The translations under genes were made by a program, and so were the position numbers. From NCBI RefSeq assembly GCF_003144115.1, contig NW_020312004.1:394506-458505 (forward strand): a stretch of DNA of 64,000 nt, read 5' to 3'. Below, piece after piece: positions 1-64,000 of this stretch (its first letter is position 1; the number at the start of each line of letters is the position of its first letter). This DNA is from Tilletiopsis washingtonensis (Eukaryota > Basidiomycota > Exobasidiomycetes > Entylomatales). The notes beneath the pieces were generated by a model that saw only the letters and a program-made list of their open reading frames with translations, was not told the DNA's origin and searched no databases.

Positions 1-1881
1 GTCAGCTCCCGCCACCTTGAGCAACACCAGTTCCCACGGCACTCTACGCGTCGCGGCGCATCCTGGCCGAGCGGCACGTGCAGGCGCTGGCTGGCCATGA
101 ACGGCCGGGCGGGCTCGTCGCTCTTCTCTGGACCCCTTCCACCGCCTCGACAGAATCTCATGTCGCGCTCTCTGCACCCTCCATCCCTCGCTGCACAGAG
201 TCGTCGCCAAGGGCGGCGTCGTCCAGCCTGCCGCCCTTGCACGCGTCTGCGCATAGCCTGGCGGCAGGCTTGCTCGCCTGCGCCTTGGCCCCTGAGTGCT
301 GCTCGGCGGCGGCATGTGCGGCTCAGCATCTGCTGAGGCCAGAGGCTGGACGTCCTGAGCGGCGCGGAGCAGAGAGCTGTGAGTCCTCGCATACGCGCTT
401 CCTGCTGCTGGTGGTTCGGCGTCGTCGGTACGGAGAGCGTTGTGCGGCGGTGTTGTTCGCAGCTCGGCGTACTCGAGGTGTGGCGCAGCTCCATACAATC
501 TTCGGGGACTCGGGATACGCCCCCGTCATGGACCAACTTCGAGTGAGGTACACAGGTGTCCGCGTCGGCTCCGAGTCGGAGCGAATCATTGTCCGCGAGC
601 TCCGAGGAGGACGAGGCCATGCCTGGGTGCTGGCGCAGCTCGTGCTTGCCGGCGTGCCGTTGATGAGCTTGGCGGTCTTGGTGCTTCGTCGACGCAGCTT
701 GCGACACACAGGCCGCCGGTAGACGGGAGCTGGATCTCGCCCGCCGGCGGTAAATGGCGGGCCTGAGCGGGAGTGGGCTTCCGGTGCCGGGCTGCGCCCC
801 TGAGTGCCCCTCTGCCTCGCCGACTCGAGGACGCGGCGTGCGGGTGCGCGAAGGCCGCCCTCTCGGTGCGTGCTGTCTTGCCTCCTCCTTTCTGCCTCTC
901 TGCTGCTCTCTAGCTGGTGCTGGGTGCTGTGCCAAGGGCATTGCCAAGCGACGGCGCGCTCCTTCGAAAGCGCGCGCGCGCGGGAGCTGATCGGAGCAGG
1001 CCGCGCCTGTGCTGCTGCGCAAGCTCAAAGCGAGCCCCTCCAGCTCCTCGAGCTGCACCGGCCGAGCATCCGAGCGCCCGGACGATGTCCCATCCGGGTG
1101 CTGAGGCACGCCCTCTGGCCCCCGAGTCGAGCTGCTTGTATAAGCCGGCTCGCATGGCCCGCGGCCACATCAGATGGCGATATGGTGGGTCGAGAAGACC
1201 CTCTCGCGCTTCTGCTCGAAGCTGGTCGGGCTGCGCTCGATCGTCAGGTCAGGGCGGCAGCAGGCTGCAGGCGTGGACCCAGCAGCGCAGGTCGATCTTC
1301 TCTGATGCTGTGGAGCTGAGCGGGGCGCTTGTTTGCACGGATGGCGCAGCGAGACACATTGCGGAGACGGCTGCCCTTCTTCAAGAGACGGCAGGGAGAA
1401 GTCGTGCTGCGCCCGAGCACTTGAACGGTGAAGGGCGGCTGCAGCAGAAGAGCTCTAGGAGGTCGCTCATCAGCTTCACACACTGTGGCTTGCGCGTCAG
1501 GAGTTGTCTGCTTAATCACGCCCCTGGAGTGCTTGAGTGCTCTCCTGACCGCTTCGCTCGCGGACCTGATCGATCGCGGCGGGCTGATGCCTCTGCTGCT
1601 GCCCTGCCAGAGCAGCACTGGCTTCTGTCGCACACAGGTGGCGTGCTAGCCCGTGCTCGCTTTTGCTGCCGGCCTGCAGAAAGAGGCTTGGCCGTCTGAT
1701 GATCTCTGCACATGCTGCTGCATGCTGGGTCACCGAGCGGCTCCGAGAGACAGAGATCCGATGCGAGAGCCCGCTCGTCGAGGCGACGACTCCGACCACC
1801 ATATCTGCGCCCCAGCGACGCCTGCTCTGCGACACTCGCCCACATTCTCCTCCCTGCTCTACATTTGAGCGCTGCGGCGCC
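1..1881. other. No recognisable gene (left end)
   Basis: GC-rich stretch with overlapping open frames on both strands, the longest about 260 codons. None gives a recognisable protein, a plausible chain of exons or a conserved motif. The predicted peptides are rich in Arg, Ala and Ser, as expected from reading GC-rich non-coding DNA. The right end is presumably the promoter and leader of the membrane-protein gene that starts at 1882. A gene broken by the window edge or a non-coding RNA cannot be excluded. Confidence 0.5.
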
Positions 1882-3764
1882 ATGGAGAATCCAGACTTCT
1901 TCTACACAGCCAATGCGGCACAAGTGCAAGGGGTCGCGAATGCGGTGGGCTACGCGCTCACCATCGTGTGGTTGCGAGTAATTCTGCCTCGACACAGCAG
2001 ACCCGGCCAGGCGCTGACCCCTTCGCTCGGCCGCAGGGTGAAGCGCGATGCAGTCCGGGCAACTCCGTGGCAGAAGACACTCGTGAGTTCAGCGGGCCGA
2101 GCAGTCGCGTCGGATCTGACCGCTGCCTTCTCGGACTTTCTTCGTCTCAACTCAGGTTGCCGTCATGCTGGTCTCGAACACGATCAACGGCGTGATCCAG
2201 TATGCCATCACTTCGCATTACTTGATGCACCCATCTGAGATAAAGGACATTCCGCCCGTCGCGTGAGACAGTCCGTGATCGAGCACGCTGAAGACCGCTG
2301 ACTTTTTTCAGCAGCTGGAACAAGCCTCTGGGCTCGATCTTGAGCAGCATCTCATGCTTCGCCGCCCAGGTCTACTATGTCCAGCTCGCTGCGTCCTGCT
2401 GCAGCTGGCGAAGGGCCTACAAGCTGTTCGGGCGTGAGCTGCACGCGCACGCATGAGAAACGGTGGACGCCGCATGCTCACAGCATTTACGCGCAGTCGC
2501 CTTCTCCTTCATCACGCTCACGGTGGCCGTCATCTTCCCCTCCTACTACCTCCGGCACCCGCACGCGACGAGGCACAAGGGCTATGTTCTAGTCGGTGCG
2601 CATCCAGACCCACTGGCTGACCTCGCGATTCGTCCTGATGCCGATGCCTTAGCCTTGGCAGTGTACGTCAGCGTAGCAAGGGCCGTACAGGACGTCGTCG
2701 TAGCGTCGTGCATCGGCTATCGCCTGTTAGCCCTCGACAAAGGCCTCGCTAAGGTCAACAGGTCGCACATACTGCGGTCTCTTGCGTGGCAACTAGCTCT
2801 CAGCTTCGAACTCAGTTTCATCACGGCCATGTGGTCGGTCACAACGGTGGCCACCTACTTGGCCTCGCGCGAGGGAAATTTGCATACGATCTTCGTTTTC
2901 GGCGCTGGAAGCGTTCATTTCCTTAGCATGGTGAGTCCGGCGAAACGAGGAGATTCCTTGCGATCGCATGCTGACGGTGCTCCAGATCATCTCTCTCATC
3001 TCGCGCAGGTGCGTTGCGCCGCGCCGTGGCAGTAGTCACTTGCGTGGGGTTCTGGCTGACTTCGCTTCCCTGTCAGCAACCTGCAGCACGCAGTCATCCG
3101 GCCGTCCGAGACCGAGGACCCAAATCGCTGCACAACGGTCGCGGGCGCCGTGTCCAAGTGCTACGGCATCGAGATCGGCGAGCTGCCAGCGTTGGGCGAG
3201 GATCTCGAGCCGGGCATTGTGCGGCCACGGCACCTGCGGCTACCATGCGACGAAATGCGGGCTGCGACAAGAGGAGCGCGCACGGACGGCGCCTACGAGG
3301 ACGGCGTCTTCTCGCCGTGCGAGGTGCTGCCGGAGCTGCGGCGGCTCGGCATCGGGCGCGAGCAGGAGCGTCGCTGGCGCGGCTCGCTGCCCTCGCCGGT
3401 GACGTCGACGGGCGCCCTCGACGACTTGTGCATCTTCGAGGGGCGCGACATGGGCCGGTCCACCGGCTGCCGGCGCTGCATGCGCTCGGCGACGGTCACG
3501 GAGCGGCCGGCGCCGGGCATGATCTTCTTGCCGGGCACGACGCTCGTCGACAGCATCGACATGCGTGCGGCCAAGAGCGCGCTGAGCATCTCGCCGTTTG
3601 CCTACATGGGCGACCCCAAGTCGCCGCTGTCCGATGCGACCGAGCCTGCACCGGCATCCGACGACACGCCAGCGCTCGCCAGCCTCTTCGCCAGCGAGCC
3701 GGGCCCAAGTGTGCGGCGGCCGCGCTGGGCCTTCTTCCGCCTGCCGTCGGGCGGCGGCAAGTGA
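1882..3764 (+). CDS. DUF6534-like seven-helix membrane protein
   Basis: Eight exons: 1882-1970, 2037-2082, 2156-2262, 2312-2433, 2497-2595, 2653-2930, 2986-3008, 3077-3764 (483 aa). The spliced protein has about seven hydrophobic helices in residues 1-262, including segments beginning VAVMLVSNTING and LAFSFITLTVAV. A later segment around DVVVASCIGYRLL, then a basic loop and another helix pair, resembles the DUF6534-type integral membrane proteins that are very common in basidiomycetes. The remaining 220 or so residues form a hydrophilic, probably cytoplasmic tail. The family's biochemical role is unknown. Intron 1 has a weak donor (GTTGCG), but only this choice keeps the frame; the intron at 2596-2652 is itself a multiple of three. 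The gene converges on the NSRP1 gene with 95 bp between stops. Family assignment rests on topology and local similarity recalled from memory. Confidence 0.72.
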
Positions 3765-3859
3765 GCCGCCTGACTCGCACCGGACCGCACCCCTGCATCG
3801 CCCCCACCTTGTAGATACATCTCACGCGTGGAAAGTGAAGCTGCATTGTGTCAGAGGTA

Positions 3860-5131
3860 TTATTGTGGCGCAGCGTCGGCCTGCGCCTGCTGTGCCTCGC
3901 GCTGCTGCTTGCGCGCCAGCGCCCGCTCGCGGGCACTGCTGACGGCCGTCTCGTCGTTGCGGCGCTGGCCCATGGCGCGGCGCTTGCGCTCGAGCATCTC
4001 CTCTTCCTCCTCGCGCTGGCGCTTTTGCTCGAGCTCGAGCAGCTGGTCTTCGACCATGCGGCTCTGCCGCGCGCGCTGGGCCTCGCGCGCCTCGCGGGCT
4101 TCTCGTGCGCCGTCGCGAGGCTGCCCGGCAGGATGAGGAGCATCGCGCGTGGCTGTGCTCGCGGCTGGACCAGCCTTGCGACCCGCCATGCGGTTGAGGC
4201 CCTTGGTCAAGATCGACCGCTCGTCGACGAGCTCGCCGTCGTCGTTGAGCCGCACGTTGAGGCCCTTGGCGCGCGCCTCCTCGGCCAGCTCGCGATGCGT
4301 CTTCTCCTTTGGCGCTTCGGCAGCCGGCGACTCGCTCGAAGGCGCCGCAAGCGATGCTGCGACGGCAGCCTCGTGCGCTGCAGCCTCTTTGGCGAGCATC
4401 TCCTTCTGAAATGTTGCCATGCCGCGTGCCGACTTGCCGCGATTCCGCTCTGTCGCAAGCGTCAGGCCATTGCAAGTGCAGGACTTCTGCATGCCACTCA
4501 CCCTCCTCCTCCTTCTCGCGCTTCTCCACCTCGGCAATCTCGGCCATCTGCTGCTTGTACGCCTCGGTGACAAACGCTTCGGTGCCCGCAAACTCGTCGC
4601 CCTCCTGCTCGCGCTCGCGCGCAATCTTCTTGGCCTCGGCACGCGCAAAGTCGATCTTGCGCTGCTGCGCCGAGGCGGCAAAGGCGTCTGCGTACTTGGC
4701 CTGCGGAGTGGTGAGTGCCCGCACCGACAGAGCTGCACTGCTACACTCACCTCGCGGCCGGCCTCCTCCATGCGCTTCTTCTTTGCGTCCTGCGCGCCCT
4801 TCATGGCGTCGTACACGCCGTCGTAGTCAAACACCTTCTCGTCGAGCGCCAGCGCCTCTGCCTGCCGCGCTGCCGACGCGCGCGATGGCGGCGCTGCTCC
4901 GCCCGGCAGCTTCAGCTTTGCGGCTGCTTTGCCACGGCCAGCTACAGTGCCTCTGCTGCTGCTGGCGACGGGCGGCGCAGCGGCGTCTGCCTCGTCGTCG
5001 TCATCATCGTCGCCGCCAAACGCAGCGCGGCGTGCGGGCGGCTTGGAGGGCCCGGCAGCAGCACTGCCGCCGCCGATGGGCGCGACCTTGGCCTTGAAGC
5101 CAAAGGAGATCTTCGGCGCGGGTGCGCTCAT
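3860..5131 (-). CDS. NSRP1: NSRP1-like nuclear speckle splicing regulator (DUF2040)
   Basis: Three exons: 5131-4751, 4700-4502, 4449-3860 (389 aa). After a low-complexity head with an aspartate run, the protein carries the DUF2040 core: FDYDGVYD, then a Lys/Glu coiled coil (KKKRMEEAGRE), then EGDEFAGTEAFVTEAYKQQM. These are the hallmark blocks of NSRP1/CCDC55. Animal NSRP1 is a nuclear-speckle protein that binds RNA and influences splice-site choice. The C-terminal half is charged coiled coil rich in Arg, Glu and Ala. The start at 5131 gives MSAPAPKISFGFKAK; an in-frame ATG 90 nt upstream exists but would fall in the promoter shared with TRS130. Both introns are 50-52 nt, and the second acceptor (GACAG) was chosen because it alone keeps the frame. 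Confidence 0.87.
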   Translation of the reverse strand: MSAPAPKISFGFKAKVAPIGGGSAAAGPSKPPARRAAFGGDDDDDDEADAAAPPVASSSRGTVAGRGKAAAKLKLPGGAAPPSRASAARQAEALALDEKVFDYDGVYDAMKGAQDAKKKRMEEAGREVSVAVQLCRCGHSPLRRPSTQTPLPPRRSSARSTLRVPRPRRLRASASRRATSLRAPKRLSPRRTSSRWPRLPRWRSARRRRRVSGMQKSCTCNGLTLATERNRGKSARGMATFQKEMLAKEAAAHEAAVAASLAAPSSESPAAEAPKEKTHRELAEEARAKGLNVRLNDDGELVDERSILTKGLNRMAGRKAGPAASTATRDAPHPAGQPRDGAREAREAREAQRARQSRMVEDQLLELEQKRQREEEEEMLERKRRAMGQRRNDETAVSSARERALARKQQREAQQAQADAAPQ

Positions 5132-5323
5132 CGTGCGAGGGAAGAGCGAGGGCAGTGTGGAGGAGAGGCAAGGGCCGGCCGCTGGCGAGGCGCCGAAAGC
5201 GAAAGCACGCGCGCGCGGCACGCGCGCACGCCGCTATTCCCGCGCGCCCCGCCGAGACAACGCGCACCTCGACCCCGGCCGGCCGCCGCGCGGACTCTTT
5301 CCTCCCCACCATCACCCCCTGCC
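5132..5323. promoter_or_regulatory. Divergent promoter NSRP1 / TRS130
   Basis: Only 192 bp separate the two divergent start codons, so the interval must hold both promoters and both leaders. It is very GC-rich with runs of alternating CG. I see no TATA box or CCAAT box. Confidence 0.6.
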
Positions 5324-8300
5324 ATGTCCGGCGCGCCGCCCGTCGTCGCCGCGACGTACGCCGGCTCCGAGACGCTGCTCGACTCGCGCCTCTTCGGCCA
5401 CCTGCTCGGCGCGCTGCAGGCCCAGCTGCCGCTGCGCAACCTGCACTGGAAGCCCTCGCCCGCCAGCAGTTTCTACGCGGGCGCTGCGCCGGCGTCCTCT
5501 TCCTCGTCACTCGGCAGCGGCAATGCCAGCGCCATCCGTACCATCCAGCAGCTGCCGCTGCGCTTGCAGCCGCTGGCCGACGAGCTGCTGCGTGCGCGGC
5601 TGAAGCCCGAGACGCGGCACCTCGTGCTCAAGAGTCTGCTCGAGCGGCCCTTTGTGCACCTCTACTTCGTCGTGTGCGATGTGAGTTGCATGCGGAGAGC
5701 AGGTAGTGAGCTTGGCCTGACGCTGCCGTGGTGGACTTGTTTCTTCCTGGCAGGACAATGAGGCGTACCGCACGTCCATCCGCAACGACATTCGCTCGTG
5801 GATCGCGTCGGTGCAGTCGCTGCCCTCGCTGCTTGGCGGCTCAGGGCCGGCATCGGCTGTACCGGCACATGCTCGCGAGTCGTCTTCTCGGCCCGGGACG
5901 CCGCGCTCGTCGAGCGGGCCTGCTGCTGCCGAATCACCAGGCGGCGCCTCGCAGCCCGACGAAGAGCGCCCCTCGGCCGGCCCCGAGTACCTCATCGTGC
6001 TGCTCTCGCCGCAGGACCAGAGCGCCGCGGCAGCCCTCGGCGTGCCGCCAGCAGCCGCCTCGCGAGGGCCTAGTCCAAGTCCGGCGGACGAGAAGGCCAA
6101 GACGGGTCTTGGTCGGGTGTTCGGCGGCGCGGCGGCCAAGGGCAGCGTCATCGACAAGATGAAGGCCGACTTCAACTCAGGCAAGCGGGAACGGTGAGTG
6201 CAGCACGCATGAGGTCAAGCATTGCTTGCTGAGCGCGCTTCGCAGCATCGTGCATCTCACGCGCATGCCATCGCTGCCGGCTGGCGGCGCATCGGCTGGC
6301 GCAGCACACAGCGCCGACCCAACGCTGTTCGCCGACCTGCTGATGCGGCTCAAGGAGTGCGCCGGCGCCACCTTCGATGGCCTCGTGGCGCTGCAGGAGG
6401 AGGAAACGCGGCGCGAGTGGCGCAACAAGGAGCTGCCGGGCTGGAGCTTGTGCAAATGGGTCACGGGCATGGTGAGCATGGCGTGAGTGTAGCTTGCGGC
6501 CGGGGCTGATGCGCAGCGCAGGAATGCCTGGCGAACACATTCGAGGGCGTCGGACTGTACAAAGAGTCGCTGTCCAAGTACGACGAGATCGATGGGGCGT
6601 TCCAGCAGTGCATGAATGGTGCGTGCAGACCCGAGCATGATTGCCTCGCCCACTTCTCTGACACCCGCTGCAGAGCACAACCTCACGTTCTTTTCATCCA
6701 CCGGCGGCACGACGCCCGGCGACGACTCGGCGCTGCTGCTCGACGTGCGCAAGAAGCCGTACGCCGAGCTCATCATGCGCAACGAGATCACGCTCTTCGA
6801 CTTTCGCTGCTACGTCTTCGCGCGCCGTGCCGCGCTGCTGGGCAAGCTCGGACGCGTGGCGCAGGTCATGTACGAGACGCCGCCGTTTCTTGCCGACGTG
6901 GGCGCGATGCTGCGGGGCGGAGATGTGAGTGTCGAAGCTAGTAGACCGTCACTGCAGAAGCCAGGGCTAACCTTGATACAGACGCTGCCGGCGCATTTCA
7001 TCGAGTCGTGGATTTTCTCCTCGTCGCTCGACGTCGTCGAGCAGTGCCAGGCGTGGCTCATCGAGCGCGGCGACATTGCCGCGCCGGGCATGACCGATGC
7101 CGATGGCAGCGTGGACCGCAGCATCGAGGGCCAGCTCAGTGCCGCGTTCCACGCCGCCAAGGCAGACCTGCTCGAGCTCGCACGCGCCCAGCTCGACCTC
7201 ATCGGCATGGCCACGGGCCACCTGCCCACCACGCTGCCGTTCAGCCGCTCGCAACCGGCCACAGAACGCGATCTGCCGGCCGTGCCTGCAGACGAGGCGC
7301 AGCGCGACCTGCCGGCGCTGCCAGAAGAGGCCAAGAAGAGCATCGGCAAGATGACGCGGCAGGAACTCCAGCAAGCTGTCGAGAGCTGCGAGATCTTCGA
7401 CTTGCACTTCGTCACACTCACGGAGCGCGTCATTGCCTGCTCGGAGAGCGCCGGGCGGCGCGAAAGTGTGCTTCAGCTGCGGGCGGTGCTGGCATCTCTC
7501 AACTTGTGCGTCGTGCGCCAGCTGCGCCGCGTCTGTGCTAACTCTTGCTACCCCTGGCAGCTACCGGAATCGCTATGAGACGGCACTGATGCTGCTCGGC
7601 AAGCTCGCCGAGATGCACACCGCCGAGCGGGTGCCGCTCGACGCGCACCTGCTCGCCAAGCAGCTCGCCTGCCACGAGAAGCTCAGCAAGACGCGCGACC
7701 GTGCATGGGTGCACAATGCCGTCGCGCTGATCAAGCGGCTAGCCGACGGCCGGCGACCCGGCGGCTCGCCTTCAACACACGCCGTGCCGCCTACGGCCGA
7801 CGACCCATCAGTGCGGTGGGGCAGCGAGGAGACGCTGTACAGCGAGCTGCGCAGCGTGCCGTTCGACAAGGAGGTGCCGATCAGCCAGTTCACGCCGCTA
7901 AGCCTGCGGCCTGCGGCCAAGTGGGCATTGCAGGCACAGGACCAAGACGGCTCGACGCTGGCTGGCCGCGTGCACTTCTCTGGCGTCGCGCCGCTCGAGG
8001 TCGACGACGTGCGCATGTGCCTGATCAGCGGCGACCGCGACCAGCTGTGGTTCACGAGCGGCCGCACCACGCTGCAGCCCGGGCTCAACGACGTCCGCCT
8101 GGCGTGCGCGTCGCCAGCGCCAGGCAAGTACATCCTCGACGTCTCGCAGATCCGCCTTTCGCGCATCATCTTTCAATACGCCTCGCCGCGCGTCGTGCCG
8201 GGCGCCGTCGTCATCGGCGTGCCCGAGGACGGCGATGCCTTCGACGCGCGCATCCAGATGCCGCTCACGGTGCGGATAGACGACCAGCGGCACGCCGACC

Positions 8301-9883
8301 TGCACATCGACACTGGCCGTAACGACGTGCTGCGCGCCGAGATCCGCGTCGCCCTCAGCGGGCCCAGCCGCGCCAGTGGGCTCGGTGGGCGCGTCCTCGC
8401 CGGCCTTGCCGAGGCGCAGCAGGCGACTGGCTTTATCAAGCTGGAAGTCGCCGAGGATGGCTCGCTGCTCACGCTGCGAGACCTGCCTGCGCGGTCATCG
8501 CACTGCCTGCGAGTCCCGCTCTACGAGCTGTCGGCTGCGACAGGCGGCGTGCTGCAGCTGGCGCTGTCCATCAGCTACTGGTCGAAGCAGCCGCGGCCAA
8601 AGGCGCGCCGCATCTTCCAGCGGCAGGTCGACCTCGGCGTGGCGCTGCCGCTCGGCGTCAATGTCCAGGACTACTTCCGCGCCGAGCGCCTCTTTTCCAA
8701 GTTCTCCATCAGCGCCGGCTCGTCGTCGACGCTGCGCATGGGCCCCGTCGAGCTTGTGCACGCCGACGAGAGCTCCAAGCCGGCATTCGAGATCAGTTCG
8801 CCCTCGAGCCGCCCGCGCATCGTCATCTCGGCGCGGCAGCCGGCGTCGTACGTCTTCTGCATCAAGCGCAGCGCAGACGCAGCTGCGGCCTCTCCGCCAT
8901 CAGAGACAAAGCTGCGTCTCCTCTTGCGCTACCGCTCGATGCACGAGGAGGCGCAGAAGCTCGTCTCGCGGCTGCTGGCAGCCATTGTCGCCGACGGCTC
9001 TGTCCCTCACTCGCTCTCGGCCGGCCGCCTGCTCTGCATCGAGCGTGCGCTGCTGCGCCTCGTCGATATCGCGCTCGACATGCAGACGTTTGCCAGCACC
9101 GGAGCGCTGCGCGTCGGGTTGTTCGAGGAGGGCATCTGGCGGCGGGCATGCGATCGCTGGGGCCTCGAGTCCGGCAGCGCCGACGCCGACGCCGCCGTCG
9201 CCATCGTGAAGGAGGTGCTGCGGCGAGCGGCAGCATGCACGCCCTTTGCGGCCGACGATCTCGAGCAATGGAACACGCTCTCGATCCCAGTCGACATTCC
9301 GCAGGTCGACATTGTCAGCTCCGTCTCGCTCAAGCTGCACGACGGCGGCCAGCCATTGATCGTCGGCCAGCCCGTGCCGGCGACGCTTTCGGTCGAGACA
9401 TCGTTCGTCTGGGCCGCATCGACACCCGAGAGCGCGTCCAAGAAGCCACCAGTCGGCGACGATGCCCAGCCGGAAGTCAGCCCCGGCGTTGACGAGGCGC
9501 AGGAGGTCCGTCTGATGTACGACGTGCAGGTCGACTACGAGTCCTGGGTCGCCAGCGGCGCCAAGAAGGACTCGTTTGCCCTGCCGCGCACCAGCCGCAG
9601 TGCAGGCACGCGCCCGCCGCCGGCGACGTTCAGCCTTACCCTCGTGCCGCTGCGTGCCGGCTCGCTGCTGCTGCCGCCGGTCAACGTGTGGGCGCTGCCG
9701 CCGGGCCACGACGGCGAGGCATCCGCCGCCGAAGCCGACGGCGGTGCAGCGGCGCCGAGCTGTGCCACGCACCTCGCCGAGGGCTGCGCGCGTGTAGAGG
9801 TGCTCCCAAAGCGCGCCCCGCCGCCGTCCTACCAGTGGGCCGACGAGCTGCGGCGACGCAGTCTCGAGCTGCAGGCCCGCTGA
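5324..9883 (+). CDS. TRS130: TRAPPII subunit Trs130 / TRAPPC10
   Basis: Seven exons: 5324-5680, 5754-6193, 6246-6471, 6522-6618, 6674-6924, 6982-7505, 7561-9883 (1405 aa). The order of blocks fits Trs130/TRAPPC10: an N-terminal region with LPLRNLHWKP and RPFVHLYFVVCD, then the foie-gras-like helical part with WSLCKWVTGMECLANTFE and YAELIMRNEITLFDFRCYVF, then a long beta-rich C-terminus. The protein is a specific subunit of TRAPPII, the exchange-factor complex that activates Rab11/Ypt31 at the late Golgi. It is longer than yeast Trs130 (about 1100 aa), partly from Ala/Pro/Ser-rich spacers near residues 150-250. The ATG at 5324 is preceded by GCC and follows the 192-bp shared promoter. All introns are GT-AG and 49-73 nt long. 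Confidence 0.93.
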
Positions 9884-10897
9884 GAATACCATGCCATGCT
9901 TATTTTGCACGATGTCTGTCTCGCGATGGAGGAGCACGCGGATGTGAGCAGAGAGCTCGAGGCCACGGATGCACACCGCGAGGGAGCGGGGATGACGTCA
10001 CGCACGCGTCGCATCTCGGTGCCGAGCGCCGCGTTGGTCCGCAGGCGTCGGCGAAGGCGCCGACGCGAGGCGTACGCAAATCGCCGCACCTCGTGGACAC
10101 CTCTTATTTGTGCTCACTGAGCCGGAGACATTTGGCGAGTGTTCTGCACAGCGGGGGGAGGCCGGGACGTCGTCATGCGTGGTGCGGCATAAGCGTGCGG
10201 TGAGCCGCGGCGGGCGACGTGAGCTGCGCGCGGCGGTGCCTGGCTCATTTACGCGCCGCGTGAGCGCGCGCGGATCTCCGTGTCTAGCGCACAGCCAGCG
10301 TCAGATCACCCGGCGCAGCACAGCAGCATCGCTCCGCCCCCTGGACGAGCCGCGGCACCAGCATCCGCCCGTCAGACATCGGCCGGCGCTGCGCCCGTAG
10401 CGAGGCTCATGCTGCGCGGTGCTACAGCGTCGGGGCGAGCTGCGCCCATGTGCTGACCGGTGCTGTGCTCCGCCGCTCGAAGCTCTGGCAGCGGCGGTGC
10501 GAGCATCCCTCGCGGCGCGCGGCGCACCAATGCCGGCCCTGACGTCTCTCGTGCCTGCACTAACACTTTGACTGCCGTTCCTCGGCCGTCGGCGGTCCGT
10601 CGTCCGCCCTGTCGCACGGCAAAGTCCGTGAGCCCGACCGACGGCGGGATCACGCACCGGCCCCTGAGGCCGCGCATACAAAGGCAGCCCTCTGCGATCA
10701 TCCCTCCACTCATCCCTCACGACCCCCCAGCAAGCAAGCCTCGCTTCTCTTCGCTCCGCTCGCCCACCGATACACTCAAGCAAGCAAGCTTCACCGACCT
10801 TCGCCTCGCTCGCCCAGCACGGCAGCAGAGCCAGCAAGCGTCACCGACCTCACTCCGCTCGCTCATCGCGATCCTCAAACACACACGCACTTCCGTC
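9884..10897 (+). promoter_or_regulatory. Intergenic region and promoter of the GMC oxidoreductase
   Basis: About 1 kb between two tandem genes. It should hold the TRS130 terminator and the GMC promoter. A weak TATA-like CATACAAAG lies at about 10676-10684, and a CCCCT core (the stress-element pentamer, which could easily be chance) at 10661. The last 170 bp carry three imperfect direct repeats, listed separately. No gene seen. Confidence 0.5.
10729..10866 (+). repeat. Three imperfect direct repeats in the 5' leader
   Basis: Three copies of an about 40-nt unit begin near 10729, 10777 and 10829. Each starts with a CAGCAAGC or CAAGCAAGC block and ends with a CTCCGCTCGCYCA-like block; copies two and three also share TCACCGACCT. 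They end about 30 nt before the start codon of the GMC oxidoreductase, so they are probably transcribed leader. Confidence 0.75.
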
Positions 10898-12850
10898 ATG
10901 CGCACGGCCGTGCTTTTCGCCTCGCTGGCGCCGCTCGCCGCCCTCGCACTGCCCGTCACCTCGCCGGCTGACGTGCTGTGGCAGCGCGCCTCCTCGAGCG
11001 TCACCAGCGATGGGTCTGCTTTGCAGGGCCGATCTTTTGATTATGTCGTCGTTGGCTGCGGTCTCGGCGGCATGGTCACTGCCGCTCGCCTCTCCGAGGA
11101 CGGCGCCAGCGTGCTCTGCATCGAGGCGGGCGACGACATTCGCAACGACCCCGATGTGACGAACGTCGCTCGCTACTCCGACGTCGTCGGCAGCTCAAAG
11201 AACTGGAAGTACCAGACCGTGGCGCAGCCTCAGGCGAACGGACGCCAGCTGCAGGTCAGCGCCGGCCGTGGCCTCGGCGGCTCGACGAGCATCAACGGCG
11301 GCGCACTTACCCGCAGCGCGGCGGGCCAGCTCGATGCGCTGCAGGAGCTGGGCAACGACGGCTGGAACTGGGACTCCGTGCTCGAGGCGATGAAGAAGAG
11401 CGAGAAATTCCATGCGCCTGACTCGAGCCAAGCCTCGGCGGGCGCCGCGTGGAATTCGTCTGTTCATGGCGTCGACGGTCCTCTCGACATCTCTTTCCCC
11501 GACACGATGTATCGTGGCGAGCCTCCGAAGAAGTTTGTCGCCGCTGTGACGAGCGCGCTTGGCGTCGAGCTCGTCAACGACCTCGGCAACGGCGAGCAGC
11601 CGGCAGTTGCATGGACCCCGAACACCATCAAGCCATACTCTGGCGATGCCCAGACGCGCGTCTCCTCGGCAACGGCCTACCTCTCGCCGATCGAGTACGA
11701 TCGCGAGAACCTCGTCGTGCTCACGGGCCACCGCGCCGCAGCCATCGCCTGGGCCAGCGACTCGGGCGATGTGAAGCGCGCGGAGTCCGTCTCGATCTTG
11801 TCGTCTGCCGACGCCGAGCCCTTCTCGGTCACCGTGACGAAGGAGGTTGTGCTGGCAGCCGGCGCCATCCGCACGCCTCTGTTGCTCGAGGCAAGCGGCG
11901 TGGGAGACTCGAGTGTCCTCTCGAAGATTGGGTGAGCCGCATCGTCTTGGCAATGCTCCGGGCTCAAGAGCTGATGACTCCCCAGCGTGACGCAGCAGAT
12001 CGACTTGCCGGCAGTCGGCCGCAACCTCGTTGAGCAGACGATGGACAGCGTCGGAGGAAGCTCGGCTGGCGATGCCGATGGCTCGGGCCCCTCTGCCACG
12101 ATCGCGTTCGTGGGCATCGGCAGTCTCTTCAGCAATGCGTCAGATGTGCGCTCGTCCGTCGAGAGCCAGCTGGACGGCTGGGCGCAGCAGGCCGTTGACG
12201 CCGGGGCGCACAGCAGCAAGGCGGGCCTGCTCAAGCAGTACCAGAAGCAGGTCAAAGGCATCTTCGATGGCGGTTGGGGCGTCTTTGAGCTGTTCAGCGA
12301 CAGTGAGTGCTCCAGCCAGCGTGTCTTGCCTCGCAGCCCCTGCTGACATCTCGTCAAAGTCGGCTACCCAGCACCTTTCGGAATCGACAGCTGGGCGCTG
12401 CTGCCGTTTTCGAGAGGCTCCGTGCACAGCACCTCTGCGTCGCCGTTTGCCGACCCCGAGCTCGACCCGCGCTACTTCACCATTCCCTTCGACATGGACG
12501 TCCAGGTCGCCGGCCTGCGCGCCGCACGCCGCGTGCTGCAGGCAATGGGCGTCGACGAGCAGATTCCCGGCTTCGACACCATCCCCGACGGCAGCAATCA
12601 CGGGCGCTACAGCCGCTGGGAGGACTGGGTGCGCGACGGGTTCTCTTCTGTTGCTCACCCCATCGGAACCGCCGCGATGATGCCTCGCGAAGACGGCGGC
12701 GTCGTCGATGAGCAGCTGCGCGTCTACAGCACTTCCAACGTGCGCGTCATCGACGCCTCGGTGTTGCCGATGCAACAGTCGACCCATCTCAGCAGCGTCC
12801 TCTACGGCATTGCCGAGCGTGGCGCCGAGCTCATCAAGGCCGCCAACTAG
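10898..12850 (+). CDS. Secreted GMC-family FAD oxidoreductase
   Basis: Three exons: 10898-11931, 11986-12302, 12360-12850 (613 aa). Residues 1-19 look like a signal peptide. The FAD-binding fold starts at about residue 48, with VVVGCGLGGMV and an acidic strand end (CIEAG). GMC signature 1 (GRGLGGSTSINGG) and signature 2 (GAIRTPLLLEASGVG) are both present. Catalytic histidines are predicted at His550 (SSVAHPIGT) and His593 (QQSTHLSSV). This is the layout of aryl-alcohol, glucose and related alcohol oxidases or dehydrogenases, which supply peroxide or oxidise alcohols and sugars outside the cell. Substrate cannot be told from sequence alone. The open frame continues upstream of 10898, but that part is the repeat-rich leader and lacks a signal peptide. 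Converges with the LRR gene, 132 bp between stops. Confidence 0.92.
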
Positions 12851-12982
12851 ACTTCTTCCTTTCATACACCTTACATTGAGAGCTCGCCCACTCATTGGTG
12901 CTCGCAGCGGCTCACATCCACACATAGCTCGTAATCACACATTTGTCACCATGATGCAGTGTCGCATTGACTCGCGCTGGCC

Positions 12983-15212
12983 TCACCAAGTAGACTCGCC
13001 GGCGCCCCACGCATCGCCTCCCGCTCCAGCGCCCCACGGCTCGTCGGCAGACCAGGCCGGCAGGGCCGTCTGCGGCGCAGGCGGCAGGCCCTTCTTGCCG
13101 CCCTTCTTGCGCACCTCGATAACGGCGGCGACAGACGTCTTTGGCGCCTCGGGCTCTGGCTCGGGCACGGGCGCTGGCGTAGCAACGAGCGGCGAGTCGG
13201 CATCCCATGCAGGCGCCGTGACCTTGGGCTTCTTGGGCTTGTCTTCCTTGCGCTTCTTGCGCGGCGTCTGCTCTGCAGCATCCTCGCCATCTTGCAGCGC
13301 CTCTGCTTCCTCGGCCTCCTTCCGGCCACGCTTGGCGCGCTTCTTGCTGCTGCGCTTCTCGTCGTCCTCGAAGACGCCCTCCACGGGCGGAGGCAAAGGT
13401 GCAGGTGCCGGCGCGGGCGCAGGCTTCGCTGCTGGCTCATCAACATGGTGCTTCTTCCCGCGGCCGCCGCGCTTGTGCGGCTTGCTGCGCTCCTCGTCAG
13501 CTGCTGCAGCGTCTGTTGTGCGCTTCGACCGTGCATTGGCCGTGCCACTGTCTTGCCGCTTGTCGCCCTTGCGCGGCCGCTCGTGAGCTCCCGACGAGCC
13601 TGGCGCTGGGCCGGCGCGATCCCGTCTGCGCTCTTGGCCATCTTCTTCCGGCGGCGGGCCAGCACGGTCTCGCCGACGGCGACCACCGTCGTCTTCTGAC
13701 GGCGGCGGACCAGCTCTGTCGCGCCGGCGTCGCTCGCCGCCATCCTCTTGCGGCGGCGGACCGGCACGGTCTTGCCTGCGGCCGGCAGCATCTTCGCGAG
13801 ACCGCGGCCCGTCGTGCTCGCGTCTCGATGGGCCGGCTTCATCGCCATCGCGCTCGGCTGCTGCCTGCTGCGGCGCAATAGCTTGCGGCCGCTTCGGAGC
13901 ACGTGGCTGCAGGACGACGCCATCCAGCACGAGCAGTGACGGGTGTGCAGCGATGATCTGAGCGCAGAAGTCAACACCACGCAGAGCATGGGACAGATGA
14001 GCAGCACTCACCTTCTCCTTGTAGCCCTCCAGCAGCGCCACGCCATTGCCCTTGAGCGTCAGGTTCTTGAGGCCCTTGCTGCGCTTTCCGTCCTGCTCCG
14101 CCTCGCCATCCTTCTCCAGCAGCGGCGCAATGTCCTCCCAGCGCTCCAGGCCGCAGTCGCCCAGCTCGAGCGTCTCGAGGCCCGTGCCGCGCGCCGCCGA
14201 GCCGACGCCCTTGCCCCACGTGCGCAGGTGGGCAGGCAGCCGGCCGAGCTTGTTGCCCGCTAGACGCACCTCGCGCAGATGCGAGAGCGGACTGAGGTCC
14301 GGCAGTGCTGCCGACGTGAGAGCGTTCTGCGAAAGTGAAATCTTCTTGAGCTGCGGCATGGACGCGCACAGCGACGCAGGCAGGCTCTTGAGGCCGTTGT
14401 GCGAGAGCGCGAGCGTGTTGAGCTCGGGAAAGTGCGGCAGCGCCGGGATGGAGGTGAGCGCGTTCGAGTTGAGAATGAGCGCACGCAGCGACTGAGGCAG
14501 CAGCGCAACTGGCAGCTGTCGCAGCCCACAGCCCGTCGCATTGAGCACTGCCGCAGGGGTGAGTCGGCTGCAGGCGACGCGTGGTCTGAGCCCACTCACC
14601 ATAGAGGTTGCGCAGCGTCTCCACACCATTCAGCGCGCCTTCTCCCGAAAGTCCCTCATTGTTCGCCACGCTGAGCCACGTCAGACGCTTGCCAAAGTGC
14701 TCTGCGTCCGGTGCCCGGCGCTTCGCCTTGGCGTCACCCGTCGCGGCAGCGAGCCACTCGAGGTCCACAAGGCCACGCGGCGAGTCGTCCGACGGCTTCA
14801 TGTCGCTGAGATCGAGGCGCGCCAGCTGCGTGAAGCGAGCCAGCGTGCGCGAGAGCATCTTGGTCGCCGGCAGTGGGTGCGAGGCGAGCGAGAGGGCGGT
14901 GCGCTGCAGGATGTCGTCGCCGCCGCCGCTGCTGGCAGCCGAGCTCGACGAGGTCGAGGAGGACGAGGCATCGGAATCGGCGTCGGAGTCATCTCCAGAC
15001 TCAGAGGTCGAGGCTGCAGCCTTTGCAGGAGCGTCGACTGCCGCTGCTGCTGGTCGCGACGGACCGGCCGCGGGCTGCTGGGCTCGAGAGGAGGGAGCAG
15101 CAGCCTGTGCAGCGCGCTTGGCTCCGCGCTCCGCCGCAGCCTTGGCAGCAGCAGGCAGCTCGCGCGGCTGCGCGCCTGGCGCCGGCGCGATCTTGCTGGG
15201 CTTTGCACACAT
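12983..15212 (-). CDS. Leucine-rich-repeat protein with basic Pro-rich tail
   Basis: Three exons: 15212-14600, 14547-14012, 13957-12983 (707 aa). An Ala/Ser-rich head with an acidic Ser/Asp stretch precedes about 8-9 leucine-rich repeats (roughly residues 110-330). Examples are LRALILNSNALTSIPAL, LNTLALSHNGLKSLP and LREVRLAGNKLGRLP. The tail is highly charged: four copies of an RRRDRAGPPP unit, then Lys-rich nuclear-localisation-like stretches and a Trp-containing end (GAGESTW). I do not recognise a specific orthologue. LRR domains bind proteins, and the basic tail suggests a nuclear or nucleolar role, which is inference. Intron 2 (54 nt) has no stop and keeps frame, so it could be retained in some transcripts. 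Shares a 222-bp divergent promoter with NOP4. Confidence 0.83.
13597..13785 (-). repeat. Tandem RRRDRAGPPP-coding repeats
   Basis: Four consecutive copies of an about 45-51 nt unit inside exon 3 of the LRR gene encode R-R-R-D-R-A-G-P-P-P-x-E-D-G-G-E. The last copy has diverged to RAGPAPGSSG. The unit alternates a basic and an acidic block around a Gly-Pro-Pro hinge. Confidence 0.85.
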
Positions 15213-15434
15213 GGCGCTGCGAGGGGGTGGTGCGGTGTGGGATGGCCTGCGAGCGAGAGGAGGTCCAGGGAGCGGGCCAGCGCGCGCGTCCAGGTCTCGG
15301 CGGTGCTCGGCCGGCCCGCCGCCGCGGCCAAAAAAGTTGCGCGCTTCTCGCGCGAGAACTTCTGCCGCGCCGCGCCGCTTCTTCTGGCGTGCGGCCCTGC
15401 TGCTGCCTGCCTCTCCACCCTCACACCCCTCGCC
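15213..15434. promoter_or_regulatory. Divergent promoter LRR gene / NOP4 with palindrome
   Basis: 222 bp between divergent start codons. It contains an A-run followed by a perfect 14-bp palindrome, TTCTCGCGCGAGAA, at 15345-15358, about 77 bp before the NOP4 start. A palindrome of this size in a short shared promoter is a candidate binding site for a dimeric factor; no factor is identified. Confidence 0.6.
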
Positions 15435-18400
15435 ATGCCGCCCAAACGCTACTTCGACGCTGCCACAGACGACGGCGCAGCACCCGGGCCCAGCGCCGCG
15501 GGTGCCGCAGCCAAGGCGCCTGCGCCGGCGACGACCATCTTCGTCTCGCGCCTGCCCTTCACCGCCACCTCCGTCGACCTCGAGACGCTCTTCTCAGACA
15601 TCGGCCCGCTCAAGCGCGCCTTCGTCGTCACTGACCCTGCTACCAAGGCGTCCAAGGGCGTCGGCTACGTCACCTTTGCCGCGCCCGATGATGCGGCGCG
15701 TGCGCTGCGTGAGATGCAGGGCAAAAGCCTCGACGGCGGCAGCCGCAAGATGGCCCTCAGCTGGGCCGACGAGAAGCCGAGCCTCAAGGAGCGCAAGGGC
15801 AAGAAGGCCGACGCTGCCGACGGCACCGCCGCTGCGCCGGCCAAGCGTCCGCGCCTCGCAGCGCCCGCCAGCGCAGGCACGCACAGCAGCGCCGGGCCGT
15901 CCAAGGACCCCGACGCCGTGCGCACCCTCATCCTCTCCGGCCTCGCCGCCTGCACGCCGGCAGCCAACGACAAGACGATCTACAAGCGCTGCCGCAAGAT
16001 CGGCGACGTTGAGCGCGTCGTGCACCCGGCGCACGACCCGTCCAACATGTCAGGCAACGCCAAGCCGTCGCCCGACATTGCCCATGTCGTCTTCCGGACG
16101 CCCAACCACGCCGCCACGGCCGTCGACAAGCTGCACGCCCACATCTTCAAGGGCGCCATGCTCAGTGCCGTGCTCAAGAAGCGCGCAGACGGTGCCGCCC
16201 GCCTCGAGGCGCGTATGCGGCCCGAGAAGCGCGAGAAGCTCGAGGCAGCGCAGGCAAAGGCACGCGCTGTCGCCGAGGCCGAGGCCAAGGCGGCCGGCCG
16301 CGCGCTGACCTTCACCGAGGTCAAGGGCGGCGTGAATCAGGTCAGCCGGCTGATCCTGCGCAACCTGCCGTTCGACGTGAGTCCCCAGTCCCGCGCATGC
16401 TCGGCGCGACTGCTGACTCTCTGCTGCTCAGATCACGCCCGGAGACCTGCGCGCCGTCTTCCTGCCCTTTGGTCCCATTCACAGCATCGACGTGCCGCAA
16501 AAGGCAGCGCCACCAACGCGCTCGCAGATCCGCGCGCAGAAGCGCGCCGAGGACAGTGCGAGCGAGGACGAGAGCTCCGCAGAAGATGCAGCAGAGGCGT
16601 CTACCGCTGCTGCTGCCGCGGAGGACTCGAGCGCCGGAGAGAGCTCTGATGAGGAGGAGGAGGTGGCCAAGCCGCACCCCGCGCCGGTCGCAGCACCTAC
16701 CCGGAGCACAGGAGCCACGCGCGGTCGCGGCTTTGCCTTCGTGTGGATGGTGTCGCGCGGCGATGCCGAGCGCGCTCTCAACGCCATCAACGGCACGCCC
16801 ATCCGGCACGGCACAGCCGAGCGCGCTGCGGTCAAGAGCGCCAAGGGCAAGAAGGGCCGCGATGCGGCCAAGCTGGCCCTGGCGCAGGCCATGGAGGGCG
16901 CACAACCAGAGCGTCAGGTCGCTGTTGACTGGGCGCTGAGCAAGAAGGACTGGGAGCAGCGCGCGGAGGAGACGGATGCCGACACCGACGCCGAGACGGG
17001 CAAGGAGGACGAGAGCGACGATGACAGCAGCGCGGACGCTGGCAGCGATCTCGATCCCGAGGCCGTCGACGAGCTCATGCACGACGGTGCAGAGGACGAG
17101 ACGGACGATGAGGAGAATGAAGACGATGAGGAGATGGAGGCGCCCGTCAAGCCGGCCCTGCCTGCGCCGGAAGAGGGCACGACGCTCTTCATCCGCAATC
17201 TGCCGTACCAGGCCACAGAGCCAGAGCTGCGCGACCTCTTCCGCTCCTTCGGCCCGCTGCGCTACGCCAAGATCACCATGGACAAGGCGACGCAGCGCAG
17301 CCGCGGTACCGGCTTCGTCTGCTTCTGGCAGGTCGAGTCCGCAGACGCAGCGCTGCGGCAAGCGCGGCTTGTCGAGAGCGAGGCTGGCCCGGGTGCACGC
17401 GGCAAGCCGGCCGCTCCGGCCGCAGCTGGCGCCAAGAACCCGTTCACCCTGCCCTCGATCCTCACGGCCGACGCCTCGGCGCCGCTGACTGCCTCGCTGA
17501 CGCTGCACGGCCGCGTGCTCTCCGTCACGCCGGCCGTGGCGCGCGAGCAGGCCGGCTCGCTCGAGGCAGCCGCCCGCGCCGCGCGCGAGAAGGGCGACAA
17601 GCGCAACACGCACCTCATGCGCGAGGGCGTGCCGTTCCCCAACAGCCCGCTGGCGCGCGACATGAGCGAGTCGGAGAAGGAGAAGCGCCTGGCGAGCTTC
17701 GGCGTGCGCAAGTCGCAGCTGGGCGCCAACCCGAGCCTCTTCATCAGCAAGACGCGTCTCAGTGTTCGGCAGCTGCCGCTCTTCGCTACCGACCGCATCC
17801 TCAAGCGCCTGGCCATCTATGCGGTGCGACACTTCGGACTCGAGGCGCGTGCAGGCGAGCGGACAGACCTCAGTGCCGAGGAGAAGGGCGACCGCACAAT
17901 GAGTGCCGCGCTCACGGGCGAGGACGGCCTGCCGAAGCAGAAGCGCACCGAGCGCCAGACGGCCGTGGTGCAGTCCAAGGTCGTGCGGCAGCAGGACCGT
18001 CTCGACCCGCTCACTGGCAACGGCCGCTCGCGCGGCTACGGCTTCCTCGAGATGCGCAGCTTCATTGACGCGCTCAAGGTCATCCGCTGGGCCAACGCGC
18101 GGCCCGACGTCGGCAAGCTCATGCAGGAGTGGTGGCTCGAGGAGCTCGAAGCGCTCGTGAAGCGCCTCAAGGTCGCGCGCGAGAAGCAGGAGGGCAAAGA
18201 GCGCGTCGAGACGGACGCCCGCCTCAAGCGGCTAGCCAAGCGCATCGAGGAGCTGCAGTCTGGCAAGCAGGTCGAGAAGGCGGAGCGTGGTGGTCTGCTG
18301 CAGAGTGAGTGGTGGTCACGCCTAGCACATTGCGCTGCCACTAACACTCTGCCTCAGTCGAGTTCTCCATCGAGAACAGCGTCGTGATGAAGAAGCGTCG

Positions 18401-18811
18401 CGAGCGCACGACGGCTCAGCGCGCCGGCGCCGCAGTCCGCTCGGTGAGTGCTTCGCTGCCTTCTTCCTTTGACTCCTTAGCTGACACATCTTTCAGCGCC
18501 ACGCTGCCGAGGACGCAGCAACTGTTGCAGCTGGCGGCAAGCCTGCCCCACGGCCCACTCGCGAGGAGGCGCGTCGCGATGCCAAGCGCGAGGCGAAGCG
18601 CGAGGCAGCTGCAGCCGACGAGCCGCGCAACAAGAAGCATGCCAACTGGAACCAGAAGGCGCGCAAGGGCGCGCCCGTCGAGGAGGTCAAGGCCAAGGCG
18701 AAGGCCTCGCAGACCGTCGAGGAGCACAAGGCGAAGCGCGACGGCGCCAGCCACATCGGCGCGCAGATTGGACGCGCAAGAGCGAAGAAGCAGAAGCGCG
18801 CCGGTGCCTGA
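15435..18811 (+). CDS. NOP4: Nucleolar RNA-binding protein Nop4 / RBM28
   Basis: Four exons: 15435-16376, 16432-18304, 18358-18443, 18497-18811 (1071 aa). RRM1 spans about residues 33-115 ([15 protein letters not shown]). A degenerate second RRM lies near 155-245. RRM3 starts near 303 (LILRNLPF) and resumes after an acidic insert with [13 protein letters not shown]4 starts near 563 ([16 protein letters not shown]). The C-terminus is Lys/Arg-rich with [14 protein letters not shown]. Four RRMs plus a basic tail is the Nop4/RBM28 plan. The protein is a pre-60S assembly factor needed for 27S pre-rRNA processing in the nucleolus. It is much longer than yeast Nop4 (685 aa) because of acidic inserts in and after RRM3. 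Start 5' context is CGCC-ATG. Confidence 0.93.
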
Positions 18812-19043
18812 TCTCGCAATGTCACACGCTGCTGCCACTGAATGTGTCGATTGGTCTGAGGCGCGCATGCGAGAGAAGGTGCGGAGACTAGAGATGCAAT
18901 GGTGTACGCGCCGGGAAGAATGTACGGGGTAGATGAGCAGCGAGACGAGCGGGTCCAGAACGCCTGCGCACGCGCAAGGCTGGTCGCTGAGAGAGGTATG
19001 ACACGGTGACTGGGAGCCCATATAGATGCCGACAGCGGAGCGA

Positions 19044-22000
19044 TCACTCCTCCTTCTGGAGCGCTTGCAGCGAGACGAGGTCGGCGTAGATGCCGCCAAG
19101 CTGCATCAGCGTCGAGTGCTGGCCCATCTCGGCGACGGCGCCGTCCTTGAGCACGAAGATGCGGTCGGCGCGCGAGATCGTCGAGAGGCGGTGCGCGATC
19201 TGCGTGGTTGCGATCAGAGGGAGGAATGCAGCAAGGTCTCGGCTCACTCACCGCAATTGTTGTGCGCCCACGCGCGGCCTTGTCCAGAGCCTCCTGCACC
19301 ACTGCTTCGGACTCAGAGTCGAGCGCAGAAGTCGCCTCGTCGAGAAGCAGGATCTGCAGCAAGCAAGGTAAGCGATGTCGAGCATGCAGGTATTGGAGGG
19401 AGACGCACCTTGGGGTCACGGATGAGTGCCCGCGCAATGGCAATGCGCTGCTTCTGTCCGCCGCTGCGGAACACGGTGTCAGCATGCAGCTTCCAAAGTA
19501 CGCTCCAGCAACGCTCACCTCAGCTGCGTGCCCTTGCCCCCAACCTCCGTGTCCCAGCCGTTCGGCAGCGACTCGATGAAGGAGAGGATATTGGCATTGG
19601 CCGCGGCGCGCTGCAGCATCTGGTCGGTGACGTCGTCCGCGTCTTCAAAGGCGCCGAGGCGGATGTTGTACGCGATCGTCCCGTCGTAGACTGGGCGGGT
19701 GTCAGCAACGAAGCAGGCAACGAGCCACAAGGCACTCACGCGTGGGCTCCTGCGACACAAGCGCAATGTGGCGCCGCAGCGACTTGAGGTTCAGCTCGGT
19801 GATGTCGTGCCCGTCGATGAGGATGCGGCCCTGGATCGGGTCGTAGAAGCGCTCGATGAGCTGGATCGTCGTCGACTTGCCGCAGCCGCTGCCGCCGACG
19901 AGCGCGCAGTACGAGCCCGGCTTGATCTCCATCTGCAGGCCGCCGAGCACGCGAACGCCGGGCCGAGTCGGGTAGCGGAAGTGCACCTTCTCGAACTGCA
20001 CGTGTCCCTCGCAGTGCTCGAGCACCGTGCCGCCCGTGCTCTCCGAGTCGATCTCGGGGCGCATGTCGAGCAGCCGGATCGTGGCATCAGCGGCGCCGCG
20101 CGCGTTCGAGATGTCGGGCACAAAGTTGAATACGTTGCCCGCCTGAATGCTGCCAAAGATGACGGCCGTGAGGACGGTGAAGAAGTGGCCAGACGTGATC
20201 TCGCCGTCGAGAAGCAGGCCGCTGCCGTACCAGAAGGCAAGCGCAATGACACCAAACGCGAGTGCCTGCGAGATGGCGTACAGGATCGTCGAGTAGAAGG
20301 CCGCGCGGTGCGTGATGCGCGCCGGGCCCTTGAGCTCGTCGCGGTACACGGCGTGGAAGTGCGTCTCGCCGGTGAGCGAGGCGACGGTGCGGATCGCGCC
20401 CGACGCCTCACACGCGCGCTGCGCAGCCGCCTGGTGCGCAGCCGAGATCTTGCTGTCCTTGAGAATGACGAGCTTGAGGCGCACGAAGCCGGCCGAGAGC
20501 GTCAGCGGGGTGACGGAGATGCAGACGAGCGCCAGCTTCCAGCCGTACGCAAGACCGATGATGTAGCCGACGATGAGCGTCGCGAACGACTGCAGGATCG
20601 TGCCCATCGTCACGCCAACCAGGCCATTGATCTTCTGCGCGTTCTCCGAGATGGCCGAAGTGAGCGCGCCCGACGAGTGCGTGTCCTCGTCGAAGTAGGC
20701 CACGTCGGCCCGCAGGTACGCCAGCAGCGAGAGGCGGCGCACGCGCTCCATCAGGTACGTGCTGGCCAGCATGAGGTTGTGGTTCTGCGCGGCGATGGCG
20801 AACGTCGAGCCGATCGAGATGATGAAGAAGTACAGCGCGTTGAGGTCGGCCTGTGAGCGCATCTCAGTGCGCACGGGCTCCGGGCAGCCCTGCCCCGGCG
20901 GCAGGTTGCTGCACAGCGAGAAGTTCTGCAGAGCACGACCTGTGGGGAATGTGAGCCATGGCAGAGCACGCGTCTCGACGCAGCTCACCGAAGAGAAGGG
21001 CAAAGAGCGGGTACACGGCGCCGGAGAGGAACGAACCGACGAAGCCGACGCCGTACAGCGACCAGATGTGGCCCTTATTGATCTTGGCCAGGCGGTAGAG
21101 CAGGTACAGCAGGCCGTGGCGCGGCGCCTTGACGGCGTCGCGCTCCTCCTTCTTGCGGCGCATGAGCTGGCTGGTGATCGAGTTGAAGCTCTGGCGCGAC
21201 TTGGTGCGCTCGAGCCCTTCGGCAGTGCGGCGCCGCAGGTCTTCGAGCTCGGCCTTGTCGTCGAAGATGGCCTCGGTCGACGTCGTGTTGGCACGGATGG
21301 CCTGTGCGGACACCAGCGCCGCGTACGCGCCGCGCTGCGCAAGCAGCGCATCGTGCGTGCCCGTCTCGAGAATGGTGCCCTTGCCCATCACGACGATGTT
21401 GTCGGCGTTCTTGATCGTCGACAGGCGGTGTGCGATCGTGATCGTCGTGCGGCCGCGCGAGGCCTTGTCGAGGGCATCCTGCACGATGTGCTCGCTCTGC
21501 GTGTCGAGAGCGCTCGTGGCCTCGTCGAGCAGAAGAATGGCAGGGTTCTTGACGATGGCGCGCGCGATCGCGATGCGCTGCTTCTGACCGCCAGACAGAA
21601 GGAAGCCGCGCTCGCCGACGAGTGTCTCGTAGCCCTCGGGCAGCGCCTCGATGAACGCGTGCGCATTGGCCTGCTTGGCCGCGTCCAGCACGAGCGCGGC
21701 CCGCTTCTCCTTGTCGGCCTTCTCCCACGCCGTGTTGAGCAGGCCGTACTCGATGTTCTCGCGGATCGTCGTGGCGAAGAGCGTCGGCTCCTGCGACACG
21801 AGGCCGATCTGCGTGCGCAGCCAGCGCAGGTTGAGGTCGCGGATGTCGCGGCCGTCGAGGAACACGGCGCCGGCGTCGGGGTCGTAGAAGCGCTCCACGA
21901 GCGACACGATGGTACTCTTGCCGCTGCCGGACGCGCCGACGAGCGCAGTAACCTTGCCCTTGGGCACGTGCACGGAGAAGTTCTCGAGGATGGGCACGTC

Positions 22001-23957
22001 GAGGCGCGCCGGGTAGCGGAAAGCCACGTTGAGGATCTCAATCTCGCCCTCGCAGCGCGCCGGACGGGCGCCCTCCTCGCTGGACGAGTCGATGTCGGGC
22101 GTGCGGTCGATCGTCTCGAAGACCTTGCTCGAGGCAGACAGGCCGTAGGCCCACGCCTGCGCGTTGGGCGCCAGCATTGCCATCGAGAAGGAGCCCATCA
22201 GGATGGAGAAGACGACGTTCATCACGGTGCCCGTGGGGATGTTGCCGCTGGCGATGAGCTTCGAGCCGTACCAGAAGGCGAGCGCGTACGACGAGTAGAT
22301 GACAAAGAAGAAGACGCCCATGCCGGCGCCGTTGATGATGGCCTTGGCGCGGCCGGTGCGCACCGTGGCGTGGTTGAACGTGTCGTACAGCTCGACGAGG
22401 CGCGCCTCGATGCCGAACGCCTTGGCCGTGCGCACGGCACTGAGCGCCTCCTCGGCGACGGAGGCGCCCGAGCCCACGTGCGCGAGCTCGGCCTGCTGGT
22501 GCTTCGTCGCGAGCACGTTCATGAGCGCGCCCGCCGCGATGATGCACGGCACAATCGACGACATGACGCCGGCGAGGGCGGGCGACTTGGCAAAGGCGAC
22601 GACGAAGCCGGTGACGAAGGTGGCGAGGAACATGAACGACATGGGCACCTTGTCCGAGATGCCCTCCTGGATGAGCTGGATGTCGGACTGGATGCGGCTC
22701 GTGATCTCGCCCGCGCCGACGAGGTCGAAGTACGCCACCTCCTGGCGCAGCACGGCGGCGAGGTAGTTCTCGCGGATGCGCCGCGTGATCGACTCGCCCG
22801 TGTACATCCACGACGCCATGTAGATGTACGTGGCGCCAAACATGGCGATGCCAATGTAGAGCAGCAGCAGTGCGTCCATGTTGACGTTGCGCTGCAGCTC
22901 CGCGCGTGCGGCCAGCACCGCCTCGGGCGACGCGCTCGGGTCGGCGGCAGAGTTGGTGTAGTCGAGGAAGGAGGTAGTGAGGTTGCCGAACACTGCGCGG
23001 GGGTCAGCACGGCACGCCACACCATAGCCTGCCCGCCGTCTGCTCACCGATGGTCATCAGCGGCTGCGCCGCACCCGCCGCACACGCCGCCAGAATGCCG
23101 ATGGCGTTCCAGAAGAGATCCCACTTGGTCGCGTAGCGGAAGAGATCGCGCACCGTCGCCTTGTACTGCAGCGGCTCGTCGTGCGAGCGGCGCGAGAGCG
23201 AGTCGGACGAGCCGTGCATCTGCAGCGCGACCTGCTTGTCCAGCGGCGCCAGGCCGGGGTCGACGGGCGAGCCCTTCTCGCCGGGCGTGGCGTGGTCGCC
23301 GCGCGAGCGGTCCTCGTCGCTCGTGCTGCCGGCCTGCGAGTCGCGGCTGCGCGCCGTGGGGCTGCTGTGCTCGAGCTGGTGCGCATGCTCAATGCCGCGC
23401 TGCGTCGCTGCGTACTGCGCATCGGCCTCGGCGGCCTCGATGCCGCCGTGCGAGCCCTGCGGCTGCGAGAGGAGCCCGGTGCCGCCCATCATGACCTCGC
23501 CCGTGACGGCGCCGAGGAGCGCGTTGCCGACGCCGCGTGCTCGCGACGGCGACGAGTCAGCGTGGCGCGCGTGAGCGTGCCGAGTAGGCGTGTCTGGTGC
23601 GGCTGAGCCAAGCGTCACCTCGCTGGTCAGCGGTGCAGCGTCGGAGAGGCGCGCGGCAGAGGGCGAGGGCGGGCCGGTGTAGGCCGTGTGCACGGAGCGG
23701 CCGTCGTCGTCGTGGCTGGAGGCGCTCCAGGCGCCGATGCGCGACGAGCGCGACGGCGCGACGGGCAGGACGCCGTGGCTGGCGCTGCTGCGCGCGTCGG
23801 CAAAGGCGGCGGGCGAGGCCGGCATGCTAGGGGCGTTATTGGAGCCACTCGACGAGGCCGAGGGCTCGCGGGCCCTGCGGCTGCGCGGCGGTGTGGCAAG
23901 CTGCGCAGCGGGCGCGGCAGAGGCAGAGGCGGCTGCACCGCGCGGCGGCGAGGACAT
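19044..23957 (-). CDS. ABCB-type full-size ABC transporter (multidrug/Ste6-like)
   Basis: Seven exons: 23957-23048, 22992-20989, 20939-19740, 19690-19519, 19463-19409, 19353-19252, 19199-19044 (1532 aa). The order is a Ser/Ala-rich cytosolic head of about 270 aa, TMD1, NBD1, linker, TMD2, NBD2. NBD1 has Walker [10 protein letters not shown] (about 655), signature LSGGQKQR (about 770) and Walker [11 protein letters not shown] (about 787). NBD2 has Walker [10 protein letters not shown] (about 1320), Q-loop LVSQEP, signature LSGGQKQR rebuilt across a splice junction (about 1428) and Walker [10 protein letters not shown] (about 1448). The H-loop is IAHRLST. Both ATP sites keep all canonical residues, so it is probably an active exporter of drugs, lipids or a prenylated pheromone. 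The substrate cannot be read from sequence. NBD2 is split by four short introns, while NBD1 has none. Confidence 0.94.
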
Positions 23958-24898
23958 GGCACAGGCGCTGCGCCGGCGGGAGCAGCGAGCAGCTGGGAGA
24001 GGTGGTGGTGGTGCGCAGGCGAGAGGGTAGCGGATGGGTGCGGAGAGGAGGAAGCGCCGGCGAGGGCTCGCTCCGCGCCTTGGCAGCACGCAGGCAACAC
24101 ACGCGCACCCGCCTCAGCACGCAGCACCCGCGGCGGGGCAAAGGCAGGCCGCGAGGAGGCGCAGCGCCGGCCCACGGCAGCAAAGCGCGGGCGGGCAGGC
24201 ATGCGCCGCCGCACCCGAGAAGCCGCCCGCTGCAGCTCGCCTCGCTGCGCCTGTCGAGCACGTCTCCTCCTGACCGCTGCTTTCCACGCTGCGGCTGGCT
24301 CTCGCAGCTTTTAGGCGCTGCGTGCTGCATCGCTGCGTGCACGCTGATAGGGCGTTGCGGCGGCTGGAGAAGCACCTAGCGCCGGAGCGCGGATCCGGGC
24401 CCGCCGACCGCGTGTCGAGCGGGGCCGCCGCCAGCCCTTGCCGCCATCGCATGTCCTCCTTCGCACCACGAGCTGCGCTGGCGCCGCTTCCTGGTCGATG
24501 AAGGCGCCCTCATCTCAGGATGCAGCCTCGCATACGACGACGACGAGGAGGAGCATGGGCGACCTCGCCCTGCCCTCATCAGCGGGCGCCTTCGGTCTTG
24601 CCTCGGAATTGGCCCCGCGCCCAAGATCGGGCGCAGCAGCAGGAGTCTGGCCGCCGTTGCGCTCTGCAAGGCGCGCTTGCGCCCCCTGGCGATTTTCCGC
24701 GCTTGCCCTTTCCCGCGGGTCTCTCGCTCTCTCGCTCTCTCTCCTTCTCTTTCTCTCTCACACGCTTCGCTCTGGTCAGCCATTCAATTTTCGCTTCTCG
24801 TGACACGTCTCTAGTAGATAGGGTAGGTAGCAGGGCGTCGACAGACACCGTGGAGTCAACATGTGCGGCCAGCCCCGGCGCGGGCCGCGTGGGAACGT
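23958..24898. other. Intergenic region: ABC promoter, GDH2 terminator
   Basis: 941 bp between two genes on the minus strand. It should hold the ABC transporter promoter and the GDH2 3' end. A CT-rich microsatellite-like tract lies at about 24716-24770. No coding potential I trust and no RNA gene seen. Confidence 0.55.
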
Positions 24899-27800
24899 CT
24901 AGCGCGAGCCCTCCGTGAGGCCGCTGATGTGCTTGTAGAACGAGACGGCCGTGGCGGTGGGGCCGTACTTGTAGACGAAGTCGGCCGCCGTCGACGCGGC
25001 AAACGCGGCCTTGAGGTACGGCTCGGGCACGCGGCGGCACAGCTCGTCGAGGCCGACCTTCTCGAGCAGCGTGCGCGGGAAGACGCGCGAGAGCACGGCG
25101 GCGCGGATGCGCGCATTGTCGTACAGGTCCGTCGCCGCCAGCTCCTCGGAGAGGGCGTTGATGGCCGCCGAGAGCTCCGAGGAGAGCGTGCTGCGCGGCT
25201 TGCCCGTCTTCTCGCTCTCGCGCCAGATGGCCTCGAACTCCTTCTCGGCATTGTCGATGACGACGCGCTGAATGTCGGCGACGTAGCTGCGGTAGAAGTC
25301 GCTCGGCTTGCCGTCGGTGAACATCATGCACTGCCGGTACTCGTCGTCGGAGAGCGAGAGGCCCGCCAGCACCTCGAGCGAGCTGCTCGTCACGCCGCCC
25401 TTGTTGGCGCTCGCGTCGGGGTAGAGGATGACGCCGCGGCGCTCGAGCTCGAGGCGCGCCTGGCGCGTGATGAACAGGTTGGCGCCCTCGACGACGTACT
25501 TGAACAGCGGCTTGCCGTCGGCGTCGAAGAGGCCCTTGACGTTGGAGATGTTGATCGACTCGGGGCGCCCGCCGCACGGCACGAGCATGTCGGCCTTGAA
25601 GCGCAGGTGCGCGCTGTTGCGGAACGACATGCCGTCGGTGATGACCTCGCCCGACGGCAGGCGCACGTCGTTCTCCTCGACGAGGATGCGGTAGCCCTGC
25701 GGCGACAGCTTCGACACGTCAAAGTGCGAGATCATCTGGCGCGCCTTGGCGAGGCGGACGAGCTCGGCGCGGTTGATGCCCTTGGGGTCGTGCACCACGC
25801 CCGCGCCGTCGATGATCGTCACGCACGCGGCACTCGAGAGCAGAATCTCGTTGCTGCCCAGGTCGCCGTCGGGGCCGCCCGTCTGCACCTTGGTGACGTG
25901 CTCCTCCTTGAGGCCGAGCTTGCGCAGGATGCCCACCTCGTACTGCCGCACCGAGAGACTCGTCATGCCGTACGTGTCGTGCGGCACGCCGCCGAGCGTC
26001 GCCGCCGTCTTGCCCGTCGTGAACGACTTCCACCAGGGCGCGCCGCGCTCGCGTGCGTGGTTGGCGCACCAGTCCATGTAGCCCGCCGTGCCCTCGTCGG
26101 GGCCGAGGAAGAGGATCTCCTCGCGGCCCAGGCGGTCGACGAGCTCCTCCTTGACGCCCGGCGTCTGACCGACGAGCAGCAGGTCGAGCAGCGCGTCGAT
26201 GTACTTCTCAAACGCCAGCAGCGGGTCGGCGTCGAGCGTCGGCAGGATCGTGCCCTTGCTGCCGCCCTCGGGAATGTCCTTGTTCTTCAGGTGCTGCGTG
26301 CTCGCCAGCGCGTAGTTCTCGTCGAAGAGCGTGCGCTGGTTGATCGAGTAGTTCTCGCGGTTGCGGCTGCGCACGATGCGGATGCCGCCGCGCGCCACGT
26401 CGCTGAAGCGCACATGGAAGCCGCGGAACTCGGCGCCGACGACGAAGAAGATGCCGTACGGCTTGATCGGGTACTCAGCCTCGGGCAGGAAGCCCGGGTC
26501 GAGGCGGAAGCTGAGCGCGACCTTGGTCGGCGTGTAGAAGCTGCGCGCGCGTTAGTACAAGACAGAGCGCAGTCACGCGCGGCAACTCACTTGGTCTTGA
26601 GCACAGCCTTGTTGAAGAACAGCAGCGCCTGCAGCACCTGCAGCTCGTGCGGGTTGGCGGCCGCCTTGCGGATGCGCGCCCACATGGCCTCGTCGTCGAG
26701 CACCTCCTCCTTGACGAGGCGCTGGTAGCTGAGCGTCGGCACGAGCTCGTGGTCGTCGGCGCCGCCGGGGTAGTGCGTGTTGGCAAAGTGCACGTAGAGC
26801 AGGCGCACGAGGTCGGGGTGCGCGAGCATCACCTGGGGCAGGATTAGCTTTGCGTGACGTGCGGCGGATACTGCGCATGCTCACCTCCTGGATCGATTGC
26901 CGCGTGAACGTCTCCTCGCGGAAGCGCAGCTTGATGTCGTTCAGGATCGACGCGTGCGCCGGGTCTGCCTCGTCGAGCACATTCCGCAGCGCCTGGTAGG
27001 CCTGGCCGAGGCGGTTGCAGCTGCGCGTGCAAAGCGTCAGGGATGTCGCAAACGCGCGCAGAGAGCCGCACTCACAAGTGCTGCGCAAAGAGCCAGCCGC
27101 AGTAGGCGTACGCGGCTTCTTGCACGGCGTGGTCTCCCGCGCCGGGCTGGAAGAAGGGGTTGTCGGGCAGCACAAAGATGAGCGACGCCTCCTTGATGAT
27201 CTGCGCGCGCAAAGGGACGTGAGCAGCGGGCAAGACACGCAAGGCAGCGCGCGCACCTGGTGGATCGAGAGCTCAATCGGCGGGCTCTTGGACGCGGGCA
27301 TCGGGTTGAGGTACAGCGTAATGACGGTGACGCCGTTGCTGAACTGCTCGACGTACTTGCGCGACGAGAAGAGGCCGTAGAAGTGGTAGAGGTCTGAGAG
27401 CGCGCTGAAGTAGCTGCGCGTCGTGCCCATGCGGTAGCCGATGACGACGCGGCGCTCGCGGCTGCCCTCGACCTCGTACATCTCTGTGGATGAGCGTCAG
27501 CAGGGCGCGCAGGGCTGTGGGAGCGGGACACGCACCAATGACGGGGCCGTGGCGGCGCAGCACCTCGTCCATGACGGCCTGGTAGATCTCGAGCGTGTTC
27601 GAGCTGGCCTTGGAGAGGAACGTCTTGTCGCCGACGCGCGTCACGTCCGAGTACTCGGGCGTGCCCGCCTCGGGAATCGGCTGCACGAAGTTGCACTTGG
27701 CCAGGAAGTAGCAGCGCAGCTGCTGCTTGGAGAGAGCGGACACGCTGCCGGCGCTGCGGTACGTCTCGAGGCGGTACGCCTTGCTGACGGACGACTTGTC

Positions 27801-28544
27801 GAGGTAGTTCTCGTCCATGCTGCGGCGCGTGTCAGCGCAGCTCATGCGTCTCTCTGCGGCCCACTCACCGGCGCTCCCACTGCGGCCCGCCCGTCTGGCT
27901 CTCGCCGGCCTTGCTCGAGTGAATAAAGACGGCGCCGTTGTCCGTCGTGTGCTCGAGGTCGATGTCGAGGCTGCTCGAGTGCTTCGTGTACGCCAGGATC
28001 TTGGCGCCAAAGAGCGCCATGATGTGGTCGGCGATCGTCTCGACGGACTCGAGCGCAAAGTAGGTGTCATCGATGCCCAGGTTGCTGGAAAGAGCAGCGT
28101 GAGCTTGTTGCGCGTGCGTGGGAGCAGAGCGGTGCACGGTGCAGCGAGAGCAGCGCCGCGGCGAGGTGCAGCGAGAGGAGCGCGGCGAGGTGCATGCGCC
28201 GCGCTCGCCCCTCTCGCCAGCGCGCCAGGCCCGAGCGCCGAGCATCTCTCGCACCACCCACACACCACTCACAGGTAGAACCACTGCACCTCGGCGTCGA
28301 CGAGGTCCGGCGGGATGAAGCCCTTGCCCTTGAGCAGCGTCTGCACGGCGGCCGCCTGCTCCGTCTTGCCCTCAAAGACGGTGTCGGTGTAGCCCGTCGT
28401 GTTCTTGAGGATGTGGTCGGGCGTGGCGGCGCGCGGCGTGTGTGTGCCGGTGCCGGGCACGCTGAGCAGCGCGGCCTTGACGGGTGCCATGCTGGCGAGG
28501 CCGGCGCTGCTGCTGGAGGCACCGTTGGAGGGTGCGCTCGGCAT
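24899..28544 (-). CDS. GDH2: NAD-specific glutamate dehydrogenase Gdh2
   Basis: Eight exons: 28544-28273, 28084-27869, 27819-27536, 27483-27257, 27200-27076, 27020-26885, 26832-26591, 26540-24899 (1047 aa). The large fungal NAD-GDH type: an N-terminal regulatory half and a C-terminal catalytic half. The catalytic half begins near FRGFHVRFSDVARGGIR and contains GGSKGTILP with the catalytic lysine at about 593. The nucleotide-binding half includes GGPDGDLGSNEI, DGAGVVHDPKG and VVEGANLFIT. It oxidises glutamate to 2-oxoglutarate and ammonium, feeding carbon from amino acids into the TCA cycle; in yeast it is repressed by good nitrogen sources. The length matches yeast Gdh2 (1092 aa). Intron 1 (188 nt) is long for this genome and carries a small tandem repeat. 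All junctions are GT-AG. Confidence 0.95.
28139..28193. repeat. Two-copy tandem repeat in GDH2 intron 1
   Basis: An about 26-nt GC-rich unit (GTGCAGCGAGAGCAGCGC... and a near copy TGCAGCGAGAGGAGCGCGGC...) occurs twice in direct tandem inside the 188-nt first intron. It explains at least part of why this intron is several times longer than its neighbours. Confidence 0.7.
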
Positions 28545-30401
28545 GGTGAGGGAGAGAGTGGTGGGTGGTGGTGTGGTGTCGGGCAGAGAGGAGTGGCGCA
28601 GACAGCGACAGCCTTAAGTAGCCCGCCGGCTGTGTGGGTCGCGGGGCGAGGAGGTGGAGAGAAGGCAGGCCGGCGCCCAGGCGCGGCGCCAGATAGCCAG
28701 CGGCGTGCGTCAGGGGCCGGCCCGCCGTGCTCGCCTCGCACGGCGCCAGCAGCGGCCAAGCTGCAGCAAGGCGAGGTCCCAAGAGACACGGCGCAGCTCC
28801 CGCACAGCCGGCAGCCGCAGCACCTCACCTCGCACATCGCTTGCCCTGCTCGAGCCGCCTCCAAGTCAGGCGGCAGTGGAGGTGCAGGCAGCGCCAGCCA
28901 AAAAGCTACACGCGCGGCGGGCGGAGAGTTGCCGCGGCACAGCACGCCGCGCGCGCCACACAAGACAGCGCTCGTGCCTGACGAGCCCGAGGGGCTGACG
29001 TGCTGCGCTGCGCCCACGCGCCGCGCTGCCCCTGGCCCTGCCTTGATCTCGCGCGGCACGCACTGCGCGCCGGCCCCGCTCGGCAGCGTGCCGTCCAGCA
29101 GGCCGCCTCGTCGCTGGCCCTCTCCGCAGCAGACGACCATCTCGCTGGCACGTTCAAGTGCTCCCTTCATCACGCTGGCGATAACAGAGGGGCAACGCAG
29201 AGGTTCTAGGCGCCGCGCGACGCCGACGCGCGCCGAGTCTGCCCCAGTCCCACGCCCCTGGCCGGTCTTCGAGGCTGCACCTGGACTTCTGGAGGGCGTT
29301 GAAGCGCCAGCAAAGGGCTGTCTGGCAGCCAGAGGGGGCCACCTCGTGCTCGTGCTGCCCCCAGCGGCTGGCGCATGTTGCTGCAGCTCATCACGGCTGT
29401 GTGGGGTGCCGGGAGCGCCACGGGGCACGGAGCCGCGCGGACCGCAGCGCCGAGCACCGCGCACAAACTCCGCCCGCCGTCTGCGCCGTGCGGCGAGAGC
29501 CTCTCTGCCAGCGCACAACGCCAAGCGATGAGCCACACCTCTTCGCCTCAGCTGGGCTGCGCAGACGGACTCTGCACCGTGCCCGCCTCCGCTTAGGACG
29601 CCGCAGCCACCGCCAGCTTTTTGCTCGAGGCGGCCAACGCATCATGCGACACCCGCTGCCCACGCCGAGCGTGACCCGCCGGCAACGCGCAGGGGGGTTG
29701 GCGGTTCTTCTAGCGTGCCTGCGCCTCGCACAAGCCAAGGCGTGCTTGCTCAGATCTTCGCATTGATCGACATCCCAACGTCAGGCCACCTGCAGCGCTG
29801 AGAACGAGGGTGCCCGCCACGGCATCGCTTGCGATCGGGGGTCCCTCGCTGCATCGAGCACTTGGCCGTCTCCGCGCGGCTGGCGACTCTGACTCGCGCT
29901 GCGACCTCACGCCAGCGCTTTGCTGTCTGACCGCATGCGACACGTCCAGGGCCCAGGCTAAGCACGCCCAGCTCAGACCAAGAGCCGCTCTCGATAGCAA
30001 TCCTTCGTGCTGCTGGAAGTGAGGCGGAGGGACGGAGCGCATGCACCTCGCCCGGCCGGGCAGCGCAGAGAGAGATCGTAGACGCGCGCCGGACTTTGGT
30101 CCGCGGTCCCGGACCGAGCGGCCTGGAGGCGCGCTACGCTCGGCGTCCTACAGCGCATACCGCTGGGAGCAGCTTCATCTCGCCATCCTCAAGCATAGCT
30201 CGCACAGCTGCGAGCAGCATCGACGCGACCGCCAAGCTCGGGCTACGGTTCGGCGAAGGAGTGTCATTCGTCATTTGAGCTCACGGCGAGCCGGCGGGCC
30301 GAGACGCAGGGCTGACGTGCAGCCAGGCCGGGCTCGACGAGAGATCGACGCCCGCCGGCCTACGAGTGGGTCGAGTGTCCGAGCGGCACAGCGGACGGCG
30401 C
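28545..30401. other. Long intergenic region upstream of GDH2
   Basis: 1857 bp with no convincing gene, the longest internal gap in the window. It contains the GDH2 promoter and the glutathione transferase terminator. A plus-strand open frame of 445 codons (28194-29531) overlaps it but begins antisense to GDH2 exon 1 and looks like chance. Isolated GATA cores occur (for example GATAAC at 29180-29185), which would suit a nitrogen-controlled gene but are too short to be evidence. A non-coding RNA is possible. Confidence 0.45.
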
Positions 30402-31863
30402 CTACTTCTTCGCAGCGTCGTCCTTCATGCCCTTCTGCACCCACTTCTTTGCGTCTTCGGCCTTCTTGTTGATCTCGTCAGCGTACTTGGCCTCAAAGTC
30501 GCTCTCTAAGAGCTTGGTCAGGAACCTGCCGGTTGAGAGCACGCAATCGGTCGATGACGGCGGCGATGCGGCTGTGAGCTTCGTCAGTGCGCGGCAGAAG
30601 AGGCAGCAGGAATACGCACGAGATGCCAAGGCCATTGGGGTCGTGCGGCACGTCCTGGAAGGAGAGGCGAGCTTAGCCGGGAGAGGCGGAGAGGTGCGGC
30701 AGCCAACTCACGCTGCCCTTGCGCACGGCGGGGCGCTCCCAGTTGCGCAGAATGTAGTTGCGCACGTTGGGGCCCACGTCGGAGTGCGGCACGCCGGCCC
30801 ACTGCGAGGGAATGTCGTGTCAGCGGACGTGCAGAGATCGAACGGCAGCGTCCAAGGCTCTCTCTCTCTCTTCGCCCGTCCCGTCATTCATCGCTTCATC
30901 TTCGGCCTGGCCCTGTTTACTCACGGCGTGCAGGTGCAACCAGGGGTAGGCGTTGCAGTCGGCAATACTGTACTTGCCCTTGCCCTCGCCCACAAGCCAG
31001 TCGCGGCCCTCGAGGTGCTTCTCGAGCACGCCGTAGAGGCGCTTCGTCTCGTTGATGTAGCGGTCCTTGCCGTACTGGATCTGCTCGGGCGCGTAGCGCA
31101 CGAACTGGGTGGATTGTGAGCAGAGTAGGGGTGACAGGGCAGAGGGACTCACGTGGTTGGCCTGGCGTGAGCAAGCAGCTGAGAGGTAAGCATCAAGCGC
31201 ATCGAGCGAGGCGTCTCAACTCATCTTGCATAGGCTAGGCAGAGGGGTCAGCAGGGGTCCGACGCAAAGACAGCCGCAGCACTCACGCCGACACCGCCGT
31301 GCACCCAGACTGGCAGAGAGCACACATCAGCCGCCGCACTACCTCCTCTCTCCCTTTCCGCTCACAGATCCACTGCAGCGCCTGGCTGCGCAGCTTCTCG
31401 CCATTCGGCTCGTCGCTGCCCCAGCTGAACTTGTGCTCCGGGTCGTACTTCTTCTCGAGCCACAGCAGGATGGCGGCCGTCTCGAAGACGGAGTGGTCGT
31501 GGTTGGGGTCGTAGATTGCGGGAATGCGGCCTGCGCGGAGTGTCAGCACAGCGACAGATGCAGCAGCTGGCGGACACGCACCGTTGGGCGAGTGCTTCAG
31601 GAACGTGGAGGACGGTGTCAGCGCATGGCATCTCGCTGGCTAGCCGCACGCTACTCATCACTCCTCCTTCTGCTCGTTCTTGCTGAAGTCGATGGCGTAC
31701 ACCTCGTACTCGAAGTCGGGGTATGCCGCCTTCAGCTCCTCGAGGAAGATGCTGACCTTCTTGCCGTCTGCGGGGCGTGCGGACGTGAGCATCGAGCGCC
31801 GAAGCTCGCGAGTCCGCCGTGCTCACTAGGCGTGCCGACGGTGTAGAGCGTGATGGGCTTCAT
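30402..31863 (-). CDS. Ure2-like glutathione S-transferase with two AT-AC introns
   Basis: Eleven exons: 31863-31827, 31767-31659, 31604-31582, 31530-31366, 31309-31287, 31234-31225, 31166-31153, 31104-30925, 30801-30712, 30654-30620, 30525-30402 (269 aa). The thioredoxin-fold half has [38 protein letters not shown] and [14 protein letters not shown]. The helical half has [44 protein letters not shown] and WERPAVRKG. These are the family marks of fungal Ure2p-type transferases, which conjugate glutathione to electrophiles or reduce peroxides and disulfides. Introns 2 and 6 must be spliced AT-AC to restore EEWFLK and MQGQAN; the other eight are GT-AG. One exon is only 10 nt and one 14 nt. Exon 11 was placed by frame and by the acidic-basic tail; an alternative acceptor inside intron 10 is possible. 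Confidence 0.9.
31167..31224 (-). other. AT-AC intron 6 of the glutathione transferase
   Basis: 58 nt, begins ATGAGT and ends GCTCAC. Splicing joins CCTATGCAAG to GCCAGGCC and gives P-M-Q-G-Q-A-N-H-F, a hallmark of the family. The nearest GT donor (GTTGAG) with the nearest AG acceptor loses the frame and the Gly-Gln pair. Confidence 0.82.
31605..31658 (-). other. AT-AC intron 2 of the glutathione transferase
   Basis: 54 nt, begins ATGAGT and ends CTCCAC. A CTGAC branch-like motif stands about 13 nt before the end. Splicing here joins TG to G, giving the conserved Trp of KEEWFLK. With a GT donor three bases upstream, the coding frame fails at the canonical acceptor (CTGAAG). Confidence 0.8.
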
Positions 31864-32768
31864 GCTGGCGGACTGTGTGTGGTGGTGGGGTGAGAGAAAG
31901 GCGCACGACAGCGAAGGCGTGCTTGGCCCGAGCGCGGCCCGCTTATGTCCGGAGGCGGGCACTAGACAGGTGGAGGGGTGCAGGCGAGGCAGTCGCTCCC
32001 TCTCCCCGCACCCCGCATTCGTGTTGCCTGCTCCTCCGGCCAGCACACGCCTCCGCTCTGCCCCATGTGGCCGTTCGTTGCAGCTCGAAATGTTCGTTGG
32101 GCCTGTGTGCAGCAGTTGGTGAGCTTGTTTGGAGCACGTCAGCCGGCGGGAAAGGCGGCAAGTCGATTGGCGCGTCACAGAGGTCTCTCGAACCAGGCCC
32201 GCGTGTTGCCGCCTGCGCGATGTTGAGCGCTCGCTCCGCGCGGAAAGACGTTTCGCTGTGTCAGCCAGCGGCTGGAAGGCTTGCTTCTGCTCCGCATCCC
32301 TTTGCTCCTCTCTGTCTGCTCCTCGCACGCACTTACTGCACTTCGTAGCAAGATATTCATTGCACGGCACAGACAGGCTCGGGCTTCGTGGCGCAGATAG
32401 GGGGGCGAGAGATAGATGGACAGACGGCGGGAGGGAACACGGGACGGGTTGGAGAGGAGGCGCCAGAGGAGCACTTCGCAAGATACAGACGGACAGGCGG
32501 GGCGCTGCTTCGCGGCAGGCTGACACAGGTGAGATGAGTCGTGGGCGCGGGCGCAGATGCAGGAGCAGGAGGATGGGCAGGAAGAGCTGCGTCGTGCGGT
32601 GGTGGGCGCGAGGCACGCATGGATGGGCGCACGCCGCGAGTGGTCGTCCATGCGGGGCTTGCGGGAGAAGAGAGATGCAGCTGCCGAGGAGCGGCAGGCG
32701 GCGGAGGATGATGATGATGATGGCGAGGCGGCTTGACGTTGCTTGTGATGCAGGAGCAGAGTGCTCTT
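31864..32768. other. Intergenic region, GST promoter side
   Basis: 905 bp between the start of the glutathione transferase and the stop of the WW-domain gene, both on the minus strand. It should contain the transferase promoter and the WW-gene terminator. No trustworthy open frame or RNA gene seen. Confidence 0.5.
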
Positions 32769-35700
32769 CTAGTAGTACGAGGGAGACGAGAAGGCGGCGA
32801 CGTTGTTGGCGTGGCGCAGCTGGCTCGCCGTCGGCGGGAAGAGCAGCGCCGGGGGTGCGCCGGGCGCCGGGCTGCTGCCGAGGTACACGCCCTCGAGCGC
32901 CTCGGACGCGTGCGAGGCGCGGCTGGTGGGTGGCGTGAGCATCATGCAATGGTGGTGGCGTCTGGCGGCACTCACAGCGCCATGTCCATGCTGAAGACGG
33001 CCTCGGGCATGCCGTACGGCGTCGGCACCGCGGAGCCCTGCAAGGTCGTCGTCAGCTACGGCATCGCACTCGGCGCCTCAGCGACTCACTCGCGAGGTCA
33101 GGCGCGGACGTGCGCTTGGGGCGCGGAAGCCCCAGCCAAGCGCCGGCGGGCGCACCGAGCCGGCGGCACGCCAGCCAATGTCGGCCGCGGTGTTGCCCGC
33201 CGCGACGGCCTCGGCGACGTCGGGCGGTGGACGGGCATCGGGCGGCAGCGGCACATGCACGCCCGGCGTCGGCCCGCCCGCCAGGCCCCAGCCGCGACGG
33301 CCACGCAGCTGGCGCTCCAGCTGGCGGTCGAGGATCGCGGGCGCTGCTGCACCAGGACGCAGGCCGCCGGGCCCCGGAGCCGCCATCCAGCCGCGGCGGG
33401 GCGCACTCTGCGGCGCCCAGGTGTCCCAGCCGCGGTGCGGGCCCTCGTAGCCCTGCAAGCCGACGGGCAGCGCCGCCGCCCGCGCCGCATCGTCCTCGCG
33501 CAGGCGGTCGCGCATGCCCGCCACGCGGGCGTTGTCCTCCTCGGCGCGCGCCACGCCCTCGGCGTCCTGCCGGCGCACGGCGGCGACGAGGCGCTGCGGC
33601 GCCGCCAGGCTCTCCTCGTAGATGTGGCGCACCTTCTTGGCCGCCTCGCGCTCGCGGTCCAGCTCGGCAGCGACGGGCCCGCGGTGGCCGGACGCGCCCT
33701 TCATGTGCTCGTACGCCTCGAACGAGCGGGCCGTCGCCGCGGCAGCCGCCGATGCTGCCGAGAAGGAGCCCCAGCCGGACTCGTCGTCGTCGCCGTCTCG
33801 GCCGCGACGGTGGCGGCTGCGGCGTCCGCGCGAACGCAGCGGCCGGCGACGCTCGCCGCCGCTGGCATTCGTCGAGGCGACCGAGCGCGGACGGCGCGGG
33901 TCGAGCCAGGTGCTGATCGGCGGCGAGTGGCGCTGGTCGACAAAGTACCAGGCCATGTACACGGCGTCGTCGAACTCGGCGGTCCAGCCTGAGCAAGGAG
34001 GTCAGTCGGGGCGTCTTCGCACGGCAACATCCAACACGCACCTTCGGGTAGGACTCCGCCGCCGTTTTGCACGTACCATGGACCAGCTGCGGTGCCAGGC
34101 GGAGGCGGCGGCACGGCGTCGGTCATGGCCCGCGGCATGCTGCCGCTGTACTGCGCCCGCAGCTGCGGCTCGTAGGCGCCGTCGTCGAACCACGACTGCG
34201 CCGGTGCGGCGTGTGCCTGCTCGTAGGCGATCTGCGCCGAGTAGTGGGCGTGCTGCGCCGCCGCCTCGTTGTGTCGGCGTCGCATCTCCTCGTCATGCTG
34301 CTCGAGGGCCTGCGTCTGATCTTGCTGCTGCTGCTGCTGAGCTTGCTGCTGATGGTGCTGCTGCGCCTGCTGTTGCGCCTGTTGCTGCTGTTGCTGCTGG
34401 TGGGCTTGCGCCTGCTGCTGTTGCTGTTGCTGCTGCTCTTGGCGCTGTGCATGCTCCTGCGCCATGGCCTCAGCGCGACGTGCTTCCTCAGCCTGCCAGC
34501 CGGCGCGCTCCTCCTGCGCCTTGGCCTCGCGCTCCTGCTCCCAGTTCCACTGGCGCTGGCGCTCGTCGTCCTGCGTCGGACCGTGCGGTCTCTCGCCATG
34601 CTGCTCTTGCTGCTCGCGCGCCCACGGGTCCCAGGCCGGCGGCGGTCCGCTCCACACCGGCGTGGGCCACAAGGCACCAGCCGCAGCACCGGCCGCAGCA
34701 CCAGCCGCAAGCATCGCTGCCTGTCCCATCGGCTGCAGCGCATCGCCGACCGAGTCGAAGGGCGCGTACGCATCGGGCACCATGCCGTATGGCGGCTGCG
34801 GCATGGCCTCGAAGCCGTTCGGGCCGAGCGCCGGCATTTGCGGCATCTGCGGCATCATATCGTACTGCACGTGTGGCTCGGGCATGGCTTCGAAGCCGTT
34901 CGGAGCGAGCTGCGGCATGTAGTCGAGCGGGCCCGGTGGCTGGTACTGATGCGGCAGTTGCTCTTGCTTGTCAGCGAGCTTGTCGGCATCCTCGTCGGTC
35001 TCCTCGGCGAGCGCCTGCGCGATGGTGTCGACCTCGGTCGGCTCATACTGCAGGCCGCGGCGGCGCATCTCCTCCTCGACAAAGCGGCGCGCGCCGGCCT
35101 CGACGGTGCGGCGCAGCTCGAGAAAGTCGGCATCGCTCATGTCCGGCGGGCGGGCGATGGTGCCGAAGATGGTCGAGGCGGCGTCCGAGGCCGGCGCGAA
35201 GGTGGACGGGTACGACGTCGAAGCCGGCATGCGTGCGATTGTGGGCGCCTCGGACGGAGAGCTGGCCGAGGTCTTGCTCGCCGCCGTGCTGGCTTGCTTG
35301 TGCTGGGCTTCTGCTGTGCTGCCGTTGGGTATGCCGAGCGACGGCGGTGCGATGGGACTTGTCACGCGGGCACTGCCGTTTGAGCGTGGCAGCGATGCGC
35401 GCTCGTTCTGCGAATGCCTGGAACCGTCCTCAACGTACGCCTGTCTGGATGAGTCCGTCTCGGCTTGACGCTGTGCCGCATACAGCATCGACGGCGGCGG
35501 CAGCGGCGGCGGTGGCGATGCATGCTCGTGCGGGTACTGCGGCATCAGCGCTGCGCCGCGGCTCGAGGAGCTCAGCGGCGGCGAGCGCCTCTCGGTGCGG
35601 TACGACGGCGGACGCGGCGGCGCCTGCGGCTCGGGCGAGCTCGTCTGGCGCAGCGATGCCTGCGAACGTGGCGCAGGCGATGACGAGCGCGTGTCTTGCG

Positions 35701-36112
35701 ACTGCGGTTGCAGGTGATGCGGGCGTTGCAGCGGAGGAGCTGGACGAGGCTGCTGCTCCTTCTGAGGTGAAGGTCGAGCTTGGGGCTCTTGCGGCGGCGC
35801 TGGTGGTGCTTGTGGCAGCGGCTGCTTCTCCGGCGCACGCTCTTGCGGCTGTGTCGTGGCCACTGGCCTAGCCGCTGCGGCCCAGTCCTGCTGGACAGCA
35901 TCCGTCTGCGCCTCGGGCTGCACCTCGGTGTCGGCGGCGCCCTTCTCGGGCAGTGCAGCCTCGAGATCGGTCCACGTCTCTTTGCCGAGCGGCTCGCGTG
36001 ACTGCGGCGGCGGCGGTCCGGCTGGCGGAGCGGAGCGCGGCGGCGCCTCCCAGACGGCATGGCCCAGAGCAGAGCCGGCATCGGCCGTCATGCTCTCCAT
36101 GAGCGCCTGCAT
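32769..36112 (-). CDS. WW-domain protein with poly-Gln tract
   Basis: Four exons: 36112-34042, 33988-33090, 33037-32976, 32922-32769 (1061 aa). The first 550 residues are Pro/Ser/Gln-rich and low in complexity, followed by a Gln-rich region at about 557-600 and a charged stretch. A WW domain sits at about 688-726: LPEGWTAEFDD, then WYFVDQ, then STWLDPRRP, with both tryptophans and the final proline. It is cut by intron 1 just before its first Trp. After it come Arg/Ser-rich and coiled stretches and the C-terminus PSYY. WW domains bind proline-rich peptides; many such proteins act in transcription, splicing or ubiquitination. I do not recognise an orthologue. The ATG at 36112 (MQALMESM) is the first methionine before a plausible protein; the frame stays open upstream to 36682, so a longer N-terminus cannot be ruled out. 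Confidence 0.82.
34318..34443 (-). repeat. CAG/CAA repeat tract (poly-Gln)
   Basis: Imperfect CAG/CAA repeat on the minus strand within exon 1 of the WW-domain gene, coding runs of up to eight glutamines broken by Ala and His. It is likely to vary in length between strains. Confidence 0.9.
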
Positions 36113-37527
36113 GGAGGAGGTGGATGCGCCAGCTGCAGCAGAAAGGCGAGTAGCAGAGGCAAAGGTGTGAGAGAGGGCAGAGACAAGATGCGAGCTGAGG
36201 AGCGCTGAAGAAGGGCCTGCCGCGCGGGTGCACTGCTCATTGCCCTTGTGCCGCCGCTGCCGGCACGCACGCCGCGAGTGCCAGCGAGGCGCTGATGTAC
36301 ACCGCCCTTGTGCGACCTGAGGCGCTCGAAGGACGGCGCAGCTGCCCTGCCGAGACGGAGCCGTCTTTCTTAGACTCGTCGGGCCGTGACAAGGGCGAGG
36401 GCACGCGCTCCGCTGCAGCCGCATCGCGAGTCCCCTGCGCCGCATTCTGCGCTGTCGCAGCAGCGCTGAAGCGGCGGAAGAGCTGTGCCAGCGGACTCGG
36501 CCGATGAGCAACACCAGCGCGCACAAGGAGTAATTGCCGAGCGCCAGGTACAGTCGCGACGTGTGGCTTGCACTTCGTAGCAGATGGGCGCAATGAATGC
36601 CCCTGACGCCTTGCGGAGCCGCAGCGCCGAGGAACGCGGGCGGCGGCGGCGCGAACAGGGCAGGGTGCAGAAGCGGGCACAAGAGAATGCCCTCGGTGTA
36701 CCGGCTAGAACATGCTGCCCATTCGGCCGCGACTCACCAGCCAGTCAGTCTCGGTGGCAGAGAGAGGCTGCGCTGTTGCTAGCAGCCATGCACTGAGGTA
36801 GGTGCAAGGCGCAAGCGACGGCAGCGCAGCGGCATCGCGTGCGGCATCCTTCGTCTGCCGCTCTGTTCTGACACTCAAGTCGTCTGATGCAGCGCCCGCG
36901 CGCTCCCCTGAGCATTCTCCCAGGGGCACTCGCTTGCGGCCGGCCACTTGATGCGGGCGCGGTCTATTCCGGGACGCCGTCGTGCACGTGCTCGTCACCG
37001 CCGCCGCCGCATTCGATCGGGATGGACCGCGGGCCCGCGGGTGCCTTTGCGGCTGGGTGCTGTGTCGAGGCTTGCGGCAGCCAGCGGCAGCACCGCGCGC
37101 AGCAGGAGAATGCAGGCGGAAGCGTGTCAGCTCATCCGCAAGCGATGCCCACGACCGAGCTGCGCCCCGATGCGGCACCGAGGTCGGAGCACTCAAGCAT
37201 CCACGTGCACCAAGCCGGGTACCGCGTCGCGCATGATGATGCTTGCACGGCTTGAGGAGACGTCAGGCGACGGAGGTGAGGGAGCGAAGGAGAGCTTGCG
37301 GCGCGCTGCGCTTGCTCAGGGGGCGGCGGCTTACCAAAAGCTCGCGCATGCTTTGTCGCCGGCCAATACAAAATGCGTCGCGCCGCCGGCCAAGTTGTAG
37401 TCGCACGTGCACGGCGCGCATCCGGCATCGGTGGAGGCGCCGCACCCGACGAGAGGAGCGACCTGCCTCATCACCACCATCACCACCACGCCCACTCGGC
37501 CCTCGCAGCTTGCCGCAGCTCTGCCTC
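36113..37527. promoter_or_regulatory. Divergent intergenic region, WW gene / TAF13
   Basis: 1415 bp between divergent starts, holding both promoters. Near its right end (about 37470-37496) is a CAT/CAC-rich microsatellite in the presumed TAF13 leader. The open frames here extend the neighbouring genes' frames upstream without recognisable domains. No RNA gene seen. Confidence 0.5.
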
Positions 37528-38377
37528 ATGGACGCTCCGCGCCCGCCGCGTGCGCGCGACCGCCGCCGCCGTGCCGCTGCCGGCGCCGCGGCCCGCGGCA
37601 CTGCGCTGCCCGCTGCGCAGGTCGCCGGCCTCGAGCGGGCGGCACGCCGTGGATACAGCAGCAGGGGTGCCTTTGGCCGAGACAGTGAGTCAAGGCGGCA
37701 CTGCGATGCAGAGGTGGAGAGCGATGTCTGAGTGGCAGGCGCAGCGAGTGCGCGGCGGTGAGCAGAGAAAGGTGCCGCGGCCGTGTGGGCCAGACGGCTT
37801 GCGACCGGAACCTCAGGGCGCGACTCGCCTGCGACGCACGCTCACGCAGAGCACTCTCGCCTCATCAGTCGCGCGCCTCATGTACGCCTGTGGCGACGTC
37901 GCGCAGCCCGAGCCCGCCAGCGTGGCGCTGCTCGAGGAGATGACCGTCGAGTACTTGACGGACCTGTGCCACCGCGCGCGGCCATCGCCGTACTCCGTGC
38001 CTGTTCCCGTGCACCTGCCCACCGTGCTGTCCGAGGAGACGCCCGAGCGGCCCGAGTCGGCGCCGCCGCTGGTGCCGCTGCGCACGGCGCCGCACCCGTT
38101 CGCGACGCGCCAGCGCGTCAAGGTCGACGACCTCAAGACGGCGCTGCGCCGCGACGACAAGAAGCTCGGGCGCATCGAGGAGCTGCTGTACCTCGACACG
38201 GTCATCACCAAGGCGCGTCGCGGCTTCGACGACCCGGGCGAGTACGAGGCGGAGGAGGCGCGTGCCGAGGAGCGGGCACGGGCGCAGCAGGCGCAGGCGG
38301 GCGGCTCGGCGAGGGAAGGGCGCGAGGAGCCGAGCGGCAAGGCTCGTGGCATCGCCCTGCCGGGCGCCCGCTCATAG
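37528..38377 (+). CDS. TAF13: TFIID subunit TAF13
   Basis: Two exons: 37528-37684 and 37869-38377 (221 aa). The histone-fold region runs from the end of exon 1: GAFGRDIARLMYACGD, then EMTVEYLTDLCHRA, then VKVDDLKTALRRDDKKLGRIEELLYL. This matches TAF13, which pairs with TAF11 in TFIID. The acceptor at 37868 was chosen because it alone joins GAFGRD to IARLMYACGD in frame and restores the conserved start of helix alpha-1. Several upstream AGs fail the frame. The protein is longer than typical TAF13 (about 125-170 aa), with an Arg/Ala-rich head and a charged tail. The 184-nt intron is among the longest in the window. Converges with the Paladin-like gene (113 bp between stops). Confidence 0.9.
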
Positions 38378-38490
38378 CACAGCCCATTCGATGGATCCGT
38401 ATCTCTTCTCTGCATCTGTATCACCATCATCAATTCACGGCGTGGCTCTAGAGGTATGTGTGTGTGACGTGGAGGCTTGGACGTGTCCGT

Positions 38491-41400
38491 CTACTCGAGG
38501 CGCCGGCCGAGGATCGCCTGGATCTCGCGGCGCGGCTGCAGGTACGAGAGGAAGCTGGGGAAGCGGCCGGTCGTCTGGCCCGTCTGCGCCGTCGAGGCGC
38601 GCGAGACCACCGAGCGCGTGTCGTCGTCGTCGGCCGCCGCATTGGCGCCGTCGCTCTGCGCCGCCACCTTGTCGAGCAGGTAGGAGGTAAAGACGATGAG
38701 GTATCCTGCGGCGGGGCTGTGAGCGCGGCGGAGAGGCTGTGCAGCACAGATGCGCACCGTATCGCTGCAGGTAGTTGTTGTACACGCGGCTGAGATGCGT
38801 GTGTTTCTGCCGAGAGATTAGGATGGGTCTGCATGCATTGGGCGCCTGCTCGACCCACCTTGGTGCCCGGGTCGGCATTCTCGGCGCGCAGCTTGGCGTC
38901 GAAGATGGCCTTGCGCAGGTTCTGCACCTGGTCGCACGCATCGATGGCCTGCACTCGCGGTATCAGCACGCGAGCTCACGGCGGCGCTGGGCACCACGCA
39001 CCTTGTCGGTCAGCCGCTTGGCCAGCTTGCCGTGCGCGAGCACGCCGCAGAGCTGCAGAATCGAGCGGTACTCGCCCGCGAGCTGCAGGTCGTCTTCGCG
39101 GTTGTCCATCTTGTCCTTGGCACCCTCCATGAGGCCGTCTGCGTCGTCGTCGTTTGCCCTCGGATCGGCCATGAAGCTCGCCTGCATGTCCTCCTGCAGC
39201 AGCTCCTCGGCGTGCTCCATCACGGTGGCCACCAGGATGGAGATGACCATCGACGTCGTCGTGCGCCCGCGGCCCATCTGGCAGTTGCTGATGGGCGCTG
39301 CGTCGGTGCGAAGTGCCAGCTGCACGCGCTCCTCCAGCTCGGAGAAGACGGCAGGGACGGGCGCCTGCTCGTCGGTCACTGGGATGCGCGCGTAGTCGAC
39401 GCGGTAGCCCTCGCGCTGGATCGACTCGTACACGTCGCGCGGCGTCAGCACATCCTGGTCACGGACCGGGAACCACTGCGGGACAATCTCGTAGCGGCCG
39501 CCGGAAAGCTCGATCTCGTCGTGCAGCAGCAGGCGGCCGTCGTACTTGCGCAGCTCCTTGAGCACGTCCTCCTTCAGCGCCTGCTCCATCGACTCGACGA
39601 CGTCCTTTGTGATGCCGGTGGCCTCGACGTTCGTGAGCGGCTGGTCGGCCAGGCGCAGCACGTGCGGCCTGCCATTGACGAAGAGCACGGGCTCCTCGCG
39701 CATCGACGACGCGACGACGCGGGCCTTGCCAGACGGGCCGGCATCCATGTACTCGAGGCCGCGGCGCAGGCCCTCGATCGACGGCATGCCATGGCCCCAT
39801 GTGCGCAGCGCTGCTCGGTCGCTCTGGCTGTCGCCGCCAAGGACAAGTGGCACGCCGCGCAGGTTCGGGATACCTTCGATCTGCGACAAGCTGATCTTGG
39901 CCTGTCGGTGGTGGTCAGTGGACGCCAGTCTGCGCACTGAGCCCTGCTGCACTCACCAGGCCCGGGAACATGTCGGACTTGAGCATGGTGAAGGCCGAGA
40001 GCACAGAGCCCGAACGCGCTGAGACGACAGCCTGCACCTCCTCATCAAGCGCGGCGCCTTCGGCATCGAGCTTCTGCAGCGGCGTGATGGTCGCCATGTC
40101 GACCTTGTCAAACTCCTGTGAGAGCGTCTCGAGCACCGGCTGCCGCTTGATGAACGACTCAAACGTCGGCAACGCGTCCAGAGTGTCGAGGCTGGTGGCA
40201 TTGAGGTACGCCTGGAACAGGCATAGCTCGTAGTAGCGCCGCAGGTGGTGCATCGCCGCCTGCACCTTGGCCTGCCGCTGCGCCTCGTCATCGAGATCCT
40301 CAGCCGCGAGGCGCGTGTCTTCGATGACGTCGCGCAGATTGATCACAGACGATGCGCAGCGGTCGATCGCATCGTCCACGGAAGCCTTGACCTCAAGACC
40401 GTGCGGGATGATGCGCAGGAGGGCGTTCACGGCGTGGTAGCTCAGAGCCTCTCGCTGAGTGTGCGGAATGCTCTCGTCCTTCGCCTCCAACGGCGAAGTG
40501 ACTGAGGGTGTAGTGGCCGTAGCTTCGCGATGACGGTCGAGCCAGCGCACGATGAGCAGAACAATGACGGCAGTCAGCGTGCCGCGGCCGCGACCAAGCT
40601 GGTCATTCAGCACGAGCGCATTGTCGTTCAGCTTCGCCTTGATGACGAGGCGCAGGATCTCGTCGAAGTCATCAGGGTGCGGCGGCCGCTCGGCAGTGAG
40701 CGGGATGCGGCGGTAGGAGAGCTTGACGCCCTTGGCGCCACCCTCCGCCGGGGAGAGCGGCTGTGCGAGCTCGTGCGTCGCGTCCGTCATCACCTCTTGC
40801 AGCGTCTGAACCTCGCTGGGCTGAATCTCCTCCCAGCGCGGCACCACTTCGCCATCATCGAGCTCGGCGTGCAGGAGTAGCTTGTTCTCGCCAGCCTCCA
40901 GCTCGGAGAGCACTAAGCAGCGGGTCAGCAGCACGCCTCGCTACATGAGAGTCCGACGCTCACCATCAGCCTTCAGCCTCTCCTCGAGCAGCTTCAGCCG
41001 GTCCCACGAGATGCCGCCGAACTCGCGCACGTTGCGCAGCGACGAGCCCTTCTGGCGCAGCACGACGGGCTTGCCAGCGACCACGATGAGCGGCTCCTCG
41101 CGCAGCGTCAGCCAGGTGACCTCCAATGTGCTCTGACGCGCTCCCGCAAGCGCAAGCTGCTGCTGGATGCTGCGCACGATGCCGATGAGACCTTGCTTCG
41201 TCGGCTGGCCCGTGACCCAGATGTTGCTGTCGGGCACGCGGCGCAGGTTCACGGCTCCACGCACGTTGGCCGTGCCGGCCGTCTGGCGGTCGCGCTCGAT
41301 GAACTTGCGCCAGATGTCCTGCTTGAGCAGCATCATTGGTCGCAGCACCACGCCGGCGCGGTTGCGGACGATGTGCTCGGCGAACTCGTCGCCGGGCTGC

Positions 41401-43486
41401 TCGGGATCTGCGCGGCTCTCGGTGCCGCGACGCAAGCCGCCCATGAGCTGGCCAACCTCCGACATGCTCGAGCTGGGCCGGCTGAGCACGCTGAGATCCT
41501 CGACGGGCGCAAAGAGGTACAGCTGCGAGCCCTTGGAGCGGACGCGCAGCACCGTGCCCCAGACCTCCGGCCGGCCCTTGAGATACGTCGAGAAGCGATG
41601 GCCGAAGGCTGCCGTCTCGCTGCCGCCGGCGTACTCGGCGAAGATGATGAGAGAGGCGTACTGCTCGAGCGTGCGCACGGCGCGGCCCAGGTGCTCTGCA
41701 GCGCTGTCACCATACGCATCCGTGGAGCCGGCACCGGGCCCGTGCTTGGCCAGCGCGTAGGCCACGCGCTCAGAGAGGACCATCTCGCGCAGGTGCACGA
41801 CCGACGAGCATGCGTCGATGGCCAGATCAGCAACAGCCTTGCTCTCGAGGCCTTCTTCGAGCAGCGAGCAAAGCTGCCGGACGATGCCGTAGTCGCCGCG
41901 GTACGCGCGCTGGAGCGACTCGAGTACCGCAGGGTTGCCCAGCAGCTGCTCGAGCACAGCCTGCGAGTCGACGTTCGAGGCGGCATCGATGCTGGAGGTG
42001 AGGAGTCGCATGAGCCGCAGCAGCGACTGTGCGGTCTGGTGCTGTTCCGATGCGGCACGCAGCGACTTGGCGATGCCCTTGCCCGGCGCGGGGCTCGTAC
42101 CACGGCGAGAAGACGAGCCATTCGCCGCCTCTGCTGAGCGCTTGAGGTCCGCGACTGGGCGATCCATAAGCCGTTGGGAGACGGGCAGTGGGTCGAAGCC
42201 TTTGACAATCATCTGCCGCCGCCGCACGATCACCGCAGCGCACATGGCCACAGTCGTGCGCACCGCGCCGATGCCACAGTTCGCAACGACGGAGGTCTTC
42301 GTCGGGTCGAGCTCCTTGAGGATGCGCAGATATGCGTCGAGGCTGAGCCACAGTGCGGTCAGCTAAGGCTCACGCACGGACGCACACGAAGCGCCTCACT
42401 AGTTGTTCTCGGCGGTGCTCTGGTCTGCGGCGATGGGCACGCGGTGGTAGTCGACGCTCCAGCCGTCTTTCCGCGCCTTGTGGAAGACCTCGCGGATGGT
42501 GCTGACCGATTCCGCGTCGATGGCCACCCAGACAGGCATCAGCTGGCCCTTCTCGTCCTCCTCGTGCACCATCAGAAGGCCGTCGTAGCGCGCAGCCTCG
42601 CGCAGCAAGTCCTGCTTCAGCCGCGTCTCGATCGACTCGAGGTTCTCGGCGCGGTCCGAGATCGAGTACGTCTCCATCGGCTTCTCTATCTCGCGCAGTA
42701 CGAAGGGTCGGTTCGACACGTAGACTACCGGCTCCTGCAGGTGTTTGTCAGCTCAGTCGCCACGTGCACCCAGCTTGGCGACTCACTTCGCGCGTGCAGA
42801 ACCAGACACACTTCCGAGCGGGACCCATGTCATCCGTGGCCACACCAAGGTGACGACCAGACGGTCGTCTGGGCTCAGCTGCAGGCCGCTCCGGCGCACT
42901 CGGCGTCGACGGGCCCTCCGCTGGTGACTCGGCCGGCGGCGGCGTGCCAGCGTCGGGCGACGGCGACGTGTCGCGCGAGGCGGCATTGTCGAGGGCGCTG
43001 CGGAAGAGCGCCGTGCCGCTGGGCCGCCGAGCCTGGCCATTCACGGAGCTGTCGCGGCTTGCCGATGCGCGCGACAGGGGCTGGCACTGCAGCACGCTCA
43101 GCACGCCTTTGAGGCCCGTCACGGTCGGCTGCGCGCAGCCGTACACCTCGAGCGGCACGTCGGCCTTGCGGAAGTTGGGTGCGCCCTGCAGGTGCAGATC
43201 GAGGTGCGGGCGGCGTGCTGATGGCAGCTAGGTATCAGCTGACTGCGCATACCCACCTCTATGCGTGCTCACCGCCGGCGAAGTGGTCGGCCTTGAGGAT
43301 GAGGCCGCGGTTGAGCACGCTGCCCTGGCGCGAGCGCACGACGGCCGCCTCGCGCGCCGTCCAGAGGTGCGACGCCGGCAAGTCGGGCAGCGGCAGAATG
43401 CCGTCGGAGCGTGAGGCGGCGCCGAGGTGCGGCGGCGGTGCCGCTCCGTCCTGCGACGGACGCAGCATCGGCGAGGCGCGCGACAT
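38491..43486 (-). CDS. PALD1: Paladin-like protein, three phosphatase-like domains
   Basis: Nine exons: 43486-43273, 43217-42787, 42734-42400, 42342-40964, 40912-39957, 39901-39002, 38948-38859, 38806-38758, 38705-38491 (1522 aa). Three tandem units of the PTP-like phytase/Paladin type are visible. Each has a block such as APNFRKADVPLEVYGCAQPT, a hairpin before EPVLFVNGRP-type text, and a P-loop. The loops are C349-GIGAV-R355, D890-QLGRG-R896 and C1312-QMGRG-R1318. Sites 1 and 3 keep Cys-x5-Arg; site 2 has Asp where Cys belongs. Vertebrate Paladin acts as a phosphoinositide phosphatase or pseudophosphatase in signalling; fungal members are annotated as inositol hexakisphosphate-domain proteins of unknown role. 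The C-terminus holds a helix-like YLIVFTSYLLDK. All introns are GT-AG, 48-57 nt. Confidence 0.9.
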
Positions 43487-43862
43487 GGCGCCGGACGAGA
43501 CACCGACTGGCGGCAGAGGCGAGGGAGAGGGGTGACGCAGGGAGAGAGCGTGGGAGACACCGGGAGCGGGAGAGACGCGGCAAAGGTAGCGCAGATGAGA
43601 CGGAGCAGGCGGTGAACGAGGATGAGGTGAGGAGGCAAGGCTCAGGAGGCGCAGACGCACGGTGCCCGGTGCGGGGCCGGGCCGAGGTGGAGCAGGCGGA
43701 GGCGGTGCGCTCCGTCAGGGTGCGCGCCGCCGTTGTTGCCGCGGCCCAACTTCATCTCGACTTTCGCGGCGCGCGCGGCGCGGCGACTCGACGTCCAGCG
43801 TTTCTCTCCTCACCACACGCATCCGCAACTTCTCTGCAGCTTCACCACCACCACTTCCCGCC
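43487..43862. promoter_or_regulatory. Divergent promoter Paladin-like gene / FYV7
   Basis: 376 bp between divergent start codons. The FYV7 side is CT-rich just before the ATG (CACCACCACTTCCCGCC). No clear TATA box. Confidence 0.55.
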
Positions 43863-44644
43863 ATGGCACCCACTGCCTCGCCGCACAAGCGCAAGGTTGT
43901 CAAGCACCGCACCAACGCCGCAGAGGCCGGCGGTCGCGCAGCGCACCACGCCACGGGCGGCGGCGGCGGCCGGCGGCAAGGCTTCCAGGTCGGGCCCAAG
44001 CATGCGCCCGACGGCAGCTATCTTGGCCGCGGTGAGTGGTAGCGAGCGCAGCGTGTGCTGCGTGCTGCTCTTTGCCGCCGGCCACTGAACCCTCTCCACT
44101 CGCAGCCAAGAAGATCAAGAGCCGGCTGATCGAGAATGCCAAGGTCAAGAAGGCCTTCTACCGCGGCGCAGGCTCGAGCAGCAGTGGCGCGCCGGCGCTC
44201 ATCTCCGAGGCCGAGCAGGTCGCCACGCGCGACGAGGGCCGCTTTGCGCCCGAGGACCCCGTGGCCAAGGCGGCGCTGGCGGACGTCGACGAGGTGCTGC
44301 GTGTGCGCGAGCAGAAGCGGGCAAGGGGCACGGCAGCGGGCGAGAGCGCGGGGCCGAGCACGAGCGCAGAGGGTAGCAGGGGCAAGGGGGACGAGGCACC
44401 AGGGAAGCGGCGGCGAAGAGAGCGGCCGAAGTTCGCGCCTCCGCCGCCGCGCAGCAAGGGCAAGCAGCGCGAGGAGCGGGCAGCCGCAGCGGTGCCGGCC
44501 AGCAGCGACAAGCCGCAGCGGACACGCGAGCAGGCCGAGCAGGAGCGGCGGCAGCGCGAGAAGAAGGCGGCCAAGACGAACAGGCGCGGGCAGCCGGATC
44601 TGGGCGCGCGCATGGAGCTGCTGCTCGAGAAGATCAAGCGGTGA
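43863..44644 (+). CDS. FYV7: rRNA-processing protein Fyv7
   Basis: Two exons: 43863-44031 and 44106-44644 (235 aa). A Lys/Arg/Glu-rich, mostly helical protein. The diagnostic part is the C-terminus: AKTNRRGQPDLGARMELLLEKIKR closely resembles the Fyv7 ending (R-G-Q-P-x-x-G-x-x-x-x-x-L-L-x-K-I-K). The head of exon 2 (KKIKSRLIENAKVKKAFYR) also fits. In yeast Fyv7 acts in 18S rRNA maturation in the small-subunit processome. It is longer than the yeast protein (151 aa) owing to low-complexity inserts. Stop-to-stop distance to the convergent CBP80 gene is only 69 bp, so the 3' ends of the transcripts probably overlap. Confidence 0.85.
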
Positions 44645-44713
44645 GGCAGTCGTCACACGTGGTGCGGCACAATGTCATGCTTTTTGTGCGCAGCATCTGC
44701 GCTTGCCTTCTGT

Positions 44714-47700
44714 CTACTCGCTGGCCATCTGGCACGCATTGTCGAACGCCACGCGCACGGCGTCGTCCTCCGGCACGTCCTGGAAGACGAGGGACGAGAT
44801 AGTCTCGCTGTTGGCGGCGAGCTGCTTTGCGAACTGCACAGAGCGCGTGTCAGCATCGGCGTGCCATGTATGCACTCGCACCACTCACCAGCCGCAGGAA
44901 GTTGCGGTACCACGCGCGCACCCACCACGCCTGCCATGCCTCGTTGGGCGTGGCCTCGTCTAGCTCGCCCGCAGCCGCGAGCGTCGGCGCAGTGGCGCGG
45001 ACAAGGCGGACGAAACCCTGCGTCGCGCCGACGAGCACCTTGCGCTGCTCGACGGAGATGGCGTCGAGGGCGGCGCGCGCATCCTGGCTCGTGCCGTTGG
45101 CCTTCTTGACGGCCTCCTTCTGCGTCGCCTGCGCCGCGGCAGCACGCGCCACGGGCGACGGCTGCGGGCGCGGCGGCAGCGAGGCGCCCGGGAAGAGCGG
45201 CAGCTTGAACTCTGGCTCAGCGGGCAGCTGCGGCTCCTCGGCGCCGGCAGCCTCGGCCGCAGCCTTGCGGTCGGCCTCGTCGGCCTCCTCGCGCTCGAGC
45301 GTCTCGAGGCGCTTGCGCACCTGCTCGACGCGGCCGTTGACCTTGTCGACGGTGATGCGCACAATGTCCCACCACGAGAACGTGCTCCAGTCGCGCTCCA
45401 GGCCGCCGGCCTCGGGCGGCGCCACGCGCGAGAAGCTGCCCGCCACGCCGTCGCCGCTGCCGAGCAGCACGAGCGCAGGGATGTTGCGCGGCGGCGCAAA
45501 GACAAAGTCGATGATGTCGGCCGGCTCGACGATGCGGTACTGCAGCAGCTTGTCGAAGACGATCTGCACCCACTGCGGCGCGAGCGCCCAGAAGCGCACC
45601 GTGCTCGACAGGATCGCCAGGCGCATGGCCGGCGACGACGAGAGGTCACGCAGCAGCGCGTGGTACCTGCAATGCATGCATGAGCAGGGCACAGCTGAGA
45701 CATGCCGTGGCACTCACCGCTCGACGACGTTGAGGAAGTGCGAGAAGGAGCGGCTGCCGACGCTCAGCACGGCCTGCGTGACCATGTCGCGCACGAGGAA
45801 GTCGGCCTCGACCTCGTTGCGCACCTTGCTGTCCGTCTCCTCGTCCGACGGCATGAGCGCGTCGGCGTCCTGCGGCAGCACCTGCTGCTTCAGGCTCTCC
45901 ATGTTGGCCATGATGACCTCGCCCGTGGCGCGCGCGCGGAACGACTCAATGAGCGCAATGGCTTGCTCGCGGCACGGGTGACCCTCGGTCGCGTAGGTGA
46001 AAGAGGGCCCAGGCTCCTCGGCTGAGAGCACGCCGGTGGCGATCTCCTCGGGCAGCGTCGTCTTGATGCGCTCCCAGTACGCCAGGCGCACCTCGAGCTC
46101 GACGACGCGCCGGGCAAAAGCCTTGCGCGGGTGTGCGTGCGGCAGGCTCATGTCGCCGATCCTGCGGGAGCGTGCAGTCAGCAGTGCGCCTCTCCTGGCA
46201 GCGCCGGCACGACTCACCACTCCTTCCAGCCCCACTGGAAGCCGAAGTTGCTCAGGTGCACGCTGAACCAGTCGGCGAAGCGGCGGATCACCTCGCCCTC
46301 GGCGCGGCCGGTGCGCATGGCGCCGTACACGCGGCGCACGCTCTTGCCCATCGCCGGCGCCACGGTGCTCGGGCTCAGCGTCACGACCTCACGCAGCAGC
46401 GACGTGTAGTAGAGCGCCTTGAGCGGCGGCTCAGGCAGCTGCAGCGCCGTCGAGAGGATGCACTGTGAAGCCTGTGAGCCACGATGGTAGCGTGCGAACG
46501 AGCTGCAGGACTCACCTCGACCAGCACATCGTCCAGCACCCATCCGCCGCGCACCTCGCCGTCCGGCCCTGCGACCCAGTCATCCTCGGCATCGCCAAAG
46601 AGGCCCTTCTCCGGGTTTGAACCCTTGCCCACGAAGGTGCCGCGTCGGCACCAGCGTGCAAAGTCGAAGAGAATGCGGGCGCACTCCTTGCGGTTGACCT
46701 CGTACAGGTCGATGATGTCGGCGAGCAGCGAGCGCAGCACCAGCCCGGACGGCGACGAAGGCGCAGGTACAGACTGCAGAGCCAGACACGTCAGCAAGGC
46801 GCAGCTGCAGGAAGCACGAAGCACTCACCTCGCCGAACCAGCGGGCCGAGCGCTGCACACGCGCTGGACCGGCACCGGCGCGCAGCTTCTCCGCCTCGCC
46901 CTTTGAGATCTCGCGACGGTTGCGGCGCACCTTCTTGCCCGCCGGACCGGCCTCGGCGGCCGCTGCAAAGCTGGTGATGGAGCTCTCGTCGTCGTCTGGC
47001 GGCACGAGCACGTCGGGCAGGTGCAGGAACGGCTCGCGCGCATCGACGAGCGGCAGCAGCGCAGGCGGCAGCAGGTCGAGCGGCGAGGCGAGGAAGAAGG
47101 GCCGCTCGTAGCCGCTGGAGCGCAGCGCGAGCAGCGCAGAGACGGCACTCTCGAATGACTGAAGTCCGGCGTCAGCAGCGAGCCGCCGAGCACTGGCAGA
47201 CCCAACTCACTTCTTCGCGCAGCGTGTCGTCTTCCTCCTCACTGGCGCCGCCCCAGGGCGAGACAAGGTCCTTCTCAACGCGCCGGTTCTGGTTGTACGT
47301 GACAATGCGATCGACGAGCGCGTCTGCCTCGTCCTCGCCGCTCGCGCCATCGGCCACGGCCGCGCGCCCAGCCCAGCAGAGCGCCTCGATGACGCACACG
47401 GCCGCCCGGTCGCCGCGCTCTGCCGTCACGCCGGGCTCGTCGAGCACGGCGGCAAAGGACGTGAGGAGCGTGCGAAACGAGCTGGGCGAGAGGATGCGCA
47501 GCGGCAGCAGCGTTGCGAAGAAGTGCAGCTGCAGCGTGCGTCAGCTGCCAGCGCTCAAGGCATACTCGGGAGGTCACTCACGCAGAGCCGCACGTTGCGC
47601 CACATGCGCGCATCCAGCCAGCCCTGGAAGGCGCGCACGAGGTCCTTGAGGATCTCGTCACCCATGCTGAGGGCCTTCTCGCTCGGCGCGCCCTCCTTCT

Positions 47701-48428
47701 CGGGCGACATGGAGCCAGCCTGCCGCCGCTCGTCATCGCCGAGCGCGCTGCTGGGCCGCTTGCTCGGCGACACGGGCGACGCGCGGCCGAACTCGTCCTC
47801 TGCGGGCTGCTCGCTTGCGTCGTTGGCGCTCGAGCCGGCAGGCACAGATGTCGGGGCGGTGAGCAGGTAGCCAAGCAGCGCCGCATTGAGCGGCAGCTTG
47901 TGAGGCTGCTCGGTGATCCTGCGACACACTGCGTCAGAGCAATGCACGCAGTCACCGTCGCCGGCCCACTCACATGACGCGCCAGGCGACCTTGACGTCC
48001 GCGCGCTCCACGCTCTCAAGCCACTTGGCGTGCGACATCATCTCGGCGCGCGCATCGAAGAGCTCGGCGTCGCCGTCGTGCGTCTGTGCCGCCGCACCCT
48101 CGGGGCGCCCGTGCGCCGGGTCGGCCCAGCGGTAGAGCGTGGTGCGCAGCGAGCGCAGCCGCTGTGCCGCGCGGTCCGCCTCGATGTCGGCGCGCGACAT
48201 GGGCTGCGGGCCGCCGCCCGAGTTGCGCCCGCGTCCGCGCCCGCGGCCTCGTCCGCCGTAGGGCGAGCCGTAGCCGCCGGGCGATGCGCCGTATCCGCCG
48301 GGCGAGGCTGCATAGCCGCCCTGCTGCGCGTAGCCGCCGGGCGAGGCGTTGTAGCCGCTACCACCGCCGCCGCCGCCATAGCCGCCGCCATAGCCGCCGC
48401 GGCGCGGGTGCGGCGAGTTGAAGTCCAT
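44714..48428 (-). CDS. CBP80: Nuclear cap-binding protein CBP80 (NCBP1/Sto1)
   Basis: Nine exons: 48428-47974, 47918-47582, 47528-47211, 47158-46829, 46773-46516, 46462-46218, 46161-45718, 45666-44889, 44833-44714 (1094 aa). An unusual Gly/Tyr/Arg head (residues 1-65) precedes an all-helical MIF4G-type protein. Recognisable CBP80 blocks include WLDARMWRNVRLCLHFFATL, PFLHLPDVLVPPDDD, EPFLHLPD, HPRKAFARRVVELEVRLAYW, SFSHFLNVVERYHALLRDLS and FSWWDIVRITVDKVNGR. CBP80 pairs with CBP20 to hold the m7G cap on nuclear transcripts and helps splicing, 3' processing and export. All eight introns are GT-AG and 48-57 nt long. Shares a 416-bp divergent promoter with the small YVPPHLRN gene. Confidence 0.92.
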
Positions 48429-48844
48429 GCCGGGCAGAGACGCGCCAGCCGGCAGGTGCGAGGTGAGCGCTGAGTACGTGCGGGTGCGCCAGAGAGATGG
48501 AGCAGGGATATGCGATGTGGACAGGCGCTGTGTGCGATCGAGGTGGTGGAGGTGAGCAGAGATGCGAGGAGGCGCGAGCGTCCTTCGCGCGTGGCCGCGC
48601 CATCCCGCGGAGTAGAGTGCGCTGTGCGCCTGCGTGTGCCTGACGCCCGCAAGGCGCGCTGCGACGCTCAAGGCTGGCCCCTCGCACGCCCATCTTCGCG
48701 GCGAAGTGCTGCTTGCGGATGCCACTCTGCGGCACATTTTTGCAGACAGGGGCAGTGAGCAGGTCTCCGCCCGCTGGGTGTGAGAAGAAGTACATCCTAT
48801 GGCCCCGCCTCATCCCACCACCCTTGCCGTCCCCTCACGCTGCC
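48429..48844. promoter_or_regulatory. Divergent promoter CBP80 / YVPPHLRN gene
   Basis: 416 bp between divergent start codons. Nothing specific seen beyond GC-rich sequence; the plus-strand ATG is preceded by CTGCC. Confidence 0.5.
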
Positions 48845-49171
48845 ATGGATTCGCAGCCGAGCCGCCGCCTGCCACAGCGCTCGGCGTATGTGCCGCCGCA
48901 TCTTCGCAACAAGGCGCCGCCCGAGCCTGCACCGGCGCCGGAGCCAGCACTGCCGCCGAAGCCGTCGCGCTGGGCCCAGCTGGTGCCAGGTGCGGCGGAG
49001 GAGGAGGCAGACGACGGCGAGGACGACCAGCCGCAGGCGTTTGCGCTGCTGCCCTTCGCTGCCTACGACTCGTACTTCGAGCCGCCGGCACCGACGACGC
49101 CCAGGTTGCCGCGGCCTGAGAGTGTGAAGCCGATCTACGTGCCGCCGCATTTGCGCAATCTGCCCGAGTGA
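48845..49171 (+). CDS. Small protein with two YVPPHLRN motifs
   Basis: Single exon, 108 aa. The protein begins MDSQPSRRLPQRSA and has YVPPHLRN at residues 15-22 and again at 98-105, three residues before the stop. In between lie PKPSRWAQL, an acidic stretch and FALLPFAAYDSYFEPP. YVPPHLR/YIPPHLR is the conserved N-terminal motif of Ded1/DDX3 helicases, reported as an eIF4E-contacting element in DDX3 (YIPPHLR, of the YxxxxL type). A small soluble protein carrying it at both ends could therefore be a translation-initiation binding partner, but that is inference; I do not recognise the family. No helicase domain is present and none follows downstream. The ATG follows a short pyrimidine-rich leader, and codon use matches the neighbours. 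Confidence 0.75.
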   Translation: MDSQPSRRLPQRSAYVPPHLRNKAPPEPAPAPEPALPPKPSRWAQLVPGAAEEEADDGEDDQPQAFALLPFAAYDSYFEPPAPTTPRLPRPESVKPIYVPPHLRNLPE

Positions 49172-49533
49172 GTCTGAAGCATGCTGAGGGCTGCATGTAT
49201 GCTGGCGCCCAGGGTGCATGCGGCGCTGTCTGCGCACGCGGCGAGTCGAGTGGAGGCGACGCGCGCGACGTGCGCCGGCCGCTGAGCTGACATGCGCGTG
49301 GAGAAGCACACGCGCGGCCCAGGAGGCTCGGCGTCTTGGGCCGCATCAGCTCCTTCCTTCCCACCACCTCTCCGTCCGGACCCTCCTGGCTGCTGTTTCT
49401 GTTCTTATACGCCTCGCACCACTGACGCTCGCCTTGTAGCGAGCACGCCGCACGCTCTCTCGACGCCGCCGCTCCTTCCTTCTCGCCACACTCCTTCTGC
49501 ACCTCTACGCCACCCGACGCAGACGACGACGAC
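49172..49533 (+). promoter_or_regulatory. Intergenic region / SQS1 promoter
   Basis: 362 bp between two tandem genes. The last 100 bp before the SQS1 start are pyrimidine-rich (CT and ACTC runs), typical of fungal leaders. Nothing else seen. Confidence 0.5.
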
Positions 49534-52500
49534 ATGGCCCGCGGCGGCCCACGAGGCCGCGGCCGCGGCCGTGGCGGCTACGGCGCCGGCTTCGACGCCT
49601 TTCCCGGCGCCGGCCGCACGCTCGACTCGCCCGACGGCGCCTTCCCGCCGCGCGGCGGCTATCGTGGCGGGCGTGGCGGCGGGCGCGGGCGTGGCACGGC
49701 GCTTGCCATGCGCGGCCAGAACGCAGTGGGCTTCGACTACGCCTCGCTGAGCCGGCCACGCGGGCCGCCGCCGCTCGAGGGGCCCGAGGGTCTGCAGCCG
49801 GCGCAGCAGGCGCCCGACAGCGACGGCGACGTCGTCATCACGCCGCGTCGCGGCTACGTCCACGTGCACCGCCCGCAGCACGAGCGCCCCGTCGAGCGTG
49901 CCTACGACCCCTCGGCGCCCGGCGCGTCGCGGCATGCGCTGCATGGTGCTGATCTGGCGGGCATGCTGCCGCCGACTGGGCCCAAGGCGATGCAGCGTTC
50001 GGGCGGCCACTACGTGCCTGCCGGCGGCACCTCGCGTCGCGGCGGACGAGGTGGCGCCGCTCCCGTCTTTCCACAGTTCAACGTGCCGCAGCGTGCGTAT
50101 CGGCCCAGCGAGGACGTCGAAGCGCAGATGCTCGCCGGCCTTGGCCTCTCGCGCGCCGGTGTGCGGCAGTTCCGCGCTGGCGACCCAGCTGCAGCGCGAA
50201 ACCGACCGATGCTGCAGCCCGTGGCGTTCGTGGCCAGCACCGGCCTCGACAAGCAGCGCGAGGGCGAGGGCCTGCAGGAGGCGAGTGCCGAGGCGCTGGC
50301 GCAGGGCAAGTCCGGTCGTGGCCTCGGCTTTGCCGATCCCGCCGCACCAGCACAGCCGCCGCTGCCGGAGAGCAAGCCGCCGATGCAGATCATCGAGCTC
50401 GGCTCGACGGACGACGAGGACGACGACATGGCCGCGCTGCTCGCTGCCTACCCTGACACACGAGAGCTCGAGGCGCACGAGGAGAGCATCGTGCATGATC
50501 CGCTCGTCTCGGAGCTGCCAGAGTTCGCACACGCCGCCGCTGTGGCCGAACCGTCGCAGGTTGAGTCGGACGACGAGGAGGACGTCGTGCTCGTGACGCA
50601 CACCAGCATGTCGTCGGCTCCGTCAGGGCCGATGGAGGACGACGCGTACGACTCGGAGGAGGACCGGCAGCTCGAGGCTGTCATTGCCGCTGGCGAGGCC
50701 GCTGGCCTGTCTGCCAGCATGAATGGCGCAACTTCTCACGCGCCGATCGAGGTCGACCTGACGGCCGATGACGAGCTTCCCGAGCCGGAGGCCGAGCCGA
50801 CGTTCTACATCGACACCGAGGCGTCCGAGCCGATGCAGTTCGAGCAGTCAGTCGCCGAGGCTGCAGCACCGGCACTGGGCGACCCAGTGGCCCCGGCGCC
50901 GCGCTCCGCCGAGGTAGAGATCGATTACTCCTCGGACGACGCGCCCAACATGACGCAGCGCCAGCCACGCGGGGCGGGCAAGAAGGCGCGCAACTCGGCC
51001 AAGAAGGCCCGGCGGCGCCAGAAAGGCAAGGACGGCCAACTGCGTGGCTTCGAGGAGCCGCCGCAGCCGCGTGAGGGTGACAGCGACCTCGAGTGGGGCA
51101 GCGACGGGCCGCCCAAGCGCAAGGGCGCGAACGGTGCAGGCGGCGACGCTGTGGCCGAGGAGCTGCGGCGTGGCCTCACACTCGGCGCGTCTGGCGCAGC
51201 GTCTGCGAGCAGCTCCAAGGCCAAGCAGCAGCAGGCAATCCTGGACGATCTGGCAGAGCTGGCGGCCAACGACGTGCGTGCACGCAAGTCGGCCGACGAC
51301 GACGAAGACTCGGACCTCGATCGCGAGACGGAGCTCGACGGCCTGCTGCGCTTCATGAACAGCATGGACGGCCAGCGCGGCGGGCGCCAGATGACGCTCG
51401 ACGACATTGCCATCGAGGAGCGCATGGCGTCCGAGGACGAGTGGATGACTGAGGAAAGCGGCGACGAGGACGCAACCGAGATCGTCATCGAGGAGCAGAC
51501 GACGTCCGTCCGCATCGCCGTGGAGCAGGACGAGGAGACGGAGGAGCAGATGCTTGCCATCGAAGAGCAGATCATCCTTGACAGCGACAGCGACGACAGC
51601 TCCGAGGACAGCGACAGCGACGACGACATGGACGAGCTGGACCTTGTCATGCTGTCGCGCGGCCGCAAGGGTAAGGGCAAGAAGGCCGAGCTCCTCAGCG
51701 ACAGTGACAGCGACAGCGACTCTGACGAGGTGAGTCCGTTGCCGAGCGCTGTGGGCGCTGCCGTGCTGATCATTCCCACAGGACTCTGACTCGGACGACT
51801 CGGATGACGACGATGACCTGCCGAAGGGCTTCTCCTGGGCCGACCGCGACGAGGACTTCATCGCCAAGCTCGACGTGCGTCTCACTGTATTGGCTTGACC
51901 CTTGCTTTGACTGCTGACCACCCGCTCGCAGCGCTACGCACTGGAGCACGACGACGTGCTCAAGGGCCGCGACCGGAAGGCTCGGAATAAAATCTTCCGC
52001 GCCATCGAGCGCGGCGAGTTCGACGACTTTGAGGAGCTCACGCGCGGCGCGATCTCGTTCGACATGGATCTCGACAGCAAGCCTGTCAAGGGTGCGTTGC
52101 CTCTCGATCTGCTGCCAGTGCAGCATGCTGACACGCGCCATTCAGGCGGCCACGCAGGGCGGAAGAAGTGGGACGACGGCAGCACGTGGGCCGAGAACCT
52201 GCAGGGCCAGTGGGAGAAGGACCGCGCCACCAAGGCTGCCAACAAGCGCAAGCGGGCCGCCGAGCGGGCCGCCGCCGCTGAGAACCCGTTCCACAACACG
52301 CACAAGAAGGGCACCAAGAAGGCGCAGAAGAAGGCTGCGCGTGCCGAGCGGCGCGGCGAGCGCAACGGCGCTGCCTTTGGCTTCGACGACGCGCCGCAGG
52401 CCGCCACGCGCGGCTTCGGCGGGGTTGGTGGCCCGGCCTCGGGCGAGTCGGTGCTCATGCTGCACCACGCCGTCAATCTGCACGAGCTCGACCTGCAGAT

Positions 52501-53046
52501 CCAGCACTTCCTGCGCGACCCGGCGCACACGACGCTCTCGCTGGCGCCGATGGACAAGCGGGCGCGTGCGCAGGTGCACATGCTCGCCGCCGCCTACTCG
52601 CTGACGAGCAAGAGCAAGGGCGACGGCGCCAAGCGCTTCCCCACGCTCGTCAAGAACTCGCGCAGCGGCCAGAACGTCAATGTCCACCGCGTGCGCGCCG
52701 TGCTGCAGGGCCGCGACGTCGGCTTCGGCAAGGGCGCGCCGCGCCGGGACAAGAAGGGCGGCAAGGGCAAGTCTGGCGGCGCCGTGTCTGCCGCTGGCGC
52801 CGGCGTGGCGCGGAATCAGGAGGGCGCCGAGGTCGGCTACGGCGCTGAGAAGATCAGCGAGGACAACATCGGCCACAAGGTGAGTGCGCCTGCCATGGAG
52901 GACCACCGGCATGCAGCTGACACTCCCCTGCGCAGCTGCTCACCATGATGGGCTGGAAGGAGGGCTCCGGCGTGGGCCACACGCCCGGCTCGGCCTCGGC
53001 CGTCGGCGCGACGATCAAGATCAGCAAGGGCGGCCTCGGCTTCTGA
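49534..53046 (+). CDS. SQS1: R3H and G-patch protein Sqs1
   Basis: Five exons: 49534-51729, 51782-51874, 51932-52091, 52146-52879, 52936-53046 (1097 aa). The head is Arg/Gly-rich ([15 protein letters not shown]). Long acidic, Ser/Asp-rich stretches follow, including SD repeats near residues 695-740, then a conserved block FDDFEELTRGAISFDMDLD. An R3H domain lies near 895-985 (LHELDLQIQHFLRD; RAQVHMLAAAY) and a G-patch at the C-terminus (NIGHKLLTMMGWKEGSGVGH; SKGGLGF). This is the Sqs1/Pfa1 plan. Yeast Sqs1 binds and stimulates the DEAH helicase Prp43 through its G-patch and works in splicing and ribosome maturation. The G-patch is interrupted by the last intron. Four introns, all GT-AG, 51-57 nt. 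Confidence 0.9.
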
Positions 53047-53218
53047 GGTGCCACCCTCATATACACACCGCAAACATGGCAGTCATAGAGCGCGGGGCAT
53101 GTGCTAGCATTGCGGTGGTCTAGGATAGAGTGACTGGTGCGAGAGAGCGAGGCAGGCGCAGTGGCGCAGACAGGAGACGTGGAAGCGATGTGGGTGACGA
53201 GAGGAAATAAGCTGGCGC

Positions 53219-55059
53219 TCAGCGAAGGAGGCGCAGCACGGAGGTGGGCTTCTTCTTGCGCGCAAGGGCCGCCTTCTCGGCCTCGGAGGGCGAGGAGCGC
53301 TGCTGCGCGGGCTTGTGCAGCGCAAAGCGTGCCAGCGGCGGCTCGGGGCACGGCGTCGCGCAGGCGCGGTGGTACACCTTGGTCTCGTACAGCAGGCTGG
53401 CGCTCTTCGGCGTCGGCTGCACGGCGTCGCCGGCGAAGAGGTCGCTCATCGTCGCGCCCGGCAGGAAGCTGACAGGGTGCAGCTGCGGCAGCGGCGCGCG
53501 AGGCGCCTTTGGCTGCACGCTGCGCAGCACGGGGCCACGGGCGGCGGCCAGCGTGCGTGGCGCCGCGATGACGACGGCGTCGAGCTCGCCGTGCTTGAGG
53601 TTGACGCCGCCGGTCGGGCCGGAGTGCAGCAGCGACGGCGCCGAGGGGGCGCTGCGGCGGCTCTCCTTGCGCTTCTCGCTGCCGTAGAAGCGCGTCTGGC
53701 CACGCATGCGCGAGATCCACTCGTCGCGGCGGGCTGCCAGCGCCGCATCGCGTTCCCCCTTGACGGTCTTGTCCGACGTGGAAGCGGCGAGCTCGATACC
53801 GGCCGAGGCGCTGCTGCGCTTGCGAGAGGGGCGCGGCGCAGCAGATGTCGTGGCTGCAGCCGTAGACGGCGCCGACGTAGCGGCGAGGAAGTCAAGCACA
53901 GCTTCGCCCGACGAGCTGGCGTCGCTGCCGGGCGTGGCGTTGAAGAAGATGGCGCCGCAGCCCTCGCATGTCGGGTCGCCGCAATCACGGCCGGCGGGCA
54001 GGCCGTGCGTGCAGCGTGTGCTGCCCAGCATCGCAGAGACACACGCCTCCGAGCTTGTGCGCTCAGGCAGCGCGGTGGCTGGCGGCGTCGCCATCGCCTC
54101 ATCCACGGGGCTGGCCGGCGTCGGCGGCTCGCTCGACTCGCCTGCAAAGACGTCGCTCTGGAGCATCTCGAGGCCTTGCAGCAGGCAGGCGTAGTTGGGG
54201 CAGCGCGACTGCGGGCGCTCGCACACGTCGCACTCCTCCTCGTCCGAGTCGACGGGCTCGCTGCACGCGGGCACCATCTGCGGCGTGAAGCTGCTTGTCG
54301 CATGCGCGGGCCAGGGACTGCTGGCGACGATCTTGATGCTCGGCAGGATGGTGTTGCGGCGAGGTGCGACCTCCTCCTTGTCGGGCTCGTTCTCGTCGTC
54401 CGAGCCGCCAGCCGACGTCGGCACAGTGGATACGTACGACAGGTCCGAGCTGAGCTCGGTGCGCGACACATCGCGGCTGTCGGTCGACGTTGAGACATCT
54501 AGCGCCTCGAGCGACAGACGGTGAAAGAGCAGGAAGGCGGAGTAGTCTGCACTGCTGCTGGACGACTCCGAGGATGCCTCGCGGCGCGGACCGCGAGCGA
54601 GGATGGCGGAGCGCGAGACTGCCGGCGACGACACGGCTGTCGCTTCGGGCATCTCCTCGTCGCTGTCGTAGCTGAGGTGTGGCTCGATGCGACGAATGGA
54701 GCAGCCCTGCTCGACGTGTCACGGTCCGCCCTGATACAGGCCAGAGCGCGTAGCGACAGGCGAGGCAGCCGCAGAGCTGATGGCGGACACGCCACCGGGG
54801 CTCTCGACGACGATGCCGTACGACGCCAGGTCGCCGATGGTGAGCAGCGCGATCTCTTCGTCGTCCTCGTCGCGCAGCTCCCAGTTGGGCGACTGTGCGA
54901 CGCGGCTGCCTGAAGGCGAGGCATCGCTAGCATCGGGCGATGCGGCACCGTCGTGCGCTGCAGTGGAGGGCCGAGCGTCAGCATGCTGTCGAGGCCACGC
55001 GCCTTGATGTGCGAAGATTTACGGCTCAGCCACTCACCGAACATCGTGCTGTAGTCCAT
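53219..55059 (-). CDS. Unknown protein with two cysteine clusters
   Basis: Three exons in the preferred model: 55059-55038, 54957-54758, 54706-53219 (569 aa). I do not recognise the family. Visible features are an acidic NWELRDEDDEE segment near the N-terminus, Ser/Thr-rich stretches, and two Cys clusters. The first is CDVCERPQSRCPNYAC (C-x2-C-x6-C-x4-C). The second is CTHGLPAGRDCGDPTCEGCG (C-x9-C-x4-C-x2-C). Both could bind zinc. The C-terminus is basic (ARKKKPTSVLRLLR). Intron 1 (80 nt) is canonical. Intron 2 is uncertain: a TGA lies in frame near 54720 and must be removed. A 51-nt intron with a weak GTCGCT donor at 54757 fits, and a longer 84-nt intron with donor GTGTCC also keeps frame. 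Converges with SQS1 (172 bp between stops). Confidence 0.7.
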
Positions 55060-56065
55060 GCTAGAAGCCAGGGTGCGAGGATGGAACTCAAGCACGAGAG
55101 GAAGAGAGCGTAAGGGTGGGGCGAGGAGCGAAAGGGGCCACAGGAAGGAGAGTCGGACTGCGAGAGAGAGCCGAGGCGAAGAAGAGAAGGAAGAGGGTGT
55201 TCCGAGCGGACGGAGAGGAGAGGCCTAGATACTGGGACGGGAGAGATGAGGACGGATGCGATGCGGGCGATGGGTGAGGGGAGAGAGCGGAGAATCGCGG
55301 TGCAGCGCCCTCTTGAAGGGCACAGGGCTCGAGCATACAGCGCATGGCTGGCTGACGCTGCATCCGCGGTGTTGATGCGGCGCTGCTTCGGCGACGGCGT
55401 CGAGCGGGCCGAGATGCCGCTTCGGCTCTCCTGCGCGGCGCAGCGCCGCCCTGTCGCGCTGGCGCAGGTGTTTGTTTGGACGCACGCGAGGCGTCCCTGA
55501 GCAGCGCTTGCCCGATGGGCGCGTGGGAGCGCCGCAGACCTGCCGCTTCGGGACGGATCCCTACCGGCAGCAGCAGAAGCGCCCGCGTGCCGCCGCCGGA
55601 AGCCGCCACCTCGTCCAAGTCAAGGGCAGAGTGCAGCGGGGGAGCCGCTCTGCTCGTTGATATTCTACACGTCTCGCTGACCCTGATCGATCGATCTGTG
55701 TCATCGTAGCTGTAGGTTGATCGGTCGCGGCGCAGAGCCGCAGGTCGTGCAGCGGTGATGAGCGGCGGCGGGGGCGGGACGGCGGCACGTCGTCCCGAAA
55801 TGCCGCCGCCTCCGCCGCCGCGCCCGCGCTCAGCACTTGGCCCCGCACGCTTGCCGCCGGCCTCATCCCGCCGGCACGATGAGCGGCATGCTCCTGACCT
55901 GCTGATGAGTTTGATACGATCGAGCAGTGAGAAGCTCCGGCAAGGGCAGCAGTCAGGCTGCAAGACGATAGCCTCGCTTGCCCCGCTGCCGCACCCGAGC
56001 GTCGTCCTCATCGCTCGTGCTTCCTTGTCAACCCTCACCACCCCTCACTCATCCTCGCAGTAGCC
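55060..56065. promoter_or_regulatory. Divergent intergenic region
   Basis: 1006 bp between the divergent starts of the Cys-cluster gene and the SANT-like gene. Contains a short GATC tandem (GATCGATCGATC) at about 55685-55696. No trustworthy open frame or RNA gene. Confidence 0.5.
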
Positions 56066-56502
56066 ATGGTGGGTGGCCATACTGACAGAGATAGTTCTGC
56101 ACTGACGATGCTCCAGCCGAAGCGCAAGCAAGAAGGCTCGGACAGCGACGAGTTCAAGGACACAAAGAAGCCGAAGGCCGCCGCCGGTGCGCCGCGCGAG
56201 AAGAAGGACTGGACGAAGGGTGAGGTCGCTGCTCTTGAACTCGACTCACGCAGCTGGTCAGGGCTGAATCCTTTGCCTCGACAGAGGAGGAGCTGGCGTT
56301 GCTCCGTGCTGTCTTCGAGACTGCGCTCACCATGGTGCCGGCTCTGCATGAAAAGTCCGGCCTCAAGGGCAAGCGCGGCAATCCCTCGGTGAGCGAGCGC
56401 CAGCGCCTCTGGCTTTCAGCTCAGATCTGACGCCGCCCTCAGATCAACACCAAGCTCCGCCAGTACCTCAAGGGCTACGAGAAGACACTCGGAGGCTCTT
56501 GA
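56066..56502 (+). CDS. Small SANT/Myb-like protein
   Basis: Three exons: 56066-56219, 56285-56388, 56443-56502 (105 aa). Lys/Glu-rich head (PKRKQEGSDSDEFKDTKKPK), then KKDWTKEEELALLRAVFETAL, the first helix of a SANT/Myb-like fold. KRGNPSINTKLRQYLKGYEKTL follows. The acceptor at 56284 was chosen over a nearer one (CGCAG) because it restores DWTKEEELALLRA in frame. Small proteins of this type are common in basidiomycetes; a DNA- or histone-tail-binding role is inference. A second in-frame ATG at 56108 gives a 91-aa form. The stop is 76 bp from the convergent TRAPPC11 stop. Confidence 0.75.
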
Positions 56503-56578
56503 GCCGGCACCCAGGCGGGATGTCTGTTGATGTAGGGAAGCACGGCATTCCGCTGCGCCAATGTCATCCCATTGAAGC

Positions 56579-59500
56579 CTACTGCTGCGGCCTGGCCGCG
56601 ACATTGATGACCGGCGCCTGTCCATCGACCGGTGCGCCCTCGTCGGAGAGATCTGCACGGCAGCAAGTCAGAAAGGGCTTGTCAGGGCTACCGCGTGGCC
56701 TCTCACGAGCTCCGCTGAACTTCCAGCGCACGGACAGCGGGATGCCGAGCCCGACGCGCTCGTTGATGACGCTCGCGGGCCGGCCGGCGTGCGGCGCGCC
56801 ATACTCGTTCTCATCCTCCTCGCCGTCTGTGGCGGGCGCAGGTGCGGCAGTGTCGCGAGCGAGGAAGCGCTGTCGCCGGTCCCAGGCGCGCACGCGGGGC
56901 ATGCGCAGCTGTCCCTCGGCGCGCGCCACCATGCGCAGCGGCACCGAGCGCGTCGAGCGCGGCACCAGCGACGGGATGTTGAAGGTGCGCGGCCCCGCGA
57001 GCACAAAGTAGTCCGACGGATCCATGCCGACGTAGACGTCGGCCGTGAGCGTCGAGTGCGGGTTGACGACCTGGCGTGAGAGAGTGAGCAGCTGTGCAGG
57101 CCATAGGTGTGCTCAACTCACGGTGAGCAGCGCGACGAACGGCTGGTCGACGATCACATTCGGTGGCGCGGCGATCAGCAGGCGTGTGTTGAGGTGCGGC
57201 GGCAGCAGCACGGGCAGCGCGAGGCTGGTGACGTTCGACTTGCTGCCCTCCTCCGCTTGGGCCCGCCGCCACGTCACCTGCAGGGCACCGGTCGGCTTGA
57301 CGGTGCCGTCCGGCGCTTCGGGCGACGCGCCGAGATCGCTGCCGGAGAGCACCTCAATCTCGTACAGCCCTCCCCATCGGTCGCCGTTTGTCCAAGTGCC
57401 GGCAAAGGCGTCCTGCTCCTCGGGCGCGCCGGCACCCTCCAGACGCAGATGCGTGCTTGCCGGGTCCAGAGCCAGCGTGACCGCCTGTATGGTCACCGCG
57501 TCGTCGCCCACGATCTGGATGCACGACGAGAGGTCGGCGACAGTGCTGGCGGGCGCCGCGTCGGTGTGGATGCCGAACGAGTCGCCGCCCTCGCTAGCGG
57601 AGTCGTCGCTCGGGTTCAGTAGATGGCCAGAGCGTGGTGCTGGCCGAGGCACCTCAGGCGCGGACGACCGCGGAGGGCGCCAGGTGGCCGTATGACTGCC
57701 GGCAAACATCGGGCGTGCCTCGAGCGCCAACGTGTGCTGATGCTCTTGCACGAGGGGATCGGCCTCGGCGCTGCTACCGTCTTCGGGAGCTGGGGCGGCG
57801 TCAGGTGCGTCTGATGGACGACTGCGAAGCATGACCTCGATCACGCGCGGCCCTGCAGCACCGGTGCAGCGCAGGTAGAACGTCTCGCTCTTGCTCGCAC
57901 CTGGCTCAACGATGCCGAGAGCCAAGGAGAGCTCCGCCGCACTTGTGCCCGTGTCATCCGCGCGCGAGCTGTGGATCAACACCGCGCGTGAGGCTGCGTC
58001 GGAGAGGAGCGCGCTGGCGTCCAGCGTGACGCGCAGCGGCTCGTTGTCGTTGTTCTGCACGGTGAACGTGATGGCCGTGCTGTCGTCGAGGTACGCGACA
58101 CCGCCGTGTGTCTTTGTCGTCTCGAGCTGGTGCGGTCTTCGCCGGAACGTGACCGCATTCGGGCTGGTGACGTGCGGCAAGTAGACATGCCGGGCCGCAC
58201 CCGAGGCGAAGGAGAACCAGCGGGCCTGCACTGGCTCGGCGTACCATGGAGCAGGCGGGATGGTGAACACGAGCTGCAGAGGGACACGCGTGCCGCCGGC
58301 CCGCAGCTCGACCCGAGACAAGCGCACTAAACGAGCGGTGTCGCTCGTGATGCTGCCTTGAAAGACCTTGACACAGCCGGGAGACCACCGCAAGTCGGCC
58401 GTCACAGCGGCTGAGGTCGGTTCGGCGGCGTCGCTTCCGAGGTCCGCCAGCTGGACCAGCTCGGACTGCGCGTCGCCATCGCTTTGCTTATGCGTGACGA
58501 CGATGGGGGCGCTGTCCTCGTCGCGGAAGATGCGCAGCTTTTCGAACGATACTTTGCCGAGGGCAGTGCCACGCGGAGCGTGCAGGCGGACCTGAAATGG
58601 TGCACGCTGGCCCAGATGGACCTGCTTGTCGAGAAAGGCGGCCTCGAACACGAGGAGCCCATCGGTAGCGCCTGCCTCGATCCGCACGGGCTCGGCGCCG
58701 TCAGGAAGCTGCTTCTCGGAAAGCAACGCGCTGAGAGCCTCCTGCGCCTCGCTGCGTTGGTCCTGACTGAGCGGCATCTTCGGATGAAGCACGGCCAGCA
58801 GGCCGCGCAGCTCCGCCTCGACATCCTGCGCGGCTTGAGCGGTTCGCACGAGCAGCAGCAGCACGTCGAGAATCTGCGGCTGGTGCACGGCCGGATATGC
58901 CTGCACGACACCCTGCAAGTAGCGCAGCGCCGAATTGTGATGCCCGCCGTCCAGATGCGCGTTCGCGATCAAGCTGGCGAGCGCCGGTGCCGTCAGCGGC
59001 TGGCCTGCGCGCTTGGCCAGGTCGTCTGCACGTGTGAAGGCCTGAAGGGGATCGCGTCAGCTCCCGATCGTCAGGGTTTTGCAGGCACTGCTCACCTCTG
59101 CGATGAGACCGGCGTGGTCGACCTTGCGCTCGTGCTCCAGCATGCTCCAGCTCGAGCTCTGTGCACCCGCAGGGTTGGCGCTGGCCGACTTCTCCTCCTT
59201 GTCGAGCATCTGCCGGTAGCGCACGCGCCGCTCGACGGCGCAGAGGCCGGCGGCGTACCAGAAGCCTGCGGGCCCGCGCGACTGGGCCGTCGGGATGTGC
59301 GAAGGCGGAGAGAGGAGGTTGGCGGGCATCGGCGGAATGAGAATAGGCAGCAGCGGCAAGGGCGTTTGGCGCATCGACAGGTCGGCGAGGTCACCCAGCA
59401 GACGGTACCTGTGCAAGTGGTGAGCAGGGGTCAGGATGCGCATCAACACCCTCCTACTGACTGCTTGCCGGCCCACGACCACCACTCTGCGCTCTCCGGA

Positions 59501-60984
59501 CCCATGCCCCAGCCCTTGCACAGGTCCTCGACGGTGGTGAGGTGCGCGCTGAATTGCGCCACGGCCTCGTCTGCGCGCACCTCGTACAGGTGCAGGCGCG
59601 TCATGCGCAGGCTGAGCGCGTCGCTGAGCACCTTGGCCTCAGCCCAGCGCTTGGTGCGCGGCGGCAAGGCAGCGGTGCTACGCAATAGCTCAATGATACC
59701 AGCGTAGGCGGCGCCGTAGTGGGACAGCGCCGCAGCAGCATCGCCGCCGAACTCAGCAAACGTGCCGAGCTTGTACTCGGCTCGCGCATTCCAGCCGTCG
59801 CGCGAGAGGCCTGGCGGCTGGAGGCCGCGGCCAAGGGCGTTCAGCGCCTCGGACACCGACGAGACGGAAGGCGGATAGCGCGAGCGGCGGCGCCGCAGCC
59901 GGCGCGAGTGCTCGGCGTAGTAGTCGATGGCCGAGGGGTACAGCGCCGTATGCAGCGAGGTCAGGAAGGCTGAGAGATCAGAACGCGGCACTGGCGTCAG
60001 GACGAAGAGCGACGCCTTTGCATCGAGAGTTGAGGAGCGACGGATGTGAGACAGGCGCGGCTCGAGACTTGGCGACTCTGCCCACCAAAGGCGTCAGCGT
60101 GCCAGACCGACGAGTCACAGAACGTCCGTCGACTCACCAAGCATCTCCCGCTCCGTCAGCAGCACGACTGTCAGCTTGATGCCGCGCTCCGCCATGGCGC
60201 GCTTGCGCTCGGCGATGGACTTGATGAGCGCCTCGTCTGCCTCGCGGAGCTGCTCGGCCTCTGCCTGCTCCTGCTCCTCGCTCTGACCGGCGGGCACGTC
60301 TGCCACTGCTTCGCCCCTGCCAGCTGCAAGCGCTGCACGCGTCGGCAGCACATGCACGGCCACCCAGACGGCACCGACCTGCTCGCGATGGCGGCGCACC
60401 CAGACGGGCGCGATGAGGCCGTCGGGCCACAGCGGCGAGGCGGGGTGCGTCGGGCTGAGCGCCGAGCGCGGCGGCAGGCTCGCGAGCACCGCCGCTGCGC
60501 TCTCGGCATCCTGCGGCGGGCCGATCGGTGCGATAGCAGGGATGCTCGCAGGCGGCGGCACACCTCGCGGCAGCGGATGAGACTTGCGAGGTGGTAGCCG
60601 GTGCGCCTGCACGAGCAAGAGTCAGACAGGTCCGGCATTCGTGGAGCTGCGCATATGCCTGTGCACGCAACTTGCGGCGCTCAACGCCTGCAACCACAGA
60701 GCGACCCTCCCCTGAGTACGCACCGAGTCGACGAGCACGGAGCGAAAGGCGGCGCTGCGCCCGCGCGCCGGGTCCCACGGCGAGTCACGGCCGCGGGCGG
60801 CGACGAGCGCCCGCAGATCGGCTGCCAGCGTCGGGAATGCCGTGCTGGCATCGATGAGCGGTGCTGCTGCAGCTGCTGAGGATGATGCGGCACTGTCGAC
60901 TGCACTTGCGGCCGGCGCGACGAGCCCCGAGAGCAGGAGAAGTGGGTAGTGGTGCACGAGCAGGTCGGGCGGATAGGCGTTCAT
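56579..60984 (-). CDS. TRAPPC11: TRAPP subunit TRAPPC11 (foie gras)
   Basis: Six exons: 60984-60724, 60606-60138, 60077-59462, 59408-59096, 59041-57122, 57070-56579 (1356 aa). The N-terminus has YPPDLLVHHYPLLLLSGL and HRLPPRKSHPLP, then SPLWPDGLIAPVWVRRH, typical of fungal TRAPPC11. The foie gras domain follows (YYAEHSRRLRRRRSRYP; WNARAEYKLGTFAEF; AEWWSWAGKQYRLLGDLADLS). The C-terminal gryzun-like beta region contains RFWFSFASG-type and VNPHSTLTADVYVGMDPSDYFVLAGPRTF-type blocks. TRAPPC11 belongs to the metazoan-type TRAPPIII complex acting on Rab1, in ER-to-Golgi traffic and autophagy; it is missing from budding yeast. Intron 3 has a GTCAGT donor; the others begin GTGAG or GTGCG. A 300-bp divergent promoter is shared with the glucosidase I gene. 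Confidence 0.9.
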
Positions 60985-61284
60985 GCTGGCGACGGGCGCC
61001 TTGAAGCGCGCTGAGAGAAGCTGCGTGCACCGAAGAGAAGAGCAGAGACTGTGAGGTGAGGTGGTGGAGCGAAAGCAAGCGCGAGCAGGGCGTCGAGGCC
61101 ACTCCACGTCTCGGGCTGCCGCACGAGAACATCACGACGCGCACTGCGCACGGACATCTTCGCGCCGCTCCGGGGTGCCAGCCTGCCTCTGTACTACCAC
61201 CTCCGCTTCCCTCAAGCGCACCAGAGGCAGCACACCACAAATTCGTGCTGCTTGCTGCCACTCTACGACTTGCCGCCTCCAACG
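60985..61284. promoter_or_regulatory. Divergent promoter TRAPPC11 / glucosidase I
   Basis: Exactly 300 bp between start codons, serving two secretory-pathway genes. GC-rich; no TATA box recognised. Confidence 0.55.
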
Positions 61285-64000
61285 ATGCCGCATCCGACGC
61301 CGCTCGCGGCGCTGCTGCTGCTGCTGCTGCTGCCGCTGGCACTCCTCGGCGGCGTCCGCGCTGGCCCAGCGGCGCTCTGGGGCACGTACCGCCCGAACCT
61401 GTACTTCGGGCTGCGCGCACGCCTGCCGCACTCGCCGCTCTTCAGCGTCGCTTGGCACGGCCTGACCGACTTTGGCGGGCACCAGCGCCCGCGCTTCGAC
61501 GCCGGCAGCGGCCTGGGCACCGACGAGGAGCGCGTGTTCGCGTGGCGCTGGCACGACGGGCGCGCCGCCGGCGAGCAGGTGATGCGCGACGTCGTCAACA
61601 ACGCGGCGCTGCGCTTCCAGTGGCTCGGACAGCCGGCCGGCTGGGGCGTGCGCATCAGCGCCGAGCCCATCGACACGAGTGAGTGTCGCACGGCAGTGCC
61701 GGGCTTTGGCGCTCAAACCTTGCACTGCAGGCAAGCCTTCGCTGCTCGCGCTCTACCTCCACTTCGCCGCACCCCAGGCCATCGAGACCGTCTTCGACTC
61801 GGACGATGCGTACGACGCCGGCGGCCTGCCCGCCGCGCCGGCCGGCTCCGACACGGCTGCCGAGGCGCTGCTCCGCGCCACGAGCGAGCACGCCGAGATC
61901 GGCGAGTGGAGCGTGCGCGTGGCCGAGAGCCCACAGGCCAAGAACGTGCCGGCAGACCCCGAGGAGGAGGAGCCCGTGTGGGGCTTTTGGGGCACGAAGA
62001 CCGATCAAGGGTGGAACGCGCATGGTGTGTGCTGGCTGGTTGCGCAAACTCGCTTTTTCGCTAACCCCTCGACTCAGAGCTCGTCGGGCGTGCCCTGACA
62101 GACTCGGTGCGGGCTTGGCTCGCTGAGAACGGCAAGGGCGGCACGCCGCCGCCGCCGGCATCGCTGCTTGTGCTGCCGAACGAGATTGCCGCCGGCGCCA
62201 ACCTGCTGGCCTTCTCGCGTGGCTTCAAGGGCGCATTCAGCGTCGACATCTTCTTCTCGTCGAATGGCTCTCAGCCGCTCGATGGCGCGGCCCTCACGGC
62301 TGGCCTCGCGGCAAGTCGTGAGGCGTACGATGAGCGCCTCGAGCGCACGCTCGGCCTGCGCGCCAAGGGCTTCAGCGACAAGCTCGTGGCCTTTGCCAGC
62401 GAGCTGACCAGCTCGCTGCTCGGCGGCATCGGCTACTTCTACGGCTCAAGCATTGTCGACCGCTCCTTCCGCCATGCCTACGACACGGGCTCCGGCGGCG
62501 GCAAGATGGACTTCGACGAGGAGGATCCGCAGCCTGACCCGCGGCTGACGGAGGAGCGAGGACTCCTGACCGCGACACCGTGCCGCGACACGTTCCCGCG
62601 CGGCTTCTACTGGTGAGCTACTGATCGTCTCCGTTCGGCAGCCACGCTGATCTGTCGCGAAAGGGACGAGGGCTTCCACCTGGCGCAGATCGGCACGTGG
62701 GACAACGATCTGAGGTGAGTCCGTCGAGCGAACGAGCAGAGCGACGCTCACACTCTTGCAGCCTTGACATTCTCGACTCCTGGATCGACCTCATCGACGA
62801 CGACGGCTGGGTCGCGCGCGAGCAGATCCTCGGCGAGGAGGCGCGCAAGCGGGTAAGTGGCCGGCAGTCTTCTCTGCCTTTGCTCGTGCTCATCACCCTC
62901 GTCAGGTGCCGCAAGAGTTCCAGACACAGTATCCGCTCTACGCCAATCCGCCAACGCTCATCATGGGCCTGACGATGTACATCGACCGTCTGAACGCTGC
63001 GCAAGACGGCACGGCGCCCGAGATGGACATCGGAGGAGCTGCCTCTGGGCAGCAGGTGTTCGGCGCACTGGCCGGCATCGAAGGTCACGCTTCCGAGCTG
63101 CTGCGTGATGCAGACGCGGCTCGCGACTTCCTCAAGCGCATCTACTCGCGTCTGCGCACGCACTACCTCTGGTTCCGCCGCACGCAGGCCGGCGAGATCG
63201 ACCAGTGGGACCGCGCTGCGCGATCGAATGAGGCCTACCGCTGGCGCGGACGCTCAAAGACGCACGTCCTGACCTCGGGCATGGACGACTACCCGCGTGC
63301 ACCCGTGCCGCACTCGGGAGAGCTGCACCTCGACCTGCTCTCGTGGATTGGCTCGTTTGCCGACGCTATGCGCCGCATCGCCGAGGCGACCGGCGAGGAG
63401 GCCCACGCAGCCGAGTACGCCGAGCACTACAAGGGCGTCGTGCAGAACCTTGAGGGTGCGTGTGAGCGCTCTGTCATGCCTTTCATCGCTGACGTCTGCG
63501 CCAGATCTGCACTGGAGCGACGACGAGCAGATGTACTGCGACGCATCGGTCGACGAGTTCGGTGAGTCCGCGAGCCCCTGCATCTGCCAACACCCGCTGA
63601 TGCTGGCTGCAGACCAAACGTTCCACGTGTGCCACAAGGGCTACATGTCGCTCTTTCCATTCCTGCTCGGCCTGCTCGAGCCGGACAGCGAGCGTCTCGC
63701 GGCGATCTTCGATTTGGTCCAGGACCCGCAGCATCTATGGTCCGACTTTGGCGTGCGCAGCCTCAGCATGCAGGACCCCAACTTCGGCCAGGGTGCGTGG
63801 GATGTGGCGGTCTGCCTGATGCTCCGCTGATGATGCGCCTCACACAGGCGAGGACTACTGGCGCGGCGCCATCTGGATGCCGATGAACTATCTCGCTCTC
63901 CAGGCGCTGCACAAGGTGAGCGTGTCGACACCGCTCCAGTCGCCTCTCGCTCACAGCTTCACCCCCCAGAAATATGCCCGCGAGCACGGGCCGCAGCAGG
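61285..64000 (+). CDS. CWH41: ER mannosyl-oligosaccharide glucosidase I (GH63), partial
   Basis: Ten exons in view: 61285-61678, 61731-62024, 62078-62612, 62664-62714, 62762-62852, 62906-63455, 63505-63561, 63613-63792, 63848-63915, 63970 onward; the C-terminus lies beyond the window. A hydrophobic Leu-rich signal anchor at residues 8-25 predicts a type II ER membrane protein. GH63 blocks: ALWGTYRPNLYFGLRAR at the N-terminal beta domain, then FPRGFYWDEGFHLAQIG, WDNDLSLDILDSWIDLID, GWVAREQILGEEAR, PEFQTQYP-like text and GEDYWRGAIWMPMNYLAL. The enzyme removes the outermost alpha-1,2-glucose from Glc3Man9GlcNAc2 in N-glycan processing and also affects beta-1,6-glucan in yeast. The WDEGFH block is rebuilt across an intron (acceptor AAAG). 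Confidence 0.93.

Follow-up and report, generated by a model that had tools for sequence, protein, structure and literature searches.

The gene of a Ure2/YfcG-like glutathione transferase in Tilletiopsis washingtonensis carries two introns, numbers 2 and 6, that are predicted to have AT as their first and AC as their last two bases. The gene lies within a 64-kb stretch of DNA, called the window below, which was analysed over its whole length. Both are likely genuine AT-AC introns that are removed by the major (U2-type) spliceosome and that arose through paired substitutions at their ends. U2-type AT-AC introns are known, but fungi have few AT-AC introns of whatever type, with an annotated mean of 0.019% (PMC7072748, Table 1). 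As U2-type AT-AC introns the two would form a pair of a rare but known kind, an assignment that is well supported.

Exon-intron layout of the transferase gene

Removal of ten introns, eight GT-AG and two AT-AC, leaves a complete open reading frame and an intact protein of 269 residues (Table 1). The protein has the Pfam domains GST_N (5.6e-11) and GST_C (5.8e-06). In a search of the PDB its top match was 4f0b_A ("thiol transferase", E 1.2e-51); further glutathione transferases, YfcG and Ure2 among them, ranked below it. By these domains, and by homology to the structures of Ure2p and YfcG, the product is a Ure2/YfcG-like glutathione transferase. The protein of entry 4f0b is presumably fungal. 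One search for relatives of the transferase in viral contigs found none.

Intron 6 lies exactly where it had been placed by the original prediction, with the boundaries CAAG/ATGAGT...GCTCAC/GCCAGG, and the 10-nt exon described beside it is real. The conserved segment GPMQGQAN requires this exon. The four introns that had been said to crowd within 210 bp take up somewhat more space: introns 4-7 cover 261 bp (31365-31105, minus strand) and introns 5-7 cover 182 bp. The exons separating introns 4-7 are 23, 10 and 14 nt long. Of the 86 internal exons in all gene models of the window, four of the seven shortest belong to this gene. The gene is mis-annotated when gene finding is restricted to GT-AG and GC-AG introns; the transferase is then given 228 residues instead of 269.

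Table 1. Positions of the transferase gene and of its features within the window
Feature	Position	Strand	Description
Ure2/YfcG-like glutathione transferase gene	30402..31863	minus	Complete from start to stop; 11 exons, 10 introns, 269 aa
Intron 2, AT-AC (predicted)	31605..31658	minus	54 nt, phase 2; ATGAGT...CTGAC...CTCCAC
Intron 5, GT-AG	31235..31286	minus	52 nt; top homology score, tied with a one-base shift
10-nt exon CCTATGCAAG	31225..31234	minus	Between introns 5 and 6; P-M-Q and the first base of G
Intron 6, AT-AC (predicted)	31167..31224	minus	58 nt, phase 1; ATGAGT...CTTAC...CTCAC
Alternative AT-AG form of intron 6	31179..31224	minus	46 nt; 12 nt (4 residues) left over
14-nt exon	31153..31166	minus	Between introns 6 and 7; remainder of G, then Q-A-N-H
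Intron 7, GT-AG	31105..31152	minus	48 nt; top homology score, tied with shifted parses

Placement of the AT-AC introns by homology

The limits of the introns were found by a test that is blind to splice signals. All single-interval removals that left the gene in frame and free of stop codons were scored against a protein profile of 25 intron-free bacterial relatives. For intron 6 the AT-AC interval was strictly the best of 340 parses, without ties, and this result was unchanged with a second, corrected profile. For intron 2 the AT-AC interval was strictly the best of 2,067 parses, again without ties, and of 1,125 parses when the corrected profile was used over a narrower range. The best single GT/GC-AG alternative loses 16.3 bits at intron 6 and 27.8 bits at intron 2 (15.6 and 27.3 bits, respectively, with the corrected profile).

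The eight GT-AG introns of the same gene served as a control. The top score fell on four of them (on intron 1 alone, and on introns 3, 5 and 7 in ties with shifted parses), while introns 4 and 8 ranked third, 0.4 and 1.0 bit under the best parse, and intron 9 ranked twelfth, 1.4 bits under. Intron 10 failed, with a rank of 1,390; it is outside the coverage of the profile, since the profile match ends at residue 226. Seven of the eight canonical introns were thus located with an error of at most a few bases or 1.4 bits, so that homology can be trusted in the region of introns 2 and 6.

Removal of intron 6 joins the residues G-P-M-Q-G-Q-A-N-H-F, restoring a conserved segment as had been proposed from the sequence. 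All 25 bacterial relatives have GPM[MQ]GQ[AS]NVF at this junction. The peptide played no part in fetching them, and none of the fetching peptides spans the junction. For intron 2 the profile is biased: one of the peptides used to fetch the relatives, QKEEWFLK, extends across the junction of this intron, and all 25 relatives contain it. The listed PDB alignments (four chains, three of them near-identical) were found without this bias, and they cross both junctions without a gap. The four chains have GPMQGQAN at the junction of intron 6.

The interval set by homology opens with the hexamer ATGAGT and has CAC as its last three bases at both places. Because homology alone sets the intervals, this agreement is more than chance. 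Intron 2 is thus present with the termini that had been ascribed to it, and the observation of two AT-AC introns in one gene is confirmed, their splicing itself being predicted.

It might be supposed that only canonical introns are used and that the protein departs from its family in these places, as some chains of GC-AG and GT-AG introns do stay in frame. However, among 90,152 chains that stay in frame, contain no stop codon and put up to three canonical introns in the place of introns 5-7, the smallest loss was 14.5 bits. For introns 2-3, with up to two canonical introns, the smallest loss among 12,722 such chains was 27.8 bits. The replacement sites, moreover, are unlike the donors of the window, and an explanation by canonical introns alone is hardly plausible. 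It is also very improbable that the true introns are GT-AG and that their ends were altered by errors of sequencing or assembly or by decay of the gene. This would take four independent errors, one at each of the terminal positions, in a gene that is intact and conserved in every other respect. Nor does the codon usage of the gene suggest decay, being typical, with a GC3 of 0.926 and the top codon score among 20 genes in a codon model that was seeded with this gene.

Splice signals and the proposed mechanism

Apart from the first and the last base, both AT-AC introns are ordinary for the window. Positions +3 to +6 of both donors are GAGT, likewise in 45 of the 97 GT-AG introns, and the exon position -1 is G in both, as it is in 56 of the 97. 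The branch site of intron 2 is CTGAC, at 13 nt from the end, and that of intron 6 is CTTAC, at 20 nt from the end. In the 81 of 97 GT-AG introns that have a matching site the median distance is 14 nt (10-90% range 11-22). The lengths of 54 and 58 nt are unexceptional, 83 of the 97 GT-AG introns being no longer than 80 nt.

The AT-AC termini would also be expected of U12-dependent introns, which are removed by the minor spliceosome. However, the U12 donor RTATCCTT is absent, and the donors ATGAGTTGA and ATGAGTAGC match ATATCCTTT at only 3/9 and 2/9 positions. The consensus of the U12-type branch site is TTCCTTAAC. Intron 6 matches it at 6/9 positions and intron 2 at 5/9, within the range of the GT-AG introns of the window, of which 24 of 97 reach 6/9 or more. 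A search of the 64-kb window against Rfam gave no match at the gathering score. In favour of a minor spliceosome are reports of U12-type snRNA genes from one basidiomycete, Cutaneotrichosporon oleaginosum (PMC7072748), and of a single U4atac from Phakopsora (PMC2846911). On the other side, a survey of more than 3,000 genomes, in its account of the Ascomycota and Basidiomycota, records no convincing minor introns in these groups (PMC10639083), in agreement with removal by the U2-type spliceosome. Dependence on U12 is highly implausible.

In the mechanism that we propose, each of the two introns was most likely at first an ordinary GTGAGT...CAG intron and would have undergone two base changes, of the G at +1 to A and of the last base from G to C. 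This ancestral state and the order of the mutations are reconstructions. Both introns retain the donor bases G at -1 and GAGT from +3 to +6 as well as a CTNAY branch site, so that binding by U1, U6 and U2 should still be possible. During the second splicing step a contact of A(+1) with C(last) would replace the usual G-G contact. The first and last bases of an intron touch, according to Parker and Siliciano as cited in PMC6726248. In yeast, which has no U12 spliceosome, AT-AC is second only to GT-AG in efficiency, as described in the same paper.

Removal of AT-AC introns by the U2-type spliceosome of a fungus that lacks U12 is seen in yeast with the SUT635 protointron, an alternative RPL30 junction and a mutated standard intron (PMC6726248), which introns 2 and 6 would resemble. 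In contrast to yeast, whose standard introns are described as never normally using AT-AC (PMC6726248), here a conserved protein needs two such introns. Human SCN4A intron 21 is an AT-AC intron that depends on U2 (PMC2831892). Introns 2 and 6 are like this intron and its kin in the vertebrate sodium channel genes in having a U2-type donor with G at +5. However, the sodium channel introns were proposed to have come from U12-type AT-AC ancestors (PMC2831892), whereas introns 2 and 6 resemble the ordinary short introns of the window. The splicing of the sodium channel introns is U2-dependent, while AT-AC splicing of introns 2 and 6 is predicted from sequence.

Intron 6 contains, past its likely branch site and 12 nt ahead of its terminal AC, an AG that is in frame; this counts against the proposed mechanism. 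The A at +1 would fit a terminal C and not a terminal G, and for this reason the nearer AG may be skipped. Alternatively, intron 6 might really end at this AG, at least in part of the transcripts, giving a protein with four extra residues (Table 1). This AT-AG form scores 199.6 bits against 212.9 bits, a loss of 13.3 bits in a segment that is conserved in 25/25 relatives. Furthermore, intron 2 has no AG between its branch site and its end and would still need an AC. In the predicted fold of intron 6 the upstream AG is paired with a probability of 0.97, in a fold that is no stabler than those of shuffled sequences (z 0.43). Taken together, the AT-AG form is improbable. If the AT-AC ends of introns 2 and 6 are used as we propose, the two would be a natural pair for testing whether an A at +1 selects the final C.

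For the AG that intron 6 would skip, the fold predicts pairing with positions +4 to +11 of the intron. Strongly paired AGs (at least 0.9) occur in 6 of the 11 GT-AG introns of up to 130 nt that have an AG after the branch site. As the fold is not unusual and these GT-AG introns are alike in this respect, a role of RNA structure in the skipping of the AG was rejected and the structure is at most a side note.

The spread of an intron type had been offered as one possible origin of the pair. Copying of one AT-AC intron to the second site would account for the identical donor hexamers and for the identical last three bases. The interiors of the two introns, however, share only a 7-nt match, which ranks at the 61st percentile when 4,005 intron pairs of up to 80 nt per intron are compared, and their lengths and phases differ. 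Copying is therefore unsupported and scarcely credible. As the interiors are dissimilar, introns 2 and 6 are read as independent, in keeping with the earlier view that one gene has two independent AT-AC introns whose signals are U2-like.

AT-AC introns in the window and in other fungi

With the window itself as the training set, a simple gene finder predicted 20 genes with 97 GT-AG, 5 GC-AG and 2 AT-AC introns, 104 in total. A candidate at 34320-34271 was dropped before this count. The earlier estimate of roughly 86 GT-AG introns elsewhere in the window agrees with the 89 that were found outside the transferase gene, in addition to the 5 GC-AG introns. The introns of the window are short and have a GCTGAC branch site. 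With the gene content and the closest PDB protein, they point to a GC-rich fungal genome, probably that of a basidiomycete. The predicted GC-AG share of 5/104 (4.8%) is above the fungal mean of 1.0% (PMC7072748, Table 1); it was obtained with an ab initio model, and some of these introns have poor donors.

The gene finder was run with each of the 256 pairs of terminal dinucleotides. AT-AC improved the gene models most, with a gain of 37.6 that includes the third intron, at 34320-34271, taken as spurious. There were near ties with AT-TC (31.0), AC-GT (30.9) and AT-CT (29.8), which use one, one and two of the two places, respectively, and three introns each. This test alone thus fails to single out AC, a point against the proposed mechanism, and because of the near ties the conclusion rests on homology. 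With the stricter and the looser prior the gains were 37.6 and 58.6 for AT-AC, 2.4 and 11.8 for AT-AG, and 0.0 and 6.9 for GT-AC. Generally relaxed recognition by the U2 spliceosome, another of the explanations first put forward, is not supported inside the window. The gains of AT-AG and GT-AC are small, and the donors of 84 of the 97 GT-AG introns conform to GTG[AC]G[TC], a count that is partly circular because the gene finder favours such donors.

At the looser prior, with AT-AC priced as GT-AG, nine AT-AC introns were used, including introns 2 and 6. The seven others were judged by inspection, and none is credible. Five AT-AC candidates have donors unlike those of the window (ATGCGA, ATCAGA, ATGCAT, ATGGGC and ATCAGC). 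The candidate at 13440-13399, with the donor ATGAGC, falls within coding sequence rich in alanine and proline, and the gene finder left it out under the stricter prior. The candidate at 44739-44686, with the donor ATGCGT, would remove the stop codon of a MIF4G-like gene; homology is undecided here, as a PDB search with the last 221 residues of that gene gave nothing useful. The intron at 34320-34271, which was used at the stricter prior, was rejected.

Two AT-AC introns among 104 (95% interval 0.2-6.8%) greatly exceed the fungal annotated mean. At that mean the probability of finding at least two is 1.9e-4, which also weighs against the proposed mechanism. EST-based counts from some further species that lack U12 introns are higher than that mean; in the rust fungus Phakopsora pachyrhizi, 2 of 573 introns are AT-AC, near 0.35% (PMC2846911, Table 2). 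The probability of at least two of 104 is 0.05 at the Phakopsora rate and 4e-4 at the Chlamydomonas rate. Given the value of 0.05, no special rate of AT-AC introns is required. Introns 2 and 6 are like the "Other AT-AC" introns of Phakopsora pachyrhizi (2 beside 560-561 GT-AG and 10 GC-AG), which also come from a basidiomycete and were not scored as U12-type (PMC2846911); these are known from table counts only, and some may be alignment artefacts. Two random introns of the 104 would share a gene 6% of the time, so that the sharing of one gene is only mildly unexpected. The original interpretation as a whole is partly supported.

Two of 104 could signal a lineage that is rich in AT-AC introns. 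In such a lineage U2-type AT-AC introns would be a class at the level of percent, with a component (U1, U6, Prp8 or similar) that tolerates an A at +1 better. This is compatible with the mechanism proposed above, to which it adds a cause. It is favoured by the comparison of 2/104, with its interval of 0.2-6.8%, to the mean of 0.019% (PMC7072748), and species averages hide outliers such as Meyerozyma guilliermondii, for which GC-AG and AT-AC together are put at about 6.67% (PMC7072748, section 3.1). However, in the 19 other predicted genes of the window the gene finder added a single AT-AC intron under the stricter prior and seven under the looser one, none of them credible. The AT-AG and GT-AC intermediates gained little, and the Phakopsora pachyrhizi rate (PMC2846911) gives a probability of 0.05. 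A lineage of this kind is possible, though rather unlikely. It is doubtful, too, that AU-AC has become an accepted percent-level class, probably by a change in U1, U6 or Prp8, in which the paired substitutions drift freely.

Should the genome hold many more such introns, it would belong to a lineage in which the rule for the +1 and last bases has been loosened in one specific direction. Such a lineage, if real, would put the contact of the first intron base with the last to a natural test. No report of an AT-AC gene of this kind in basidiomycetes was found by title or abstract in the literature covered, from which most subscription journals are absent.

Five further predicted proteins of the window were compared with Pfam. 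Three belong to families (MIF4G-like, NAD-glutamate dehydrogenase and glycosyl hydrolase 63) and two have no match. The gene at 1882-3764 (plus strand) is predicted to encode a protein of 451 residues that has several hydrophobic stretches and no Pfam match. The predicted gene at 48845-53046 (plus strand) has exons of 1 nt and 14 nt, and the shorter of the two was probably created by the gene finder as an artefact.
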